A stretch of DNA of 41,728 nucleotides, from the IMG/VR virus record IMGVR_UViG_3300036884_000014, positions 1 through 41,728 of that record; one strand, written 5' to 3'. Positions 1-41,728 of the stretch are shown here, in pieces. Under the pieces are notes generated by a model. That model saw only the letters and a program-made list of their open reading frames with translations. It made no database searches and was not told where the DNA came from. Position numbers and translations under genes: made by a program. The first letter of the stretch is position 1. Every line of letters begins with the position of its first letter. Source of the DNA: a virus.

Positions 1-429
1 ACATCAACTGGCGCATATGCTACGGGTACTGCTGTAATACCGTTTGACGATACAATTCCACAAGTAACCGAAGGCGATCAATATATGTCGGCTGCGATCA
101 CTCCAACGTCTGCTTGTAATTTATTGCGATTATCGTCACGAGCATGTTTGACACAAACTTCTACGGGGGCTCTAATTCAGGCGGCTATTTTCACAAGTTT
201 AAGCGCAAATGCTATATCTGTACAATCAAGTTTGTGTCAAACTGCACATGAGTTCGCAACTCCAATATTAAACGCCACAATATATCCTGGAACTCTATCA
301 ACCATAACATGTTCATTTAGAGCAGGACGCGAGACGGCATATCCCTGTTATTTTAATGGAGACGGAGGGGCCAGAATCTACGGTGGTGCTATGAATTCAA
401 ATTTAATAATTGAGGAGGTAATGGCATAA
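1..429 (+). CDS. Tail fibre-type protein, C-terminal part (5' end outside window)
   Basis: The frame is open from base 1 and ends with TAA at 427-429, so only the last 142 codons are visible. An internal ATG at 85 is not a credible start because the conserved block lies partly before it: the residues read ...AVIPFDDTIPQVTEGDQYM followed by AAITPTSACNLL. This block (IPFDDT.P...EGD......ITPTS..N.L) and the ending (F-N-G-x-G-G-A-R-I-Y-G-G with a C-terminal I-x-E) are typical of the C-terminal beta-rich domain of phage tail fibres and other tail tips. The gene is the last structural gene before the lysis cassette and overlaps the next start by one base. Role in receptor contact or trimerisation is inferred. 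Confidence 0.75.
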   Translation, partial: TSTGAYATGTAVIPFDDTIPQVTEGDQYMSAAITPTSACNLLRLSSRACLTQTSTGALIQAAIFTSLSANAISVQSSLCQTAHEFATPILNATIYPGTLSTITCSFRAGRETAYPCYFNGDGGARIYGGAMNSNLIIEEVMA

Positions 430-812
430 TGTGGAAATACGAACAAAAAACTGGAAAACTTTTTGATCCTGCCGGGAAACTGGTGGCTACTGGATACGCC
501 GGGGGCAACTGTGGGAAAAATCCAGAGGGTAAAAACAACCCGTTGATGCAGGCAATCAAATCAATTGGGCCTATTGTTTGTGGTGTGTACAGATTTGGTA
601 ATCCTGTGTTGCAATCTCATCTTGGCCCGTTTGCAATTCCGTTATTCGCAGATAGAACGAATAAAATGTTTGGTCGTGGTGATTTCTATTGCCACGGTGA
701 TACCACACCGTCAGGTAATGCAAGTCAGGGTTGCATCATCGTACCTCGCGTCATTCGTGAAATGATGTGGAAATCTTTGGATCATGACCTAGAAGTTGTC
801 TCAGGAGAATAA
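429..812 (+). CDS. Tlde1/L,D-transpeptidase-like peptidoglycan enzyme, probable lysis enzyme
   Basis: A 127-residue protein opening MWKYEQKTGKLFDPAG with a GKNNP motif near residues 34-38, then H89-G-D and S-Q-G-C102, the paired His and Cys motif of L,D-transpeptidase (YkuD/Tlde1, DUF2778) enzymes. In that family Cys is the nucleophile and acts on peptidoglycan stem peptides. No signal peptide is visible, so export would need a holin or another route. It lies directly upstream of a spanin pair, and no lysozyme, amidase or transglycosylase is seen elsewhere in the window, which makes it the best endolysin candidate. Start ATG follows AGGAGG at 413-418 and shares its A with the previous stop. 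Fold call is firm; lytic role is inferred from position. Confidence 0.8.
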   Translation: MWKYEQKTGKLFDPAGKLVATGYAGGNCGKNPEGKNNPLMQAIKSIGPIVCGVYRFGNPVLQSHLGPFAIPLFADRTNKMFGRGDFYCHGDTTPSGNASQGCIIVPRVIREMMWKSLDHDLEVVSGE

Positions 813-813
813 T

Positions 814-1185
814 ATGCCACTCTATGCAAAATTTTTACTTGTACTGGTTCTAATCTTAGTTGGTATTGGAATCGGTTTCAGAATTGAACAACCCAAGATT
901 GAAAAATTGAATGAACAACTAGGACAAGTCACTGCCGCATATAAAACCCTCGCTGCAACAGCACAAGAGCAAAATTCAGCAATTCAGGCATTGAACGTTG
1001 CCGCTGATAAACGTGAGTCGGTTGCAAAAGTGGCTGTTGAACAAGCCAAAAAAAATGCGGTAGTTGACTATCAACATGCCCAGCAAATTTTGATCGAACA
1101 AATTCCAGTCGTGGAAAATGTTTGTACTGCCGCGAGTCAGGCATTTAGTAATGAACTCAATCTTGAACGAGGGTTTACAAAATGA
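814..1185 (+). CDS. i-spanin (Rz-like inner-membrane spanin subunit)
   Basis: A 123-residue protein with a single N-terminal hydrophobic helix (about residues 5-21) followed by a long, mostly helical periplasmic region rich in Gln, Ala, Glu and Lys, as in Rz-type i-spanins. These form a complex with an outer-membrane lipoprotein and disrupt the outer membrane in the last step of lysis. ATG at 814 is preferred over the TTG at 796 because AGGAG at 803-807 is spaced for 814. The stop overlaps the next start (ATGA at 1182-1185), the usual embedded or overlapping arrangement of spanin pairs. The call rests on topology, size and context, because spanins diverge quickly. Confidence 0.8.
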   Translation: MPLYAKFLLVLVLILVGIGIGFRIEQPKIEKLNEQLGQVTAAYKTLAATAQEQNSAIQALNVAADKRESVAKVAVEQAKKNAVVDYQHAQQILIEQIPVVENVCTAASQAFSNELNLERGFTK

Positions 1186-1454
1186 AAAACTTTTTAATCA
1201 TCTTGTTTTTGACAGGTTGTACTACTGCGTTGCCACCTGTAGTCAGAGTTGAAATTCCAGTGTCAGTTCCATGCGTAATCGCACAGATTGACAAACCATC
1301 TTTTGCGGTAGATGCGCTTCCGGTTGATCCCCCTGCCGGGATGAAACGAAGTGATTTTGTGTGGTTGCAAATGAATGCACTGAGAGCAGACCGAATCCAA
1401 AGACAAGCCTACGAAAAAATATTGGAAGCCGCAATTCAGGCTTGCCAGAAATAA
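1182..1454 (+). CDS. o-spanin (Rz1-like outer-membrane lipoprotein)
   Basis: A 90-residue protein with a short hydrophobic leader ending in the lipobox L-T-G-C13, so the mature lipoprotein should start at Cys13. Proline-rich stretches follow (LPPVVRVEIPVSVP, LPVDPPAG), as in Rz1-type subunits, then a charged helical C-terminus. It overlaps the i-spanin gene by four bases and lies just downstream of the putative lysis enzyme, completing a Gram-negative lysis cassette. Confidence 0.8.
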   Translation: MKNFLIILFLTGCTTALPPVVRVEIPVSVPCVIAQIDKPSFAVDALPVDPPAGMKRSDFVWLQMNALRADRIQRQAYEKILEAAIQACQK

Positions 1455-1466
1455 GGAGAAACAAAC

Positions 1467-3332
1467 ATGGGAGCCTCAAGGATTGTAGAATTTGATTTAT
1501 GGCGTGGTGGTTATGGTGGTTCAGTCGTTAATATTTATTTGGCTGGAACAATAACCTTGGCCTCCGTATATTTTGACGAAGCTATGACATTGCCTGCCAC
1601 AAATCCGCAAACGTTAGCCACGTTGACCATCGGTGATATAGTCTACGGAAAATTTTCTCAATCGCTTTATATCAATGTTCCGTATTATCTCGATATAGTG
1701 TCGCAAGATCAAACCGGGGTTATACGTCCTCCACTGACTACTTTAAATGGCGCGGATGCAAGTCTTGCTACAGTCGTTCCGACTGGTGGAGCAACGGCTT
1801 ATACCGAAGCCGACTTGCATGGTAGATTGATTTATGCGATTGATACTACTGCCCTTGGTGTTAGTGCTGCAACAAACAGTGCTACGATCACGACTGCAAT
1901 GGGCCGTGCGGCTGCTGCTGGTGGTGGTCGTGTTATTCTTCCCTCTAATACTGCAATTGTTTTTAACCAACTCACTATTCCAGATGGTGTAATTCTTACT
2001 GGATCAGGACGAAGTGGTTCTCCGACAATTCTGCAAAGTCAGATTGCGGATAAAGCCATTACATTAGGCACTGGTTCAGGTTTGGAAAATTTAGTTGTCG
2101 ATGGTGTCAACAATGTGGCAAATAGTATCGGCGTATATTCCAAATCTAAAAATCAAACCTTCATGAAAGACGTGTTGATTAAACGTTTTGCCACAGGAAT
2201 GTTACAAATCGGTGGACGTTACGCAAACTGGAAGGATTTATATTTTGATTCGTGCGTTACAGGTGCGGATTTGCGCGGAAGTTTGGATACAGCCAATGGC
2301 GATCAGTGGAGAGATAATAGTTGGACAGGTGGACAAGTTTCAACCTGTACCACTGCCGGAATTGCGTTGACCTACGTGGATAAAGTCGTTGAGTCGAACG
2401 AATTTAAAAAGATCGGGTTCCTGAATAATACTGGAACCGGAATTGCGATCACGGGCGCACGTTATACGAAGATGCCGGGTTGTTATTTTTCTGGTAACAC
2501 TACTAATCTTTCATTGATTGATAACGCCTTGACAACTGTGACGGACAATACGGTTGTTGGATTCTCTTTGAGTGATGGCTCTCTTTCGACAGGTGCAGTA
2601 ACGTTTAACGGTACATGCCAAGACGTTGTACTGGATCACGTTGATATTCAAACTGTCGCGTTTACCATGACAAATATGGTTGATAACGTTCTGTTCCGTA
2701 ACTGCCGAGAAAATTCAGGTGTAACATTTTCTGGTCAAGGCACACGCATTACAAGAGCGTTCGAGGAACTTGGTGATGCCCCCGGTTCAACCGTTACAAC
2801 TTCAAATGCAACTCCGTTGGCAGCATGGCAAATTACTTTGCAACCGGGCCAAGTGGTAGACTTGGAAGCCAAAGTGATCGGAGTGCAACGAAACGGTGTT
2901 GATTATGGTTGTTATCACGTTGCTCGTTTTTGTAGACGGCCCGGTTCACAATTACTGTACAAAGCGCAGTCGGTAAACTTCACGGTAGGTGCATTATTGA
3001 CAGGTGGAACAAGTGGGGCGGTGGCGCGAATTGTTGCAGATACAGACGCGGGTGCAACTGGAACACTGGTCGTAAAAGACATTATCGGGATTTTCTTGGA
3101 CAATGAACACTTGTCCGATTCGTCTGGTGGTTCTGCTACGTGTAACGGTACACTAATTCCGCAAAATGCCGCATTACTTGGTTCGTTGACGAATGTGGAA
3201 GCTGTTGTCGAAACAGACGCTACATGGGATGCCGCCTTTGCTGTGAATACGGGAAACATTGAGTTACAGGTAACAGGTGCGGCGGGTAAAACAATTGATT
3301 GGACGGTGAATGTAGTCGCAACGGTACACTAA
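1467..3332 (+). CDS. Tailspike with right-handed beta-helix
   Basis: A 621-residue protein with an N-terminal head of about 110 residues that probably docks to the tail, then a pectate-lyase-like entry segment (about 112-160; a helix with ATITTAMGRAAAAGGGRVILP), then about 270 residues rich in G, N, V, I and short repeats (ITLGTGSGLENLVVDG, IGVYSKSKNQ, NNTGTGIAITGA) characteristic of a parallel beta-helix. The final 170 residues form a separate beta-rich domain with TGGTSGAVARIVADTD-type segments. Such proteins bind and often depolymerise surface polysaccharide; no catalytic residues can be assigned by eye. AAGGAG precedes the ATG. The next gene begins 1 base after the stop. Confidence 0.75.
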   Translation: MGASRIVEFDLWRGGYGGSVVNIYLAGTITLASVYFDEAMTLPATNPQTLATLTIGDIVYGKFSQSLYINVPYYLDIVSQDQTGVIRPPLTTLNGADASLATVVPTGGATAYTEADLHGRLIYAIDTTALGVSAATNSATITTAMGRAAAAGGGRVILPSNTAIVFNQLTIPDGVILTGSGRSGSPTILQSQIADKAITLGTGSGLENLVVDGVNNVANSIGVYSKSKNQTFMKDVLIKRFATGMLQIGGRYANWKDLYFDSCVTGADLRGSLDTANGDQWRDNSWTGGQVSTCTTAGIALTYVDKVVESNEFKKIGFLNNTGTGIAITGARYTKMPGCYFSGNTTNLSLIDNALTTVTDNTVVGFSLSDGSLSTGAVTFNGTCQDVVLDHVDIQTVAFTMTNMVDNVLFRNCRENSGVTFSGQGTRITRAFEELGDAPGSTVTTSNATPLAAWQITLQPGQVVDLEAKVIGVQRNGVDYGCYHVARFCRRPGSQLLYKAQSVNFTVGALLTGGTSGAVARIVADTDAGATGTLVVKDIIGIFLDNEHLSDSSGGSATCNGTLIPQNAALLGSLTNVEAVVETDATWDAAFAVNTGNIELQVTGAAGKTIDWTVNVVATVH

Positions 3333-3333
3333 C

Positions 3334-4737
3334 ATGACAACCAAAGAAATTAAATTGTCGGATAAGTTATTTCTCAATGTCAAAGAAAGTTGTTTGACAA
3401 ATGGAAGTGCTGCGTTAGAAAATGCTTACCAAAACGAATTAGGTGGCATTAGTCGATTTCCGGGTTTAACTACTTTCGCCACTCTAGCTGGAAAAGAACC
3501 GACATATTTGCATGAGTGGCACGGCGACTTGATTGCCGTGAGTAGTTCTCGTACATGGCGGGTAGACAAGGATGGTAATACGTATGAGGCGACAGGAATT
3601 CAAATATCTGGTGGTAAACGAGTCATTTTTGATCGTACTCCAAATGAACTGATGATGGCGGCAGGAGGCCCGATAGTGCGTCTTGCGGCAGCACAAACTG
3701 AACTATTAAGTCCTGATGCGCCCGAATCAACTCATGTGGCGTATATCGGTGGATATGCGGTTGCAATTGAAACCAATACAGGTTTGTTTTATACAAGTCA
3801 GGGATCGGGTGATTATCAAGCGTGGAATGCACTTGATGTGTTTGCTGCGGATTCACGGCCCGACTTTATCAATTCCATGATAATCACGCCGTACAATGAA
3901 ATTATGTTGGCTGGTATTGACTCCATTGAACAATGGGAAAAATTACCGTTCGTATCGACTCCGCAATTTCAACGTAGGTGGGCTATCGGAGAAGGTACAC
4001 TGTCGCCATATACATTGACGTTTGCTGATAATGGTCTGTGGAGTTTGAATAAAAATCGGGAATTTGTTCGTTCGTCAGGTCAAGTTTCAAAACCTGTCAC
4101 TGATGATATAGGCAGAGTAATTGAACCACTGAACGATGAAGCTGACGCATGGGCTACACCAATTCTGATCGGTGGACAAAAATTTGTATTGTTGCAATTT
4201 CCGTATGCTACCAATGTCTATGGAACTCCCGGTGTAACTTTGCTCTTTGATTATCGACAAGGTAAATGGTTTTCGCTTTACGGATGGGATGCGGATTTAT
4301 GTACTAGAAAACGTTGGCCCGGATGGAGTCACTATCAAATTTGGGGTAGACATTTTGTTGGTGGCGATGGCGAAATCTACGAACTAAAAAACGATGTATA
4401 CAGTAACGAAGGTCTAGTTCAAAAAGTATTCTGGCGGTCTGGAAATCTTGATTACGGTAACGTCAGGATGGACAACATTTCACTGCGGTTGAAACGTGGG
4501 TTAGCTAATTCAAATGCGACACGTTCTAAAATGTCGATTCGAGTTGCCTTCGATGGCAAACCTTGGACAAAATGGTGTAGACAAGATTTAGGTCGTTACG
4601 GGGAAAATGCCAGTTGGATTGATTTCGGAGAAATGGGAAGTGGCGATACATTTCAGATTGAAGTTGATATGACGGATGCTACCGAATTTGAATTGATAAA
4701 AATGAAAGTTGATTTAACGCCCCTTAATGAAAGTTGA
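3334..4737 (+). CDS. P22 gp10-like packaged-DNA stabilisation / tail hub protein
   Basis: A 467-residue protein resembling the phage stabilisation protein family of P22 gp10. It has GGISRFPGLTTFA near residues 37-49, repeated beta-propeller-like blades (HEWHGDLIAVSSSRTWRV; FDRTPNELMMAAGGPIV at about 99-115; GGYAVAIETNTGLFYTS), and a tail with WVDFG-type strands. In P22 the protein closes the portal vertex after packaging and carries the tail needle and spikes. It sits right behind the tailspike, which fits a hub that the spikes attach to. The last three residues are altered by a 25-bp tandem duplication (4701-4750): without it the protein would end ...LTPLGG instead of ...LTPLNES. No clear Shine-Dalgarno site; translation is probably coupled to the upstream gene. 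Confidence 0.7.
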   Translation: MTTKEIKLSDKLFLNVKESCLTNGSAALENAYQNELGGISRFPGLTTFATLAGKEPTYLHEWHGDLIAVSSSRTWRVDKDGNTYEATGIQISGGKRVIFDRTPNELMMAAGGPIVRLAAAQTELLSPDAPESTHVAYIGGYAVAIETNTGLFYTSQGSGDYQAWNALDVFAADSRPDFINSMIITPYNEIMLAGIDSIEQWEKLPFVSTPQFQRRWAIGEGTLSPYTLTFADNGLWSLNKNREFVRSSGQVSKPVTDDIGRVIEPLNDEADAWATPILIGGQKFVLLQFPYATNVYGTPGVTLLFDYRQGKWFSLYGWDADLCTRKRWPGWSHYQIWGRHFVGGDGEIYELKNDVYSNEGLVQKVFWRSGNLDYGNVRMDNISLRLKRGLANSNATRSKMSIRVAFDGKPWTKWCRQDLGRYGENASWIDFGEMGSGDTFQIEVDMTDATEFELIKMKVDLTPLNES

Positions 4738-4750
4738 TTTAACACCCCTT
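4701..4750. repeat. 25-bp tandem duplication at a gene end
   Basis: Copies 4701-4725 and 4726-4750 are adjacent and differ at a single base (g to a near the 3' end of the unit). The unit begins AATGAAAGTTGATTTAAC. Because 25 is not a multiple of three, the second copy shifts the frame and supplies the TGA at 4735-4737 that ends the gp10-like gene. The ribosome binding site of the next gene (GGAGGT) starts directly after copy two. Confidence 0.9.
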
Positions 4751-4761
4751 GGAGGTTAATT

Positions 4762-5517
4762 ATGGCTGGTCAAACACCACTTAGACCGCCGAGAACAACA
4801 GGCGATCCACTTACGGACTATGCTTCACTGATCGAATATTTGTGGTCATTTTATCGCGCAGTTGTAGCTACCTATGCCACTAAAGATGCGTTAACACTTG
4901 CTGCTGGCGGTTTATCAAACGGTCTTGGCACACTTGGTTCGTCACTGGATGCCAATAATGCAACTTTGCAACAGACGGTCACACTCTTAAATACAGTGGA
5001 AACTGTTGTCGCCGGACTTACCGCATCATATAGAACTATTTTGGAAATCAGTGGAAGTCATACGGCAGCGCAGGTAGCTGGTACATATCTGGCTTCAACG
5101 GTTGTTCCATTACTTGGAAACGGGGGAAGTACCGTTTATCCGTTAGCGGTGATAACGATTGCCGCTGCTGATTATCCCGTTGTGGGAACTATCGTACCCA
5201 AGTTCAGAATTCGTGCAACCGTATCCACAAATGACACCGCCCCGGCAAGTAATTTTACGTTCGGATTATATCCTTTAACACGGCCTGCTAGTGCGGGTGG
5301 TGCGGCGGCATGTATATATACGGTTGGTGCAGTAATAGTTGGTAGTAACGGCGCAACCTTTTCCGCGCCTGCGGCAAAAAGTACACTAGATGCAGTGGGC
5401 GCAGACTTCGATATTCCGGCAGACGGGGATTATGTAATTGGTGTTGTGACCACCGGAACTATTGCTGCCCTAGCGCACGTTCACGTAAACGCCCAATTAC
5501 AAATGAGAAATCAATAA
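4762..5517 (+). CDS. Fibre-like virion protein with N-terminal helical region
   Basis: A 251-residue protein. The start (TPLRPPRTTGDPLTDYASL) is the kind of short, proline-rich N-terminus seen on podovirus tail accessory fibres. Residues about 25-95 are helical with heptad-like spacing (LGSSLDANNATLQQTVTLLNTVETV), suggesting a trimeric stalk, and the remainder is beta-rich and rich in T, A and V. GGAGGT precedes the ATG. It closes the first structural block. The exact role is not recognisable; a fibre or spike accessory protein is inferred from composition and place. Confidence 0.5.
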   Translation: MAGQTPLRPPRTTGDPLTDYASLIEYLWSFYRAVVATYATKDALTLAAGGLSNGLGTLGSSLDANNATLQQTVTLLNTVETVVAGLTASYRTILEISGSHTAAQVAGTYLASTVVPLLGNGGSTVYPLAVITIAAADYPVVGTIVPKFRIRATVSTNDTAPASNFTFGLYPLTRPASAGGAAACIYTVGAVIVGSNGATFSAPAAKSTLDAVGADFDIPADGDYVIGVVTTGTIAALAHVHVNAQLQMRNQ

Positions 5518-5527
5518 TATTTTTAGG

Positions 5528-5557
5528 TTGACAAACAGACGCAAAGTGTGGTATAAT
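5528..5557 (+). promoter_or_regulatory. Sigma70-type promoter before virion-protein operon
   Basis: TTGACA (5528-5533), 18-base spacer ending in TGTGG, TATAAT (5552-5557). Both hexamers match consensus and there is an extended -10 TGn. It lies in the 59-base gap before the gene at 5577, whose binding site AGGGGG follows. Confidence 0.85.
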
Positions 5558-5576
5558 TAGAAAACAGGGGGTTATT

Positions 5577-6740
5577 ATGGGATATGAAGATACAGGACAG
5601 GGGTTACGCCCCGGAGTCGGAACAATTAAAAGTGACATGGGATTGCCTAATAATCTTGGTACGTCATATTCTGGAACCTCATACGGCTATCGTGCGTCTG
5701 GTGGTCAGTCTGCCAATGATACGGTTGCCACTGCACCGCCATCTACTGTAGACACTGGTTTACCATCTGCGACAGGATCAAACGCACTGCAACAATATAC
5801 CGCACCCGAAGTTCAGAAATCTCCCGGTCTACTTGCTCAGTTGGGCGGAACGGCAGCAATGCAAGTCGGAAGTCAGGCGGTTGGAAATAAATTTACTGAT
5901 ATGTTTTCGTCTACTCCATCTGCCGCTACTATTGGGTCTGGATCATTTGCGTTAAAAAATCCCGGCGACACTTCAACCTATACTTTAAATCCCTCCTTTG
6001 CCAGTGATGTTGCCCTATCAAACCCGTATTCTTTACTAGGCGGTGCGGCAAGTGGAAGTGGTGTTGCTACAGGCGCGAGTCTCAGTGGTTTAACTCCCGG
6101 CAGTTCACTGTCAGGTTTAACACCCGGCAGTTCACTTTCAAGTTTGTCATACAACGGCCTTGGTGCTGCGCCATCGGAAGTAGGTGCAGGTTCAAGTTTG
6201 ACAAGTGCTGGAACAGAATTACCTGATTTTACCAGTGGTCTTGAAGCGGCTGGAACCGGATTGGCGGTTGGTTATGTGTCCAAGGCTCTTGGCGCAAACT
6301 CACATATTTCTGGCGCAATGGGTGGTGCTGCTGCTGGTTTTGCAGTTGGTGGCCCTATCGGTGCAGGCATTGGTGCAGTCGTTGGTGGTTCAGTTATATG
6401 CACAGAACTTGTCCGTCAAAATGACGCTTTTGAACTGGATTTGCGAATTGAAATGGAATACGTTTTAACGTTGTCTGATGCCACTGTGCGAGGCTATCGT
6501 TTCTGGGCTGTACCTTTAGTCAAGATCATGCGGAAAAACGCAGCAGTGTACCGATTCGTGCGTCCTATAGCCAAACGATTCATGTCTGAGAGTGCCGCGA
6601 GAGTCGGAAAAGGCAAACAAACATTACTTGGACGGATTTTGATGCCGATTGGTTTATCCGTATGCTGGATGATCGGACAACTGGTCGGGGAAACCGAATT
6701 TTATTCACTGTATGAAAAAGGAGAACTGCAATGCCGCTAA
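5577..6740 (+). CDS. Gly/Ser-rich virion protein with glycine-zipper segment
   Basis: A 387-residue protein in three parts. Residues 1-210 are low-complexity (G, S, T, A, P) with the internal repeat LSGLTPGSS twice in tandem. Residues about 225-272 form a glycine-zipper-like hydrophobic stretch (GGAAAGFAVGGPIGAGIGA) able to insert in membranes. The C-terminal 115 residues form a compact domain with CTELVRQ, a G-Y-x-F-W-A-x-P motif and basic helices; I recall similar domains at the ends of podovirus internal virion or tail proteins. Ejection with the DNA is an inference. First gene after a strong promoter; overlaps the next gene by 10 bases. Confidence 0.55.
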   Translation: MGYEDTGQGLRPGVGTIKSDMGLPNNLGTSYSGTSYGYRASGGQSANDTVATAPPSTVDTGLPSATGSNALQQYTAPEVQKSPGLLAQLGGTAAMQVGSQAVGNKFTDMFSSTPSAATIGSGSFALKNPGDTSTYTLNPSFASDVALSNPYSLLGGAASGSGVATGASLSGLTPGSSLSGLTPGSSLSSLSYNGLGAAPSEVGAGSSLTSAGTELPDFTSGLEAAGTGLAVGYVSKALGANSHISGAMGGAAAGFAVGGPIGAGIGAVVGGSVICTELVRQNDAFELDLRIEMEYVLTLSDATVRGYRFWAVPLVKIMRKNAAVYRFVRPIAKRFMSESAARVGKGKQTLLGRILMPIGLSVCWMIGQLVGETEFYSLYEKGELQCR

Positions 6741-7201
6741 CCGGACAACCTAGTCCTACAATGGGCCAATCACAACCACCCCAACAACAAGGTGGTCAAG
6801 ACGTAGCTACAACGATTCGTACAACTGCATTACAGGTATTATCTCCCCCTGAGATTCAAATTTTGGAACAAGCCATTACGCCGCAGTTTATACAGATTAT
6901 GGCAAAACTGTACGGCGATCAGGCTGTGATTTTACTTGGCCCTCTAGCAAGTCTGTCTCAACAACAAGGCGGTCAATCATTTACTCCACCCGGTCAAGGA
7001 AGTCCACTCAGTCAATTTTCAACACAAGGTTCACCGGATCAAAGTTATCAACCCCCGCAAATGATGGGTAATTTGGGAATGGGTTCTGGCGGTGGCATGT
7101 CTAATCAAGGCGTTTGTCCGGGGTGTAATGATCCGAACTGTCCTGACTGTCAATCAATACAAAAATCTCCGACCTCGGTTCAATTTGGTCGGCAGGGATA
7201 A
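6731..7201 (+). CDS. Gln/Pro-rich small virion protein with Cys cluster
   Basis: A 156-residue protein: Gln/Pro-rich head, a helical middle (about 25-75, ALQVLSPPEIQILEQAITPQ), a Gly/Gln/Pro/Ser linker and the cysteine cluster CPGCNDPNCPDC near the C-terminus, which could bind zinc. AAGGAG lies before the ATG. Its position between other virion-type genes suggests a structural or ejected protein; no known family recognised. Confidence 0.5.
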   Translation: MPLTGQPSPTMGQSQPPQQQGGQDVATTIRTTALQVLSPPEIQILEQAITPQFIQIMAKLYGDQAVILLGPLASLSQQQGGQSFTPPGQGSPLSQFSTQGSPDQSYQPPQMMGNLGMGSGGGMSNQGVCPGCNDPNCPDCQSIQKSPTSVQFGRQG

Positions 7202-7213
7202 TAGGGGGAAGTG

Positions 7214-7894
7214 ATGGCATGGTACGACTTTTTAAATAATGTCGATTGGTCAAATGTCGCCACTAAGACTATTCCGGCTGCGGTTGGAAGTTATCTTATG
7301 GGAAATGCAAATGAACAGGCCGCGAATACTGTTGCCAATGCCAGCAATCAGGCATCACAACTTCAACTGGCTCAAGCGCAACGTAATCAGGCATTACTGC
7401 AACCTACGATTCAAGCGAGTGCGCCTGCAACCGATTATCTGAAAACAGTAATGGGAACTGAACCAAGTGTATTGACTCCGCAACAACAACAATACGTTGC
7501 CGATACTCGAAGAACTACCGGACAGCAACTTCAATCAAATCTTGGCGGAAGGTCTGCTTCGGCAGTAGCAACGGATGCCGCAAATCGTGTTCAGGCAAAT
7601 ACGGTTGCTCAGAATCAACAACGTTCCGATCAGGCCGCGCAAACACTTCAAGGAGTAAATACAAACGCCTTGAATAGTTCTGTCGGAATAGGAACAAATG
7701 CTACAAATAATGTAGCCAACAATACGATTAACACCGGAAATACAATCGGACAGGCCGGACTTGCAACGGCTGACGCACAGGCACAATCGCTTGGCTCTGC
7801 CATGTCTCCGAGTTTTCTTGACGTATTAAATAGTTTCAATGCAAATGATCGTAAAAACGCAGGTTATCAGGGCGGTTACAAGACAGGATTATAA
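7214..7894 (+). CDS. Ala/Asn/Gln-rich helical virion protein
   Basis: A 226-residue protein made largely of Ala, Gln, Asn and Thr, probably extended helices. The start WYDFLNNVDWSNVATKTIPAAVGSYLMGN contains an amphipathic or membrane-seeking segment. The ATG at 7214 is chosen over the in-frame GTG at 7211 because AGGGGG at 7203-7208 is better spaced. It has the composition of podovirus ejection (core) proteins and lies in that operon, but sequence alone does not name it. Confidence 0.55.
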   Translation: MAWYDFLNNVDWSNVATKTIPAAVGSYLMGNANEQAANTVANASNQASQLQLAQAQRNQALLQPTIQASAPATDYLKTVMGTEPSVLTPQQQQYVADTRRTTGQQLQSNLGGRSASAVATDAANRVQANTVAQNQQRSDQAAQTLQGVNTNALNSSVGIGTNATNNVANNTINTGNTIGQAGLATADAQAQSLGSAMSPSFLDVLNSFNANDRKNAGYQGGYKTGL

Positions 7895-7897
7895 ATT

Positions 7898-8071
7898 ATG
7901 AATACTTATGATGAAACTGCTCTGCTTCATTTTGCCACTGAACTGATTCGATACACGATTGAACACGAAATTAAAAATCCTGAACCGATCACTGTGACCG
8001 TAGATTATACCAAAAATTATATCGTGACGATCAAAAAGGTTAATGACAACTCTAAGCAAACGAAAGATTGA
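7898..8071 (+). CDS. Small hypothetical protein (57 residues)
   Basis: ATG at 7898 lies 4 bases after the previous stop and reads MNTYDETALLHFATELIR, then a charged beta-type half (ITVTVDYTKNYIVTIKKV). No Shine-Dalgarno site is evident, so it would depend on coupling to the upstream gene. It fills the gap between two virion genes and its end overlaps the 8043 start by 29 bases. No family recognised. Confidence 0.55.
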   Translation: MNTYDETALLHFATELIRYTIEHEIKNPEPITVTVDYTKNYIVTIKKVNDNSKQTKD

Positions 8072-9251
8072 TATGCTAAATTTTATTTCCACCAATCCGG
8101 TCACAGATACGATTCGTCAAAATCAGAATCAGGCTTTGCAACAAGCCGTAGAATTTACCAATTTGCAACAGGCAATCGGAACCGAAAAAGCAGGCCGCGC
8201 AATTGGTCAAATTTATGCTGGCCCTGATACCATAACAAGTCCTGCCACAACAACAACTCAATCGGTTCCTCAGGCAGGCCCTCCTGCACCTACCTATAAT
8301 CCAACACAGATGAGCGAATCCGGTGGCCCTACTTCTGTAACTCCGTTGCCCAATGTTCAACAAACTGTAACCACTCCCGGCGTAACTAAACAAGTCGATA
8401 AACTTGGGATGGCAATGCAAGCGGCGGCGGCTACTCCCGGCGCAGGCGGATTATCCTTGAAACTGGCAGAACAACAACAATCTCGAAATATTGCATTGGC
8501 TCAGTTGCACGAACAACAATTGGCGAATGCACATGAGTACATGATTAATGATCCCCAATACGCATATCAGTACGCACAGAGTCATGGATTAGACGAACTG
8601 ATGCCTTTATTCTCAGATAAAAATTCGTTGATGCAGGCCCGTTCAACAGGCGCGTTTGGTAAATCAATGGGGTTGACTGGCTATGAAAATCTTCAATTTA
8701 GTGGCAAAGTTGCCCAATTGACGGATAAGTATAATAAACAACAGGGGATGGACCCGGTGCAAGCCCACAGTCAGGCAACTCTGGATGCGTTATCTCAAAT
8801 GCAAAATATGCCGGGTAAACCTTTAGGTCAAATGATTGACGAAAATGGTGTTGTCCGTACCAGAGACGAAGGAGGAAATGTAACCGTATTGCCCGGTCAA
8901 GAGAACGGCGGTTTCGGAAAATCATCTGCTGCTTTGTATCGTGCAATGCGTGGTGGAAATGGCCCGAAAGTTCACTCAACCTATACCAGTAACGGACAGG
9001 TTAATATCCTAATGAGTGATGGCACGACTAAATCACTTGGGTCGTCCAATGACGAATCAAAAGTGGCAGCTAGATTATGGGAACTGAAGTCGCTGAGGCC
9101 CGGATATTCGATTGCTCAAGCAAAAGACGAAGCACATAAATTGAGTGGTGGAAACGGTGTTGTCATTACAAGTCCTGATTCTGCACCAAGTCAACCTAAT
9201 TACACGTTCATTCCGGGTCAAGGTGTAACAGAAATCACCGGACAAGAATAA
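8043..9251 (+). CDS. Gln-rich virion protein, candidate ejection protein
   Basis: Up to 402 residues; the alternative start at 8073 (MLNFISTNPVTDTIRQNQ) gives 392. AAAAAGG lies just before 8043, whereas nothing good precedes 8073, but the 8043 start overlaps the 57-residue gene; the choice is open. The protein is rich in Q, A, P and G with a long helical middle (about residues 130-220) and a C-terminal half with short beta repeats such as GQVNILMSDGTTKSLGSS. It is the last gene before the promoter for the giant virion protein. Structural or ejection role is inferred from context. Confidence 0.55.
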   Translation: MTTLSKRKIDMLNFISTNPVTDTIRQNQNQALQQAVEFTNLQQAIGTEKAGRAIGQIYAGPDTITSPATTTTQSVPQAGPPAPTYNPTQMSESGGPTSVTPLPNVQQTVTTPGVTKQVDKLGMAMQAAAATPGAGGLSLKLAEQQQSRNIALAQLHEQQLANAHEYMINDPQYAYQYAQSHGLDELMPLFSDKNSLMQARSTGAFGKSMGLTGYENLQFSGKVAQLTDKYNKQQGMDPVQAHSQATLDALSQMQNMPGKPLGQMIDENGVVRTRDEGGNVTVLPGQENGGFGKSSAALYRAMRGGNGPKVHSTYTSNGQVNILMSDGTTKSLGSSNDESKVAARLWELKSLRPGYSIAQAKDEAHKLSGGNGVVITSPDSAPSQPNYTFIPGQGVTEITGQE

Positions 9252-9257
9252 AATTCC

Positions 9258-9286
9258 TTGTATGTTTTGGCAAATCGTGGTATAAT
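9258..9286 (+). promoter_or_regulatory. Promoter for the giant virion protein gene
   Basis: TTGTAT (9258-9263), 17-base spacer ending CGTGG, consensus TATAAT (9281-9286) with extended -10 TGn. It lies in the 70-base gap before the ATG at 9322. The -35 box is weak, compensated by the perfect extended -10. Confidence 0.7.
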
Positions 9287-9321
9287 GTTTGCTTGATTTG
9301 GTTTGCCCGGAGGAACATCGA

Positions 9322-12300
9322 ATGACTCAAAACGTAACTCTCCCTAATGGCAGTAACATAGCCTTTCCTGACGGAATGACTCCTGCCGACATGAATTCGG
9401 CAATTTATACTGCGTTCCCCCAATATGCCCCGGAACAAACAGTATTTCAAACCGCGCAAAAGGCACTGAAAGCTGCCGTTACTCCTTCCCCTGATGTTTC
9501 TGTTATGGCACAACCCACACAAGTTTCGTCCGGGCAAATCAAAAATGCCCCGAACTTGAATGTACCCGATACCGGAATTGGTTTTGACCAGAACGGTATT
9601 TCTGATACAACCTCTCGCGCAACTACCCAAGCAATCGTAAATCAACTTCCACCTGAACCAACTTCTCTTGGCGCAAATTCTGCTGCCTTGGAACCTGACT
9701 ATGTTACTCCGAAACCTGTTCCTGAAAGTTCGTTCGTCAAAGGTGCAAAAATTTTGAATTATGCCGCAACTGGTGTAACACAAACTCCGTTGGCAACCAA
9801 ATCGGCAGCACAAGAAATGTCTGCCGTACCGGATCAATCGTTGGCTTTGGCAAGAGATTCGCAAAACGCGAGTTCTAGTGTAGCGAATCGTTACGCGGCT
9901 TTCCAAGGAACACCTGACGAAATTGCAACACAGTTCAGAAATGAGGATTTACGTCGCAGTTATCCCAACGTGGCAGATATTACTTTGGGTTTGGCGGACA
10001 CTGCTAAAAGTATGGGTCGTTCGGCGGAGGATTTATTAGCTTCAATGGTTGATCCTGCAAGTAAAAGTGATTTAGGGGGCTTGACTAAAAATCCCGGTGA
10101 AACTGCCGCAAATACAATATCCGAAAATAATCGGTTAGACGTGTCTCCTGCGAGATATACGTCCAATACGCTTGCCGGAAAAGTTGCATCAGACGTGTTA
10201 CCTCTAGTCCCGGCGGTAGCGTCATTTTTTATACCGGGTATTGGCGAGGTTGTAGGCACAGCCATACTTACTGGACAATTTGGATGGAGTGCTGGAAAAG
10301 AGGCAATAGATAGTGGCAAGAGTTTAGGAAATGCACAATTAAAAACTATAGCACAAGGCGCATTAGGTTCGTCTTTGGGCGGTGTAGTAACGGGCGGAGC
10401 GACCAAGGTATTAACGCACCTTCCTCTTGTAGGTGACGCATTTGTTCCCGCCGCAGCGGATACAATTGCACAGTACGGCAAGCGAATGCTACAAGGTAGT
10501 GCGGGAATGGCGGCATTTGTGCCACTTACAACAGCGTTAAACCAAGGCATTGATATTGCGACAGGGCAACAGGAAGATCAAAGTAAATATAGTTACTCTC
10601 CGTCCTTAGATAGTCTGATATTGGGTGCATTGATGCCAGTGCCTCATGCAACTAGGGACTATATTCAACGTAATGTACTTCCAGAAAAAAATATTGTATT
10701 ATCGAACGGCGATACTGCAATGTCCCACAGTTACGGTGCAGTATTTTCTGGGGAAAAACCGGCATTGGAATTCATTAATGCCAACGGGTTGCAAAACGGA
10801 TATGAACCAAAAGGGGTCGCAATCAACGGCAAATTCGTTGGATGGGTGGTGAAAGCAAAAGACTTACCACAAGAAGATATTCCAACATTAAACGAAGTTT
10901 CAGGCACTGCGCCACCAGAACCTATACCCACTTTGCACGAAGCAGTCGGTGGAACACCGTCTGGAAATCAGGATGTAAATTCGCAGATGGCAAACGCATT
11001 CAGGCAAGCACAAGTGGATGCTGTGTATAAACAAGTTGAAGCACAAAAAAATCTTACTGAGAATGAAGCGTGGAATCTAAATACTGCTGCTGACCAAGTA
11101 GCGAAAATTTCGCAACCTAATTTTCCTACATCCGAACTCCAAACTGTTATGCAAGGAGAAAAAAATGTCACAGGAAACACGACTATACTTTCCGAAGTAC
11201 CTACAAAAAGCACTGGATCAGAAGTTAATAACCTTGGAGGAAGCACACCAAATGGCGTTCTCGGACATGATACACATGGGGTTGGATCAGGGGTCGATAA
11301 CGGACGCATGGATCAGCAAGGACTCAAAGCAATCCTCGATTCTGTTAAAACAGAGTCAAGTCAAGTTCCTAATGAACGGTCGCAAACCGAACTAAATCGC
11401 CGGGTTGAACAAGTACAAGTTCCGCAAGACCAACGCACGTCCGTAGAGAGACGGCACGATGAAATCATGCGTATGCAGGTTTCGCAAATGACACCGGAAG
11501 AATTGCGTCATACAATTTTGCATGACCAATTAACCGGGTTGCCAAATGCAAGAGCCTATGATGAATCTGCAAAGCAATCTCACGTAGCATTTTTGGAGGC
11601 TAACGGTCTGAAAGCCATTAATGATACATTCGGGCATGAAGCCGGGGATAGATTTTTGCAGGCAGTAGGAAAAGCGTTAGCCACGAAAACAAGTGAGCGT
11701 ACCGTTTCCTATCACCGAAGCGGTGATAAATTTTTGATTGATGGCCCTGACGAAAGAACTTTGAATGCCGCCATTTCCGCTGTTCGGAGAGAACTGAAAA
11801 AAACTTCATTGGATGTGCAAACTGCGACAGGTGAGAAAGCAACCTTGAAGGGCATTACCGTTGCGGCTGGAATTGGGAAAGACGTTGCCAGTGCCGAAAC
11901 AAGAATGATGGCTGATAAAGAACGTCAGAAAGCGGCAGGAGTTGCTGCGCGGGGAGAAAAACCAAAAGAGTTAATTTTTAAAGGGGAACAAGTCCAGCAA
12001 GGGGTTAAACCTGCCGAAAAAGGTGTCCAAACGCAAGGGATCGAAGGCACTCAGCCAATTCAAAGTCTAAGACCGATTATCGAAGGGATGATTCGCAACA
12101 AGACTGTTGCATCACGACCAAATAAAGCTGGTCAACGTCTTGACCTTGCCCCGGCAATTGAACGTGCCAAGGAAATCATGTCAGGAACGCGCACAGCGAG
12201 TCCGGCAGAGATTTCATGGTGGACACGTACTGCAAAGCGTTTTGAAGCCATAGATGCCCCTTCCGGCGAGTCTGCAAGGAAGATTGTCGCCCTATTGAAG

Positions 12301-15300
12301 TCTGGTAAACCAGTTGAAACAGAAACAGCGCGGGAGCAACTTAACAAAGCCGTTAATGAGTTACCCGGTAAACCTTCGTCAGAAAAAACCAAGACCGTAG
12401 AAGAAGCTACGGCGCAGTTGAATTTACAAAATTCGGTATCTGAAAAATCAGTTTCCGTTTCGCCTGAACAAACTGCAAACCGTGAAAAAGTTATCGCGCA
12501 GGTAAAGGCAGATCATCCTTCGTGGGCTGAATCTATTGACCAACTCCTAGCTAAAGGCAAACTTGTACTAGGAACAGAACAAGAAAACTTGCAACGTGCC
12601 GCCGAAATGCTCGCACAGAAAAACGGTACTACAGTGCAACACGAACTGGCTAGATTACGCAGTGCAACGCAACAAAGTATTACCGTGATTCGTGCAAAAT
12701 CTGAGGATGAAGCGCAGAAGATTGCTTCCGAAGTCGGTGGTCGTGTTGGTTCTGACTTGCAAGGATGGAAAGTTGAAACGAGTACGCCTGTTAGTCCATC
12801 GCAGTTTAGTAAAATAATTTCAAGATCGGTAGGTATTTCTCCAGACGAAATCACAACTAATCCATCTGCAAAAACTTTATTAGGATTACTTAATCGGGTA
12901 GAAAAGACAACGAGAACACCCGAATTGCGTGGTCTTATGGATGATAACGGAAATTTACATGTATGGTTTGCTTATGATACCATACATCGAGAAGGAGCAA
13001 AAGCGGCAGGCATACCATACGACTATACGAAACGATTGATTATAACAAAAAAAGACGGAATGCCGTATTTTCATTTTATTGATTTAGGTGTAAATAAATC
13101 AGATTTGGCTAGATACTTCACTGATAAAGTTTTATTCGATGTTCCGGGTAGCGGAATAGATAGTGGAATTGAGTACGCCAAAACATATAAATTAGACGCG
13201 GAATCGTCCGATAAATTATTGCAAGATTTAGGAATACAACCTCTGCAATATAGCAAAAATCAAATGGGTTTTTATAGCCAATTGAAAAACGCGATTGATT
13301 CGGCTTCGGATAAAATATTTACAACAGGGCGACAAGTTAAATCGTGGTTGGATGCCAACGCTGGAAAACTCGGAGTCAAGAAAGATGAAATATTCTGGAC
13401 AGGTCTGAACAATTATCTTGACGCGCAAAAAGGAAAAGTCAGCAAAGCCGATGTTCAATCGTTACTTGAAGGAAATGGTGTTCAGTTTAAGGAAGTTACG
13501 TTAGGAGGTGAGGGGGCAAAGCCGAAACCATATACCGTTGAGCAAGATGGTAATGACTGGAATGTGCTAGACCATAACCAACCTGCATTTCCAAACGGGA
13601 GAGTAGCTGATGGCCCGTTTGCTGACGAATTCGATGCCAAATCAAGAGCTGACATTCTTAATGACGATATTGAAAATGGCGACTACGTTGGCTGGACAAC
13701 AACGCCTACAATGGGTACTACAAAATATAGCGCCTATGCGCCTGACGGTGTAAAAAACTACCGTGAAATTCTATGGTCGTTTGCTGAAAAATCGGATAGT
13801 CCTGAAGGTATTGCAAAACGCAAAGCCGTGTTTGATTTATACGCCCCTCGTTTAGCCGAATTGTACAAAACATCAACCGATTACGCCGGAACTGATGAGC
13901 GTATCCGTGAACGTGATAATGCTAGAACTCAACATAGAATGCTATCGGCTACCCGTAACAAAGCTGCTGATGAAGCTTACACTTTGATGGCAGATCGTAA
14001 GTCCGAACTTCAGTACAAAGACCCTCATTGGGATATACCTACGAATATTTGGGCTAGAGTAAGCGATGGGGTAGACACGGAAGGAAACACAGTTTTGGTT
14101 GTACACGAATTTCAATCCGGGCACGGGCAGAAAGGAAAGCGTATAGGCTTTGCAAATCCGCAAGATGCTCAAGTAGCCAAAGAAAAATCCGAAGCGTTAC
14201 GTTCATCTTTCAATGAAGCCAATGATGCAGAGCGTTTCGCGGAAGCCGAATTGCACAAGCAACAACTGAATCTTTTACACAAAATGGGTTTAAAATCTTA
14301 CAGCGAAATTATTCTGAGCGGAGATAGACGAACAGAACTGACAAACGAATATAGAGAATTACAAGAAACTGACAAAGATTATTATAATGCACATGCCGCT
14401 TTAGAATCTGCTAGAAGGAAAACTTCTGATATTGCTTCAGAAATGGGAGAACTAGAACGCGCAGGCGATCAGGGCGATAAACCTCCACGTGCCCCATTTG
14501 TAACCGACACAAAATCATGGACAGCATTTGCTCTAAAACGAGTAATCATTTTAGCCGTAGAAGGTAATTATAATAAGGTTGCATGGGATACCGGCGAACA
14601 ACAGGCAGACAGATATAACCTTGCACACCAATTACAAAAGATAACCGCAATAAAACGAGGCGACACGTTTCAGATTCTTGGAATTGGAACTGACGGACAA
14701 TCTCATAATTTTGGGGATCATACCGTTGCAGAGTTACCAAATGTCGTAGGAAAAGAACTAGCCGAAAAAATAGCAAATCAAGAAATGCCGAATGAAGTGT
14801 ACGCAGGAAATGATTTGAAGATTGGCGGCGAAGGAATGAAAGGTTATTATGACCAGATCGTTCCTCAAGTTGCAAATGAAATTCTGAAAAAGGTTGGCGG
14901 TGGGAAAACAGGAAGTGTTAATGTCGGCCTTATACATAACATTGACAATATTTCTGGCGAAATGGTAATGAACAATCTTGGAATTCATGAATCGCAACAA
15001 GATAATTATTGGCACAAGCTGACATATAGAGAACGCACCCAAGCAATCGAATCGTTTAGAACCAGTTTGGAGAATCAAGCACAGCGGCAAGGTTTCACTA
15101 TTACTCCAGAGCTTCGTGCAAAAGTACAATCAGAAGGATTGCCATTATTCAGCAAACAAAACACATTCACACCCGGGTTCTACAGTCCTGAACTTGGTAC
15201 TGCGTTTGTCAATCATGATACAGTTTCCACGAAAGACGCAAGTGCAATTATTCTCCACGAAATGACTCACGCAGCAGATACTAAGACACATCCCACGGAT

Positions 15301-18300
15301 ACCGATGGAAGAATGACAATCGTTGGAAAACAAGTTGTAACGCGCATGAACACGCCCGGAGTAGCGGGACTGCCTGTTTATGCTCGTGTGTGGGATAGAA
15401 TGGTAAATGCGGGAGAAACAAATAATCCTCGTGAAGCATTGAATTATCTTGTGGAAGAAACATTGAATGATGCTAAACGATTCGGATATTCAAGACTTGA
15501 TTCTGGATTTATGGGATGGCTGCAACGTCAAGGCTTTGCTGTATCTCAGCCTGTAAAACAGTGGATTGCAAATATTCGTGCAGCAATGTACGAACACGGA
15601 ATTTCTGTAAAAGTCGAAGATTTGACAGTTGACGACATGATTGCCGTTGCGACTCGCGGAATGAAGCGTATTGCAGAAGGAAAACAAGAAGCCGCAGGAT
15701 TAGAAAATAAGGCAATAGGATTAGAAAATAAGGCAATCTTGAATGTTGGTTTGGATATTCCCGGTGGTGGAAAACTTAATCCAGAAGATGTGGTAAAAAG
15801 TATCGAACGACTCGGAGTAAAAGTTCTGAGTACGAATTTGCATCAATCAAATACCGAACTGACATTGGTTCCACGTCTGTCGCGCCCATTGACAAAAGAC
15901 GAAGTATATCAATTGTCAGTCGAACACAAGCAAGACGCGATTGCACAACGACTTCCAAACGGAACAGGTTTCCTCGCTGGCCCCAAGGCCGCAGATTGGG
16001 GAGACTATAATCCTGAATATTTCAAAATGCCGGACGGACAGTGGGCATCCAATGTTGACGTATTAAAGACTTCTGAGGCCGGATCAAAATTTGGATTAGT
16101 TCCAACATTTATTCAACAGTCGAAGAAAGAATCAGATCAACCAAAAACATTCAATGATGTCAAACAGACTATTGAAAATCTGGCTGGCATGGTAAAGAAC
16201 ACGAAGAACGTGCAGTCGGTATTGAACGGAACTACAGGCGCATGGGATGGTTTGCAACGTGCATTTGCTCCGCAGTATCGTTCCCCCGAAGCTAGAGAAA
16301 TCAGTCGTATTCTGATCGAAGGTTTAGGAACAAAAGAAATGCAAGGTATTCAGTTCCGCGCAAAATTAAATGCTGCGGTAAAAGTGAATGACGAAAAATT
16401 AACACTTGGAGAAAAGGCTAGAGACATTCTGCAAAAAGGTCTGACTGTTTCCGCCGACAAATTATTTGTTGGAAAACCCAAGGAAGAAAATTACGCATTT
16501 ATGCAAGCGATGGATATAGGTGATGAAAAATATTTTGCTGACCATCCTGAAATGAAAAGTGCTGCCGCAATCATCGGAAAAATGTTTTCTGATAAGGCGC
16601 GTGAAGTGCAAGAACTTGGTACAGGCGCACTTGAGACAGTCCGCGAAGATTATTTCCCGCATATCTGGAATCGTGAACCGTCCGGCGACACACAACGTCA
16701 GATCATGACTTCGCTTTCAAAACGTCCGTTTGAAGGTCAGAAAGGATTCACGAAACAACGTGTATTCGATGATTTCGCTGCCGGGATCAGGGCAGGTTTG
16801 GAACCTGTTACGACCAATCCACTTGACTTGGTACTGCTCAAGATGGAAGAAATGGACAAATACATTTTGGCGCACAGAATACTTAGAACAATAGCCGAAA
16901 ATTCAGATGCAGTGACGTTAATCAAAGCCGGGGATAAAAAACCTGTCGGGTACGAGGATGTAAACGGACGATACGGTTTCATTACCATCGGAAATGAAAA
17001 ACTTCGTTACGTTGCGCGTGAGGATGTGGCGCAAGTCGTCAATAATTACCTGTCTCCAAGTTTGTATCACAATAAATATGTAGGCCATATTTTCTCTGGA
17101 TCAATGACGGCAGCAAACACGTTGAACCAATTCCAGCTTGGCGTATTCTCCGCGTTCCACGCAGGATTTACGTCATTTGAATCGGTCATTTCTCATGCCG
17201 CAGTCGGTATCAAAGCATTGTCTGGTGGCGACTTTAAATCGGCGGCCAAGTATCTTGGCACTGCCCCGGCAGCATGGATTAATAATCCAAGATTGGGTAA
17301 TAAGATCGTAGAAGAAATGCTGAACAAAGGATCACATCCAGAGATGGCGCAGATTATTCAAGGTCTGCAAATGGCTGGCTTTAAATGGCAGATGGATACA
17401 CGGTTTAGAACTGATTCGACAAAAAAAATGTTGGATTCATGGGCAGAAGGCAGACCAGTTAGTTCCGCCACCCATGCTGTAAACGCTGTTGTCGAACAAT
17501 CTGCACGACCTATTTTGGAATGGCTTGTGCCACGGCAAAAGTTCGGTGTGTTTGGTGAAATGTATAACAAATGGATTGAATCTAATCCAAATGCAACACA
17601 CGAAGAACTTCGGAATTCCGCCCAACAAATTTGGAACCGGGTTGATTCACGTCTTGGACAAGTTGTTTACACTAGACTTTTCATGCACAACTTTACAAAA
17701 AACTTTACTCAGTTGTTACTTCGTGCGCCGGGTTGGACAGGCGGAACGATTTTGGAAGTCGGCGGAGGCATGAAAGACCTAGTGAAATACATGGGTACGC
17801 TGGCTACTGGAAATAATCCGGGGGAAATCACAGACCGGGCAGCATACACATTGTCTATGTTGTTAGTGACTTCGATTGCCAACGCTACACTGACTTACTT
17901 GTTTACTGGTACGCCACCGAAAGACTGGAAAGACTTGGTGGCCTTCCGTACAGGGAATGTTGATGAACATGGACGGCCTGAACGTTTCATGTTACCTACT
18001 TACATGAAAGACGTGTACGCCTACGCTCACGCACCTGTCAAAACGTTGCTGCACAAATCACACCCACTGTTGTCAGTAGTGTCTGATATAGCCAGAAACA
18101 GGGATTATTATGGTACGGAGATTCGCAACGAGGACGATTCGATTTTGCATCAAATTGGAGACTCGCTAGGGTATGTAGCCAGCGCGTTCGTTCCATTCTG
18201 GATGAAGGGTGTCCAAAAAGAACATCAACGCGGTGGAAGCCTTCTAACCGAGGCTATGCCGCTGGTCGGTGTAATGCCTGCTCCATCGGATATAAATAAA

Positions 18301-18666
18301 ACCCCTGCCGAATTGTTGATGGGTGAATACAGTGCCGATAGATTACCTCAAGGAGCCAGAACACAAGCACAGGCAGCTAAATCTGCGGCAGAACGAGATA
18401 TTTATAACGCCCTGCGTAAAAACGATACCGCAACTGCACTGCAATTGTATCAAAAGGATCAGGCCAAAGGTATACTGAGTCCACAAGATTACATGGCAGT
18501 AGCAAAATCATCGGAACAAGATTATCTGGTCAACACGTTTAATAAATTGACGTATGAACAGGCCGTGCGTGTCATGGCGGTTGCTAACAAAGATGAAAAG
18601 AAAAAACTGGCGTTCGTATTTGCCCGGAAGAAAGCATTACATTTGCAGAACGGCGGAAAACTATGA
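9322..18666 (+). CDS. Giant 3114-residue polyvalent virion protein with degenerate GGDEF and HExxH motifs
   Basis: ATG at 9322 is preferred to the in-frame TTG at 9289 because CGGAGG lies just upstream of it. In order: a short N-terminal module (NVTLPNGSNIAFPDGM, then D-M-x-x-A-I); hydrophobic Gly-rich helices at about 290-400 that may insert in membrane; a GGDEF-like domain at about 734-890 with HDQLTGLPNARAY at 734, NDTFGHEAGD at about 765-774 and S-G-D-K-F at 800-804 in place of GGDEF; a small module at about 1121-1156 also present as a separate gene (31302-31514); a large alpha/beta region at about 1480-1935 with HEFQSGHGQKGKR (about 1595) and GGEGMKGYYDQ (about 1830), which recurs in giant phage proteins; HEMTH at 1979-1983, a zinc-peptidase-type HExxH; and a long helical C-terminus from about 2315, like the LPD38-type regions of polyvalent proteins. 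Probably carried in the virion and injected; the individual functions are inferred. Confidence 0.8.
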   Translation: MTQNVTLPNGSNIAFPDGMTPADMNSAIYTAFPQYAPEQTVFQTAQKALKAAVTPSPDVSVMAQPTQVSSGQIKNAPNLNVPDTGIGFDQNGISDTTSRATTQAIVNQLPPEPTSLGANSAALEPDYVTPKPVPESSFVKGAKILNYAATGVTQTPLATKSAAQEMSAVPDQSLALARDSQNASSSVANRYAAFQGTPDEIATQFRNEDLRRSYPNVADITLGLADTAKSMGRSAEDLLASMVDPASKSDLGGLTKNPGETAANTISENNRLDVSPARYTSNTLAGKVASDVLPLVPAVASFFIPGIGEVVGTAILTGQFGWSAGKEAIDSGKSLGNAQLKTIAQGALGSSLGGVVTGGATKVLTHLPLVGDAFVPAAADTIAQYGKRMLQGSAGMAAFVPLTTALNQGIDIATGQQEDQSKYSYSPSLDSLILGALMPVPHATRDYIQRNVLPEKNIVLSNGDTAMSHSYGAVFSGEKPALEFINANGLQNGYEPKGVAINGKFVGWVVKAKDLPQEDIPTLNEVSGTAPPEPIPTLHEAVGGTPSGNQDVNSQMANAFRQAQVDAVYKQVEAQKNLTENEAWNLNTAADQVAKISQPNFPTSELQTVMQGEKNVTGNTTILSEVPTKSTGSEVNNLGGSTPNGVLGHDTHGVGSGVDNGRMDQQGLKAILDSVKTESSQVPNERSQTELNRRVEQVQVPQDQRTSVERRHDEIMRMQVSQMTPEELRHTILHDQLTGLPNARAYDESAKQSHVAFLEANGLKAINDTFGHEAGDRFLQAVGKALATKTSERTVSYHRSGDKFLIDGPDERTLNAAISAVRRELKKTSLDVQTATGEKATLKGITVAAGIGKDVASAETRMMADKERQKAAGVAARGEKPKELIFKGEQVQQGVKPAEKGVQTQGIEGTQPIQSLRPIIEGMIRNKTVASRPNKAGQRLDLAPAIERAKEIMSGTRTASPAEISWWTRTAKRFEAIDAPSGESARKIVALLKSGKPVETETAREQLNKAVNELPGKPSSEKTKTVEEATAQLNLQNSVSEKSVSVSPEQTANREKVIAQVKADHPSWAESIDQLLAKGKLVLGTEQENLQRAAEMLAQKNGTTVQHELARLRSATQQSITVIRAKSEDEAQKIASEVGGRVGSDLQGWKVETSTPVSPSQFSKIISRSVGISPDEITTNPSAKTLLGLLNRVEKTTRTPELRGLMDDNGNLHVWFAYDTIHREGAKAAGIPYDYTKRLIITKKDGMPYFHFIDLGVNKSDLARYFTDKVLFDVPGSGIDSGIEYAKTYKLDAESSDKLLQDLGIQPLQYSKNQMGFYSQLKNAIDSASDKIFTTGRQVKSWLDANAGKLGVKKDEIFWTGLNNYLDAQKGKVSKADVQSLLEGNGVQFKEVTLGGEGAKPKPYTVEQDGNDWNVLDHNQPAFPNGRVADGPFADEFDAKSRADILNDDIENGDYVGWTTTPTMGTTKYSAYAPDGVKNYREILWSFAEKSDSPEGIAKRKAVFDLYAPRLAELYKTSTDYAGTDERIRERDNARTQHRMLSATRNKAADEAYTLMADRKSELQYKDPHWDIPTNIWARVSDGVDTEGNTVLVVHEFQSGHGQKGKRIGFANPQDAQVAKEKSEALRSSFNEANDAERFAEAELHKQQLNLLHKMGLKSYSEIILSGDRRTELTNEYRELQETDKDYYNAHAALESARRKTSDIASEMGELERAGDQGDKPPRAPFVTDTKSWTAFALKRVIILAVEGNYNKVAWDTGEQQADRYNLAHQLQKITAIKRGDTFQILGIGTDGQSHNFGDHTVAELPNVVGKELAEKIANQEMPNEVYAGNDLKIGGEGMKGYYDQIVPQVANEILKKVGGGKTGSVNVGLIHNIDNISGEMVMNNLGIHESQQDNYWHKLTYRERTQAIESFRTSLENQAQRQGFTITPELRAKVQSEGLPLFSKQNTFTPGFYSPELGTAFVNHDTVSTKDASAIILHEMTHAADTKTHPTDTDGRMTIVGKQVVTRMNTPGVAGLPVYARVWDRMVNAGETNNPREALNYLVEETLNDAKRFGYSRLDSGFMGWLQRQGFAVSQPVKQWIANIRAAMYEHGISVKVEDLTVDDMIAVATRGMKRIAEGKQEAAGLENKAIGLENKAILNVGLDIPGGGKLNPEDVVKSIERLGVKVLSTNLHQSNTELTLVPRLSRPLTKDEVYQLSVEHKQDAIAQRLPNGTGFLAGPKAADWGDYNPEYFKMPDGQWASNVDVLKTSEAGSKFGLVPTFIQQSKKESDQPKTFNDVKQTIENLAGMVKNTKNVQSVLNGTTGAWDGLQRAFAPQYRSPEAREISRILIEGLGTKEMQGIQFRAKLNAAVKVNDEKLTLGEKARDILQKGLTVSADKLFVGKPKEENYAFMQAMDIGDEKYFADHPEMKSAAAIIGKMFSDKAREVQELGTGALETVREDYFPHIWNREPSGDTQRQIMTSLSKRPFEGQKGFTKQRVFDDFAAGIRAGLEPVTTNPLDLVLLKMEEMDKYILAHRILRTIAENSDAVTLIKAGDKKPVGYEDVNGRYGFITIGNEKLRYVAREDVAQVVNNYLSPSLYHNKYVGHIFSGSMTAANTLNQFQLGVFSAFHAGFTSFESVISHAAVGIKALSGGDFKSAAKYLGTAPAAWINNPRLGNKIVEEMLNKGSHPEMAQIIQGLQMAGFKWQMDTRFRTDSTKKMLDSWAEGRPVSSATHAVNAVVEQSARPILEWLVPRQKFGVFGEMYNKWIESNPNATHEELRNSAQQIWNRVDSRLGQVVYTRLFMHNFTKNFTQLLLRAPGWTGGTILEVGGGMKDLVKYMGTLATGNNPGEITDRAAYTLSMLLVTSIANATLTYLFTGTPPKDWKDLVAFRTGNVDEHGRPERFMLPTYMKDVYAYAHAPVKTLLHKSHPLLSVVSDIARNRDYYGTEIRNEDDSILHQIGDSLGYVASAFVPFWMKGVQKEHQRGGSLLTEAMPLVGVMPAPSDINKTPAELLMGEYSADRLPQGARTQAQAAKSAAERDIYNALRKNDTATALQLYQKDQAKGILSPQDYMAVAKSSEQDYLVNTFNKLTYEQAVRVMAVANKDEKKKLAFVFARKKALHLQNGGKL
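15697..15738 (+). repeat. 21-bp in-frame tandem duplication
   Basis: Two adjacent 21-base units differ only at the last base and encode GLENKAI twice in the giant protein, in a linker between the HExxH region and the following domain. In frame, so harmless to translation. Confidence 0.85.
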
Positions 18667-18971
18667 GTACTCTTAAACCCGGAGACAGGTGTATCGTAAT
18701 TCGGAGCGATATGGGAAACGAAGGAAAGATCGTGACTGTCACTGATTATTTCTTTGGTGGCGAATTTGATAGCAAGAAAGTATCCTATGACGCAGACGTG
18801 ATTATTACCAGTCTGGGATCGCCATTGAGGATTGCATCTATTGGCGGAATTCCAAGGAGTACCATGACCACTCCCGCACACTCGCGGAATCTGAAAAAAT
18901 TACCTGATGTGACGGACGATGAACCAGCAGAAAAAATTCGTTTGCCGTTACTGAGTAAAAAGCGCGAGTAA
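18663..18971 (+). CDS. Small KOW-like beta-barrel protein
   Basis: A 102-residue protein beginning LKPGDRCIVIRSDMGNEGKIVTV, the pattern of a KOW/SH3-like barrel (P-G-D-x-C-x-V, then G-x-x-G-x-x-V), followed by a polar C-terminal tail. It starts inside the giant gene's stop (ATGA) so is translationally coupled to it, and it is the last gene of the operon before a terminator. Similar small proteins follow giant virion genes in related phages; function not known. Confidence 0.6.
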   Translation: MSTLKPGDRCIVIRSDMGNEGKIVTVTDYFFGGEFDSKKVSYDADVIITSLGSPLRIASIGGIPRSTMTTPAHSRNLKKLPDVTDDEPAEKIRLPLLSKKRE

Positions 18972-18998
18972 AAATACATAACCACTTGCAAGAAAGAA

Positions 18999-19029
18999 AA
19001 CGGTCAGGACGATAAAATCTCTGACCGTT
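18999..19029. terminator. Terminator between convergent operons
   Basis: AACGGTCAG at 18999-19007 pairs perfectly with CTGACCGTT at 19021-19029 (9-bp stem, 13-base loop). Rightward it is followed by a T-rich run (AATTTTTTG); leftward the complement gives TTTTCTTTCTT. It therefore can stop both the virion operon and the polymerase operon, whose genes converge here. Confidence 0.85.
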
Positions 19030-19041
19030 AATTTTTTGTCG

Positions 19042-20913
19042 TTAGAAATTCGCATGGCATTCATCTATCGGTTGCATGAATCGTCCGAGTCCTATTCCAG
19101 AATCTTTTTTATCCGCATTCAAATATCCCGGCGTAAACATTGCCGCATGTGTCTGTTCGATGTACCAGTTTAAATCTACGTCTTTCGGAAATTCGTCAGG
19201 TAGTTGCATTACTGGAACTGCACCCATAGACTCTGGAACCATGTTTCCGGTAGTCTGATAGTGAATGGCTGTCTCGGTAGCGGTACTATGATAATATCGA
19301 ATTGCCTTTCCGATATAGGAATCATCCTTCACTGCACCACCGTTGACTTTTCTCACAGTCACAAATTTTCGTATGTCGGTGCAGTTCCGAATTGTTTCTT
19401 CTACTGGAATATCATTGATTAAATATTCGCAAATAGCGTCACCGATGATTTCATTTTTCGGTGTATGTTGGAGAGTTACTTTTCCAAACTCTCCTTTGCG
19501 TTTAGATTTTCCGTCCGGTTTGACTGCGATGTATGAATTTACACTTTGCGAATAGACAGCAACGTATTTGTTTTCTTCAATTGCAAAACCTGTATCAACC
19601 ATCCATTCTCTAACAATGGAATTTTTTAGATCAATGAAATTGCGAGGACACGACACAGTAATTCCGTCCGTGTTTGCACTAACAATGTGAATGCCAGCTA
19701 ACTCCAAGCGTTCGATAAGCATGAGTGCAACTAATTGCCCGGTCAAAGTAGTTTGAATCATGAGTGACGGAGAAAATAATTTGGAGAACCAACTTCCGAG
19801 TTTTCCAAAAACACCGTTAATCATAATCTTCATTGACTGCGCTGTATCTTCGTTACCTGATTTTTTTGCAGTGATACGAGTCTCTACAATTTTCTTGAAG
19901 ATTTCCAGAAACGCTTCTCCTAGTTGCGGCGGAAATAATCCACAGACCAGAATAACATACGGATAGAAACTGGTTGCATCAATGTCGAACAATTGAGTAT
20001 CCACATCGCTATGGCAGGAAAAATTGCATTCTTTCGAGTGCAATCCGCCCATGCCAAATTGGTACTCTGTTCCGTTAATGACAATCGGTTCATCCAGATA
20101 ATCGTACAGCGGTTCCACTTTATGTTTAATGTTCACTACAAATTCCGAGGCAGCAAATCGTGCTAAGACTGATTGCATATACGGAGTCTTGAACGAAATG
20201 AAATCAGGTACTTTATACTTGAACGTATCCCCAACTTTAATGTTGTGTTTTTTCACCGGGCAATCCATGAGTTTTTCAATCTCCGAACAAATGACTGTCT
20301 CGGATAATTGCGCGTCTGATTTAGACCGTAAATCCATGCCGTATTGTTTCGACATTTTGACGCGAAGATCAATTGGTTTTTTCAATTCTGCGTAAAGTTC
20401 TGACGTAACCTGTAGATCATTACCGCAATATTCAGACACCAATATCATTTGTTCAGGAGACAAAGGTTCTGCCGGATTGAATGGTAAATCTTGCATTTTC
20501 TTGGTGTGCATTCTGCCGCCATAAATTTTTAGCGAGTCGGCTACGCCCGGAGCCACTTCGATTAAATCTATCTGATCGAATCGTGGATCATCTATAAACG
20601 CAAAAGGTTTCAAATGAAACTGATCGTAAAATTGCCATGCTTTCAAACCGCCGACAATAATCTTGTCATTGGCTTCCTTGAGTTGTTTGTTAGTCGCGCC
20701 GGACAGAGCATACGCGATCATCGGAAAATCATAATTGATACCGTTGAATGTGATGATGGTGTATTTCAAAAGAATGTCTTTCAACCCGGCAATATCTAAC
20801 GGATGGCCTTCATGCAAAGCATATTCTTTTGTTTTCCCGGTGGCAATATTTTTGAATTTGCACAGCCAGAAATTAGGATAATTTTCTGTATCCATTACCG
20901 CAATCGGTTTCAT
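19042..20913 (-). CDS. Family B-type DNA polymerase with 3'-5' exonuclease
   Basis: A 623-residue protein. Exonuclease: D8-T-E10 (Exo I), F-N-G-x-N-Y-D62 (Exo II), Y162-x3-D166 (Exo III). Polymerase: motif A D310-I-D-x-T-S-F-Y-P, motif B K362-I-M-I-N-G-x-F-G-K, motif C A-N-T-D416-G-I. This is compatible with a replicative family B enzyme, shorter than the usual 750-900 residues, as seen in several podoviruses. Motif C has TD rather than the common DTD. It is the last gene of the leftward early operon and overlaps the broken HNH gene by four bases (ATGA), so its translation may depend on ribosomes reaching the end of that frame. Confidence 0.9.
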   Translation of the reverse strand: MKPIAVMDTENYPNFWLCKFKNIATGKTKEYALHEGHPLDIAGLKDILLKYTIITFNGINYDFPMIAYALSGATNKQLKEANDKIIVGGLKAWQFYDQFHLKPFAFIDDPRFDQIDLIEVAPGVADSLKIYGGRMHTKKMQDLPFNPAEPLSPEQMILVSEYCGNDLQVTSELYAELKKPIDLRVKMSKQYGMDLRSKSDAQLSETVICSEIEKLMDCPVKKHNIKVGDTFKYKVPDFISFKTPYMQSVLARFAASEFVVNIKHKVEPLYDYLDEPIVINGTEYQFGMGGLHSKECNFSCHSDVDTQLFDIDATSFYPYVILVCGLFPPQLGEAFLEIFKKIVETRITAKKSGNEDTAQSMKIMINGVFGKLGSWFSKLFSPSLMIQTTLTGQLVALMLIERLELAGIHIVSANTDGITVSCPRNFIDLKNSIVREWMVDTGFAIEENKYVAVYSQSVNSYIAVKPDGKSKRKGEFGKVTLQHTPKNEIIGDAICEYLINDIPVEETIRNCTDIRKFVTVRKVNGGAVKDDSYIGKAIRYYHSTATETAIHYQTTGNMVPESMGAVPVMQLPDEFPKDVDLNWYIEQTHAAMFTPGYLNADKKDSGIGLGRFMQPIDECHANF

Positions 20914-21240
20914 TTGGAATGCACCCGTAAATTATTCATATTGACTTTGTGAGTGACGGCACGAAGTCGGTCGATACGATTATCTGCCCGGTTGTGAAAC
21001 TTGTGGTCAATGTCGTAACCATGCGGGATGTGTCCATGAACATAAATCCACGCGAGTCGGTGCGCTTTGTATTGCTTTCCGTCTATCCTGAGAACGATAT
21101 ACCCGTCCATATTTTTTTGTTCCGGTAAAGTCACCGGGAAACAAGATATGCTTTCCACGCCCCCGTTTAATACGACTTATGAACAATCCAGTTTCAGGAT
21201 CGTAAGACACAAGTTCTTTTAAACGGGTTTGAGAAATCAT
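20910..21240 (-). pseudogene. HNH homing-type endonuclease, split by a frameshift
   Basis: The upstream frame (ATG at 21240-21238) reads MISQTRLKELVSYDPETGLF, the standard N-terminus of phage HNH endonucleases; the downstream frame gives DGYIVLRIDGKQYKAHRLAW and then IDHKFHNRADNRIDRLR with the HNH residues. The frames meet at seven A residues on the coding strand (21112-21118). Removing one A joins them into one normal-length protein of about 109 residues. So the gene has one extra A, or needs a +1 shift or transcript slippage. It overlaps the genes on both sides by ATGA, as if it were still part of the operon. A sequencing error in a homopolymer is possible. Confidence 0.8.
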
Positions 21241-21968
21241 TTTGTGCGGCTCGTAATCTGAATGTCTGGAACTGCGCGGCAACCGTCAATATTCATGGCC
21301 TTTTGCTGAGACTTGGCAAATGAATTTAGAACGGATTGGTTAATCTGAAACAATCCCATGTATGCCGGGTTATCCAGTACAAAACGCAGGGCCTTGGGAA
21401 CATCGAAACATTCTCCTGTCCACTTGGTACTGGTAGAAGTTCCTTTTGCGCTAGGTTGCACCGTCTGTGGTATGACAGCGACAGTTTCTTGTGCCTTGAG
21501 TGCCAGTTGCTCAGCTTCAAGTTTCGCATCGACTGCTGCCTTGCCACGCAGTTTTAACGCCTCTTGCGCTTTCTTAGCTGCTTCCGCCTCAAGACGATCC
21601 CGTTCGGCCTGTGCGATGGTCTCCACACGCGCCTGTTCTGCATCTGCAATGGCTTTCTGGTCACGCAAATATTTCTTCATGCCGGATTCGTAAAACGTCT
21701 TGGCTTCATCCAGCATAGCAAGCGGAACCCTAAAAAAGTCCATTGTAGCTTTATGCGCTGCTGTGAGGGGCGCGGTAATCGTCATACGTTGTTCTTCTAC
21801 AGCCTTGATACGAGATTTTACAGAAATGACTTCTTCTGCTACCAATTCGTATGTGGATTGGCTGTCAATTACAAGTTCTTTAGAAAGTTCTCGCATTGCC
21901 GTAGCATCTGAATTTAATTCAGCAAAATCTACGGTGGCTAGAGTGATTGTTTGAGGTAACTTATCCAT
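21237..21968 (-). CDS. Coiled-coil protein of the recombination operon
   Basis: A 243-residue protein. The central region (about 40-175) is almost wholly charged helix: RIKAVEEQRMTITAPLTAAHK, then an Ala/Glu/Arg/Lys/Gln-rich coiled coil (EAEAAKKAQEALKLRGKAA). The C-terminal 60 residues look globular (WTGECFDVPKALRFVLDNP). Proteins of this layout often lie beside phage single-strand annealing and exonuclease genes, where their role is unknown; a recombination or DNA-binding accessory role is only suggested by position. AAAGGA precedes the start. Confidence 0.6.
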   Translation of the reverse strand: MDKLPQTITLATVDFAELNSDATAMRELSKELVIDSQSTYELVAEEVISVKSRIKAVEEQRMTITAPLTAAHKATMDFFRVPLAMLDEAKTFYESGMKKYLRDQKAIADAEQARVETIAQAERDRLEAEAAKKAQEALKLRGKAAVDAKLEAEQLALKAQETVAVIPQTVQPSAKGTSTSTKWTGECFDVPKALRFVLDNPAYMGLFQINQSVLNSFAKSQQKAMNIDGCRAVPDIQITSRTK

Positions 21969-22680
21969 GAGATTTCATCCTTTCTTTCCAATGTTCCGCC
22001 GCTTTTTTAGCGGCAACACTTGCATGAATCCGGCGCAACAATATTTTGAATAGTTCCCAATCGGCAGTGTAATCGTTTGGATCGGAGACAATCAAGTTAT
22101 ATTTTCCAGTTTTATGTAACCACAATGTTGCACGTTTCGCGTCACGGTAACGACAAAATGTTTCGTACCTATGCGTTTCGTCATACGGTTCCATCGATAT
22201 TCGTGCTTCCTGATATGCGATTAACTGGATTGGTGCAGTCTTGCATAAAGCGGCAGTATTTTTTACATCCACGAAATATAACTCAGGCATTTCTGTAACT
22301 AAGTCCATCGTGCCTGCGTATTTAAGTTCCGAATGAAAAACTTTCTGCTCACTGGAAACTATTTTCGGTTGTTTTTCTGCTATGAATTTTTTGAATCCGG
22401 CGAAGTATGGTTTTGCCTCGCAGTAAAATTCATATTCGTCCAATCCATCTGGCAGTCGTTCAGAGATTGCTGCCATCAATGGATCATCCAGTGTAGGATC
22501 GCCACAATAAAGTTCGATGGCCCGGTGAATTGCTGTACCACGGTCTGCTGCATGTTGCAATACTTCCGGGCGGATCATACCAAAATCATTTAGAGGCGAA
22601 ATCACGTTTGTCACGCTCGGAACTCTTTCGCCGTCCAAATAATAGGCATGAACTTTTTCATCGAAAATTAACTCGCTCAC
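21961..22680 (-). CDS. RecB/Cas4-like PD-(D/E)XK exonuclease
   Basis: A 239-residue protein with the ordered motifs of this nuclease family: RGTAIH52RAIELY, E111 in SSEQKVFH, G-T-M-D126, D138-V-K140, and Q152-x3-Y156. In phages it resects duplex ends to expose single strands for the annealing protein encoded just upstream. Start codon is GTG, overlapping the previous stop (GTGA). Together with the neighbour it forms a two-component recombination system. Confidence 0.85.
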   Translation of the reverse strand: MSELIFDEKVHAYYLDGERVPSVTNVISPLNDFGMIRPEVLQHAADRGTAIHRAIELYCGDPTLDDPLMAAISERLPDGLDEYEFYCEAKPYFAGFKKFIAEKQPKIVSSEQKVFHSELKYAGTMDLVTEMPELYFVDVKNTAALCKTAPIQLIAYQEARISMEPYDETHRYETFCRYRDAKRATLWLHKTGKYNLIVSDPNDYTADWELFKILLRRIHASVAAKKAAEHWKERMKSHG

Positions 22681-23462
22681 TTTTTGCCTTTCAGTGCAAC
22701 TTTGATCGCCGCAAATTCCGGCTTTGTCATGAGATTATATTCTTCTCCGAGTAGCCTGTCAATTCCGGCCTCGCTCAGAACATCGGAGACAGTTGTTTGT
22801 TTCAATGCTTTGAACTTTGCTTTGATAAACGCAATCTCGCCAACTTCGGCAGGAGTTGTATCGACAGGAGACTGTCCGTCAGAACTACTATCATCCGTAG
22901 GTTTAACTGATTTCTTTTGAGTGCCAGTTGTTTCAGGAGGAGGAAGAATCAGCACAGGAAAAGTTGTATCAAGGTCGCCTTTATGCCAAAGTTCAAGAGC
23001 CATTCCAAATCGCATTCCAGCGTTTCGCAAGGCATCACCGATCACGGCTTTTTCGCGTGATCCAATTTCTGAATACGGCATATCTACGGAATTTCCATAA
23101 CCGATTCGAGTCATTCCTGCGATAGTAAGCCGTATCCACAGTCCTCCGGTTTTATCAAACCGTGGTAAACCGAACTCATCGACTGCGAAAGGTTCCCATG
23201 TCCAATGTGGATCAACCAGTAGCAACCGATTTGTCAGAGCCGCGTGGCCTACGTAAGTCAAGTGAGTTGTGCGACTTGTAGCATGATAACCACCGCAAAT
23301 TTCGCATTGCGCTTTGGGCAATTTATTGTATTCATCCCGCTGGCATTGCGGCATTGGTTTGTGGCTAGTTTCCTTATCGGAAAATGGAAGGCGTAATTTT
23401 TCAAGTAACGTCAATTGCAAAGTTGCAAGCTGTGTGTCAGGATCAATCAAATCTTTGGTCAT
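22677..23462 (-). CDS. Rad52/Sak-like single-strand annealing protein
   Basis: A 261-residue protein. The core (about 60-165) has beta strands ending in IGYGNSVDMPY and then a helix REKAVIGDALRNAGMRFGMAL, the K-x-x-x-x-D-A-x-x-x-A-x-x-x-F-G signature of Rad52-superfamily annealing proteins. Before it is C53-x2-C56-x3-H60, a possible zinc site. The C-terminal 90 residues are linker plus a small helical tail. Role: annealing of complementary single strands during phage recombination. The pairing with a RecB-like nuclease supports the call; the exact subfamily is uncertain. Confidence 0.7.
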   Translation of the reverse strand: MTKDLIDPDTQLATLQLTLLEKLRLPFSDKETSHKPMPQCQRDEYNKLPKAQCEICGGYHATSRTTHLTYVGHAALTNRLLLVDPHWTWEPFAVDEFGLPRFDKTGGLWIRLTIAGMTRIGYGNSVDMPYSEIGSREKAVIGDALRNAGMRFGMALELWHKGDLDTTFPVLILPPPETTGTQKKSVKPTDDSSSDGQSPVDTTPAEVGEIAFIKAKFKALKQTTVSDVLSEAGIDRLLGEEYNLMTKPEFAAIKVALKGKK

Positions 23463-23483
23463 TTTAATTCTCCGTTAAAGTAG

Positions 23484-23503
23484 TGCTGGTTACGGTTCCA
23501 GCA
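23484..23503. other. Short hairpin in the 105-base gap between two leftward genes
   Basis: TGCTGG (23484-23489) and CCAGCA (23498-23503) enclose an 8-base loop. No T-run follows on either strand, so it is not a clear terminator; an RNA stability or processing element is possible. The rest of 23463-23567 shows nothing else. Confidence 0.4.
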
Positions 23504-23567
23504 TTATCCGGTAATGCCTCTGCCACATTCGGCTGGTTGTCTCTGATAACGATTGAAACGCATTAGA

Positions 23568-24020
23568 TCACATATTGCGTTCTGTGTCAAGTGGTTTATA
23601 TTCAATTTGTCGTAAATTTTGAATAACATTGTAACCATACATGACGTGGCAATTTTTTAGATTGTTCCACGGTCTAAGATCGTGCGCCACTCCGTCTATC
23701 ACGCAACACACATGATGCCCCATGCGTAGAACGTAGGTTCCGTCTAGATGATTGCGAATGTAAGTTTGTACGGTACAATGCTGATTACCGAATTTTTTAA
23801 ATACTTTTCCTTGACACGCCTCTACGATATGGTCATAACTTTCGAGTTGGTGAAAGTACCAACCTTGTTTATTCGGACGGCCTAACGATTGCATTATAGC
23901 GTGAGCCTGCGCGTAGGGTAATTGCATTGAAAGAGCCAGTGCCCTGACAGTGCAATCATTAAATTCGTGGATAAATCCTGCTTCTACCCTGCCGCCATCA
24001 TCCTTGATCCAATGTTTCAT
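23568..24020 (-). CDS. Papain-like (cysteine-peptidase fold) protein, first gene of leftward early operon
   Basis: A 150-residue protein. FNDC23TVRALALSMQ resembles the nucleophile helix of papain/C39-like folds (N-D-C-x-x-R-A), and G-H-H103-V-C-C-V-I-D-G followed by H-D-L gives the His strand. Small phage proteins of this layout are known but their targets are not. The ATG at 24020 is preferred to the longer frame from 24053 because AGGAG lies just before it and because 24053 is upstream of the predicted transcript start. Being first after the promoter makes it an early host-takeover candidate. Peptidase activity is inferred from two motifs only. Confidence 0.6.
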   Translation of the reverse strand: MKHWIKDDGGRVEAGFIHEFNDCTVRALALSMQLPYAQAHAIMQSLGRPNKQGWYFHQLESYDHIVEACQGKVFKKFGNQHCTVQTYIRNHLDGTYVLRMGHHVCCVIDGVAHDLRPWNNLKNCHVMYGYNVIQNLRQIEYKPLDTERNM

Positions 24021-24043
24021 GGTGTTCTCCTGAAAGTTTGAAT

Positions 24044-24072
24044 AGCCTATCACAAAATATTTCGTATGTCAA
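24044..24072 (-). promoter_or_regulatory. Leftward early promoter
   Basis: On the minus strand TTGACA (24072-24067), 17-base spacer ending TGTGA, TAGGCT (24049-24044). The -35 is perfect, the -10 weak but has an extended TGn. Transcription would start near 24037, 17 bases before the 24020 start codon. Confidence 0.65.
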
Positions 24073-24084
24073 GCAAAAATAAAC

Positions 24085-24113
24085 TTGACTTTTTTTTCTG
24101 TTTGTGATATGAT
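24085..24113 (+). promoter_or_regulatory. Promoter of the structured RNA
   Basis: TTGACT (24085-24090), 17-base spacer ending TGTGA, TATGAT (24108-24113). Start predicted at A24120. It is divergent from the leftward promoter; the two -35 boxes are 12 bases apart, so binding at the two may interfere. Confidence 0.8.
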
Positions 24114-24119
24114 TTAGTC

Positions 24120-24294
24120 AAGGTGGTAGAAACGATTAACCGTTGCGCGTAGCGAATAGCAGAACGAACGGACATTTTTACCATCGCCCAATTGCAGTCA
24201 GATGAAAGGAGTGTGATTCCGTCTAAATAGAGCCGATAGAGACTCGACTGTAACTTAACCGCAAGCGACTATCGCGTTCATTGCGGTTTTTTTT
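24120..24294 (+). ncRNA. Structured, independently transcribed small RNA of about 175 nt
   Basis: It has its own promoter and ends in a strong intrinsic terminator; no start codon opens a frame longer than a few codons. Visible helices: an 11-bp stem joining 24122-24132 (GGUGGUAGAAA) to 24175-24185 (UUUUUACCAUC) with two G-U pairs; inside it CCGUU (24140-24144) with AACGG (24167-24171); an 8-bp stem joining 24192-24199 (UUGCAGUC) to 24246-24253 (GACUGUAA) with one G-U; inside that, GUCU (24221-24224) with AGAC (24240-24243) and a small GGAG/UUCC hairpin. AAGGAG at 24206-24211 resembles a Shine-Dalgarno site but is followed by only MKGV- or 5-codon frames. I do not recognise the family; not 6S, tmRNA or tRNA by eye. 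Confidence 0.7.
24257..24294 (+). terminator. Intrinsic terminator of the small RNA
   Basis: AACCGCAA (24257-24264) pairs with TTGCGGTT (24281-24288); inside is a second stem GCGA/TCGC (24265-24268, 24272-24275). Eight T residues close it at 24287-24294. Confidence 0.9.
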
Positions 24295-24305
24295 GTGTTG
24301 AACAT

Positions 24306-24334
24306 TTGACAAAATCAAAAAAGTATGATACGAT
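24306..24334 (+). promoter_or_regulatory. Second rightward early promoter
   Basis: TTGACA (24306-24311), 17-base spacer ending TATGA, TACGAT (24329-24334). Start near 24341. It follows the RNA terminator by 11 bases and would give the helicase mRNA a leader of about 180 bases. Confidence 0.65.
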
Positions 24335-24340
24335 TCGAGC

Positions 24341-24486
24341 GTGGCAACGGAGTACAACCCTTGTTTTAACCTCTACACTAAGATTTTAAAGAGTTATACT
24401 TCGTAAGAAAACTATACTATGAAACTCCATAAATAAATATCTTAATACAGAGTTATATACGGTCTTTTCCCCTCCCAAAATAATAC
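24341..24486 (+). other. AT-rich untranslated leader with a repeated 9-mer
   Basis: About 146 bases with no credible gene; the only ATG frame is MKLHK followed by a stop and has no ribosome binding site. AGAGTTATA occurs at 24390-24398 and 24449-24457, 59 bases apart, and could be an operator pair. No terminator-like hairpin is evident. The whole gap 24021-24522 holds only the promoters, RNA and this leader. Confidence 0.5.
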
Positions 24487-24515
24487 TTGCTTTTTCTCTC
24501 CCGTTGTGCTAGTAT
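24487..24515 (+). promoter_or_regulatory. Third rightward promoter, starting at the helicase ATG
   Basis: TTGCTT (24487-24492), 17-base spacer ending TGTGC, TAGTAT (24510-24515). The predicted start, near 24522, is one base before the ATG at 24523, so the transcript would be leaderless. Confidence 0.6.
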
Positions 24516-24522
24516 CCGCGCC

Positions 24523-25968
24523 ATGGAACTCAGACTATTTCAAACCGAATGTATCAAAAAGTGCCGTGAGGTTTTGCACAGGGGGATTACTCGGTTGTTG
24601 CTGTACAGTCCAACCGGAAGTGGGAAAACGGTGATTGCTTGCGCGATTATGGCGATGGCGCAGGAAAAAGAAAAACGGGTTATCTTCGTGGTCAATCGTG
24701 TTCACTTGGTCAAGCAGGCCAGTACTCATTTACGCAAAATTGGTTTGGTACACGGAATTGTTCAGGGCGATAACACATGGGGAACAGATCGAAACATTTT
24801 GGTTTGTTCCATTCAGACATTAATGCGCCGGGGTTTTCCTGACGCAGAGTTAGTGATTATTGACGAAGCTCACGGCGCGACCTCAGAATCTTACCGTCAA
24901 CTCATTGCCCATTATGCTAACGTTCCGATTATCGGACTAAGTGCCACCCCATTTACGCGAGGACTCGGAAAAGTTTTTCAAGAATTAATCGTAGCTGCAA
25001 CCATTCCAGAACTAATCGAACTTGGGTTTTTAGTAGACTGCGATGTGTATGCACCGCTCGGCCCGGATTTGTCAAAAGTTCCGATTGTGAATGGCGATTA
25101 CGATGAAATCGAGTTAGCCAAAGCTGTAGACAAAGCTCCTTTGGTCGGGAATATTGTAGATCACTGGATGCAACTAGCAGACGGTCAATCCACGATTTGC
25201 TTTGCGACAAACATTTTACACAGCAAACACATTTGCGAGGAATTTAACAAACGCGGAATTCCGGCTGAACACGTAGACTGTTACACGTCTGATAGTGACC
25301 GGGCAGAAATTCAAGACCGCTTTGATAGAGGCGTTACACTCGTTTTATGCAACGTAGACGTATACTCAGAAGGATGGGATTGTCCTCGCGCCACTGTGAT
25401 GATCCTAGCACGTCCTACGCGCAAATTAACACGGTACATCCAACGAGCCGGGAGAATTTTAAGGCCGTTTGATGGAAAAGTACGGGGATTGATTCTGGAT
25501 CACTCCACAACCTCTTGGCAATTCGGTTATCCAACTGACGAACTTCCTCTCGAACTGGATATGGGTAGACGTGCTAAAAAAGGCGAAGCCGCAGAGAAAC
25601 AAGAAAAAGTAGCTAAACCTTGTCCTCACTGTCACTTTCTTATTTCGCCCGGAGTTTATCCATGCCCCAAATGTGGATTTGCAATGGAAGCACAAAACAC
25701 GATTCACGAGGCTGTGGGAAAACTGACGAAACTGGAAAGAAAATATTTATTTACGCCGGAACAACTGCAAGAATTTTGGGGCGGGTGTTTATTCTTGGCT
25801 GAGAAACGTAAAAAAACTCGCGCATGGGCGGCAAGACTGTACAGTGACATTACGCATAAGTGGCCTAAAGATTTACAAGATATTCCTTGCAATCCTTGCC
25901 AAAAGGTGCTAGGATACGACACACATAATCGAATGAAAGCTGCTTTTTCTAAACGGAGAAAATCATGA
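24523..25968 (+). CDS. SF2 DEAH-box DNA helicase
   Basis: A 481-residue protein with Walker A S29-P-T-G-S-G-K-T36, D114-E-A-H, S140-A-T, and motif VI Q307-R-A-G-R-I-L-R-P: a UvrB/RecG/RapA-type superfamily 2 helicase. A zinc ribbon C367-P-H-C ... C381-P-K-C separates the motor from a helical C-terminal domain. It probably unwinds replication or recombination intermediates; no DnaB-type helicase is seen in the window, so it may be the replicative helicase. ATG 24523 is chosen because the longer frame (TTG 24487) begins inside the -35 box and adds no conserved residues. No Shine-Dalgarno site is present. Confidence 0.9.
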   Translation: MELRLFQTECIKKCREVLHRGITRLLLYSPTGSGKTVIACAIMAMAQEKEKRVIFVVNRVHLVKQASTHLRKIGLVHGIVQGDNTWGTDRNILVCSIQTLMRRGFPDAELVIIDEAHGATSESYRQLIAHYANVPIIGLSATPFTRGLGKVFQELIVAATIPELIELGFLVDCDVYAPLGPDLSKVPIVNGDYDEIELAKAVDKAPLVGNIVDHWMQLADGQSTICFATNILHSKHICEEFNKRGIPAEHVDCYTSDSDRAEIQDRFDRGVTLVLCNVDVYSEGWDCPRATVMILARPTRKLTRYIQRAGRILRPFDGKVRGLILDHSTTSWQFGYPTDELPLELDMGRRAKKGEAAEKQEKVAKPCPHCHFLISPGVYPCPKCGFAMEAQNTIHEAVGKLTKLERKYLFTPEQLQEFWGGCLFLAEKRKKTRAWAARLYSDITHKWPKDLQDIPCNPCQKVLGYDTHNRMKAAFSKRRKS

Positions 25969-26090
25969 ATGATACTGCACAAGGACTTTCGATCCCGGCG
26001 TTTCCTACCAGTGATAATTGCTATTACGGATTAACAAAACGCGAATATTTTGCCGCCGAAGCATTGATTAAAGCACTGGATACAAAATGA
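25965..26090 (+). CDS. Small phage protein (41 residues)
   Basis: Reads MNDTAQGLSIPAFPTSD and then Y-G-L-T-K-R-E-Y-F-A-A-E-A-L. The G-L-T-x-R-E/D-Y-F-A-A-x-A-L segment recurs in small phage proteins near replication genes. It overlaps both neighbours by ATGA, which is strong evidence that it is translated. Function unknown. Confidence 0.75.
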   Translation: MNDTAQGLSIPAFPTSDNCYYGLTKREYFAAEALIKALDTK

Positions 26091-27040
26091 CCTCTCTTGC
26101 TGTTCGTGCTAATGGTCACTGGAAATCAATTCTGTCACAGGCTATTGGTGAAGAATATTTTTCCGGCAATCACGGCCCCTGTCCGTTATGTCTGAAACGT
26201 ACTGGCGATGGCGGCACTGATCGGTTTCGTTTCGACAATAAAAATGGTCAAGGAACTTATTTTTGCAACCAGTGCGGTGCTGGAACAGGCATCACTCTTT
26301 TATGTTATCACCAAGATTTGATGTTACCGGAAGCATGGAAACTGGTTGCAAAACTCCTTCCGACTTCAACGGTTGAAGAACCGAACAAAAAAAGTGATTA
26401 CACAAAGGCGATTAAATATTTGATAGATTCGTCTGTTCCAGTTGCACCCGGAAGTGACGTTGAATTGTATTTGCATGGACGTGGGATTATGAAAATTCCA
26501 TCTTCGATTAGGCAAACACAATACATTGATTACTCTGATCCAGAAAAACCAACGTATAATGCTATGCTCTGCCGGGCATCCAAACATGGAAAATTAACTG
26601 GATTACATTTAACCTTGTTGCAACACGGAGAGAAAGCATTGATCCCTAATCCACGCCGCCTATTGAAAATCAGTGATGGTGTATTGCAAGGTTCCGCAAT
26701 TCATTTATACGGCAATGTGTGGGCAACAATTAATAGCACGTTGATGGTGCAGGTTGAAATTGAACAGGATCGAAGTAGGGTGTTATTTCTCGCGGAAGGA
26801 ATCGAAACCGCGTTATCCACTGCGCGCACCGTTGGAATTTCGGACAATGATCCGCACGGAATTATTATCATTTGCGGCGACAATGATCCCGGCTACGGCG
26901 GTCAAGCTGCGGCCTATACACTGGCGCACAAACTAACGGCAAAATTTGGTGCTGAATTTGTCAAAGTTCGTATTCCTGAAAAATGTGGAACTGATTGGAA
27001 CGATATTTTAACCGGACGGTCTAAAAAGAAAGATTGGTAG
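26087..27040 (+). CDS. Toprim DNA primase (zinc-finger plus Toprim)
   Basis: A 317-residue protein. N-terminal zinc domain C32-P-L-C35 ... C60-N-Q-C63 with DRFRFDNKNGQGTYFC between, as in P4-type and T7-type primases. The Toprim motifs are A-E237-G-I-E-T-A-L-S and G-D265-N-D267-P-G-Y. No helicase domain is fused, so it should work with the helicase two genes upstream. It makes RNA primers for the family B polymerase. ATGA overlap with the upstream small gene. Confidence 0.88.
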   Translation: MTSLAVRANGHWKSILSQAIGEEYFSGNHGPCPLCLKRTGDGGTDRFRFDNKNGQGTYFCNQCGAGTGITLLCYHQDLMLPEAWKLVAKLLPTSTVEEPNKKSDYTKAIKYLIDSSVPVAPGSDVELYLHGRGIMKIPSSIRQTQYIDYSDPEKPTYNAMLCRASKHGKLTGLHLTLLQHGEKALIPNPRRLLKISDGVLQGSAIHLYGNVWATINSTLMVQVEIEQDRSRVLFLAEGIETALSTARTVGISDNDPHGIIIICGDNDPGYGGQAAAYTLAHKLTAKFGAEFVKVRIPEKCGTDWNDILTGRSKKKDW

Positions 27041-27049
27041 GAGAGAAAA

Positions 27050-27430
27050 ATGAACACATTACGCTTAACTGTAACTCCGAATGAATTTGATGCCATTCGT
27101 TCTACGATCAAGAAAATAATTTTGCGCGGTTACGAGGTAGGGGATTACGTGCGCCGGAATCGGAATCGTCCTCAACCAGATTATGAAATCCGTTTCGTGA
27201 CCGGAATAAATCCTCAGTCCATGACAATCGGATATAAGGTGAAAGACGTTAGAACGGTAGCGATTTATTACGGTGAATTACAACCGTTGTGGATTGACGG
27301 TGAACCAGTAGATTACGAAACTCGAACATCGTTTGCACAACAGGCCGGATATAAGTCGTGGTCGGCGTTCGCTGTAGCAACGTTGTTACGTTATAGCTAC
27401 GAATTTGATGGTTATTCAATAGAGTGGTGA
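27050..27430 (+). CDS. ASCH/DUF3850-like small protein
   Basis: A 126-residue protein. The start (LRLTVTPNEFDAIRSTIKK) and a downstream D-Y-x-I-R-F and IGYKVKDV stretch resemble ASCH-type proteins of phages, where L-x-x-x-x-x-F-D-A-I is followed by charged residues and a small barrel. The usual G-x-K-x-x-E motif is degenerate. RNA or modified-base binding is a family idea only. AGGAG precedes the start. Confidence 0.45.
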   Translation: MNTLRLTVTPNEFDAIRSTIKKIILRGYEVGDYVRRNRNRPQPDYEIRFVTGINPQSMTIGYKVKDVRTVAIYYGELQPLWIDGEPVDYETRTSFAQQAGYKSWSAFAVATLLRYSYEFDGYSIEW

Positions 27431-27435
27431 CAATC

Positions 27436-27819
27436 ATGGAAATGAATCTGGCACTTTTTAAATCAAAGTTAGTTTTGGTAATTACCAAACAACGTTATGT
27501 CAAACAAATGACACGCATGAAATTTACCAAGAAAGAACTGGATGATGATTTCGCGTTTCCTCCTGCTGGTGGCGGATTAACTTGCGATGGTTATGACGAA
27601 CAAGGTCGTGTTATCTTAGTCGCGGTCAATCCTGACAAACTAACCCGGATCGAACTTATTTACGTCTTTATTCACGAAGCGGTGCATGTTTATCAGTCGC
27701 TCAAAAAAGAACTCAACTTTAAAGATTCTGGTGGAGAAACTGCTGCGTACTGCATTGAATATTATGCCAAGTGCTTATTTGACCTGTATGACAAAATAAC
27801 ACTTGACAAATACCATTGA
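27436..27819 (+). CDS. Putative small zinc metallopeptidase-like protein
   Basis: A 127-residue protein with H80-E-A-V-H84 followed by E101 in GGE-T-A-A-Y, the spacing of an HExxH zinc site with a downstream glutamate ligand. Small phage proteins of this type (VHEAxHV...E...AY.I) are common; substrates are unknown. ATG at 27436 is preferred to GTG at 27424, which lies within the previous gene's end. The 3' end overlaps a promoter (27803-27831). Confidence 0.55.
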   Translation: MEMNLALFKSKLVLVITKQRYVKQMTRMKFTKKELDDDFAFPPAGGGLTCDGYDEQGRVILVAVNPDKLTRIELIYVFIHEAVHVYQSLKKELNFKDSGGETAAYCIEYYAKCLFDLYDKITLDKYH

Positions 27820-27831
27820 ATGTGCTAGTGT
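27803..27831 (+). promoter_or_regulatory. Internal rightward promoter
   Basis: TTGACA (27803-27808), 17-base spacer ending TGTGC, TAGTGT (27826-27831). Its -35 lies in the last codons of the preceding gene. Feeds the small genes from 27855 and the operon beyond. Confidence 0.75.
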
Positions 27832-27854
27832 ATGCGAAAGATTGGAGGTAAACC

Positions 27855-28121
27855 ATGAGCGACCATGCTGTATATATGGTTCAACGACTTGATAGCGAAT
27901 CGTTGCCAAAAATTGTTGAAACAATGATTGGCCTGTACGATCATACGTTGGCTGGATTGTTGCTGGCCTGCGAAGATGCTGACGCTAAACAATTTGCAGA
28001 TGGGTTTCCACTCACTCATTATGAGGTTCGTGAAGCTGGAAACGCTAAAATAATTCATCGTGGATCGTCTGAAAGTTATTCGATTTTTCACGGTGTACTT
28101 TTACCACAGGAGACAGATTGA
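27855..28121 (+). CDS. Hypothetical protein (88 residues)
   Basis: Starts MSDHAVYMVQRLDSESLPK, after GGAGG. Helical first half, mixed second half; no family recognised. First gene after a promoter; its stop shares a base with the next ATG. Confidence 0.7.
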   Translation: MSDHAVYMVQRLDSESLPKIVETMIGLYDHTLAGLLLACEDADAKQFADGFPLTHYEVREAGNAKIIHRGSSESYSIFHGVLLPQETD

Positions 28122-28330
28122 TGGATACTAAACTGGTTCTGATTGAATGTGGGGCGACTCTCGAAGAATATCCGCACACTGTTTACAACGGACGAAACAA
28201 GACTGTATCGGTTATCTTACCCGGCGTGGTAATTAACCTACAGGATTTGGATTTACTCCGCACTAGACCGTTTGAATTCATTAGGAAATATGAACTTCAT
28301 GCCATTGAACATTTTGGATTGAGGAAATAA
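28121..28330 (+). CDS. Hypothetical protein (69 residues)
   Basis: MDTKLVLIECGATLEEYPH..., beta-rich first half then helical. ATG 28121 overlaps the upstream stop by one base. No family recognised. Confidence 0.65.
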   Translation: MDTKLVLIECGATLEEYPHTVYNGRNKTVSVILPGVVINLQDLDLLRTRPFEFIRKYELHAIEHFGLRK

Positions 28331-28332
28331 TC

Positions 28333-28626
28333 ATGACCAAGACAGAAAAAATATTGATATGGACGATCCTAGCGACATTATTCCTGATCCTAACGGTGCG
28401 TCCGTCTTATTCAGAGGATTTGAAAAATTCTGAAACGATCACTTTGTCAAAAGAACAATTGATGGAAATTGACCATGATTTTGCAGCGCAGGCCGAACAA
28501 TTACATGATGCAATTTCAGATAGCCATTATTGGTTCAATCAGTTTAAGGCATTAAAAGATTGTGTTCGACTGGCCGCACAACAAGGCACACCAAGTACGG
28601 TTTGCATTGGCGATAAATCACTATAA
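28333..28626 (+). CDS. Exported or membrane-anchored small protein
   Basis: A 97-residue protein with a clear N-terminal signal: K-T-E-K, then ILIWTILATLFLILTV, then S-Y-S-E as possible cleavage region. The rest is a charged helix with two cysteines (C-V-R and T-V-C-I) that may pair in the periplasm. Might act at the envelope (superinfection exclusion or lysis control), but nothing shows this directly. Confidence 0.6.
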   Translation: MTKTEKILIWTILATLFLILTVRPSYSEDLKNSETITLSKEQLMEIDHDFAAQAEQLHDAISDSHYWFNQFKALKDCVRLAAQQGTPSTVCIGDKSL

Positions 28627-28635
28627 GGACTAACC

Positions 28636-29592
28636 ATGAAAATCGAACCGTTATCTATCGAAGAATTAAACAATACTGCCGATGCGCTTGAACAGACGGG
28701 CGGCAATATAACGAATGCAGCTATTCTGTTGGGGATGAAACGCCGAACTGTATCAAACCGAGTTAAAATTTTAATCAAACGTGGACTGTTTGTCAAACCT
28801 GTCGTAGAGCCTGTTAGGTATCATACTGGTGGCGAAGTGCCATTGAAGATTTTGGTAATTCCAGACTGTCAAGTAAAACCCGGCGTGAATATTGACCATC
28901 TTCCGGCTACAGGTGATTACGCTGCGCGCAAACATCCTGACGTGATCGTATGTCTTGGCGACTTTGCCGACATGGAAAGTTTAAGTTCGTATGACGTGGG
29001 TAAAAAAAGTTTTGAAGGACGTACCTACAAGGCTGACATTGATGCAGCAAAAGCCGGAATGAAAGCTCTTATGACTCCGATTCATCGTGAAATAAAAGCG
29101 ACTGGATGGACTCCACGTTTAATCCTGACGCTTGGCAATCACGAAGATCGTATCACTCGCGCTATCGACCTAGATCGAAAACTGGAAGGTACAATTTCAT
29201 TGAAAGATTTGGGATATGAAAAATATGGTTGGACAGTTTACCCGTTTCTGGAAGTAGTTGAAGCAGGGGGTGTCATGTTTAGCCATTACTTCACTAGCGG
29301 CGTTCTGGGGCGACCAATTACTACCGCTGCTGCTATCATATCAAAGAAACACCAATCGTGCGTTGCAGGCCACCAGCAAGGCCGTATGGTGGCTTATGGA
29401 ACGAAGGCTGACGGTAGCCAAATGACAGCGATCATTTGTGGTTCATTTTACAGCCATGAAGAAAAATTCCTTGGAACACAGGGAAACAAGCACTGGCGCG
29501 GGTTGGTCGTTCTTCATGAGACTATGGACGGTTCCAGTGATGAGATGTTTGTTAGTTTGGATTACATTCTGAAACACGGAAAGGCGGCGTAA
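28636..29592 (+). CDS. Metallophosphoesterase with N-terminal helix-turn-helix
   Basis: A 318-residue protein. Residues 1-50 form a helix-turn-helix (NITNAAILLGMKRRTVSNRV). From 70 on come the calcineurin-like motifs: I-P-D77-C-Q-V, G108-D-F-A-D, G167-N-H-E-D, and later S-H and A-G-H-Q. Members hydrolyse phosphodiesters or nucleotides with two metal ions; phage forms with an HTH head are found among replication genes. DNA-end or nucleotide processing is a reasonable guess. AAGGA precedes the ATG. Confidence 0.85.
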   Translation: MKIEPLSIEELNNTADALEQTGGNITNAAILLGMKRRTVSNRVKILIKRGLFVKPVVEPVRYHTGGEVPLKILVIPDCQVKPGVNIDHLPATGDYAARKHPDVIVCLGDFADMESLSSYDVGKKSFEGRTYKADIDAAKAGMKALMTPIHREIKATGWTPRLILTLGNHEDRITRAIDLDRKLEGTISLKDLGYEKYGWTVYPFLEVVEAGGVMFSHYFTSGVLGRPITTAAAIISKKHQSCVAGHQQGRMVAYGTKADGSQMTAIICGSFYSHEEKFLGTQGNKHWRGLVVLHETMDGSSDEMFVSLDYILKHGKAA

Positions 29593-29593
29593 A

Positions 29594-29869
29594 ATGCCAT
29601 ACTTAACCGAAATACGTAAAATCGCACTGGCACATCCTGACGATAACCCAATGATGAATAGGGTTCTTACTTCCGGTGAATTGAATTATAAAATCACATT
29701 GTTGCTACTCGCATATTTAGACGACCACACATTCAATTATCAAACCCTAAACGACATTGTTGGTGCTGTCGAATCTGCAAAAGCCGAATTTCAACGGCGC
29801 GTAGTGAATCCTTATGAGGACGAAAAAATTGTTCAGAACGGGGATGTGTATAAGGAGAACCGATCATGA
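29594..29869 (+). CDS. Hypothetical protein (91 residues)
   Basis: MPYLTEIRKIALAHPDDNP; helical, with NYKITLLLLAYLDD in the middle. Overlaps the next gene by ATGA. No family recognised beyond general similarity to small proteins in phage nucleotide-metabolism clusters. Confidence 0.65.
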   Translation: MPYLTEIRKIALAHPDDNPMMNRVLTSGELNYKITLLLLAYLDDHTFNYQTLNDIVGAVESAKAEFQRRVVNPYEDEKIVQNGDVYKENRS

Positions 29870-30264
29870 AAATCTATCTGGCTGCTCAGTACAGTTGGCG
29901 CGATCAAATGAAAGATCACGCGAAACAATTAACCGAAGCTGGTTTCGTGGTCACGTCTAGTTGGTTGCGTGAACGTTCACCGCTTAACGTAGACCTGAAC
30001 GAAGAATCAGACAGGTTTTTACGTGGACACGCTGAGAATGATTTGCGCGACATAACAGAGGCCGACATAATCATTTCTTTTACGGTGTCTCCTGTGACGT
30101 TGACAAAACGTGGCGGCAGGCATGTCGAATTTGGAATCGGGTTAGCCCAAGGCAAGCAAATGATCGTATGCGGCCCGAAAGAAAACATTTTTCATTACTT
30201 GCCTGAAATCAAACAATTCAATACGTTTGAAGCCACATTAAAATATTTGACAAGTCTTGACTAG
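29866..30264 (+). CDS. Nucleoside 2-deoxyribosyltransferase-like protein
   Basis: A 132-residue Rossmann-like protein: I-Y-L-A-A-Q-Y-S-W-R-D start, D-I-T-E-A-D-I-I-I-S-F in the middle, and G-G-R-H-V-E88-F-G-I-G-L-A with the usual catalytic Glu, then G-K-Q-M-I-V-C-G-P. The family moves or releases bases from (deoxy)nucleosides; phage members may serve nucleotide salvage or modification. AAGGAG precedes the start. Confidence 0.78.
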   Translation: MKIYLAAQYSWRDQMKDHAKQLTEAGFVVTSSWLRERSPLNVDLNEESDRFLRGHAENDLRDITEADIIISFTVSPVTLTKRGGRHVEFGIGLAQGKQMIVCGPKENIFHYLPEIKQFNTFEATLKYLTSLD

Positions 30265-30275
30265 TGTGGTACTAT
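30247..30275 (+). promoter_or_regulatory. Internal rightward promoter
   Basis: TTGACA (30247-30252), 17-base spacer ending TGTGG, TACTAT (30270-30275); start near 30282, before the gene at 30301. Confidence 0.75.
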
Positions 30276-30300
30276 GCTGCACATTAACTAGGAGAACGAC

Positions 30301-30480
30301 ATGACCGAAGTGACGAACACCGGAAAATCCAACGGATGCAAAAAGACCGGGAAAAAGAGGAAAAGTGCGTCTAACCAGCGTTATGTGGCAGGCAATCGTG
30401 CTGAGATCAACAAAGCAAAACGTATTGCGCGTCACGAAAAACGGATGGATAAAAAGGCAAACAAGAAACATGGGAGTTGA
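30301..30480 (+). CDS. Small very basic protein (59 residues)
   Basis: ATG 30301 after AGGAG. Nearly a third of its residues are Lys or Arg (KKTGKKRKSASNQR, later KRIARHEKRMDKK). Likely binds nucleic acid. First gene after its own promoter. No family recognised. Confidence 0.75.
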   Translation: MTEVTNTGKSNGCKKTGKKRKSASNQRYVAGNRAEINKAKRIARHEKRMDKKANKKHGS

Positions 30481-30481
30481 T

Positions 30482-30709
30482 ATGAGTGATAAACGATTCA
30501 GTCCATACAAAACCTACCGTGTCGTGGAACTTGATGAATACACTTGGCAGGTATGGGGATACGGCGATAAAGTTCCGTTTGGAACTTATCATGATCCTGA
30601 TGTTGCCGAAGCCGTGGTCAAGAAACAGGAAGGTCTAGTGCGTGATGAATTTATGAGGGGTTGGGGTAAAGCAAAAGTAGTGAACTTAAATTCAAAGAAC
30701 CAGTCATAA
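30482..30709 (+). CDS. Hypothetical protein (75 residues)
   Basis: Starts MSDKRFSPYKTYRVVELDEY at the ATG next to the previous stop (GGGAG upstream). A short beta-meander (WQVWGYGDKVPFGTY) then a helix; no family recognised. A longer in-frame extension upstream would overlap the basic protein and is not supported. Confidence 0.65.
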   Translation: MSDKRFSPYKTYRVVELDEYTWQVWGYGDKVPFGTYHDPDVAEAVVKKQEGLVRDEFMRGWGKAKVVNLNSKNQS

Positions 30710-30735
30710 GTATACCTTACCCCGAAGGAGTTAAA

Positions 30736-31305
30736 ATGATAGTCACTGATCCAACAAAACGCAAAGGTCTACCCGTAGCTACCGGGTTCACGGACTATTT
30801 TCCTGACGCGATGGTTGCTGTAGCCGAAGTTTCCCGTAAAGGTAACGATCAACATAATCCCGGCAAACCGTTATTTTGGGATCGTAGCAAAAGCGGTGAT
30901 GAAGCCGATGCGCTGATGCGGCATTTTCTTGATCGTGGAAAACTTGATTCGGACGGAATGCGTCATAGTGCAAAAATGGCATGGAGAGCGATGGCACTTT
31001 TGCAAAAAGAACTTGAAAATGAAAAAGTACAGCCAGTCACAGCAGACCAATATTCTGCGGCTCAGATTGCAGGCCATACAGAGCGCACAGACACAGAAAT
31101 ACAAGAACGAAAGAAACAGTTAATAGATCGTTCCGATACCTCGGATGCTAGACGTTCGGTACTCATATTTTTATGGACACCACAAGAAACTGAATTACAG
31201 TATCAAAATGCCGACACAAATGTTCGGTACAGTGCTGTTTTGGAATCTCAGTGGCTCTATGGTTTTCGTTCTAAACCTTGGGCAGATGAAAGGGGTGCGC
31301 CATGA
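30736..31305 (+). CDS. DUF5664-type protein, possible dNTP diphosphohydrolase
   Basis: A 189-residue protein. The first 100 residues (RKGLPVATGFTDYFPDAM; then G-N-D-Q-H-N-P-G-K-P-L-x-W-D-R-S-K-S; then D-G-M-R-H-S-A-K-M-A-W-R-A) match the phage family known as DUF5664, which some databases now label as the N-terminal domain of dATP/dGTP diphosphohydrolase. If that is right it would adjust nucleotide pools. The C-terminal 70 residues are unlike the rest and were not recognised. AAGGAG precedes the start; ATGA overlap with the next gene. Confidence 0.7.
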   Translation: MIVTDPTKRKGLPVATGFTDYFPDAMVAVAEVSRKGNDQHNPGKPLFWDRSKSGDEADALMRHFLDRGKLDSDGMRHSAKMAWRAMALLQKELENEKVQPVTADQYSAAQIAGHTERTDTEIQERKKQLIDRSDTSDARRSVLIFLWTPQETELQYQNADTNVRYSAVLESQWLYGFRSKPWADERGAP

Positions 31306-31514
31306 ACACATCACACGTTATTCATGCTGGTGGACGGCCTGTTGTAATCACATGCAACGTCAAACTGGTATCTCCCAACGTAACCGTTATTCGGGTTAAT
31401 GACGAAGGCCGCGCACACGCAATCGCTTCTACGTTTGGGGGCAGGATCGAACAAGACCGGGATGGATGGAAGGTCACTACGACTGCCGTGGTTCCGAAAG
31501 GATTCTTATGCTAA
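31302..31514 (+). CDS. Stand-alone copy of a module found in the giant virion protein (70 residues)
   Basis: The last 45 residues (V-T-V-I-R-V-N-D-E, A-I-A-S-T-F-G-G-R, D-G-W-K-V-T-T) align with residues about 1121-1156 of the giant protein at 18 of 36 positions without gaps. The first 25 residues form beta strands. No known domain name comes to mind. It overlaps the genes on both sides. Confidence 0.7.
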   Translation: MNTSHVIHAGGRPVVITCNVKLVSPNVTVIRVNDEGRAHAIASTFGGRIEQDRDGWKVTTTAVVPKGFLC

Positions 31515-31699
31515 CCACTAAATGTGAGACGCTGGTTGAAATGCGAACGAAATTTGAAGGTTACTATCTCAATAAAAATATGACTCGTAAAGGGTTGGGC
31601 TATGTTGATCCGAAAATTGCGTCAGCGTGGGTTGATTATCAACGAGGCTGGATCAATTGCGATGATGCTTTGCGCGAAGCTGGCTTAATCGGACGATGA
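31508..31699 (+). CDS. Hypothetical protein (63 residues)
   Basis: MLTTKCETLVEMRTKFEGYY; ends in a helical D-D-A-L-R-E-A-G. ATG 31508 is chosen since AAAGGA precedes it; overlaps the preceding gene by 7 bases. No family recognised. Confidence 0.65.
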   Translation: MLTTKCETLVEMRTKFEGYYLNKNMTRKGLGYVDPKIASAWVDYQRGWINCDDALREAGLIGR

Positions 31700-31702
31700 A
31701 TT

Positions 31703-32401
31703 ATGACAAGCAAAGCTAAAACAGATTGGGATGCAGTCGAACCGATTTACTGCGCTGGTGTGGTTCCTATTCCCACTCTTTGTGAACGATTCAACTGCAA
31801 AAAAAGTAGACTTTGCCAAGTTGCAAAAATGCGTGGCTGGACGCGGAATCTGGATGGAAAAATTCAACAGGCCACACAGGACAAACTTAACCGGGCATTA
31901 GTGGTAGCTGAATTTAAACAGAACACAAAAATGAGTGAACATTTAGCTATCGAAGCGGTGGCTAAAACCAACTCAGAATTGATTTTGAAACATCGTTCCG
32001 ACATTGCTCAGTACCAGTCGATTTGTGATTCACTGATGCGAGAACTGACAACTAAAACCGTAGATCAGAAAGTGTTGATAGAGTCGATTAACTCCTTGCG
32101 TAAAACATTAAGTGAATGCACGATTGATAGTGTGGATGCAGACGGTATAAAAAAACAAGTCGAAGCGGTTACAAAAAATTTACGGCTCGGACTTTCTGGC
32201 AGGGCGGATATTTTGCGTCAATTAGTCGAAGCTAAAAACAAACTGGTGAATATTGAACGGCAGGCGTTTGGAATCAAGGATGATGCCGCCGAAGAAAAAA
32301 AGGCTCCTGTCAATTTCTATTTGAACATGACAGGGGTAACGATCACAACGAAGGAGAACGGCAATGTTATTGACGGATTCGCAAAGACGATTGATCCATA
32401 A
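31703..32401 (+). CDS. terS: Terminase small subunit
   Basis: A 232-residue protein. The N-terminal 50 residues hold a helix-turn-helix (DWDAVEPIYCAG, then I-P-T-L-C-E-R-F-N-C-K-K-S-R-L, then W-T-R-N-L) typical of small terminase subunits that bind the packaging site; long helices follow (about 60-190) for oligomerisation, and a short C-terminal beta segment may contact the large subunit. Three small genes separate it from the large subunit. Weak ribosome binding site. Confidence 0.75.
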   Translation: MTSKAKTDWDAVEPIYCAGVVPIPTLCERFNCKKSRLCQVAKMRGWTRNLDGKIQQATQDKLNRALVVAEFKQNTKMSEHLAIEAVAKTNSELILKHRSDIAQYQSICDSLMRELTTKTVDQKVLIESINSLRKTLSECTIDSVDADGIKKQVEAVTKNLRLGLSGRADILRQLVEAKNKLVNIERQAFGIKDDAAEEKKAPVNFYLNMTGVTITTKENGNVIDGFAKTIDP

Positions 32402-32747
32402 CTGCGGTATAGGCGATCCCGTTTCTTTAAAAAACGCCGATCCATCTAAGCCGTTTGTGTATGACCGAAGCTATGGATTTTTCCCTGTCGGGTGGGGCGA
32501 ACACAAAGAACTAATGAGTTTGTTGTTGGCGTTTCACTTGGGTTATAAGACGATCCCTGAACTCACCGAAGAAACTGGTTTGGACTGGCCTTACCGCACT
32601 GCTGATACGTTTTTGGAAACCGTGCCGGGAACGTGCTATTTATCTTCTGTAGGCCGCTGCATCGAGGCGGGAAAAAGTAAGAATTTAACACCATCTGAAC
32701 GCAGATTTTTTGGAGACATAGACTATCTGTTCGAGGACGTATTATGA
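32364..32747 (+). CDS. Hypothetical protein between terminase genes (127 residues)
   Basis: ATG at 32364 lies 38 bases inside the small terminase gene but has a good AAGGAG. Reads MLLTDSQRRLIHNCGIGDPV, later GFFPVGWGEHKELMSLLLAF. No family recognised. Stop overlaps the next start. Confidence 0.7.
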   Translation: MLLTDSQRRLIHNCGIGDPVSLKNADPSKPFVYDRSYGFFPVGWGEHKELMSLLLAFHLGYKTIPELTEETGLDWPYRTADTFLETVPGTCYLSSVGRCIEAGKSKNLTPSERRFFGDIDYLFEDVL

Positions 32748-32953
32748 TCCCTGAATTTTCAGAGAGACAATGCTTGTTAGACCTGATTGCAGATCATACA
32801 GAGCGCACACAGAGGCCGTGGCAATACAATTTGGTCATAACTGCCCGGCAAGGACGCATGGCTCTGGAAATGGGCTTAAATCCGTATCATTCGTGGCCTA
32901 TTCACGGATGCAGTTACATGATGGTAGACATACCGCCGAAGGATGACGAATGA
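32744..32953 (+). CDS. Hypothetical protein (69 residues)
   Basis: MIPEFSERQCLLDLIADHTE, ending in an acidic tail PPKDDE. ATGA overlaps at both ends support translation. No family recognised. Confidence 0.65.
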   Translation: MIPEFSERQCLLDLIADHTERTQRPWQYNLVITARQGRMALEMGLNPYHSWPIHGCSYMMVDIPPKDDE

Positions 32954-33213
32954 ATACGTTGGAAATCATTTCACAGATTGTCATATTCGTTACGGGGCCT
33001 CTCGCTATCTGGCTCAGTCAAACCCGCGATCCTGAAAAACAAAGGTGGTCGTCTATCTTAGGTGTGTTCGGGCAACCGTTTTGGTTGTATGCTGCATTTG
33101 CTGCTTGCCAGTGGGGAATTTTTGTAGCGGATATAATTTACACGTACATGTGGTGGACAGGGGTTCGGAACTACTGGCTAAGACCGGAATCAAGTCACTT
33201 GGAGACAAAATAA
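32950..33213 (+). CDS. Small membrane protein (87 residues)
   Basis: Two or three hydrophobic helices: about residues 5-22 (IISQIVIFVTGPLAIWL), 38-55 (GVFGQPFWLYAAFAACQW) and 57-72 (FVADIIYTYMWW). The loop S-Q-T-R-D-P-E-K-Q-R-W and G-Q-P-F-W-L recur in small phage membrane proteins. It is one of two holin candidates, but the position, just before the terminase, is unusual for that. Confidence 0.6.
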   Translation: MNTLEIISQIVIFVTGPLAIWLSQTRDPEKQRWSSILGVFGQPFWLYAAFAACQWGIFVADIIYTYMWWTGVRNYWLRPESSHLETK

Positions 33214-33214
33214 A

Positions 33215-34741
33215 ATGACGGATGTTGTGTATAATGCCGAACCTACTTTGGCAAAATTTCATGCGAGTGATGCCTTCATACGCGGTGTGATGGGGCCTGT
33301 CGGTTCTGGTAAATCAGTCGGAATGTGTTCCGAGATTATCAGACGTTCTATTGAACAATCTTTTTTTCAAGATACGAAAATTCGTAAATCACGTTGGGGC
33401 GTTGTTCGTAACACTTACGTTGAACTCAAGACTACCACAATCAGAACGTGGCTCGAATGGATTCCCGAATCCCTTGGAAAAATTAAATGGGATGCTCCAA
33501 TTACACACAATATAAGTTTTCCGTTGCCCGATGGTTCAAGGGTGGAACTCGAAGTTTTATTTGTGAGTTTGGATCGTCCTGATGATATTAAAAAGTTGAA
33601 ATCGCTGGATTTGACAGGACTGTTCATCAACGAAGTATGCGAAGAACCAAAAGCCATTCTGGATATGGGCGCAGCGAGGGTAGGACGGTTCCCTTCAAAA
33701 CGTGACGGCGGTAGTTCATGGTGCGGTGTTATCATGGATACGAACGCGATGGACACCGATCACTGGTATTACATCCTCGCAGAAAAAGATTTGACTACTG
33801 AACGAGGCCGGAAAGCATGGGAAGAAATCCGGGCGGCAGAGCAGGTCATGAGAAACGAAGGACTGCTTGCAGAGAATCAACCACTGATGGAATTTTTCCG
33901 TCAACCCCCTGCATTGATTTATCAACATGGGCTATGGGTTCCCAATCCTCTTGCTGAAAATATCCAGAATCTTAATGCTGGATTTGCGTATTATCTGCGG
34001 CAAGTCGCAGGAAAATCGCACGAGTGGATTAACACTTATCTGGCTGGAAACTACGGTAAAGTTGTAGACGGAAAACCTGTTTACTACGACTACTCTGAGT
34101 CTGTACACGCGCCGGGGATCGAGGTAGAACCAATTGAAGGTTTGCCTATCGTAATCGGTCTGGACTACGGCCTAACTCCTGCTGCTGTAATAGGCCAATG
34201 TAGTTCAAGAGGTCAGTTACGCATTCTTGGAGAACTCTGTTCAGATGGAATGGGGATACAACGTTTTATTCAGGACGCATTGAAACCTTATCTGGCAACG
34301 AACTTTGCTGGCTATGAATTCTTGGCTACTGGCGATCCGGCTGGAAAGAACCGGGAAGGAAATGAAAAAACCTGTGAGGATTATGTCCGTGATGCAGGCT
34401 TTGAATATACCCCGGCTAAGACGAATTCCCCGATTGCCAGAATAGAAGCTGTTTCCTATTTTTTAAATCGGCGCGATGGATTCATACTAGATTTGTCTTG
34501 CCAAACTATCCGCAAAGGATTTGCTGGCGGTTATCATTACAAACGGGTTCAGGTCATGGGCGATGAACGCTTCAAGGAAGAACCAGATAAGAATATGTAC
34601 TCGCACCCGCACGATGCGTTGCAATATCTAGCCTTGTTTTTTGGCGGAGTGCAAGCCGTGCGCGAACGCGAGGATGAACGGCCTGACTGGATGAAAGAAA
34701 TGGTAAACAGTCGCGGTAGACGCGGATATATGGCCCGTTAA
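33215..34741 (+). CDS. terL: Terminase large subunit
   Basis: A 508-residue packaging motor. ATPase: G27-P-V-G-S-G-K33-S Walker A, L-F-I-N-E near residue 135-140 as Walker B with catalytic Glu. Nuclease: L-D-Y-G near 317, A-T-G-D-P-A-G near 372 and H-P-H-D-A-L near 463, the three acidic positions of the RNase H-like fold. Cuts and packages concatemeric DNA into the capsid. GGAGA precedes the ATG. Portal and capsid genes do not follow, unlike the usual order. Confidence 0.93.
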   Translation: MTDVVYNAEPTLAKFHASDAFIRGVMGPVGSGKSVGMCSEIIRRSIEQSFFQDTKIRKSRWGVVRNTYVELKTTTIRTWLEWIPESLGKIKWDAPITHNISFPLPDGSRVELEVLFVSLDRPDDIKKLKSLDLTGLFINEVCEEPKAILDMGAARVGRFPSKRDGGSSWCGVIMDTNAMDTDHWYYILAEKDLTTERGRKAWEEIRAAEQVMRNEGLLAENQPLMEFFRQPPALIYQHGLWVPNPLAENIQNLNAGFAYYLRQVAGKSHEWINTYLAGNYGKVVDGKPVYYDYSESVHAPGIEVEPIEGLPIVIGLDYGLTPAAVIGQCSSRGQLRILGELCSDGMGIQRFIQDALKPYLATNFAGYEFLATGDPAGKNREGNEKTCEDYVRDAGFEYTPAKTNSPIARIEAVSYFLNRRDGFILDLSCQTIRKGFAGGYHYKRVQVMGDERFKEEPDKNMYSHPHDALQYLALFFGGVQAVREREDERPDWMKEMVNSRGRRGYMAR

Positions 34742-34747
34742 TAATAC

Positions 34748-34776
34748 TTGCAATTTTATTTTAAATGTGCTAGAGT
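34748..34776 (+). promoter_or_regulatory. Promoter after the terminase gene
   Basis: TTGCAA (34748-34753), 17-base spacer ending TGTGC, TAGAGT (34771-34776). Start near 34783, three bases before the ATG at 34786. Confidence 0.6.
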
Positions 34777-34785
34777 ATAACCATT

Positions 34786-34941
34786 ATGAGTAAATACAAA
34801 AAGCCAGAACCAAAGTTTATTTCGCACAGTTTTACCGGGAGGATTTGTCATTGGCCTTTTTGTATCAAGTGCGGTTTGGTGAAATTGAATAATGCCAAAA
34901 CTGAAAAAGCAATCCGTCAATCATGCGACTCAGGAGATTAA
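34786..34941 (+). CDS. Small zinc-finger-like protein (51 residues)
   Basis: Reads MSKYKKPEPKFISHSFTGR and then C21-x4-C26-x2-C29 followed by a helix ending in C47. I recall similar 50-60 residue phage proteins (H-x-F-x-G-x-x-C-x-x-C-G-L). It is probably a zinc-binding protein of unknown role. It has no Shine-Dalgarno site and its promoter predicts an almost leaderless message. Confidence 0.7.
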   Translation: MSKYKKPEPKFISHSFTGRICHWPFCIKCGLVKLNNAKTEKAIRQSCDSGD

Positions 34942-34942
34942 A

Positions 34943-35173
34943 ATGACCATTCTACTTTATGCCGTACTCGCGTATTTATTTTTCTTCGTCGTGGTTGTGC
35001 CGAAGTCTGCCTATCGCGGCCTTCAAGAATTGATTCGCGCCTTTGTCACTACTGCTGTCGGCCTTACAAATTTTTTGCTCGACATTGTAAATTTTCTTTA
35101 CGTTATCTGCGTAGTGTTAGCGTTGCCTGTAATGTACGTTGTGCATTACGCAATTGGAAACCGGGTACGTTAA
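34943..35173 (+). CDS. Small membrane protein (76 residues), holin candidate
   Basis: ATG 34943 follows AGGAG and the previous stop directly. Two hydrophobic helices, about residues 2-20 (ILLYAVLAYLFFFVVVVP) and 40-68 (GLTNFLLDIVNF and VICVVLALPVMYVV), with a basic end (GNRVR). Size and topology would suit a class II holin, but it lies far from the lysis genes. Confidence 0.6.
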   Translation: MTILLYAVLAYLFFFVVVVPKSAYRGLQELIRAFVTTAVGLTNFLLDIVNFLYVICVVLALPVMYVVHYAIGNRVR

Positions 35174-35175
35174 TC

Positions 35176-35484
35176 ATGCGCCGTGCTGCCCGGATAGATT
35201 CAAACCAAACTGAGATTATCGGATACTTCCGAAAGTTTGGCTGTTCTGTTGCGGTAACAAGTTCGTTAGGTCATGGATTTCCAGATATTGCTGTTGGCAA
35301 AAATTTTAAAACAGTGCTAGTCGAAATCAAAGACGGTAGCAAAGTTCCTAGTGCAAGGGAACTGACGAAGGACGAAAAAGAATTCCGCGACAACTGGAAA
35401 GGTAGTCTTTGCGTTGTCGAAAATTTAAGTGACGTGATTGCTTTAGTTAAAGCGATGGAACTAACCGGAGTGGATCATGTCTGA
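35176..35484 (+). CDS. VRR-NUC-like PD-(D/E)XK nuclease
   Basis: A 102-residue protein with E13, G-F-P-D37-I-A-V, V-E50-I-K52-D-G and S-A-R-E-L-T-x-D-E, the layout of small phage Holliday-junction or VRR-NUC nucleases. It would cut branched recombination intermediates, fitting the NinB, Ref and SSB genes that follow. Confidence 0.8.
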   Translation: MRRAARIDSNQTEIIGYFRKFGCSVAVTSSLGHGFPDIAVGKNFKTVLVEIKDGSKVPSARELTKDEKEFRDNWKGSLCVVENLSDVIALVKAMELTGVDHV

Positions 35485-35602
35485 TTGGAAACTTGCGGCC
35501 TTTTGGTTTTTCCTAGCGGTGATTGTCTCGTTCGGTTATATATGCTTGGAAATTGTTCGTACATGGATCAAGGATAATCCTTGGAAAAGGTATACCAAAT
35601 GA
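35477..35602 (+). CDS. Single-span membrane peptide (41 residues)
   Basis: ATG 35477 starts in the nuclease gene's last codons. MSDWKLAAFWFFLAVIVSF, one helix at about 5-25, then a basic W-I-K-D-N-P-W-K-R tail. Overlaps both neighbours. Function unknown. Confidence 0.6.
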   Translation: MSDWKLAAFWFFLAVIVSFGYICLEIVRTWIKDNPWKRYTK

Positions 35603-35778
35603 AAACTAACGTCAGAATTCGCATTGTTGCCGAAGATGAAAACGGCAAAATAATCATCGGTACTGAAACCGTTTTGAACTTGAGTCGCATTATCATGTTG
35701 CGCGATCCTAAAATATTTGTGGAGTCCGTTTGGCATAAATTTTTTGAAACAATCGTCTTGATGGGGTTACTAGAGTGA
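35599..35778 (+). CDS. Hypothetical protein (59 residues)
   Basis: ATG 35599 overlaps the previous stop (ATGA). MKTNVRIRIVAEDENGKII, beta strands then a helix. Overlaps the GTG of the next gene. No family recognised. Confidence 0.6.
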   Translation: MKTNVRIRIVAEDENGKIIIGTETVLNLSRIIMLRDPKIFVESVWHKFFETIVLMGLLE

Positions 35779-36206
35779 GCAAGAAAGTATTTATATTGGC
35801 GCACGACCAAGCCAGAAATCTCACGGCAAAATTTGCGTTGGAATACGCGCCGTTGGGAACTCAGGTTGTGTTTTCCGATCCAACTAGAAACTTAGATCAG
35901 AATGCTAGATTTCACGCAATATGCAATGCGCTGGCACGATCATCGTTAGAATGGGCAGGTAAAACCCGCACGGCAGAAGAATGGAAACTTTTGCTGGTGT
36001 CAGGACACACGCAGGCAACCAACGGAGAAGTGGAGTTTGTGCCGGGGCTAGAAGGCGAATTTGTGAACCTGCGGGAAAAGACTTCTACCATGAGCAAGAA
36101 ACGGTGCGCGTCATTGATTGAGTACACGCAGGCATTTTGTGATGGACATAGCGTAGATTATAGTGTAGAATACGAGAAACTTAGAGCGAGAGGACTAATA
36201 TCATGA
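35775..36206 (+). CDS. ninB: NinB-like recombination protein
   Basis: A 143-residue protein with the NinB (Orf) pattern: S-D-P-T-R-N-L-D-Q-N-A-R-F-H-A, then E-W-K-L-L-L-V-S-G-H, then L-R-E-K-T-S-T-M-S-K-K-R, which matches lambda-type NinB. That protein binds single-stranded DNA and SSB and replaces RecFOR in phage recombination. GTG start, overlapping the previous stop. Confidence 0.88.
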   Translation: MSKKVFILAHDQARNLTAKFALEYAPLGTQVVFSDPTRNLDQNARFHAICNALARSSLEWAGKTRTAEEWKLLLVSGHTQATNGEVEFVPGLEGEFVNLREKTSTMSKKRCASLIEYTQAFCDGHSVDYSVEYEKLRARGLIS

Positions 36207-36334
36207 TGATGCAAAATACTGCTTGGAATCTTGTAACTAGGCAGCAGGTTCCGCTTCGCCGCTGGATGCGGTATAGTCTGGATCATGTTGTACCTAAATT
36301 GCCGGACGGTGAATGGGAATTAGTACCAGCATGA
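36203..36334 (+). CDS. Small hypothetical protein (43 residues)
   Basis: Begins with three Met codons (MMMQNTAWNLVTRQQV), ends W-E-L-V-P-A. It fills the exact gap between NinB and the Ref-like gene with ATGA overlaps at both ends, which supports translation. Function unknown. Confidence 0.6.
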   Translation: MMMQNTAWNLVTRQQVPLRRWMRYSLDHVVPKLPDGEWELVPA

Positions 36335-36633
36335 GCAATCCAACAAAGGACGAAAAAAAGTATCATGACCGATTGTGTCAACTAGGTTGTATTGCATGTA
36401 TGATTGACGGTGTATACAATCCTGTTGTATCAATCCATCATTGTGATGGAAGAACAAAACCGGGCGCACACATGAAAGTGCTTGCGTTATGCGCGAATCA
36501 CCACCAAGACGGAACTGAACCCGGCAGTGGTAAAATTGCTATACATCCTTGGAAAAAACGTTTTGAGGACAGATATGGAACGCAAGAAGATTTAATGGAT
36601 TATTGCAATGAACTTTTGGAATTGGAGAATTGA
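36331..36633 (+). CDS. Ref-like RecA-dependent HNH nuclease
   Basis: A 100-residue protein: C-Q-L-G-C-I-A-C, then S-I-H-H-C-D-G-R-T-K-P-G-A-H, then L-C-A-N-H-H-Q-D-G and I-H-P-W-K-K-R-F-E. The pattern is that of the short phage Ref family, nicking or cutting with RecA help. ATG 36331 overlaps the upstream stop; an in-frame extension to 36313 is less likely. Confidence 0.8.
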   Translation: MSNPTKDEKKYHDRLCQLGCIACMIDGVYNPVVSIHHCDGRTKPGAHMKVLALCANHHQDGTEPGSGKIAIHPWKKRFEDRYGTQEDLMDYCNELLELEN

Positions 36634-36897
36634 ATGAATGCCAAAAAAGTAAAACGCCTGCGCCATGCCCTCGAATATGAAGATCTGCTTTCAGATAGTT
36701 TGCAGCGTCCAATGATCGAACAACCGTTTCACATTTTGACGAACTCGGACGAACTTGCCAAGGCCGCGAAGTTGGGCGGTAAGTTTGTACCTCATGTCGA
36801 AATCAAAGTGATGGCTGTTCCGCGTCCGGCGACTCATGCAGAGAAAAGTATGCGCCATGCGTACCAGACAATTAAACGTTTGGCAGGAGCAAAATAA
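36634..36897 (+). CDS. Hypothetical protein (87 residues)
   Basis: MNAKKVKRLRHALEYEDLLS; helical and basic at both ends (YQTIKRLAGAK). Starts right after the previous stop. Phages with the same cluster often have a similar gene; no function known. Confidence 0.65.
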   Translation: MNAKKVKRLRHALEYEDLLSDSLQRPMIEQPFHILTNSDELAKAAKLGGKFVPHVEIKVMAVPRPATHAEKSMRHAYQTIKRLAGAK

Positions 36898-36898
36898 C

Positions 36899-37174
36899 AT
36901 GACCACTTACTTTGAAGTTCTCGTAATGAAAGAACTGATTGAGTCTTTGCGCCGGGACGTATTGGCAGCAACTCAACGGGCGCAACTGGCAGAAAAAAAA
37001 GTGCATGACTACGAAAAGATACACGAACAGGCAGTCAGCAATGAACAGTTGACTGAGATTTACAACCGGGCAAACGGATTTGAAAAGTTGGAATACAATC
37101 CGATTGAGTCAGACAATATTTTTGCAGCAATGCGCGGTATGCTGCTTTTATATCCATTAACCGAAGGAGAATGA
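36899..37174 (+). CDS. Helical hypothetical protein (91 residues)
   Basis: ATG 36899 with AGGAG upstream. Residues 8-45 are a probable coiled coil ([18 protein letters not shown]). No family recognised. Confidence 0.6.
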
Positions 37175-37175
37175 A

Positions 37176-37649
37176 ATGTCAGGAGTAAATAAAGTAATCA
37201 TCGTGGGCCGTTTAGGTAAAGACGCTAAAATTCTCTACACGACGAACGGCGAAGCGGTTGCTAATTTTTCTTTGGCAACGTCCGAAACATGGAAGGACAA
37301 GGCAGGCGAAAAGCAGGAAAAGACAGAATGGCATAATTGCGTGGTGTATCGCAAGTTAGCCGAAGTGATTGGCGAATATGTACACAAGGGCGATCAACTT
37401 TACGTGGAAGGAAAACTGCAAACCCATAAATGGCAAACCAAGGAAGGCCAAGATCGGTATAGCACAGAAATCATTGTGGAGCATTTTCAAATGTTAGGCG
37501 TGAAATCATCCAGTGCGGAACAGGCTGAACCCGAACAGCAAGCTACCCCTGCAAAGGCTCCTGTAAAATCCCCGGCTAAGTCTGCTGCAAAAAAGGCGGT
37601 TCCGCAACAATCCGGGTTTGATAATTTCGAGGACGATATACCATTTTAA
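37176..37649 (+). CDS. ssb: Single-stranded DNA-binding protein
   Basis: A 157-residue protein. OB fold in residues 4-110 ([12 protein letters not shown], then [10 protein letters not shown], then T-E-W-H-N-C-V-V), then an Ala/Lys/Pro/Gln linker and the acidic tip D-D-I-P-F that recruits partners. Coats single strands in replication and recombination. AAGGAG precedes the start. Confidence 0.96.
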
Positions 37650-37662
37650 TCAAGGAGTTACG

Positions 37663-37881
37663 ATGAAAATGACCAAAGTTGATTCAACCATGATTAACGC
37701 CATTGGATATGATCCAGTGACAAAAATCACGGAGATTGAATTCAAGAACGGCAAGGTGTATGAATACCATGACATTCACCAAGACTATCATGATGCGCTT
37801 GCCAAGGCTGAGTCAATCGGCAAACACTTGAACTCAGTATTTAAACATCACGCTTCAAAAATAATTCCGAAAAACGATTGA
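37663..37881 (+). CDS. KTSC-domain protein
   Basis: A 72-residue protein carrying I-x-x-I-G-Y-D-P, then L-E-I-E-F-K-N-G-K-V-Y-E-Y-H-D-type strands, then I-G-K-H-L-N-S-V-F-K, as in KTSC domains. Function of these domains is uncertain. ATG 37663 after AAGGAG; longer upstream frame overlaps SSB and is not needed. Its last codons contain the next promoter's -35. Confidence 0.8.
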   Translation: MKMTKVDSTMINAIGYDPVTKITEIEFKNGKVYEYHDIHQDYHDALAKAESIGKHLNSVFKHHASKIIPKND

Positions 37882-37906
37882 CAAACTCGTTTGATTGTGC
37901 TTTAAT
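37878..37906 (+). promoter_or_regulatory. Rightward promoter
   Basis: TTGACA (37878-37883), 17-base spacer ending TGTGC, TTTAAT (37901-37906). Start near 37913. Confidence 0.75.
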
Positions 37907-37934
37907 GCAACCTCTATCACACAAGGAGAACTAA

Positions 37935-38252
37935 ATGACTAATGAAAATCTCAAAGAGTTTCGCGGCCCTGTAATCATTCTGGTAATCGTGGCGGCGTTA
38001 CTTCTGGTGTTCGGCGGCACACGTTCCTACGCTGCCGGGGAACCGGAAAGTTTTGCCAAGACTGCCATCGTGGCGGATGATGCAGAGGACAAGGTAGAAC
38101 TGCCGCAGTTGCTCAAGGCCGAAAAAACGGGCAATACAGCCGGACTGGACGCAGAAGATAAGACAGAGTACCCGTTCTTGTTTAAGGCTCCTACACACGC
38201 TGGAAATGGCCTTCACACGCATCATGGCGGCAAAGGTGGACGCGGTAAATAA
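37935..38252 (+). CDS. Membrane-anchored or secreted protein (105 residues)
   Basis: Residues 12-27 (VIILVIVAALLLVFGG) then T-R-S-Y-A-A-G, a signal peptide or anchor. The exported part contains a twofold acidic repeat, D-A-E-D-K-x-E-x-P-x-L-x-K-A, and ends with a His/Gly-rich tail (HTHHGGKGGRGK) that might bind metal. Own promoter upstream and terminator downstream make it a single-gene unit. Function unknown. Confidence 0.7.
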   Translation: MTNENLKEFRGPVIILVIVAALLLVFGGTRSYAAGEPESFAKTAIVADDAEDKVELPQLLKAEKTGNTAGLDAEDKTEYPFLFKAPTHAGNGLHTHHGGKGGRGK

Positions 38253-38347
38253 AACGTGACAATTTACCCTGACGGAGAAAGAAAGGTGTAATTAAATGCC
38301 GCCTACTGAACAGTAACCAGACAACTACTTAGAGAAAAACCAGAAAC

Positions 38348-38379
38348 AACCCCTCGGACAAACCGGGGGGTTTTATTTT
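38348..38379 (+). terminator. Intrinsic terminator
   Basis: Ten-base stem (38348-38357 with 38363-38372, one G-U pair) with loop ACAAA and a T-rich tail at 38371-38379. Between 38253 and 38347 nothing coding is seen. A promoter follows after two bases. Confidence 0.92.
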
Positions 38380-38381
38380 GC

Positions 38382-38410
38382 TTGACAGGTTCTAAAAATA
38401 GGAGTAAGGT
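38382..38410 (+). promoter_or_regulatory. Rightward promoter of the first accessory cassette
   Basis: TTGACA (38382-38387), 17-base spacer ending AATAGGAG, TAAGGT (38405-38410). No extended -10. The spacer's end matches the promoter at 39111. Confidence 0.65.
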
Positions 38411-38437
38411 GCATGAACAATTTACAAGGAGTCAGTC

Positions 38438-38626
38438 ATGAATACCTTTTTCGACAAACTGGAAATTCAGATGCTTGAAATACATGCCGAAGAAATTCTT
38501 GCGAATGCCAGCATGTATTTTAACGCTAGAATGATTAGCAGGAAACAATTCAACGATTACCGGATAGAATCCGACATTCTTTATCTTCAAGCGTTACAGT
38601 TACGGCAGAAGAATGAATCATGCTAA
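38438..38626 (+). CDS. Hypothetical protein (62 residues)
   Basis: ATG 38438 after AAGGAG. MNTFFDKLEIQMLEIHAEEI; all helical. Overlaps the next gene by 7 bases. No family recognised. Confidence 0.65.
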   Translation: MNTFFDKLEIQMLEIHAEEILANASMYFNARMISRKQFNDYRIESDILYLQALQLRQKNESC

Positions 38627-38808
38627 TTGGCACTGCAATACATTGGGATGGAACCAAGTATTTCGTGTGGGAAGAAGTCGCCGCAGGAAAGTCGTATTAC
38701 GGTTTATCTAAATCTCAAGATGATCCACCCTATTGTGCTTACAGCGGGATCGGTGGCATGTTAGTTGCAAAGGGCATTAATTCTAAAAAGTTCAGGAGGT
38801 TGCCATGA
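38620..38808 (+). CDS. Hypothetical protein (62 residues)
   Basis: MLIGTAIHWDGTKYFVWEEV; beta-rich. ATGA overlap with the next gene. No family recognised. Confidence 0.6.
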   Translation: MLIGTAIHWDGTKYFVWEEVAAGKSYYGLSKSQDDPPYCAYSGIGGMLVAKGINSKKFRRLP

Positions 38809-39038
38809 GCGCAGGACTGAGTAAAAAACAGATTAGTGGTATGGTCTATCGCCGCTTGATGAAGGTGAAGGAACAATTGGCAGCGATGCGGTACACCGTG
38901 ATTTATCATGACGGCGCATTGTATGAACCCGGCCACGGTAAGAATATTGTGGCATGGTTTAACATCAGCAATATGAGCAATGGCGGAACGGTAGGCATTC
39001 TTAATCTGAACAACAAAGCGAAGGAGTTACTGAAATGA
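38805..39038 (+). CDS. Hypothetical protein (77 residues)
   Basis: ATG 38805 after AGGAGG. MSAGLSKKQISGMVYRRLMK; helical start, beta end. No family recognised. Confidence 0.65.
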   Translation: MSAGLSKKQISGMVYRRLMKVKEQLAAMRYTVIYHDGALYEPGHGKNIVAWFNISNMSNGGTVGILNLNNKAKELLK

Positions 39039-39106
39039 AAACGATTACAATTCAAACACCTACAGGCTCATATAAAATCACGTTCAAGCTCACAAAAAAG
39101 GCATAA
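39035..39106 (+). CDS. Micro-protein (23 residues)
   Basis: MKTITIQTPTGSYKITF then basic end; ATG overlaps the previous stop (ATGA) and AAGGAG lies upstream, so it is probably translated despite its size. Two beta strands; function unknown. Confidence 0.5.
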   Translation: MKTITIQTPTGSYKITFKLTKKA

Positions 39107-39110
39107 CTGC

Positions 39111-39139
39111 TTGACTCTGAGGGTAAATAGGAGTATAAT
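39111..39139 (+). promoter_or_regulatory. Rightward promoter of the second accessory cassette
   Basis: TTGACT (39111-39116), 17-base spacer ending AATAGGAG, TATAAT (39134-39139). Start near 39146. Confidence 0.85.
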
Positions 39140-39161
39140 TAAATCTCAATTGGAGAGTGAA

Positions 39162-39428
39162 ATGAAGAAACCTACACGCGATGATTGCTTGAATGGCTAT
39201 GTTACTGCCAGCGAGTATTACCGTGCGGTGGCATTAGACGTAGTGCTGGATGATGCTACTGTCAAACAGGCGAGCAAATATTCATTTGGGGGTGCTTCAT
39301 CTGCCTTGTGGGATGAGTTTGCCAAATTGCATTCTGGCGCAATTCAAAAGGCATTAGAACTACACGGGGATGCGTGGTCCGTCTACACCGGGGCGAAGGT
39401 TTTAAAAGCCGTGGGGCGAAGGTTTTAA
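39162..39428 (+). CDS. Hypothetical protein (88 residues) with duplication-altered C-terminus
   Basis: ATG 39162 after GGAGAG; the longer upstream frame runs through the promoter and is not used. MKKPTRDDCLNGYVTASEYY; helical. A 23-bp tandem duplication at 39391-39436 makes the end ...KVLKAVGRRF; without it the frame would run on to ...KVLKAVFSSLK and beyond. Confidence 0.65.
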   Translation: MKKPTRDDCLNGYVTASEYYRAVALDVVLDDATVKQASKYSFGGASSALWDEFAKLHSGAIQKALELHGDAWSVYTGAKVLKAVGRRF

Positions 39429-39436
39429 AAGCCGTT
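39391..39436. repeat. 23-bp tandem duplication at a gene end
   Basis: 39391-39413 and 39414-39436 are identical; the unit starts GGGGCGAAGGTTTTAAAAGC. It shifts the frame and brings in the stop at 39426-39428. Confidence 0.92.
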
Positions 39437-39458
39437 TTCTCCTCTCTTAAAATAACGC

Positions 39459-39487
39459 TTGACTGTTACGCATAACGCTGGCACAAT
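39459..39487 (+). promoter_or_regulatory. Rightward promoter of the third accessory cassette
   Basis: TTGACT (39459-39464), 17-base spacer ending GCTGG, CACAAT (39482-39487). Confidence 0.65.
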
Positions 39488-39517
39488 GAATCATCTTAAA
39501 CATAACTGGAGAGCGAA

Positions 39518-39745
39518 ATGAGCATAGCCGAAAACTTTAACGCAGTTAAAGAAGCAATGGCGGCGGTAAAAGACCATCCGATGTGTGCTAAATTTGAAGA
39601 TGTGGGCGGAAAGTTTCGGGTAATTTATCCGTATGGCATGTTCCCTGACGGTGTTCAAGCGTCATTTTCAATCGGGAAGCGCGTAGCATTGGATCGGATA
39701 CTTAACGTGATGGAGCGGCACTGGATCGCTAACTACATTAAATGA
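39518..39745 (+). CDS. Hypothetical protein (75 residues)
   Basis: ATG 39518 after GGAGAG. MSIAENFNAVKEAMAAVKDH, helix then beta strands (KFRVIYPYGMFPDG). No family recognised. ATGA overlap with next. Confidence 0.65.
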   Translation: MSIAENFNAVKEAMAAVKDHPMCAKFEDVGGKFRVIYPYGMFPDGVQASFSIGKRVALDRILNVMERHWIANYIK

Positions 39746-40020
39746 GCGAAATATACAGCGCATTACTGTCCGCATACTGGACAAATATCAGTTACAAAGG
39801 TGCGGTCGTGCGCGGTGTTGAGTACCGTGTGCAGGCGAGTGGTGGCTTTACATGCTCTATTTTATTCGAGCTTGTTTTTTCGCCTGACTATGACCCAATT
39901 TTCTGGATGCACGAACAATTTGACTTGGATAAATGTATCGTCGCAGTGGGCAAAAAAGAGCATATGACCGAGTTTGTCTTTCGCGGTAGAAATTTTAACT
40001 TTCCGCTACGATTGATGTAA
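39742..40020 (+). CDS. Hypothetical protein (92 residues)
   Basis: MSEIYSALLSAYWTNISYKG, mostly beta (EYRVQASGGFTCSILFELVF). Coupled to the previous gene. No family recognised. Confidence 0.6.
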   Translation: MSEIYSALLSAYWTNISYKGAVVRGVEYRVQASGGFTCSILFELVFSPDYDPIFWMHEQFDLDKCIVAVGKKEHMTEFVFRGRNFNFPLRLM

Positions 40021-40106
40021 TGCAAAATCTCAAAACATCGAGCGACGCAGAATTAAGGGGCGCGCTCTAACAGAGATTAGCGAGTCAATAGACATGAGGC
40101 TAAAAA

Positions 40107-40220
40107 ATGACTAATCATTGTGGTGAAGCATACAAGGAGCGATGTAAACGCCGGGAGAAACGGATCATTACAATTCTGTTCTATTGCTGGCTGTTGTCAA
40201 TTATCATTCCTACCTTTTGA
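40107..40220 (+). CDS. Small basic membrane peptide (37 residues)
   Basis: MTNHCGEAYKERCKRREKR then one hydrophobic helix (IITILFYCWLLSIIIP). Weak GAGG upstream. The 86 bases before it (40021-40106) show no other feature. Confidence 0.45.
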   Translation: MTNHCGEAYKERCKRREKRIITILFYCWLLSIIIPTF

Positions 40221-40228
40221 ACTTTCGC

Positions 40229-40256
40229 TTGACTTCCTGCTCAAAGTATGTATAGT
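40229..40256 (+). promoter_or_regulatory. Rightward promoter of the fourth accessory cassette
   Basis: TTGACT (40229-40234), 16-base spacer, TATAGT (40251-40256). Confidence 0.75.
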
Positions 40257-40284
40257 TAGTACACTTTCTTAATAGGAGGCCATC

Positions 40285-40872
40285 ATGACAACCCAACGTA
40301 CACCAACAGGCCATGCTAGTACAGGTGGCATTCAACAGCATAGTTTAGGCGCGGATTATCCGTTTTTAATTATTGGCGTAGATACCCCGGAAACAGCGAA
40401 AACTACGCATCACTTATATCGTGCCGTGCATCTTACCAGCGGCTACACTTCACCTACTCGTGATACCTACGAAGCCGCGCAAGCAGACATTGCCAGAATG
40501 AAATTAGCCGATGAAGTCAGGATCAATTGCAGCAAATACACAGCGTATAGGTTAGGGTATATTCACTATACGTCCGGCGCACGGACAGGCAATCCTTTCA
40601 CCCGTAACGCTACTGACTACGGACTGTTTGGTAAAGGCGCGTATGATGCAGTTCGATTGGCAAGTTTAACCGAAGCAACTTTCGGAACGCAAATTCAAGA
40701 TCGTACAGGCCCTACTACGAACGAACAGACAAAATTGGGCGAACACATTGCAGAGCTTTTACGTCTTCCGGTAAACGAGTGTGGCAGGTACAATACAACC
40801 GTTGGCGATAAGTCCGCCTTGGGCCTGTATCTGACTCTACGCCGGGTAATTAACGGGGAGATACTATCATGA
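40285..40872 (+). CDS. Hypothetical protein (195 residues)
   Basis: ATG 40285 after AGGAGG. MTTQRTPTGHASTGGIQQH; a polar protein with no membrane segment, several Thr- and Tyr-rich stretches (HLTSGYTSPTRDTYEAA) and a C-terminal helix (SALGLYLTLRRVIN). No family recognised. ATGA overlap with next. Confidence 0.7.
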   Translation: MTTQRTPTGHASTGGIQQHSLGADYPFLIIGVDTPETAKTTHHLYRAVHLTSGYTSPTRDTYEAAQADIARMKLADEVRINCSKYTAYRLGYIHYTSGARTGNPFTRNATDYGLFGKGAYDAVRLASLTEATFGTQIQDRTGPTTNEQTKLGEHIAELLRLPVNECGRYNTTVGDKSALGLYLTLRRVINGEILS

Positions 40873-41099
40873 AAACGATTATCACCTACAATTTGAGATG
40901 TCCAGACGGTTTGTATATTTCGGCTTTCCGCCCTTATGACTATCTGATTGGGTTGAAAAATCCGGTATCCGTGGGCAAGATCATAACTGTTTATCCTTCA
41001 CTGGATGTGACAGCCGAAATTAGCCGGGTACTGACTAAGGCCGAACTCCGTGAAGTTTCGGAACAATGCAAACAGAACTGCAAACAAACGGAGATTTAA
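40869..41099 (+). CDS. Hypothetical protein (76 residues)
   Basis: MKTIITYNLRCPDGLYISAF; beta strands, then a Glu/Gln/Lys-rich helix with C-K-Q-N-C-K. No family recognised. GGAGA near its end serves the next gene. Confidence 0.65.
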   Translation: MKTIITYNLRCPDGLYISAFRPYDYLIGLKNPVSVGKIITVYPSLDVTAEISRVLTKAELREVSEQCKQNCKQTEI

Positions 41100-41101
41100 T
41101 C

Positions 41102-41728
41102 ATGACTCAATTAATTATTGAAACTCAAGAACAGGCTGACACGTTAGTTAAAAATAACGTTTTAGCGTTTCCCGGAAATATCATCTTCAACTGCGTTATC
41201 AAGGCTGGCTGGTCTATCAAGGCTGTCGGGTCTATCGAGGCTGGTGAGTTTATCGAGGCTGGCGAGTTTATCAAGGCTGGCGGGTTTATCGAGGCTGGCG
41301 GGTTTATCAAGGCTGGGTTTATCAAGGCTGGCGAGTTTATCAAGGCTGGCGGGTCTATCGAGGCTGGCGGGTCTATCGAGGCTGGCGAGTTTATCGAGGC
41401 TGGCTGGTCTATCGAGGCTGGCTGGTTTATCAAGGCTGGCGAGTTTATCAAGGCTGGCGAGTTTATCGAGGCTGGCGAGTCTATCGAGGCTGGCGAGTTT
41501 ATCAAGGCTGGCTGGTCTATCAAGGCTGGCGAGTTTATCAAGGCTGGCTGGTCTATCAAGGCTGGCGGGTCTATCAAGGCTGGCTGGTCTATCAAGGCTG
41601 GTGAGTTTATCGAGGCTGGCGAGTTTATCGAGGCTGGCTGGTTTATCGAGGCTGGCGAGTTTATCAAGGCTGGCGCAGATTACGGCATTTATTGCGGTTT
41701 GGCTTTCAAACTTTCAATAAAATTTAAA
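41102..41728 (+). CDS. Hexapeptide-repeat solenoid protein, 3' end outside window
   Basis: ATG 41102 follows GGAGA; the frame stays open for 209 codons to the window end. A 32-residue head (TQLIIETQEQADTLVKNN, then LAFPGNIIFNCV) leads into 27 units of I-[KE]-A-G-[EGW]-[FS] (41198-41680), then A-D-Y-G-I-Y-C-G-L-A-F. One unit lacks a residue (41306-41320). Proteins with S-I-K-A-G-G-S-I-E-A-type repeats occur in phages and bacteria and should fold as a beta-solenoid; function is unknown. Other frames of the same DNA give long repetitive frames on both strands that are shadows. Confidence 0.85.
   Translation, partial: MTQLIIETQEQADTLVKNNVLAFPGNIIFNCVIKAGWSIKAVGSIEAGEFIEAGEFIKAGGFIEAGGFIKAGFIKAGEFIKAGGSIEAGGSIEAGEFIEAGWSIEAGWFIKAGEFIKAGEFIEAGESIEAGEFIKAGWSIKAGEFIKAGWSIKAGGSIKAGWSIKAGEFIEAGEFIEAGWFIEAGEFIKAGADYGIYCGLAFKLSIKFK
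41198..41680 (+). repeat. 18-bp tandem repeat array (27 units)
   Basis: The unit is ATC[A/G]AGGCTGGC, then [G/T][A/G]G, then T[T/C]T. Twenty-six units are 18 bases and one is 15. Variation is almost confined to three codons: AAG/GAG, GAG/GGG/TGG and TTT/TCT. Confidence 0.95.

Follow-up and report, generated by a model that had tools for sequence, protein, structure and literature searches.

A probable small RNA family upstream of the helicase genes of uncultivated tailed phages, with conserved complementarity to the 3' tail of 16S rRNA

Phages seize host ribosomes with proteins. Phage T4 also makes two stable RNAs of unknown function, RNA C and RNA D, together with its tRNAs. A Shine-Dalgarno site devoid of a start codon, as in the STAB-SD sites, binds the 30S subunit and protects the RNA that carries it. 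GOLLD RNAs, often longer than 800 nt, have a universally conserved 3' region and a less conserved 5' region, sometimes with tRNAs in the linker; one of them follows a Met-tRNA, and pull-downs have been reported to contain ribosomes (PMC12286853). In Staphylococcus aureus, SprF1 binds ribosomes through a purine-rich stretch and attenuates initiation by interfering with the initiator tRNA (PMC8158120). Grad-seq of phage PhiKZ revealed small noncoding RNAs of 100-180 nt, and 30S fractions contained tRNAs of the phage and a fragment of one 5' UTR (PMC8545117). The term 16S is absent from a 2025 review of phage-derived small RNAs (PMC12197685), our coverage of the literature being partial.

We analysed the record of an uncultivated virus (the window hereafter, meaning the whole stretch of 41,728 bases). 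Two sets of genes diverge: leftward from about 24020 lie those for a DNA polymerase, exonucleases, an annealing protein and an unknown protein, and rightward from 24523 those for a helicase and a primase. Among named phages, the top polymerase matches reach about 47% identity at most and are in Queuovirinae (e.g. Alteromonas phage R7M and Escherichia phage Seurat), which makes the window phage a distant relative of this group. A helicase search of IMG/VR provided two close relatives, L002 (74% identical) and L003 (66%); other helicase matches, among the matches listed, were at most 41% identical. The phages carrying the small RNA described here belong to a rare group of uncultivated tailed phages. 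Elsewhere in the window, one open frame of 3125 codons (9289-18666) is much longer than the adjoining ones.

An earlier note on this DNA had proposed that a transcript of about 175 nt with its own promoter and terminator lies between the two operons. The features that bear on this proposal are the following:

24085..24113, + strand: promoter of the RNA, TTGACT-N17-TATGAT, sigma70-type with an extended -10 (TG before the -10)
24120..24293, + strand: noncoding RNA, presumed extent from promoter to terminator; no Rfam match and no conserved reading frame
24122..24185, + strand: 5' hairpin domain (variable part) with an 11-bp closing stem; same domain in L002 at 4307-4374, absent from L003
24190..24255, + strand: conserved 3' element of ~66 nt, common to the three phages; L002 4670-4737, L003 4202-4276
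24206..24219, + strand: stretch complementary to the 16S rRNA 3' tail, AAGGAG-U-GUGAUUC
24230..24245, + strand: small hairpin with compensatory changes, GAG/CUC; GAC/GUC in L002 and GGCUU/AAGCC in L003
24257..24293, + strand: intrinsic terminator, 8-bp stem and T8
24306..24334, + strand: second promoter, TTGACA-N17-TACGAT, past the terminator; counterparts at L002 4789-4817 and L003 4319-4347
L002 4270-4298: promoter of the RNA, TTGACT-N17-TAAGAT
L003 4079-4107: promoter of the RNA, TTGCTT-N17-TAAAAT
L002 4490-4565 and L003 4120-4194: tRNA-Met(CAU) genes within the RNA unit

The promoter and the terminator were both found where the note had placed them, the terminator stem being made of AACCGCAA and TTGCGGTT (24257-24264/24281-24288), followed by T8. 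The promoter position would set the start of the RNA near 24120, and the gene is presumably transcribed. The two long-range stems that the note had drawn, of 11 bp (24122-24132/24175-24185, with two G-U pairs) and of 8 bp (24192-24199/24246-24253), pair exactly as described. Also in agreement with it, there was no usable + strand frame between promoter and terminator: none of those starting inside the RNA exceeded 20 codons, and the single ATG opened a frame of 4 residues. Nor did we find the conserved short peptide that the note had set against its proposal. One candidate, GTG-ATT-CCG-TCT-AAA-TAG in the window, was rejected, as it reads GTG-ATC-TAG in L003 and lies too near the Shine-Dalgarno sequence. 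With a putative promoter of its own, an intrinsic terminator and no conserved frame, the RNA has the sequence features of an independent bacterial-type sRNA gene. It matched no known family, as the note had supposed: cmscan of the window against all families of Rfam 15 yielded nothing above the gathering threshold, the best permissive matches being chance ones, and the same scan of L002 and L003 returned tRNA only.

Taken on the window alone, the promoter, helices and terminator are not above chance. Promoter-like sites numbered 5, for 3.3 +/- 1.6 expected, and terminator-like sites 3, for 1.6 +/- 1.2 expected, each about 1 SD above. Structure prediction, which the note had put forward as a check, gave a fold energy of -46.2 kcal/mol (z = -1.27), no better than chance, 21 of 200 shuffles folding equally well. 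What goes beyond chance comes from comparison: L002 and L003 have the parts in the same order and share the 3' element.

Upstream of their helicase genes, both relatives show the succession of promoter, RNA region, terminator and second promoter seen in the window, with strong terminators at the corresponding place and a promoter-to-terminator length of ~174 nt in the window, ~200 in L003 and ~470 in L002. When the copies of the 3' element were aligned two by two, 0, 1 and 0 of 1000 shuffles scored as high in the three comparisons. A model made without the window copy, from those of L002 and L003, and of the kind the note had suggested deriving from related phages, recovered the window copy as its sole match in the window (E 2.1e-4). 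The closing stem of the element forms in all three phages. In a MAFFT alignment of the three, 95.8% of cells were paired, versus 25-46% with the partner slid. Formal covariation on this alignment counted no double changes in helices, because gaps shift the compensating hairpin; compensatory changes were therefore checked pair by pair. Coming from three sequences, the conservation of the stems is support, not proof. Two further conserved blocks of the element, AAUUGCA and GUCURAAYAG, have no 16S complementarity. The second can form a hairpin in the three phages (three pairs in the window), and since this hairpin shares bases with the helices next to it and excludes them, the element may alternate between two forms.

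Conservation in relatives, as called for by the note for the promoter and the helices, was thus verified for these and for the terminator, with the exception of the 11-bp hairpin, which is absent from L003. As judged by these alignments, the conserved unit is the 3' element, which the note had overlooked, and not this hairpin. These findings indicate that an independent RNA family, not listed in Rfam and conserved in three phages, very probably exists.

Three is also the number of known members. With the window region or the RNA as query, a DNA search of 50,697 phage records gave no match even at E 10, and the L003 element as query gave weak short matches only. In pattern scans of IMG/VR, those of the matches listed that were not L002 or L003 looked like chance, as did the matches in prokaryote genomes; such matches were mostly in coding sequence or at ordinary gene starts (Shine-Dalgarno + ATGTCTRAA). 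A model built from all three copies (R1) found no copy beyond these in 80 distant helicase and 80 polymerase loci, and no further copy in 398 bacterial genomes, a search run without a positive control.

The 5' part differs from phage to phage, with the hairpin in the window, the hairpin and a tRNA-Met in L002, and a tRNA-Met alone in L003. Between L002 and the window, the hairpin stem shows 2 double and 4 single changes, with all 11 pairs preserved. The 5' part thus appears to be exchangeable and the 3' element constant. Neither ARAGORN nor Rfam RF00005 detected a tRNA in the window. Initiator tRNAs are recognized by G-C pairs in the anticodon stem and by an unpaired position 1:72. The tRNAs of L002 and L003 both lack a pair at 1:72 (C.A and A.A), which is unusual for elongator tRNAs, and the anticodon stem of the L003 tRNA contains four G-C pairs. 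As the L002 tRNA lacks the three G-C pairs and the D stem is elongator-like in both, we refer to these tRNAs only as initiator-like. In L002, ~295 extra bases (4375-4669) separate the 5' hairpin from the element, with the tRNA mid-way and several strong predicted stems; the tRNA was the sole Rfam match in this segment. The tRNAs in the relatives' units had escaped the earlier note, as had the complementarity to the 16S rRNA 3' end.

The best-conserved stretch of the 3' element reads AAGGAGGUGAUCC in L002, AAGGAGAGUGAUC in L003 and AAGGAGUGUGAUUC in the window. In L002 it is complementary to the 16S rRNA 3' end, GGAUCACCUCCUU, over 13 bases without a mismatch; the window and L003 stretches pair in the same way with one bulged base, making 12-13 bp across the three phages. 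The copies differ by single-base bulges and one C-to-U change, all compatible with pairing. The sequence of the 16S tail is well established and nearly universal in bacteria, presumably also in the host. Duplexes with the tail GAUCACCUCCUUA had energies of -15.4 (window), -21.6 (L002) and -18.1 kcal/mol (L003), and in the same order, 5, 0 and 1 of 3000 shuffles and 3, 0 and 0 of 2000 scrambled tails did equally well. All of the 49 ribosome-binding sites tested in the window (best -13.6, median -7.1) were weaker than the RNA's -15.4, and only 0.4% of 177-base stretches of the window paired as well as the RNA. The RNA thus contains a 16S-complementary stretch, as would be expected of a ribosome-binding small RNA. 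No start codon follows it at a usable distance in any of the three phages. In predicted folds, the stretch lies partly inside a small local helix; pairing with 16S rRNA must therefore pay for its opening, which leaves a net -6 to -10 kcal/mol.

From the family, its parts, the complementarity and its conservation, all read in the sequence, we infer binding to the 30S subunit and an effect on translation. The best reading, which we hold tentatively, would be that of an independent noncoding RNA that binds, through its 3' domain, the anti-Shine-Dalgarno tail of the 30S subunit. AAGGAG-N(0-1)-GUGAU would pair with the 16S rRNA 3' tail of free 30S subunits in a duplex longer than Shine-Dalgarno pairing usually is and, as no start codon is usable, the RNA would dock without initiating. 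Once docked, it might hold or mark 30S subunits, their anti-Shine-Dalgarno being masked during takeover; alternatively, the subunit might serve as protection for the RNA. The presence of an initiator-like tRNA-Met in the RNA unit of two phages also points to translation initiation. This reading rests on three family members. Against a role of the 16S pairing, sequences of the AAGGAGGUGAU type also serve as ordinary strong ribosome-binding sites and are common in phages, and the non-complementary blocks of the element are conserved as well. Furthermore, wholesale masking would be self-limiting and hurt the phage, since 35 of its 49 tested sites are Shine-Dalgarno-like (at or below -6 kcal/mol). 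An action confined in place or time, or a protective one, is just as possible.

We considered the possibility that the RNA is a stable, tRNA-associated phage RNA in the style of T4 RNA C/D or GOLLD/ROOL, acting with another partner (a host or phage protein, or RNA polymerase), the 16S match being incidental. The conserved 3' part next to a variable, tRNA-holding 5' part, the conserved blocks outside the 16S stretch and the structured three-way fold predicted for the window and L002 all fit this explanation, to which we give serious weight. Yet, a strong 16S complementarity, rare in shuffles, recurs in all three copies. The earlier note had thought of a trans-acting antisense or sponge RNA directed against host or phage mRNAs. 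A small independent RNA with a terminator is the usual make-up of such RNAs, but a crude, uncalibrated screen limited to phage genes disclosed no standout pairing with gene start regions, and we regard this role as unlikely. A sponge for CsrA was rejected on the count of GGA motifs, of which the window RNA has only two.

The note had also argued that the RNA is not merely a leader of the helicase gene, and this was borne out: two promoter-like sites (24306-24334 and 24487-24515) separate the terminator from the helicase ATG. The RNA is always directly upstream of the helicase operon and alternative helices exist, as would suit an attenuator switched by terminator read-through. However, all three phages have a promoter past the terminator, the window and L002 even two, and inspection disclosed no antiterminator pairing common to the three, so that we rejected the attenuator and consider a leader function quite improbable. 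Least probable of all is that a former tRNA unit has lost its tRNA, and that its promoter, trailer and terminator persist in the window without function. This would account for the missing tRNA in the window and for an L003 unit that is little beyond promoter, tRNA, element and terminator, but not for the retention of promoter, element, stems and terminator in the window, nor for the 5' hairpin that the window and L002 keep through compensatory changes.

The site at 24487-24515 (TTGCTT-N17-TAGTAT, extended -10) is separated by 7 bases from the helicase ATG (24523), and L002 has the same promoter-like site at 4964-4992, with its ATG at 5001. As the site lies only 7-8 bases from the ATG and a Shine-Dalgarno sequence is missing, the helicase mRNA of these two phages may be leaderless; L003 has no such site near the ATG, and we do not build on this. 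A leaderless helicase mRNA would not need the masked 16S tail. A takeover of initiation by RNA only, in which the small RNA masks the tail, with an initiator-like tRNA in two of three phages and beside a possibly leaderless helicase mRNA in two of three, is unlikely as a whole. Past the second promoter, 24336-24420 (CGAGCGTG..AACGGAGTAYAACCCT..TTTTAA) is conserved in L002 (~4820-4900) and holds no gene; it is possibly another RNA element.

If the RNA does dock on the anti-Shine-Dalgarno tail, it would represent an RNA route to ribosome takeover and a test case for shifting translation among host, phage and leaderless mRNAs. Even without 30S docking, it would remain a conserved RNA family that Rfam does not list and whose tRNA part is exchangeable.

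Compared with known systems, the likeness to T4 RNA C and RNA D is one of description, T4 being unrelated to the window phage. STAB-SD sites are found in mRNA 5' untranslated regions, whereas the phage RNA ends at its own terminator, without a gene. The PhiKZ RNAs are thought to derive from UTRs, unlike the window RNA with its own promoter and terminator, and 16S complementarity is not reported for them in the accessible text of that study (PMC8545117). SprF1 acts through its other end as an antitoxin of a bacterial type I system and lacks the phage helicase and tRNA context, and we do not claim homology. GOLLD and ROOL are RNAs of phages and prophages near tRNAs, with a conserved 3' and a variable 5' part that here holds a tRNA in two of three phages; membership fails on both model and size, as their Rfam covariance models gave no match in the window, L002 or L003 and the RNAs described here measure only ~174 to ~470 nt. 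GOLLD and ROOL are thus the nearest in anatomy, and SprF1, as a ribosome-binding small RNA, comes nearest to the mechanism proposed for the phage RNA.
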